From: Promethearchaeota archaeon
GTDB lineage: Archaea > Asgardarchaeota > Lokiarchaeia > Sigynarchaeales > SOKP01
Assembly (NCBI GenBank): GCA_004524515.1
Contig: SDNV01000112.1
Span: forward strand, 1 to 8,844
DNA: 8,844 nt
Direction: 5' to 3'
Shown: piece after piece, positions 1-8,844 of the stretch
Layout of the letters: the number at the start of each line of letters is the position of its first letter
How positions within the stretch are numbered: position 1 is the first letter of the stretch
Position numbers and translations under genes: made by a program
The notes under the pieces: generated by a model
The model's database searches: none
What the model was told of the DNA's origin: nothing
What the model saw: the letters and a program-made list of their open reading frames with translations, nothing else

Positions 1-603
1 AATATTAATATTTAATTTACGTAATTCTTGTCTTAAGTCAGTTAATGGTTCGACGTATATTGTATGCATTCCTAACCTCTCAGCAGGAGCTATGAATTTT
101 AAATAATCATCTAAAAAGACACATTCTGGAGCTAAAAGGTTATATCGATTTAATAAAGTTTTATATATTCCTATTTCGGGTTTAATTTTCTTTTCTTTCC
201 AGGATATAATAGATCCATCAAAAAAAGAAAAGAAATCAAACTTGTTTATTACAAACTCATATGTCTCTTTAATAAAATTAGATAATGCATAAATTTTATA
301 TCCCTTTTGTTTTAAATTTTTCATGATCTCTATATTTTTTTCAATTGGTAAAAAGATATCCAACCAATTTTCAAAAAATAATTCTAGCAAATCCTTTAAA
401 GCTGGATAATCCCTTAAAAAAATAATCTCGGCGCTATTAACTGAAATTAATCCTCGATCCATTTCAAGCCAAGTTTTACTATGAATAATATTTATCATGA
501 AAGTTTTGACTTTTAATGTATCAATGGTATATTTTGAAATGAATTCCTCTGGATTAAAAGTCAATAATACATTTCCAATATCAAAAATAATATTTTTTAT
601 CAA
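1..603 (-). CDS. HAD-superfamily hydrolase (YihX-like), 3' end cut by window edge
   Basis: The frame reads 201 residues from a TTG at 603 to the left edge without a stop. All four HAD motifs are visible. Motif I is FDIGNVL with nucleophile Asp8; the usual second Asp (+2) is Gly, as in the DxGNV branch that includes the sugar-phosphate phosphatase YihX. Motif II is YALSNF (Ser108). Motif III is Lys141 in IKPEIGIY. Motif IV is VFLDD (Asp165/166), followed by a typical AERLGMHTIYV stretch. Residues about 20-85 form the helical cap expected of subfamily I. Length is near the family's usual 200 or so residues, so only a short tail should be missing. TTG is the only usable start, because an in-frame TAA lies at 613-615 and no ATG or GTG lies between. 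It begins 17 bp after the stop of the upstream peptidase gene, so it is probably cotranscribed. The superfamily call is secure; the substrate is unknown, and a phosphatase acting on small phosphorylated metabolites is the likeliest role. Confidence 0.88.
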   Translation of the reverse strand, partial: MIKNIIFDIGNVLLTFNPEEFISKYTIDTLKVKTFMINIIHSKTWLEMDRGLISVNSAEIIFLRDYPALKDLLELFFENWLDIFLPIEKNIEIMKNLKQKGYKIYALSNFIKETYEFVINKFDFFSFFDGSIISWKEKKIKPEIGIYKTLLNRYNLLAPECVFLDDYLKFIAPAERLGMHTIYVEPLTDLRQELRKLNINI

Positions 604-620
604 TCCTAATTCTTAAATGG

Positions 621-2117
621 TTATTTTTGTATAATATAAATCTGAAAATATTTCTGTCTCAAATACTTAGTAAAATATTCTGGATTCAGAGATTCTCCTG
701 TAATTTTTTTTATTAAATCATCAGGTCGATAAATTTTACCATATTGATAGATATTCTGCTTTAAATATGAAATTAGATTGTTATATTGTCCGCTTTTAAT
801 ATCTCTATGGATTTGGGAATGATTTTTTAGTAAATTATAATAAATTTGTGCAGAATAAAGATTTCCTAAAATATAAGACGGAAAATATCCAAATATTCCT
901 TCAGACCAATGAACATCTTGTAAGATACCTTTAGAATCATTTGGTGGAACAATTCCTATTAATTCCTCCATTTTTAAATTCCATAATTCCGGTAAATCCG
1001 ATATCGGCAAATTATCATTTATAATTGCCTTTTCCAACTCAAATCGGAGTAATATATGCAAATTAAAGGTTATTTCATCTGCATCTACTCGAATAAATGA
1101 AGGTTGGACTGAATTTATGGATCGATAAAATTCATCTCCTGGATAATGTGCTAAATGTTCAGGGAAATAATTTTGAAGAATTGGATACCAATAGTCCCAA
1201 AATTGTTTACTATGACCTATAATATTCTCCCATAGTTGGGATTGAGATTCATGAAATCCAAAAGAGCACCCATCTGCAAGGATTGAATCCTTGATAGGAT
1301 CCATAAAATTCATATCAAATATAGCATGGCCATATTCGTGAAGTGCCCCAAATATTCCAGTTGGCAGAAAGTTTTCTTTAAAATTTGTAGTGATTCTAGT
1401 ATCCATTGATGAGATATTACTTGTAAAAGGGTGCATAGACTTATCTAATCTCCCAATATTAAAATTGAAGTCTAGTTTATGAAGCATTTCTACGATAAAT
1501 TTAAGTTGTTTTTTTGGATCATAGGTTTTTCTTAAAATTGATGGATCTGGTTGTTCTTTTGAAGATTTTATTTTTTTAAAAACGTCTAATATCTCTGTTT
1601 TTAATTTATTAAATATACGAGTTAACCATTCTGATGATATTCTCGGTTCATATAAATCTAGTAAAGCATCATAAAGAGTTGATCCACTATCAAGTTTTTT
1701 GGCATACTCGCGCTTTATTTCTATAATTCTTTCAAGATATGGTTTAAAAATATTAAAATCATTCTTAATTTTACTTTTTTCCCATGCTTGTTGACCTAGC
1801 GAAGCTGCTTTGGCCATTCTTCTAATTAATCTATTAGGTACTTTTATTGCGATCTCATATTCTCTCTTTGCTTCTCTTATAAACGCTTGTTCAATCAAAG
1901 TTAGATTTTTGGCTTTATAGGAAAGTTCTAATAATCTTCTAGTTTTATTGGAGATTAGTTTATCATGAATTGTGCCTTGAATTAAAGCAATCTGTTCAGA
2001 TCTTATTCTATTAGAATCGTTAGGCATATAAATTTGTTGATCCCAATTTAAAAGTGCTCTAATGTTTCTAAGTTTATTAATTTCAGCGAAATGTTCCTTA
2101 AGTTTAGTAAGTGGCAT
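621..2117 (-). CDS. M32 family metallocarboxypeptidase (carboxypeptidase Taq-like), copy A
   Basis: This 498-residue protein matches the usual length of about 500 for peptidase family M32, zinc enzymes that remove C-terminal residues from peptides. Zinc ligands are visible: HEYGH at 260-264 (His260, His264, catalytic Glu261) and Glu290 in HESQS. The 30-residue spacing from the first His to the third ligand is what the family shows. Other family blocks are LLNWDQQIYMP (22-32), HPF (229-231), MDTRITT (238-244), FIRVDADEIT (341-350) and GYFPSYILGNLY (410-421). There is no signal peptide, so it should be cytosolic. The ATG at 2117 is supported by a perfect AGGAGG 11 nt upstream. It is the second of two tandem paralogues; over residues 289-432 a hand count gives about two-thirds identity with copy B. 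It lies 40 bp downstream of copy B and 17 bp upstream of the HAD gene. Both copies keep every catalytic residue I can identify, so neither looks like a decayed duplicate. The likely role is peptide catabolism or turnover. Confidence 0.95.
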   Translation of the reverse strand: MPLTKLKEHFAEINKLRNIRALLNWDQQIYMPNDSNRIRSEQIALIQGTIHDKLISNKTRRLLELSYKAKNLTLIEQAFIREAKREYEIAIKVPNRLIRRMAKAASLGQQAWEKSKIKNDFNIFKPYLERIIEIKREYAKKLDSGSTLYDALLDLYEPRISSEWLTRIFNKLKTEILDVFKKIKSSKEQPDPSILRKTYDPKKQLKFIVEMLHKLDFNFNIGRLDKSMHPFTSNISSMDTRITTNFKENFLPTGIFGALHEYGHAIFDMNFMDPIKDSILADGCSFGFHESQSQLWENIIGHSKQFWDYWYPILQNYFPEHLAHYPGDEFYRSINSVQPSFIRVDADEITFNLHILLRFELEKAIINDNLPISDLPELWNLKMEELIGIVPPNDSKGILQDVHWSEGIFGYFPSYILGNLYSAQIYYNLLKNHSQIHRDIKSGQYNNLISYLKQNIYQYGKIYRPDDLIKKITGESLNPEYFTKYLRQKYFQIYIIQK

Positions 2118-2128
2118 AAATTTTAGTG

Positions 2129-2134
2129 CCTCCT
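2129..2134 (-). promoter_or_regulatory. Shine-Dalgarno for peptidase copy A
   Basis: AGGAGG on the minus strand, 11 nt before the ATG at 2117. It is the strongest ribosome binding site in the window, shows that this organism uses SD-led initiation inside operons, and fixes the start of copy A. Confidence 0.8.
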
Positions 2135-2157
2135 AATCCAATCAAGAATTTAATGAA

Positions 2158-3660
2158 CTATATCCCATAAATTGGATAAAATTTCGTTTCTAAATATTTT
2201 ATAAAATAATTCGGGTTTAAATCTTCTCCAGTTACTCTCTTAACTAAATCAAGGGGTCGATAAATTCTTCCATATTGGTGTATATTTTCCCTAAGATAGT
2301 TAAATAAAGTGTTAAAATTCCCCTTTTTAAAATCATCAGGTAAATCTGGATTTTTCTTAAGAGCATTAACATAAAATTGTGAGGCATATAAATTTCCTAA
2401 CGAATATGTCGGGAAATATCCAAATGCGCCCCCGGACCAATGAACATCTTGTAATAATCCCTGAGCGTCATTTGGAGGCGTAATATTTAAAAGATCTTCC
2501 ATTTTAGCATTCCATAGGTCTGGTAATTCAGAAACCTTTAAATTATTATTAATTAGTTCCTTTTCTATCTCAAATCTAAGAATAATATGTAAACCATAAG
2601 TTACCTCATCCGCTTCTACTCGAATAAACGAGGGTTGAACTACATTAATCGAACGATAGAATTCATATTCAGGATAATTTTTTAGATTTTCAGGAAAATA
2701 TTTTTGTAATATGGGATACCAAAAGTTCCAAAACTCTTTACTTCTACCTACAATATTTTCCCATAATCTAGATTGAGACTCATGGATACCCAAACTACTT
2801 CCATCTGCCAAAAATGTGTCATGAATCTCTTTCATAAATCCCATTTCATATAATGCATGACCACATTCATGGATTGAACCAAATAAACATGCAGGAAGAT
2901 AATTCTCCCAAATTCGAGTAGTAATTCTTGTATCCATCGAAGATACTGAAGCTGTGAAAGGATGTACTGATTTATCTTGCCGACCTCTATTAAAATCAAA
3001 ATTAAGTTTCTTTATTATTTCCATGCTTAATTTCCATTGCAATTCGGGATTATAATTTTTCTTTAAAATTTCCTGATTAGGTTTATTTGAAATTGAAGAT
3101 GCAAGTTTATTTAAAATTTTTACTAATTTCGGTTTAATTTCATTAAAGATTTTCGAAATCCATTCGGATTTTGCTTCTGGTTCATAGATATCTGTCAATG
3201 AATCATATAATGTGGGACCTACATCGAGTTTTTCAGCATATTCTCTTTGTAAAGCAACCATTTTTTCAAGATAGGATTTAAAAATTGAAAAATCACTTTT
3301 CTCTCTTGCTTTTTCCCAAGCTTGATGTCCAAGTGAGGCAGTTTTAGCAATTTCAATAACTAGCTCAATTGGAATTTTTATTGCCTTATCATATTTTCTT
3401 TTGGCTTCTCTTAATATGGCAGAATCAATTAAATTAAGATTTGGCTGATTTTCGGCTTTTTTAATCAATTGACCATTTTTTTTAGAAATTAATTTTTTAT
3501 GATGAATGGCTTCAATTAAAGCGATTTGTTCGGATCTTCCTATAGTTGCACCATCTGATTTCGGCATATATACCCGCTGGTCCCAACCTAGTAATGTCGA
3601 TATATAATTTAGCCTCATTAATTCAGTAAAACGATCCCTAAGTTCCTTTATCATACTCAT
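2158..3660 (-). CDS. M32 family metallocarboxypeptidase (carboxypeptidase Taq-like), copy B
   Basis: This 500-residue M32 zinc carboxypeptidase is the promoter-proximal member of a tandem pair. Zinc site: HECGH at 264-268 (His264, His268, catalytic Glu265) with third ligand Glu294 in HESQS. Family blocks: LLGWDQRVYMP (23-33), HPF (233-235), MDTRITT (242-248), FIRVEADEVT (345-354) and GYFPTYSLGNLY (414-425). The residue after His-Glu is Cys here and Tyr in copy A, where many family members have Phe. No signal peptide or membrane segment is seen, so it should be a cytosolic exopeptidase trimming C-terminal residues. The ATG at 3660 follows an AAAAGG-type weak SD by about 10 nt; a second in-frame ATG two codons later (3654) is a possible alternative. 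A tRNA or other gene does not intervene before copy A, so the pair is almost certainly one transcript and arose by tandem duplication. Sequence divergence shows the duplication is not recent, and the two may differ in substrate preference. Confidence 0.95.
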   Translation of the reverse strand: MSMIKELRDRFTELMRLNYISTLLGWDQRVYMPKSDGATIGRSEQIALIEAIHHKKLISKKNGQLIKKAENQPNLNLIDSAILREAKRKYDKAIKIPIELVIEIAKTASLGHQAWEKAREKSDFSIFKSYLEKMVALQREYAEKLDVGPTLYDSLTDIYEPEAKSEWISKIFNEIKPKLVKILNKLASSISNKPNQEILKKNYNPELQWKLSMEIIKKLNFDFNRGRQDKSVHPFTASVSSMDTRITTRIWENYLPACLFGSIHECGHALYEMGFMKEIHDTFLADGSSLGIHESQSRLWENIVGRSKEFWNFWYPILQKYFPENLKNYPEYEFYRSINVVQPSFIRVEADEVTYGLHIILRFEIEKELINNNLKVSELPDLWNAKMEDLLNITPPNDAQGLLQDVHWSGGAFGYFPTYSLGNLYASQFYVNALKKNPDLPDDFKKGNFNTLFNYLRENIHQYGRIYRPLDLVKRVTGEDLNPNYFIKYLETKFYPIYGI

Positions 3661-3714
3661 GTATCCAACCTTTTAAAAAATATTGATTAATCTAGATTTA
3701 ATGCAATTAATTAA

Positions 3715-3739
3715 GATTTATATCTCAAATTTTATAAAA
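3715..3739 (-). promoter_or_regulatory. Candidate archaeal TATA elements for the peptidase operon
   Basis: Two TATA-like elements read on the minus strand: TTTTATAAAA (3730-3739) and GATATAAATC (3715-3724). With the usual spacing of about 25 bp they would start transcripts near 3708 or 3694, giving a 35-50 nt leader that contains the weak SD before 3660. AT-rich background makes chance matches likely, and TTTTATAAAA is itself palindromic, so the call is tentative. Confidence 0.35.
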
Positions 3740-3755
3740 GATTAGATTAAATTGT

Positions 3756-3763
3756 AAAAAAAA
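3756..3763 (-). terminator. Oligo-T terminator after the longin-GTPase gene
   Basis: Eight consecutive T on the minus strand begin about 10 bp past the TGA at 3773-3775. Oligo-T tracts are the usual intrinsic termination signal in archaea. It lies before the candidate promoter of the peptidase genes, so the two units are probably separate transcripts. Confidence 0.5.
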
Positions 3764-3772
3764 TGAATGTTT

Positions 3773-5398
3773 TCAAAAGGTGTCTTTTTCTATTTTGTAA
3801 AAAGCATCCGCCGCTAATTTGAGATCCTCTAAGCGTAAAGGAGAATCCAAAGCTGTAGTCATTTCTTTTATAAAAAATTCACATAAATTGATATTCAACT
3901 TACTCCCTTTATCTAATAATAGTTTTTGTAATTCTAATGGTAAAATCATCTCACCTTGAGAAATAGCAGTTTCAAGAACTGATTTAAGTCTTGATTCTTG
4001 TTTTGAACTGATTTTTTGAATTAGCTCTCTTGGTTCAATTTTGCTAATGATATCTGATTCATGTATTTTTTGAATTACCTTTTTTGGCTCAATATTCTTA
4101 ATTTGTTGAATCTTTTCAATTTTTGTTTTTAGACTAATCTTAATATCTTCAGGTTTGAGAGATAATTTCTTTGATTTTGAAATTTGATCAGGAATTTGAG
4201 GTTTTGATGATGATATAGCTTTTTGTTGAGGTTTAGGAGAACTTTGTGATGTTGATTCGGTGCTTGAGGGTTTGAGAATTGTACTGGATTTAGGAAGAGA
4301 TTTAACAGAAATTTTTTTCGTAAACCTAATTTTTTCAGGGGGCATGAAACTTGTTCCACTTTCTAATCTTTTCTGCGAATTACGATGTTCCTCTAATTTA
4401 TTTTTTAATGTGTCTAATTTCAATTGAAATTGATCTAAATGAATAAAGGTTTGATATTCATAACATATGTTAATTAATTCTTCATATTTAGTAATTGCTT
4501 CTGAAATATTATTTTCTAAATAGAATTTTTCTGCCTCATTTATTAGTTCTTCAAAATTAGAGGGTAATTCTTTCTTTAAATTTAAGGCATCTCTAATAAT
4601 ATTTTCAATTTTGTTTTTTGCAATTTCCGGCTTAATCATAGAAAGTTTTTTAATATCGGGAATGTTGACCGAAATCTTAATATGCTCGAGTTCCTCTTCG
4701 CTGATATGTTCTGATTTAGTTGCAATTATTAGCATTTTAGAATATTTAGCATGAGTTTCTATTAAGCTCAAAAAATATTGAATTAATTTAGGTCCATAAT
4801 CTTTCGAATCAAATAATAAAAGAACGAGATCAGAGCCTCCAATAAATTTAGGCCATAACAATGAAAAGTTATCTTTCAGTATAAAATCCCATATATCGAA
4901 CCCCAAATTATCAATTTCATAAACCGAAGCATTTGCAAAATCCATAATTTTTTTTTCTTGACCACTTTTCATTAAATTATATAAAGTAGTCTTCCCAGAA
5001 CCGGTTGGACCTACTATTGAAATCTTAGAATGCAGTTCTTTTTGGGTAAAATAAAGAAAATTTATAAAATCTTTTTTTTCTAAACTTTCTTCTGTAATAT
5101 CTTCTGGATTTTCAAAAAGATCTTTAAACTTGTTAATTATTTTTATTAAGTTATCATTAACATATTCAAAAGAATCAATTAGATCTACAATAATTAAAAA
5201 GTATGTATTTCCATAGGAGCGGTGAAAAATCTGAAATTTAGATAATGGACGGTGAAGAGTCTCACCTGGAGTAGGCAAAATCATATTAGGTTCGATAATT
5301 TTTATCACTTGTTTTAGCTCTTCACCACCTAAAGCTAAAGCTAGTGCATAGCTAAAAATTGGTTTTTGATTGTGATAAATATATATTTGCCTTAACAT
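3773..5398 (-). CDS. Longin-like domain fused to degenerate Arf/Ras-like GTPase, with disordered linker and C-terminal helical domain
   Basis: The 541-residue protein has several parts. Residues 1-95 alternate strands and helices like a longin/roadblock fold (IYIYHNQKPIFSY at the start, then FQIFHRSYGNTYFLIIVD). Residues 125-275 resemble a small GTPase: P-loop GPTGSGKT at 130-137, then FDIWDF (167-172), LLWPKFIGGSDLVLLLFDSKD (180-200) and ATKSE (226-230). This follows the Arf pattern WDxGGQ...LW...DSND...NKxD, but switch II has lost Gly and Gln and the base-recognition NKxD has become TKSE. It may therefore bind nucleotide without normal hydrolysis or guanine specificity. Residues 280-345 look TPR/MIT-like helical; 347-425 is Ser/Pro/Lys/Gln-rich and probably disordered; 470-541 is helical and unrecognised. 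No membrane segment is seen. Longin and small-GTPase proteins of this kind are abundant in Asgard archaea. The ATG at 5398 is forced by an in-frame stop three codons upstream and has no SD nearby, suggesting a leaderless mRNA. A role in membrane or scaffold dynamics is inference. Confidence 0.85.
   Translation of the reverse strand: MLRQIYIYHNQKPIFSYALALALGGEELKQVIKIIEPNMILPTPGETLHRPLSKFQIFHRSYGNTYFLIIVDLIDSFEYVNDNLIKIINKFKDLFENPEDITEESLEKKDFINFLYFTQKELHSKISIVGPTGSGKTTLYNLMKSGQEKKIMDFANASVYEIDNLGFDIWDFILKDNFSLLWPKFIGGSDLVLLLFDSKDYGPKLIQYFLSLIETHAKYSKMLIIATKSEHISEEELEHIKISVNIPDIKKLSMIKPEIAKNKIENIIRDALNLKKELPSNFEELINEAEKFYLENNISEAITKYEELINICYEYQTFIHLDQFQLKLDTLKNKLEEHRNSQKRLESGTSFMPPEKIRFTKKISVKSLPKSSTILKPSSTESTSQSSPKPQQKAISSSKPQIPDQISKSKKLSLKPEDIKISLKTKIEKIQQIKNIEPKKVIQKIHESDIISKIEPRELIQKISSKQESRLKSVLETAISQGEMILPLELQKLLLDKGSKLNINLCEFFIKEMTTALDSPLRLEDLKLAADAFYKIEKDTF
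4012..4093 (-). repeat. Two imperfect 28-bp copies, 54 bp apart, inside the longin-GTPase gene
   Basis: Copies at 4012-4039 and 4066-4093 differ at 4 of 28 bases and are offset by exactly 54 bp (18 codons). They encode IEPKKVIQKI (residues 436-445) and IEPRELIQKI (454-463). This is an in-frame duplication of a short helical or linear motif next to the disordered linker; it might be a binding motif used twice. Confidence 0.7.
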
Positions 5399-5674
5399 CT
5401 GTATTTATAATAATTTATCTTTTCCTTTAAAAACATAAGAAACTCATCCTTATTAATTTTTTATAATTAAAAATTTGATATTAAGATCATATTCTTTAAT
5501 GCTCTTCTTTATCCATTACCTAATAAAAAACCCTAATACAATATTCAGTGTATTAATATTCTTAGAAAATAAAACAGAGTAATATGATTAAAAACAGTAA
5601 AGAATATTAGATCTGATATTTTTAATATTTTAGGAACTTTCATATTGTTTATTTAAATTTAAAAAAATCAAACT
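5399..5674. other. Divergent intergenic region with promoters for both flanking genes
   Basis: This is the longest gene-free stretch (276 bp). It is extremely AT-rich and lies between the diverging starts at 5398 and 5675. Only trivial ORFs of under 20 codons occur, without convincing SDs, so I call no gene. Near the left gene, minus-strand GATAAATTAT/TTATAAAT sits 10-22 nt before the ATG. An AAAACAG word occurs at 5571-5577 and 5591-5597, a 20-bp spacing that puts the copies on one helical face. I see no hairpin strong enough to call a structured RNA or riboswitch. Confidence 0.6.
5648..5658 (+). promoter_or_regulatory. Candidate TATA box for the gene at 5675
   Basis: TTTATTTAAAT lies 17-27 nt before the ATG at 5675, with no Shine-Dalgarno between. 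This fits a promoter whose transcript starts at or very near the start codon (leaderless), which is common for first genes of archaeal operons. AT-rich background limits confidence. Confidence 0.4.
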
Positions 5675-6631
5675 ATGCCCTTAGAATCTCATCATATCAT
5701 CCGTTTTCTTAAGAATACTGCAAATGACAAATTCAATTCAGATCTTTTTGATCTATTGATAAAAAGAATCAATAAGCTTTGTTTTGAAGAATGTCAAATA
5801 GACCGTATTCAATGCACACTCACTCCGCTATGCACTAAACGATTTTTGTTGAAATTAAGAATTAAAAATTTATTACCTTTAGATGATCTACCTAAATTTT
5901 GTTATAGTGTTCAAAAAAATATTGTTATGCGAGATTTTAGAGGTAAAACCGTTGTTTATAGACCATTTGATGCGTATTTATATTTAGTTGATTTCTTGGA
6001 TATTTTTTTCCATGGTGATTATAGAAAATTAAATAAATTTATTTCTCTCCAAAAATGGGATGACGCGCTAGAAATCTTTGATGATAGAATTAAGAACCGG
6101 GATGAAAATTTTCGCTATACATTGAAAGGAAATTATATGATATTTAAATTCGATGATCGGATTCATATTATTTTTATTGAGGAGAAATATGTTTTATGTA
6201 ATGCCAATCGAGAGAGTATCGTATCTCTTGAATTATTGGGAGCAATTTGTGAATTTTATGCGAATATTTATTTTCCTGAAGTAAAAGTAAAATTGGTACG
6301 ATCTGAAAAAGTGGAGATCACTACAATTTTACCTAAAGATATTATAAGCAAAATTTCTCAGGATTCTGTCGCTGCAGAAAATCCCTCAAAATTGGATCAT
6401 TATTTTTGGAATGTGTTTCATGAGGATCTGGAATCCCTCCTACAATTTTGTAAAGCAATTCATTTAGAATATGACTGGATGGGAAATTTATTAATAAAAT
6501 TAGGGATAAATTTAGAGACAAACAATTTTGATGAGGAGGGAAATAAGATGAGATTAAGATATCGAGATCTTCGATTTTTATTGAATTTTATCCAGCGTTT
6601 GTATAACGAGTTTTATGTAATTTGGTTGTAA
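5675..6631 (+). CDS. Unrecognised protein with N-terminal four-cysteine cluster
   Basis: The 318-residue product belongs to no family I can name. It is soluble-looking, with no signal peptide or clear membrane helix, and mixes alpha and beta segments. Residues 36-53 hold four cysteines spaced C-x3-C-x6-C-x5-C, half of the eight in the protein, which could ligate Zn or an Fe-S cluster, though spacing matches no motif I know. Beta-rich segments run through 145-178 (FRYTLKGNYMIFKF, RIHIIFIEEKYVL); the C-terminus (250-318) is helical and ends in aromatic YNEFYVIWL. The ATG at 5675 has a TATA-like element 17-27 nt upstream and no SD. The following HEAT-like gene starts 32 bp after the stop, so the two are probably cotranscribed and may act together. 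Codon use resembles the neighbours, so recent transfer is not evident. The reading frame is real by length, composition and tight packing; the function is unknown. Confidence 0.8.
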   Translation: MPLESHHIIRFLKNTANDKFNSDLFDLLIKRINKLCFEECQIDRIQCTLTPLCTKRFLLKLRIKNLLPLDDLPKFCYSVQKNIVMRDFRGKTVVYRPFDAYLYLVDFLDIFFHGDYRKLNKFISLQKWDDALEIFDDRIKNRDENFRYTLKGNYMIFKFDDRIHIIFIEEKYVLCNANRESIVSLELLGAICEFYANIYFPEVKVKLVRSEKVEITTILPKDIISKISQDSVAAENPSKLDHYFWNVFHEDLESLLQFCKAIHLEYDWMGNLLIKLGINLETNNFDEEGNKMRLRYRDLRFLLNFIQRLYNEFYVIWL

Positions 6632-6648
6632 TAATAAAAATTAATTAA

Positions 6649-6656
6649 GATGTGAT
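6649..6656 (+). promoter_or_regulatory. Weak Shine-Dalgarno-like site for the HEAT-like gene
   Basis: GATGTGAT resembles the GGTGAT part of the archaeal anti-SD partner and ends 7 nt before the ATG at 6664. It overlaps the alternative GTG at 6652, so it favours ATG 6664 as the start. Confidence 0.35.
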
Positions 6657-6663
6657 TAAAAAT

Positions 6664-7911
6664 ATGGAAGATGTAAGAAATGATGATGATATAATGCAAA
6701 CGATTAGAAAAATGACATCTGAAGGTAAAATCGATGCGGTTGTCGAGAAAATTGCCGATTATCTAAATCAATCAAATGAAGAAAATTATATTGAACGATT
6801 AGAAAATGTTTTAGAAACGGTTTCAACTCTGATGGGTGGTAGAACGGTTATAAGATTTCTTATTGAAAATTCAATTATAGATATCCCCACCTTGTTAGAA
6901 AATCTTTCAAAAAAAGATTCTCTTTTGAGATATTCTTTCCTATTACTTCTTAAAGATATGTGTGAAAATGAAGAAGATTTATTTTTACCTCATAGTGAAG
7001 AATTACTGACATCAGAGGATCCAAATGTACGAGAAGCATTTCTACAGCTTTTAATTTTCATAGCTGGAGGAGAGAGAGAAATAGAAGACGAGATATTAAT
7101 AGAATTAATTGCCTCAAGATTAGTGGATGATAAAGATTTTGTTATTGAAAAAGCAGTCCAAACTTTAAAAACAATCGGAAAAAAAAATCCCTCTCTAATT
7201 ACGAAAACATTAAAAAAATATACTAAAGAGTGTTCTGAGAATGAAGAATTAAAGAAAAACGTTGATGAAATTTTAAAGTCAATAGTTACCGTAGAGAAAA
7301 TTGAAGAGATTGTAGAAGAAGAAGAATCTAAGACTGAACCAGTGGCACAAGAATTAGTGGAAAAGGAAAAGAAATTGGAATATAAAGAAATAGAATTAAA
7401 TGAAAAAGAAAAAAAATTGGAGGATAAAGAAGCGGAGCTTGAAGTGAAAGAAATTTTATCCAGTTTTGATTTAACACAAATAGAAAAGGAAAAGCAACTA
7501 AAAGAAAAAGAGATCGAATTAGAGGAAAAGGAAATAGAACTAAAGGAAAAAGAGATGAAATTGGATTTAAAAGGGAAAGCTGAAAAAGTAGAATTGCCTA
7601 AGAAATTGGTCAAAGAAGAAAAAGAGATTTTAGATAAAGAGATTGAATTGAAGAAGAAAGATCTTGAAATCAAAAAGAAAAAATTAGAATTAGAAGAGAA
7701 ACAAAAAGATTTAGAAGCAATCGAGATAATTGAAAAACAAAAAACACTAAAAATTAAGGAAGAGCTAATTCAAAAAGAGCGAGACTTGGAAGAAGTAGAA
7801 ATTGAGTTAAAAAAGAAATCGATTGAGGAAAAAGAAAGGAAAATTATGGAAGATGAAGCTAAAAGAATAAGGGAAAAAATTAGGGAATTGGAAAAAAAAA
7901 AGAAACTATAA
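6664..7911 (+). CDS. HEAT-like repeat protein with long Lys/Glu-rich helical tail
   Basis: The 415-residue protein has two halves. Residues 1 to about 210 are paired helices like HEAT/ARM repeats, with DPNVREAFLQLL (119-130) and DKDFVIEKAVQTLKTIG (156-172) the clearest units. From about 229 to the end it is almost only Lys, Glu, Leu and Ile, with Leu recurring about every seven residues. That suits a coiled coil or a single stable alpha-helix, potentially about 25-28 nm if continuous (inference from 1.5 angstrom per residue). A proline around residue 312 may kink it. HEAT solenoids usually bind proteins and such helices act as spacers or oligomerising rods, so a scaffold role is plausible; nothing suggests an enzyme. 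ATG 6664 is chosen over in-frame GTG 6652 (adds four residues) because of the SD-like GTGAT before it. It lies 32 bp after the upstream gene and probably shares its transcript. Database matches of the tail to other coiled coils would be compositional only. Confidence 0.82.
   Translation: MEDVRNDDDIMQTIRKMTSEGKIDAVVEKIADYLNQSNEENYIERLENVLETVSTLMGGRTVIRFLIENSIIDIPTLLENLSKKDSLLRYSFLLLLKDMCENEEDLFLPHSEELLTSEDPNVREAFLQLLIFIAGGEREIEDEILIELIASRLVDDKDFVIEKAVQTLKTIGKKNPSLITKTLKKYTKECSENEELKKNVDEILKSIVTVEKIEEIVEEEESKTEPVAQELVEKEKKLEYKEIELNEKEKKLEDKEAELEVKEILSSFDLTQIEKEKQLKEKEIELEEKEIELKEKEMKLDLKGKAEKVELPKKLVKEEKEILDKEIELKKKDLEIKKKKLELEEKQKDLEAIEIIEKQKTLKIKEELIQKERDLEEVEIELKKKSIEEKERKIMEDEAKRIREKIRELEKKKKL
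7360..7566 (+). repeat. 14-residue charged repeats encoding the helical tail
   Basis: Four recognisable 42-bp/14-residue units encode the pattern EKEKxLxxKExEL: residues 233-246, 247-260, 274-287 and 288-301 of the ATG-6664 product. The two pairs are split by a less regular 13-residue stretch containing SSFDLTQ. The units suggest tail growth by tandem duplication of two-heptad blocks. Confidence 0.7.
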
Positions 7912-7923
7912 TAGATAGGAACA

Positions 7924-7930
7924 TTTTTTT
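7924..7930 (+). terminator. Oligo-T terminator for the plus-strand pair
   Basis: Seven T in a row begin 12 bp after the TAA ending the HEAT-like gene. No stem is visible, as is normal for archaeal oligo-T termination. Confidence 0.45.
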
Positions 7931-7934
7931 ATGT

Positions 7935-7940
7935 AAAAAA
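7935..7940 (-). terminator. Possible oligo-T terminator for the convergent minus-strand gene
   Basis: Six T on the minus strand, about 78 bp past the TAA at 8018. It sits next to the plus-strand T7, so this 20-bp spot could stop transcription from both sides. A run of six is weak in such AT-rich DNA. Confidence 0.3.
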
Positions 7941-8017
7941 TTATAATTCAAAACCTAATTTTAATTAATCATTATCATTAATTTGTTAATTAAGTAAATT
8001 CATAGTAAATTTTAATG

Positions 8018-8844
8018 TTATATAATATCCTTTTGCTCAGTAATAGGAGTTGTATGTAGCCTCCTTACCAATTCTCTCACTTGAGCAACTTGAGCACTTT
8101 CAGGTGCTAAATTTAACTGGATTTTTTTTGCTAAATTATAAGCAAGCTCTATAAACTCAAGATCTTCCAGCATTTCTACAATTTGAATCTGAGCATCAAT
8201 GTCTTGTATTCCGAATTTATCTCCTAGACTTTCACCATATTCTAAAAGTTTTTCTTTGAGTAGTACATCTATTTTTTGAGATCGCTCAACATATTTTACT
8301 TTTTTTACGAGTTGTTTAAAACTATTCATTATATTATACAGTTCGCTTTTTGGATACTCGTCAATATTTTTCAACACATAAAAAATATAAATCTCTGCCT
8401 TTTCATACCGTTTTAATTTAAGACTTATATCAAGCAATTCTAAAAGAGCTAACTCATACAAGAATTTACTATCGATATTTGGAATAATTTTTTCAAAAAT
8501 CCAATCGAGAATATTAGGTTGATCAAATTTTTCAATAATATCTATTAGAAATTTAATTACTGAGAAATATAATTTTGCATTTTCTGTTTTTGTAGAACTT
8601 AAAAATGAGATTAAAGCATATTTAACTCGTCCCATTGCATCTTCTAAATTCATGGGAGTCTCAGTAAATTTATAAAAAGCGGATTCTAAAATGGGTTTTA
8701 TTTTCTCTTTTGCGTCAAAATCGTAGACAAAATAATCACCCCAATTAGGACTTAAAGCTGTTTTTTCTGTTTTTTTACTAATTTTTCTCTCTTGTGCATC
8801 TTTTTCTTGTTTTGGTTTTTTAGTTTTTAATTTTTCAGAAAAAT
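8018..8844 (-). CDS. Alpha-helical TPR-like protein with Lys-rich N-terminal segment, 5' end cut by window edge
   Basis: The frame is open from the right edge to the TAA at 8018, giving 274 residues with the true start outside the window. The first in-window ATG (8653) is internal: about 63 in-frame codons lie upstream without a stop, and no SD precedes it. The extra part begins with a Lys/Glu/Gln-rich, probably disordered stretch (KTKKPKQEKDAQERK), then LSPNWGDYFVYDF and a helix (AKEKIKPILESAFYKF). The rest is helical throughout with TPR/solenoid-like pairs, for example FLYELALLELLDISLKLKRYEKAEIYIFYVL and EMLEDLEFIELAYNLAKKI, ending in VRELVRRLHTTPITEQKDII. I recognise no family and see no catalytic motif, signal peptide or membrane helix. 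It converges on the HEAT-like gene with 106 bp between the stops. The likeliest role is protein binding; this is inferred from fold type only. Confidence 0.78.
   Translation of the reverse strand, partial: FSEKLKTKKPKQEKDAQERKISKKTEKTALSPNWGDYFVYDFDAKEKIKPILESAFYKFTETPMNLEDAMGRVKYALISFLSSTKTENAKLYFSVIKFLIDIIEKFDQPNILDWIFEKIIPNIDSKFLYELALLELLDISLKLKRYEKAEIYIFYVLKNIDEYPKSELYNIMNSFKQLVKKVKYVERSQKIDVLLKEKLLEYGESLGDKFGIQDIDAQIQIVEMLEDLEFIELAYNLAKKIQLNLAPESAQVAQVRELVRRLHTTPITEQKDII

Follow-up and report, generated by a model that had tools for sequence, protein, structure and literature searches.

The window, by which we mean the whole stretch of 8,844 nucleotides that was analysed, contains a gene, here called c1, which is encoded on the minus strand as an open reading frame of 541 amino acids that starts with ATG, while the plus-strand frame of the same interval has 58 stops (Table 1). 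An earlier reading made from the sequence only had located this gene correctly but gave no strand. The peptide stretches that it quoted, which were GPTGSGKT, DFILKD, LWPKF...LLLFDSKD and TKSE, are all present in the protein, and the longin domain and the GTPase domain that it described in one chain are indeed parts of the single 541-aa reading frame. Three other genes of the window, c2, c3 and c4, are considered below together with c1. The window also contains two tandem genes of M32 carboxypeptidases on the minus strand, one at 621–2117 (Pfam 4e-167) and one at 2158–3660, which clusters with it; they were found near c1 in 17 of 22 neighbourhood sources. A HAD-type phosphatase gene is located at the edge of the window (1–603, minus strand; Pfam HAD_2, 2e-9).

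Table 1. Features of the c1 locus, in window positions with residue numbers of the c1 protein; some of the 22 neighbourhood sources are cut by contig ends, and counts over 120 proteins refer to the best 120 of 213 relatives.
Feature	Position	Strand	Basis or content
c1, whole gene, 541 aa	3773..5398	-	longin and small-GTPase domains, then helices, a linker of low confidence and a three-helix C-terminal domain
Longin domain like sigma-adaptin, residues 1-121, elements in the order bb-a-bbb-aa	5036..5398	-	AlphaFold elements and profile matches
Small-GTPase (Arf/Ras-like) domain, residues about 122-276	4571..5035	-	Pfam, fold matches
P-loop GPTGSGKT, intact, residues 130-137	4988..5011	-	sequence
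Switch I region EKKIMDFA, residues 148-155	4934..4957	-	Pro-Thr replaced by Met then Asp/Asn
Switch II region WDFILKDNF, residues 170-178, replacing WDxGGQ/WDFAGQ	4865..4891	-	alignment of 45 rows
G4 motif TKSE, NKxD variant, residues 227-230	4709..4720	-	sequence
Helices 282-348, TPR-like three-helix region, counterpart in paralogues	4355..4555	-	AlphaFold; weak TPR/MIT/Vps54 matches, none decisive
Linker motif VKSLP, residues 365-369	4292..4306	-	V, L and P invariant in 120/120
Low-confidence, presumably disordered linker, residues 369-482	3953..4294	-	AlphaFold pLDDT
C-terminal three-helix domain, residues 486-540	3779..3943	-	AlphaFold; Leu-Cys 505-506 invariant in 120/120
c2 (318 aa), divergently oriented to c1, N-terminus rich in cysteines	5675..6631	+	alignment A3, genome neighbourhoods
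c4, HEAT repeats and long coiled coil	6652..7911	+	near c1 in 18/22 sources
c3, 5' end outside the window	8018..8842	-	near c1 in 17/22 sources; alignment A9

A search of 5.8 billion proteins returned 213 relatives of c1 at E ≤ 1e-3. Among the best 120 of these 213, which are the proteins behind all motif counts over 120 given here, 117 aligned across 96–100% of the query, and the identity to c1, with c1 itself excepted, was between 38% and 70%. Because 213 proteins match and 117 of the 120 listed do so nearly over the full length, the reading frame is far beyond what would arise by chance. For those of the best 120 that came with an organism name, it was Promethearchaeota, Lokiarchaeota, Thorarchaeota, Hodarchaeota or Hermodarchaeota. 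When the phylum was searched with c1, matches at E ≤ 1e-20 were found in 78 of 227 genomes. The c1 family was taken to include matches down to about 3e-76, while the next ones, at ~2e-53, were paralogues; so defined, it is present in 62 of the 227 genomes, a count that includes some partial matches (e.g., in G085, G126 and G153) and leaves out a C-terminal fragment in G125 (5.6e-41).

The structure of the whole c1 chain was predicted by AlphaFold using a 44-row alignment, and the confidence was high across residues 1–276. The predicted elements at the N-terminus were strands 3–9 and 12–18, helix 25–40, strands 48–51, 56–62 and 65–71, and helices 77–94 and 106–121, with a short extra helix (98–102) between the last two longin helices. 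A roadblock domain in place of a longin domain was ruled out by this strand order, and no roadblock chain was present among the PDB matches of the c1 longin profiles, although such an absence is weak evidence. When a longin profile built only from the c1 family was compared with the PDB, the best match was AP-2 sigma (E 1.6e-5), with residues 1–102 aligned on 1–102, while other AP sigma chains had E values from 0.018 to 0.6, among unrelated chains scoring alike, and VAMP7 had 0.42. With a wider profile including paralogues the values were 4e-5 for AP-2 sigma and 0.0095 for VAMP7. A profile of paralogues only (13 rows) gave no longin match in the PDB, which argues against the idea that the longin domains of Asgard longin-GTPases resemble sigma chains in general and indicates that the likeness rests on the c1 family. 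The longin domains of the c1 family and of the paralogues are homologous (hhalign E 2.6e-18).

The Clat_adaptor_s and SRP-alpha_N families of Pfam both hold longin domains. The N-terminal domain of the window protein had no Pfam match, and Clat_adaptor_s was detected neither for c1 at E ≤ 10 nor for its longin domain alone. Among 44 members of the c1 family, Clat_adaptor_s matched seven weakly (best E 7e-4) and SRP-alpha_N matched five, also weakly; when the N-terminal domains were scanned alone, with paralogues included, the matches were Clat_adaptor_s in 14 of 40, Longin in 1 of 40, and SRP-alpha_N in 1 of 40. The predicted strand order and the profile matches to AP sigma and VAMP7 agree with the longin domain that the sequence-only reading had placed at the N-terminus. 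The N-terminal domain of c1 is a longin domain, and in the c1 family it looks most like an AP small chain.

The longin domain is followed in c1 by the only GTPase domain found in the protein, which is of the Roc/Arf type, with both Pfam Roc and Pfam Arf above their cut-offs. The fold matches of this domain were small and translation-type GTPases; RhoE/Rnd3 structures were among them, tied with many others. An ABC, AAA or other P-loop class was rejected, as AAA_22 and ABC_tran appeared in Pfam only below the cut-offs and the fold matches were GTPases, so that the earlier assignment of residues 125–275 to a small GTPase is borne out. In the best 120 of the 213 relatives both P-loop glycines are present in all 120 and the lysine in 117. 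The exact TKSE sequence at G4 was found only in c1 among these best 120 relatives, the three nearest relatives of c1 have NKSE, and NKxD is kept in 105 of the 120; in the 45-row set described below, the G4 asparagine is absent in 8 rows and the aspartate in 4. The loss of guanine-recognition residues claimed before is thus local and is not supported for the family. The G4 motif of Rac is TKLD, and by analogy a G4 motif with T in the first position and E in place of D may still bind guanine. According to PMC12554972, a free N-terminal amphipathic helix is diagnostic of Arf and ArfR; c1 has no such free helix, its G domain being preceded by the longin domain within one polypeptide.

To compare the switch regions, 45 family rows were aligned, consisting of the window protein, 38 loci, and 6 proteins from the 213-relative search, after 13 loci repeating others (L002, L041–L052) had been removed. 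The locus rows were chosen by their P-loop pattern, so the P-loop count in these 45 rows is not an independent test. The 18 sampled longin-GTPase paralogues were from 16 of 19 usable loci (L065, L069 and L078 were missed by the pattern), together with L003 and L004, while L005–L011 were left out. The DxxG glycine was present in 0 of the 45 family rows and 0 of the best 120 of the 213 relatives, whereas it was present in 18 of the 18 paralogues. The switch II glutamine was found in 1 of 45 family rows versus 18 of 18 paralogues. The Pro-Thr of switch I was missing in all 45 rows, with threonine at position 153 in 0 of 45 as compared with 18 of 18, and PT, AGQ and NK-D were all kept in each of the 18 paralogues. 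Hence, the altered switch II that had been noticed in c1 is a trait of the whole family.

What had been missed is that no part of the protein is better conserved than the changed switch II, and that switch I is changed too. The top-conserved 25-residue window of the c1 protein was 167–191, corresponding to the altered switch II (0.86 in 45 rows); the P-loop region was second among the scored regions (0.80), and the G4 region had 0.78. As the altered segment is the best-conserved window, switch II is under selection and has been re-purposed rather than decayed. At position 173, 93 of the best 120 of the 213 relatives have Gln or Glu; c1 and its 11 nearest relatives have I, V or L there.

The helices at residues 282–348 were compared with Vps54_N, TPR_2 and MIT domains, which matched in 8 of 29 (best 3.8e-4), 5 of 29, and 3 of 29 cases, respectively, and none of these identities was accepted; the PDB matches of this region were scattered among PPR, TPR and designed proteins. 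Further along the chain, the pLDDT was below 50 at residues 369–412, 435–467, 469–471 and 473–482. The C-terminal domain had no PDB match below 0.4, and its Pfam matches were scattered, with SapB_1 as the best (4 of 22, at 7e-4). The low pLDDT of the linker and the absence of a clear PDB or Pfam match for the C-terminal domain are in agreement with the disordered linker and the novel helical C-terminus proposed previously.

The genome that contains locus L001 also holds the longin-GTPases L003 and L004, with intact DFAGQ and NKQD sequences. In a tree calculated without the switch columns, a single branch with an SH-aLRT support of 100 separated the c1 family from the paralogues; this tree was of a quick kind, without an outside root, and had long-branch warnings, among them for L059, L060 and L079. 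Locus L005 matches c1 only from residue 124 on and has WDYTGVE where others have AGQ, which means that not every GTPase of such kind in this genome keeps the glutamine. The L005 frame continues after the GTPase with additional domains, among which there is another P-loop of the GTPase-like kind.

Five longin domains fused to lokiarchaeal Arf-like GTPases are cited in PMC4917890, and longin-GTPase architectures were modelled in MK-D1 and placed near Rag and Arf (PMC10933270). Hence, the longin–Arf fusion, which the sequence-only reading took for the component most likely to be undescribed, had been described already. A clathrin adaptor small-chain domain was reported in Asgard genomes (PMC10307638), as were longin domains that are linked with Vps28 or with adaptin-appendage regions (PMC10936438); because of these reports, the presence of a sigma-like domain in Asgards is no novelty either. 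In the literature searched, with most subscription papers outside reach, neither the switchless subfamily nor its gene module was found to be described. Overall, c1 is a real, widespread variant of the already known longin-GTPase type, while the switchless subfamily, its sigma-like longin domain and its module are new as far as searched.

Nearly all relatives have c2 as the neighbour of c1: the two genes are no more than about 2 kb apart (maximum 2,002 bases) in 59 of the 62 genomes, being divergent in 57 of them and on the same strand in 2. The exceptions were G088, where c2 is 87 kb away, and G089 and G091, where it is on another contig. Six genomes had strong c2 matches (down to about 6e-41 as taken) without a c1-family member above the cut, and some c2 matches were pieces at contig ends (G129, G154). 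In 32 aligned rows, cysteines 36, 40, 53 and 76 of c2 are invariant and cysteine 47 is nearly invariant, a pattern that could possibly be metal-binding. The structure model of c2 was confident; no clear PDB match was found for it, and the sequence had no Pfam match at E ≤ 1. The spread of c2 is broader than that of c1, with matches at E ≤ 1e-10 in 148 of 227 genomes, many of them over part of the length. Of 20 further loci that were fetched, 19 held c2, and in 9 of these 19, from distant Asgard genomes (L081, L084, L085, L088, L090, L092, L094, L095 and L096), it adjoins a large protein of about 1000–1700 aa (~1300). A TrmB-type winged helix and long helical stretches were found in all three of these nine large proteins that were scanned, and the one in L085 matched TrmBL2 in the PDB (3e-5). 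Because c2 is spread more widely and is elsewhere located beside a large protein, c2 may be the older of the two, with c1 as its partner in particular lineages.

HEAT repeats were detected in 15 of 16 c4 members. The identification of c4 as an adaptin was not adopted: Adaptin_N matched in 2 of 16 (best 9e-6), but a HEAT-only profile found designed alpha-repeats first in the PDB, followed by Integrator and CAND1 among others, with AP-4 epsilon at 0.12, so that these matches are generic for HEAT repeats. Full-length relatives of c3 have the sequence KKTKTGITFPKxLR at their N-terminus, and it resembles the hairpin of AbrB/MazE (a MazE match at 0.0088 in 1 of 13); c3 had no PDB match below 0.8. 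In L001, a second short piece of a c3 C-terminus, apparently a broken copy, lies beside the c4 gene (3707–4063).

The arrangement of these genes varies. In two distant genomes (L059 and L099) c1, c2 and c4 are on one strand, while in the genome from which both L097 and L098 come, c3 is directly before c1, and c2 and c4 are together elsewhere. The persistence of the linkage through such rearrangements indicates a shared function of the module genes, although part of the gene order may reflect general synteny among close relatives, as the M32 genes also recur in 17 of 22 sources. Judged by gene order, the products of c1, c2, c3 and c4 may be in physical contact. Downstream of the c1-c2-c4 run in L059 there are a PIG-L deacetylase gene and an actin gene (2698–3798 and 3817–4566, both minus strand; Pfam Actin 4.5e-78, PIG-L 7e-22), and genes at 13031–14910 (plus strand) of L099 appear to resemble this pair.

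We give an even chance to the explanation that c1 is a constitutive scaffold, which holds a nucleotide but does not cycle, and which was derived from a longin-GTPase switch. In such a scaffold the G domain would hold the nucleotide through its P-loop and G4 motif as a structural cofactor and would not cycle between GTP and GDP states. Residues 167–191, the re-specified face of switch II, could be a permanent dock for the protein's own longin domain, as SR-beta is for SRX, or for c2 or c4, while other proteins of the module would be tethered by the VKxLP-bearing linker and by the three helices of the C-terminal domain. A fixed scaffold rather than an on/off switch is probable because the switch parts are replaced by strongly conserved sequence. 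RGK proteins, which lack DxxGQ, keep weak hydrolysis activity, and by this analogy the loss of the glycine and the glutamine would not prove that hydrolysis is lost in c1. Because most relatives keep NKxD, nucleotide binding is possible, perhaps with slow cycling in which a partner acts as a GAP. A fairly unlikely alternative goes further and takes c1 to be an active GTPase with non-canonical catalysis, in which c2, c4 or the longin domain would provide a catalytic group and the altered switches would still move. This could explain the conservation of the P-loop glycines (120/120) and NKxD (105/120) in the best 120 of the 213 relatives, which would be wasted without GTP, and the maximal conservation of the changed switch II, as expected of a catalytic element; the Gln or Glu at position 173 in 93 of the same 120 also favors it. 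However, I, V or L at this position in c1 and its 11 nearest relatives indicates that Gln or Glu is not required. Moreover, 45 of 45 rows lack the threonine of switch I and the glycine of DxxG, which known small GTPases need in order to sense the gamma-phosphate and Mg.

The opposite possibility, that c1 is a nucleotide-free pseudo-GTPase, in which the fold is only a protein-binding module and the P-loop a leftover, appears decidedly improbable. It is consistent with the loss of the switch residues, with TKSE in c1, and with the absence of the G4 asparagine or aspartate in some rows (8 and 4 of 45), but without a nucleotide the P-loop and G4 regions would be expected to decay, while their conservation is high (0.80 and 0.78). 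It is also quite unlikely that c1 belongs to a gene-regulation or nucleoid device instead of a membrane one. The large neighbour of c2 in 9 of 19 c2-holding loci, with TrmB in 3 of 3 scanned, and the TGITFPKxLR sequence of c3 relatives, which resembles AbrB/MazE, could point to such a device; on the other hand, the resemblance to AbrB is weak, with a match in 1 of 13, Pfam found no DNA-binding family in c1 itself, and the longin and Arf-like folds of c1 are typical of membranes in eukaryotes. A more far-reaching proposal, which should be regarded as a long shot, is that the locus encodes an archaeal coat- or adaptor-like assembly, with c1, in which a sigma-like longin and an Arf-like domain would be permanently joined and the GTP switch frozen, as a structural subunit together with the HEAT-solenoid/coiled-coil protein c4, the largely helical c3, and the cysteine-rich c2. 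If true, archaea would have their own equivalent of the core of AP and COPI coats, which consists of longin, Arf and solenoid.

Small GTPases are very numerous in Asgard archaea, and the c1 family bears on the question of what use was made of them before eukaryotic trafficking existed. With its gene set, c1 offers a defined test of whether longin–Arf pairs first served as fixed scaffolds. The c1 family also suggests that some of the GTPases counted in Asgard genomes are probably not switches. The surprise in c1 is not the fusion but the fixed, strongly selected switch II.

The c1 family shares with the Asgard longin-Arf/Rag-like GTPases the order of longin domain, G domain and TPR-like helices, a homologous longin domain, and the presence in the same genome, while it differs from the sampled paralogues in having no switch residues. 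The conserved linker motif, the C-terminal domain and the c2 neighbourhood are its own features as compared with the canonical longin-GTPases. The likeness to AP sigma subunits is seen in the best PDB match of the family longin profile, which is in register with AP-2 sigma 1–102. However, AP sigma is a separate chain in a heterotetramer and has no GTPase, while the longin domain of c1, which Clat_adaptor_s does not match, is fused to a G domain. In the SRP receptor, the SRX longin domain sits on the Arf-like SR-beta, and c1 resembles it in the pairing of a longin domain with an Arf-like G domain and in the weak SRP-alpha_N matches (5 of 44). In contrast to the SRP receptor, the longin chain of c1 has no NG GTPase domain and only one GTPase domain, of the Roc/Arf type; in eukaryotes SRX and SR-beta are two chains, and SR-beta keeps its GTP-sensing switch II. 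The RGK GTPases (Rad, Gem, Kir) have, in place of DxxGQ, a sequence that is conserved in their family and particular to it, and they keep nucleotide binding, and the Rnd proteins have lost catalytic residues while still binding nucleotide. The c1 family is similar to the RGK proteins in its conserved replacement of switch II and to the Rnd proteins in the loss of catalytic residues, although those are eukaryotic members of the Ras superfamily, without a longin domain and with another replacement sequence. By analogy, SRX/SR-beta and the RGK proteins would be the closest functional parallels of c1.
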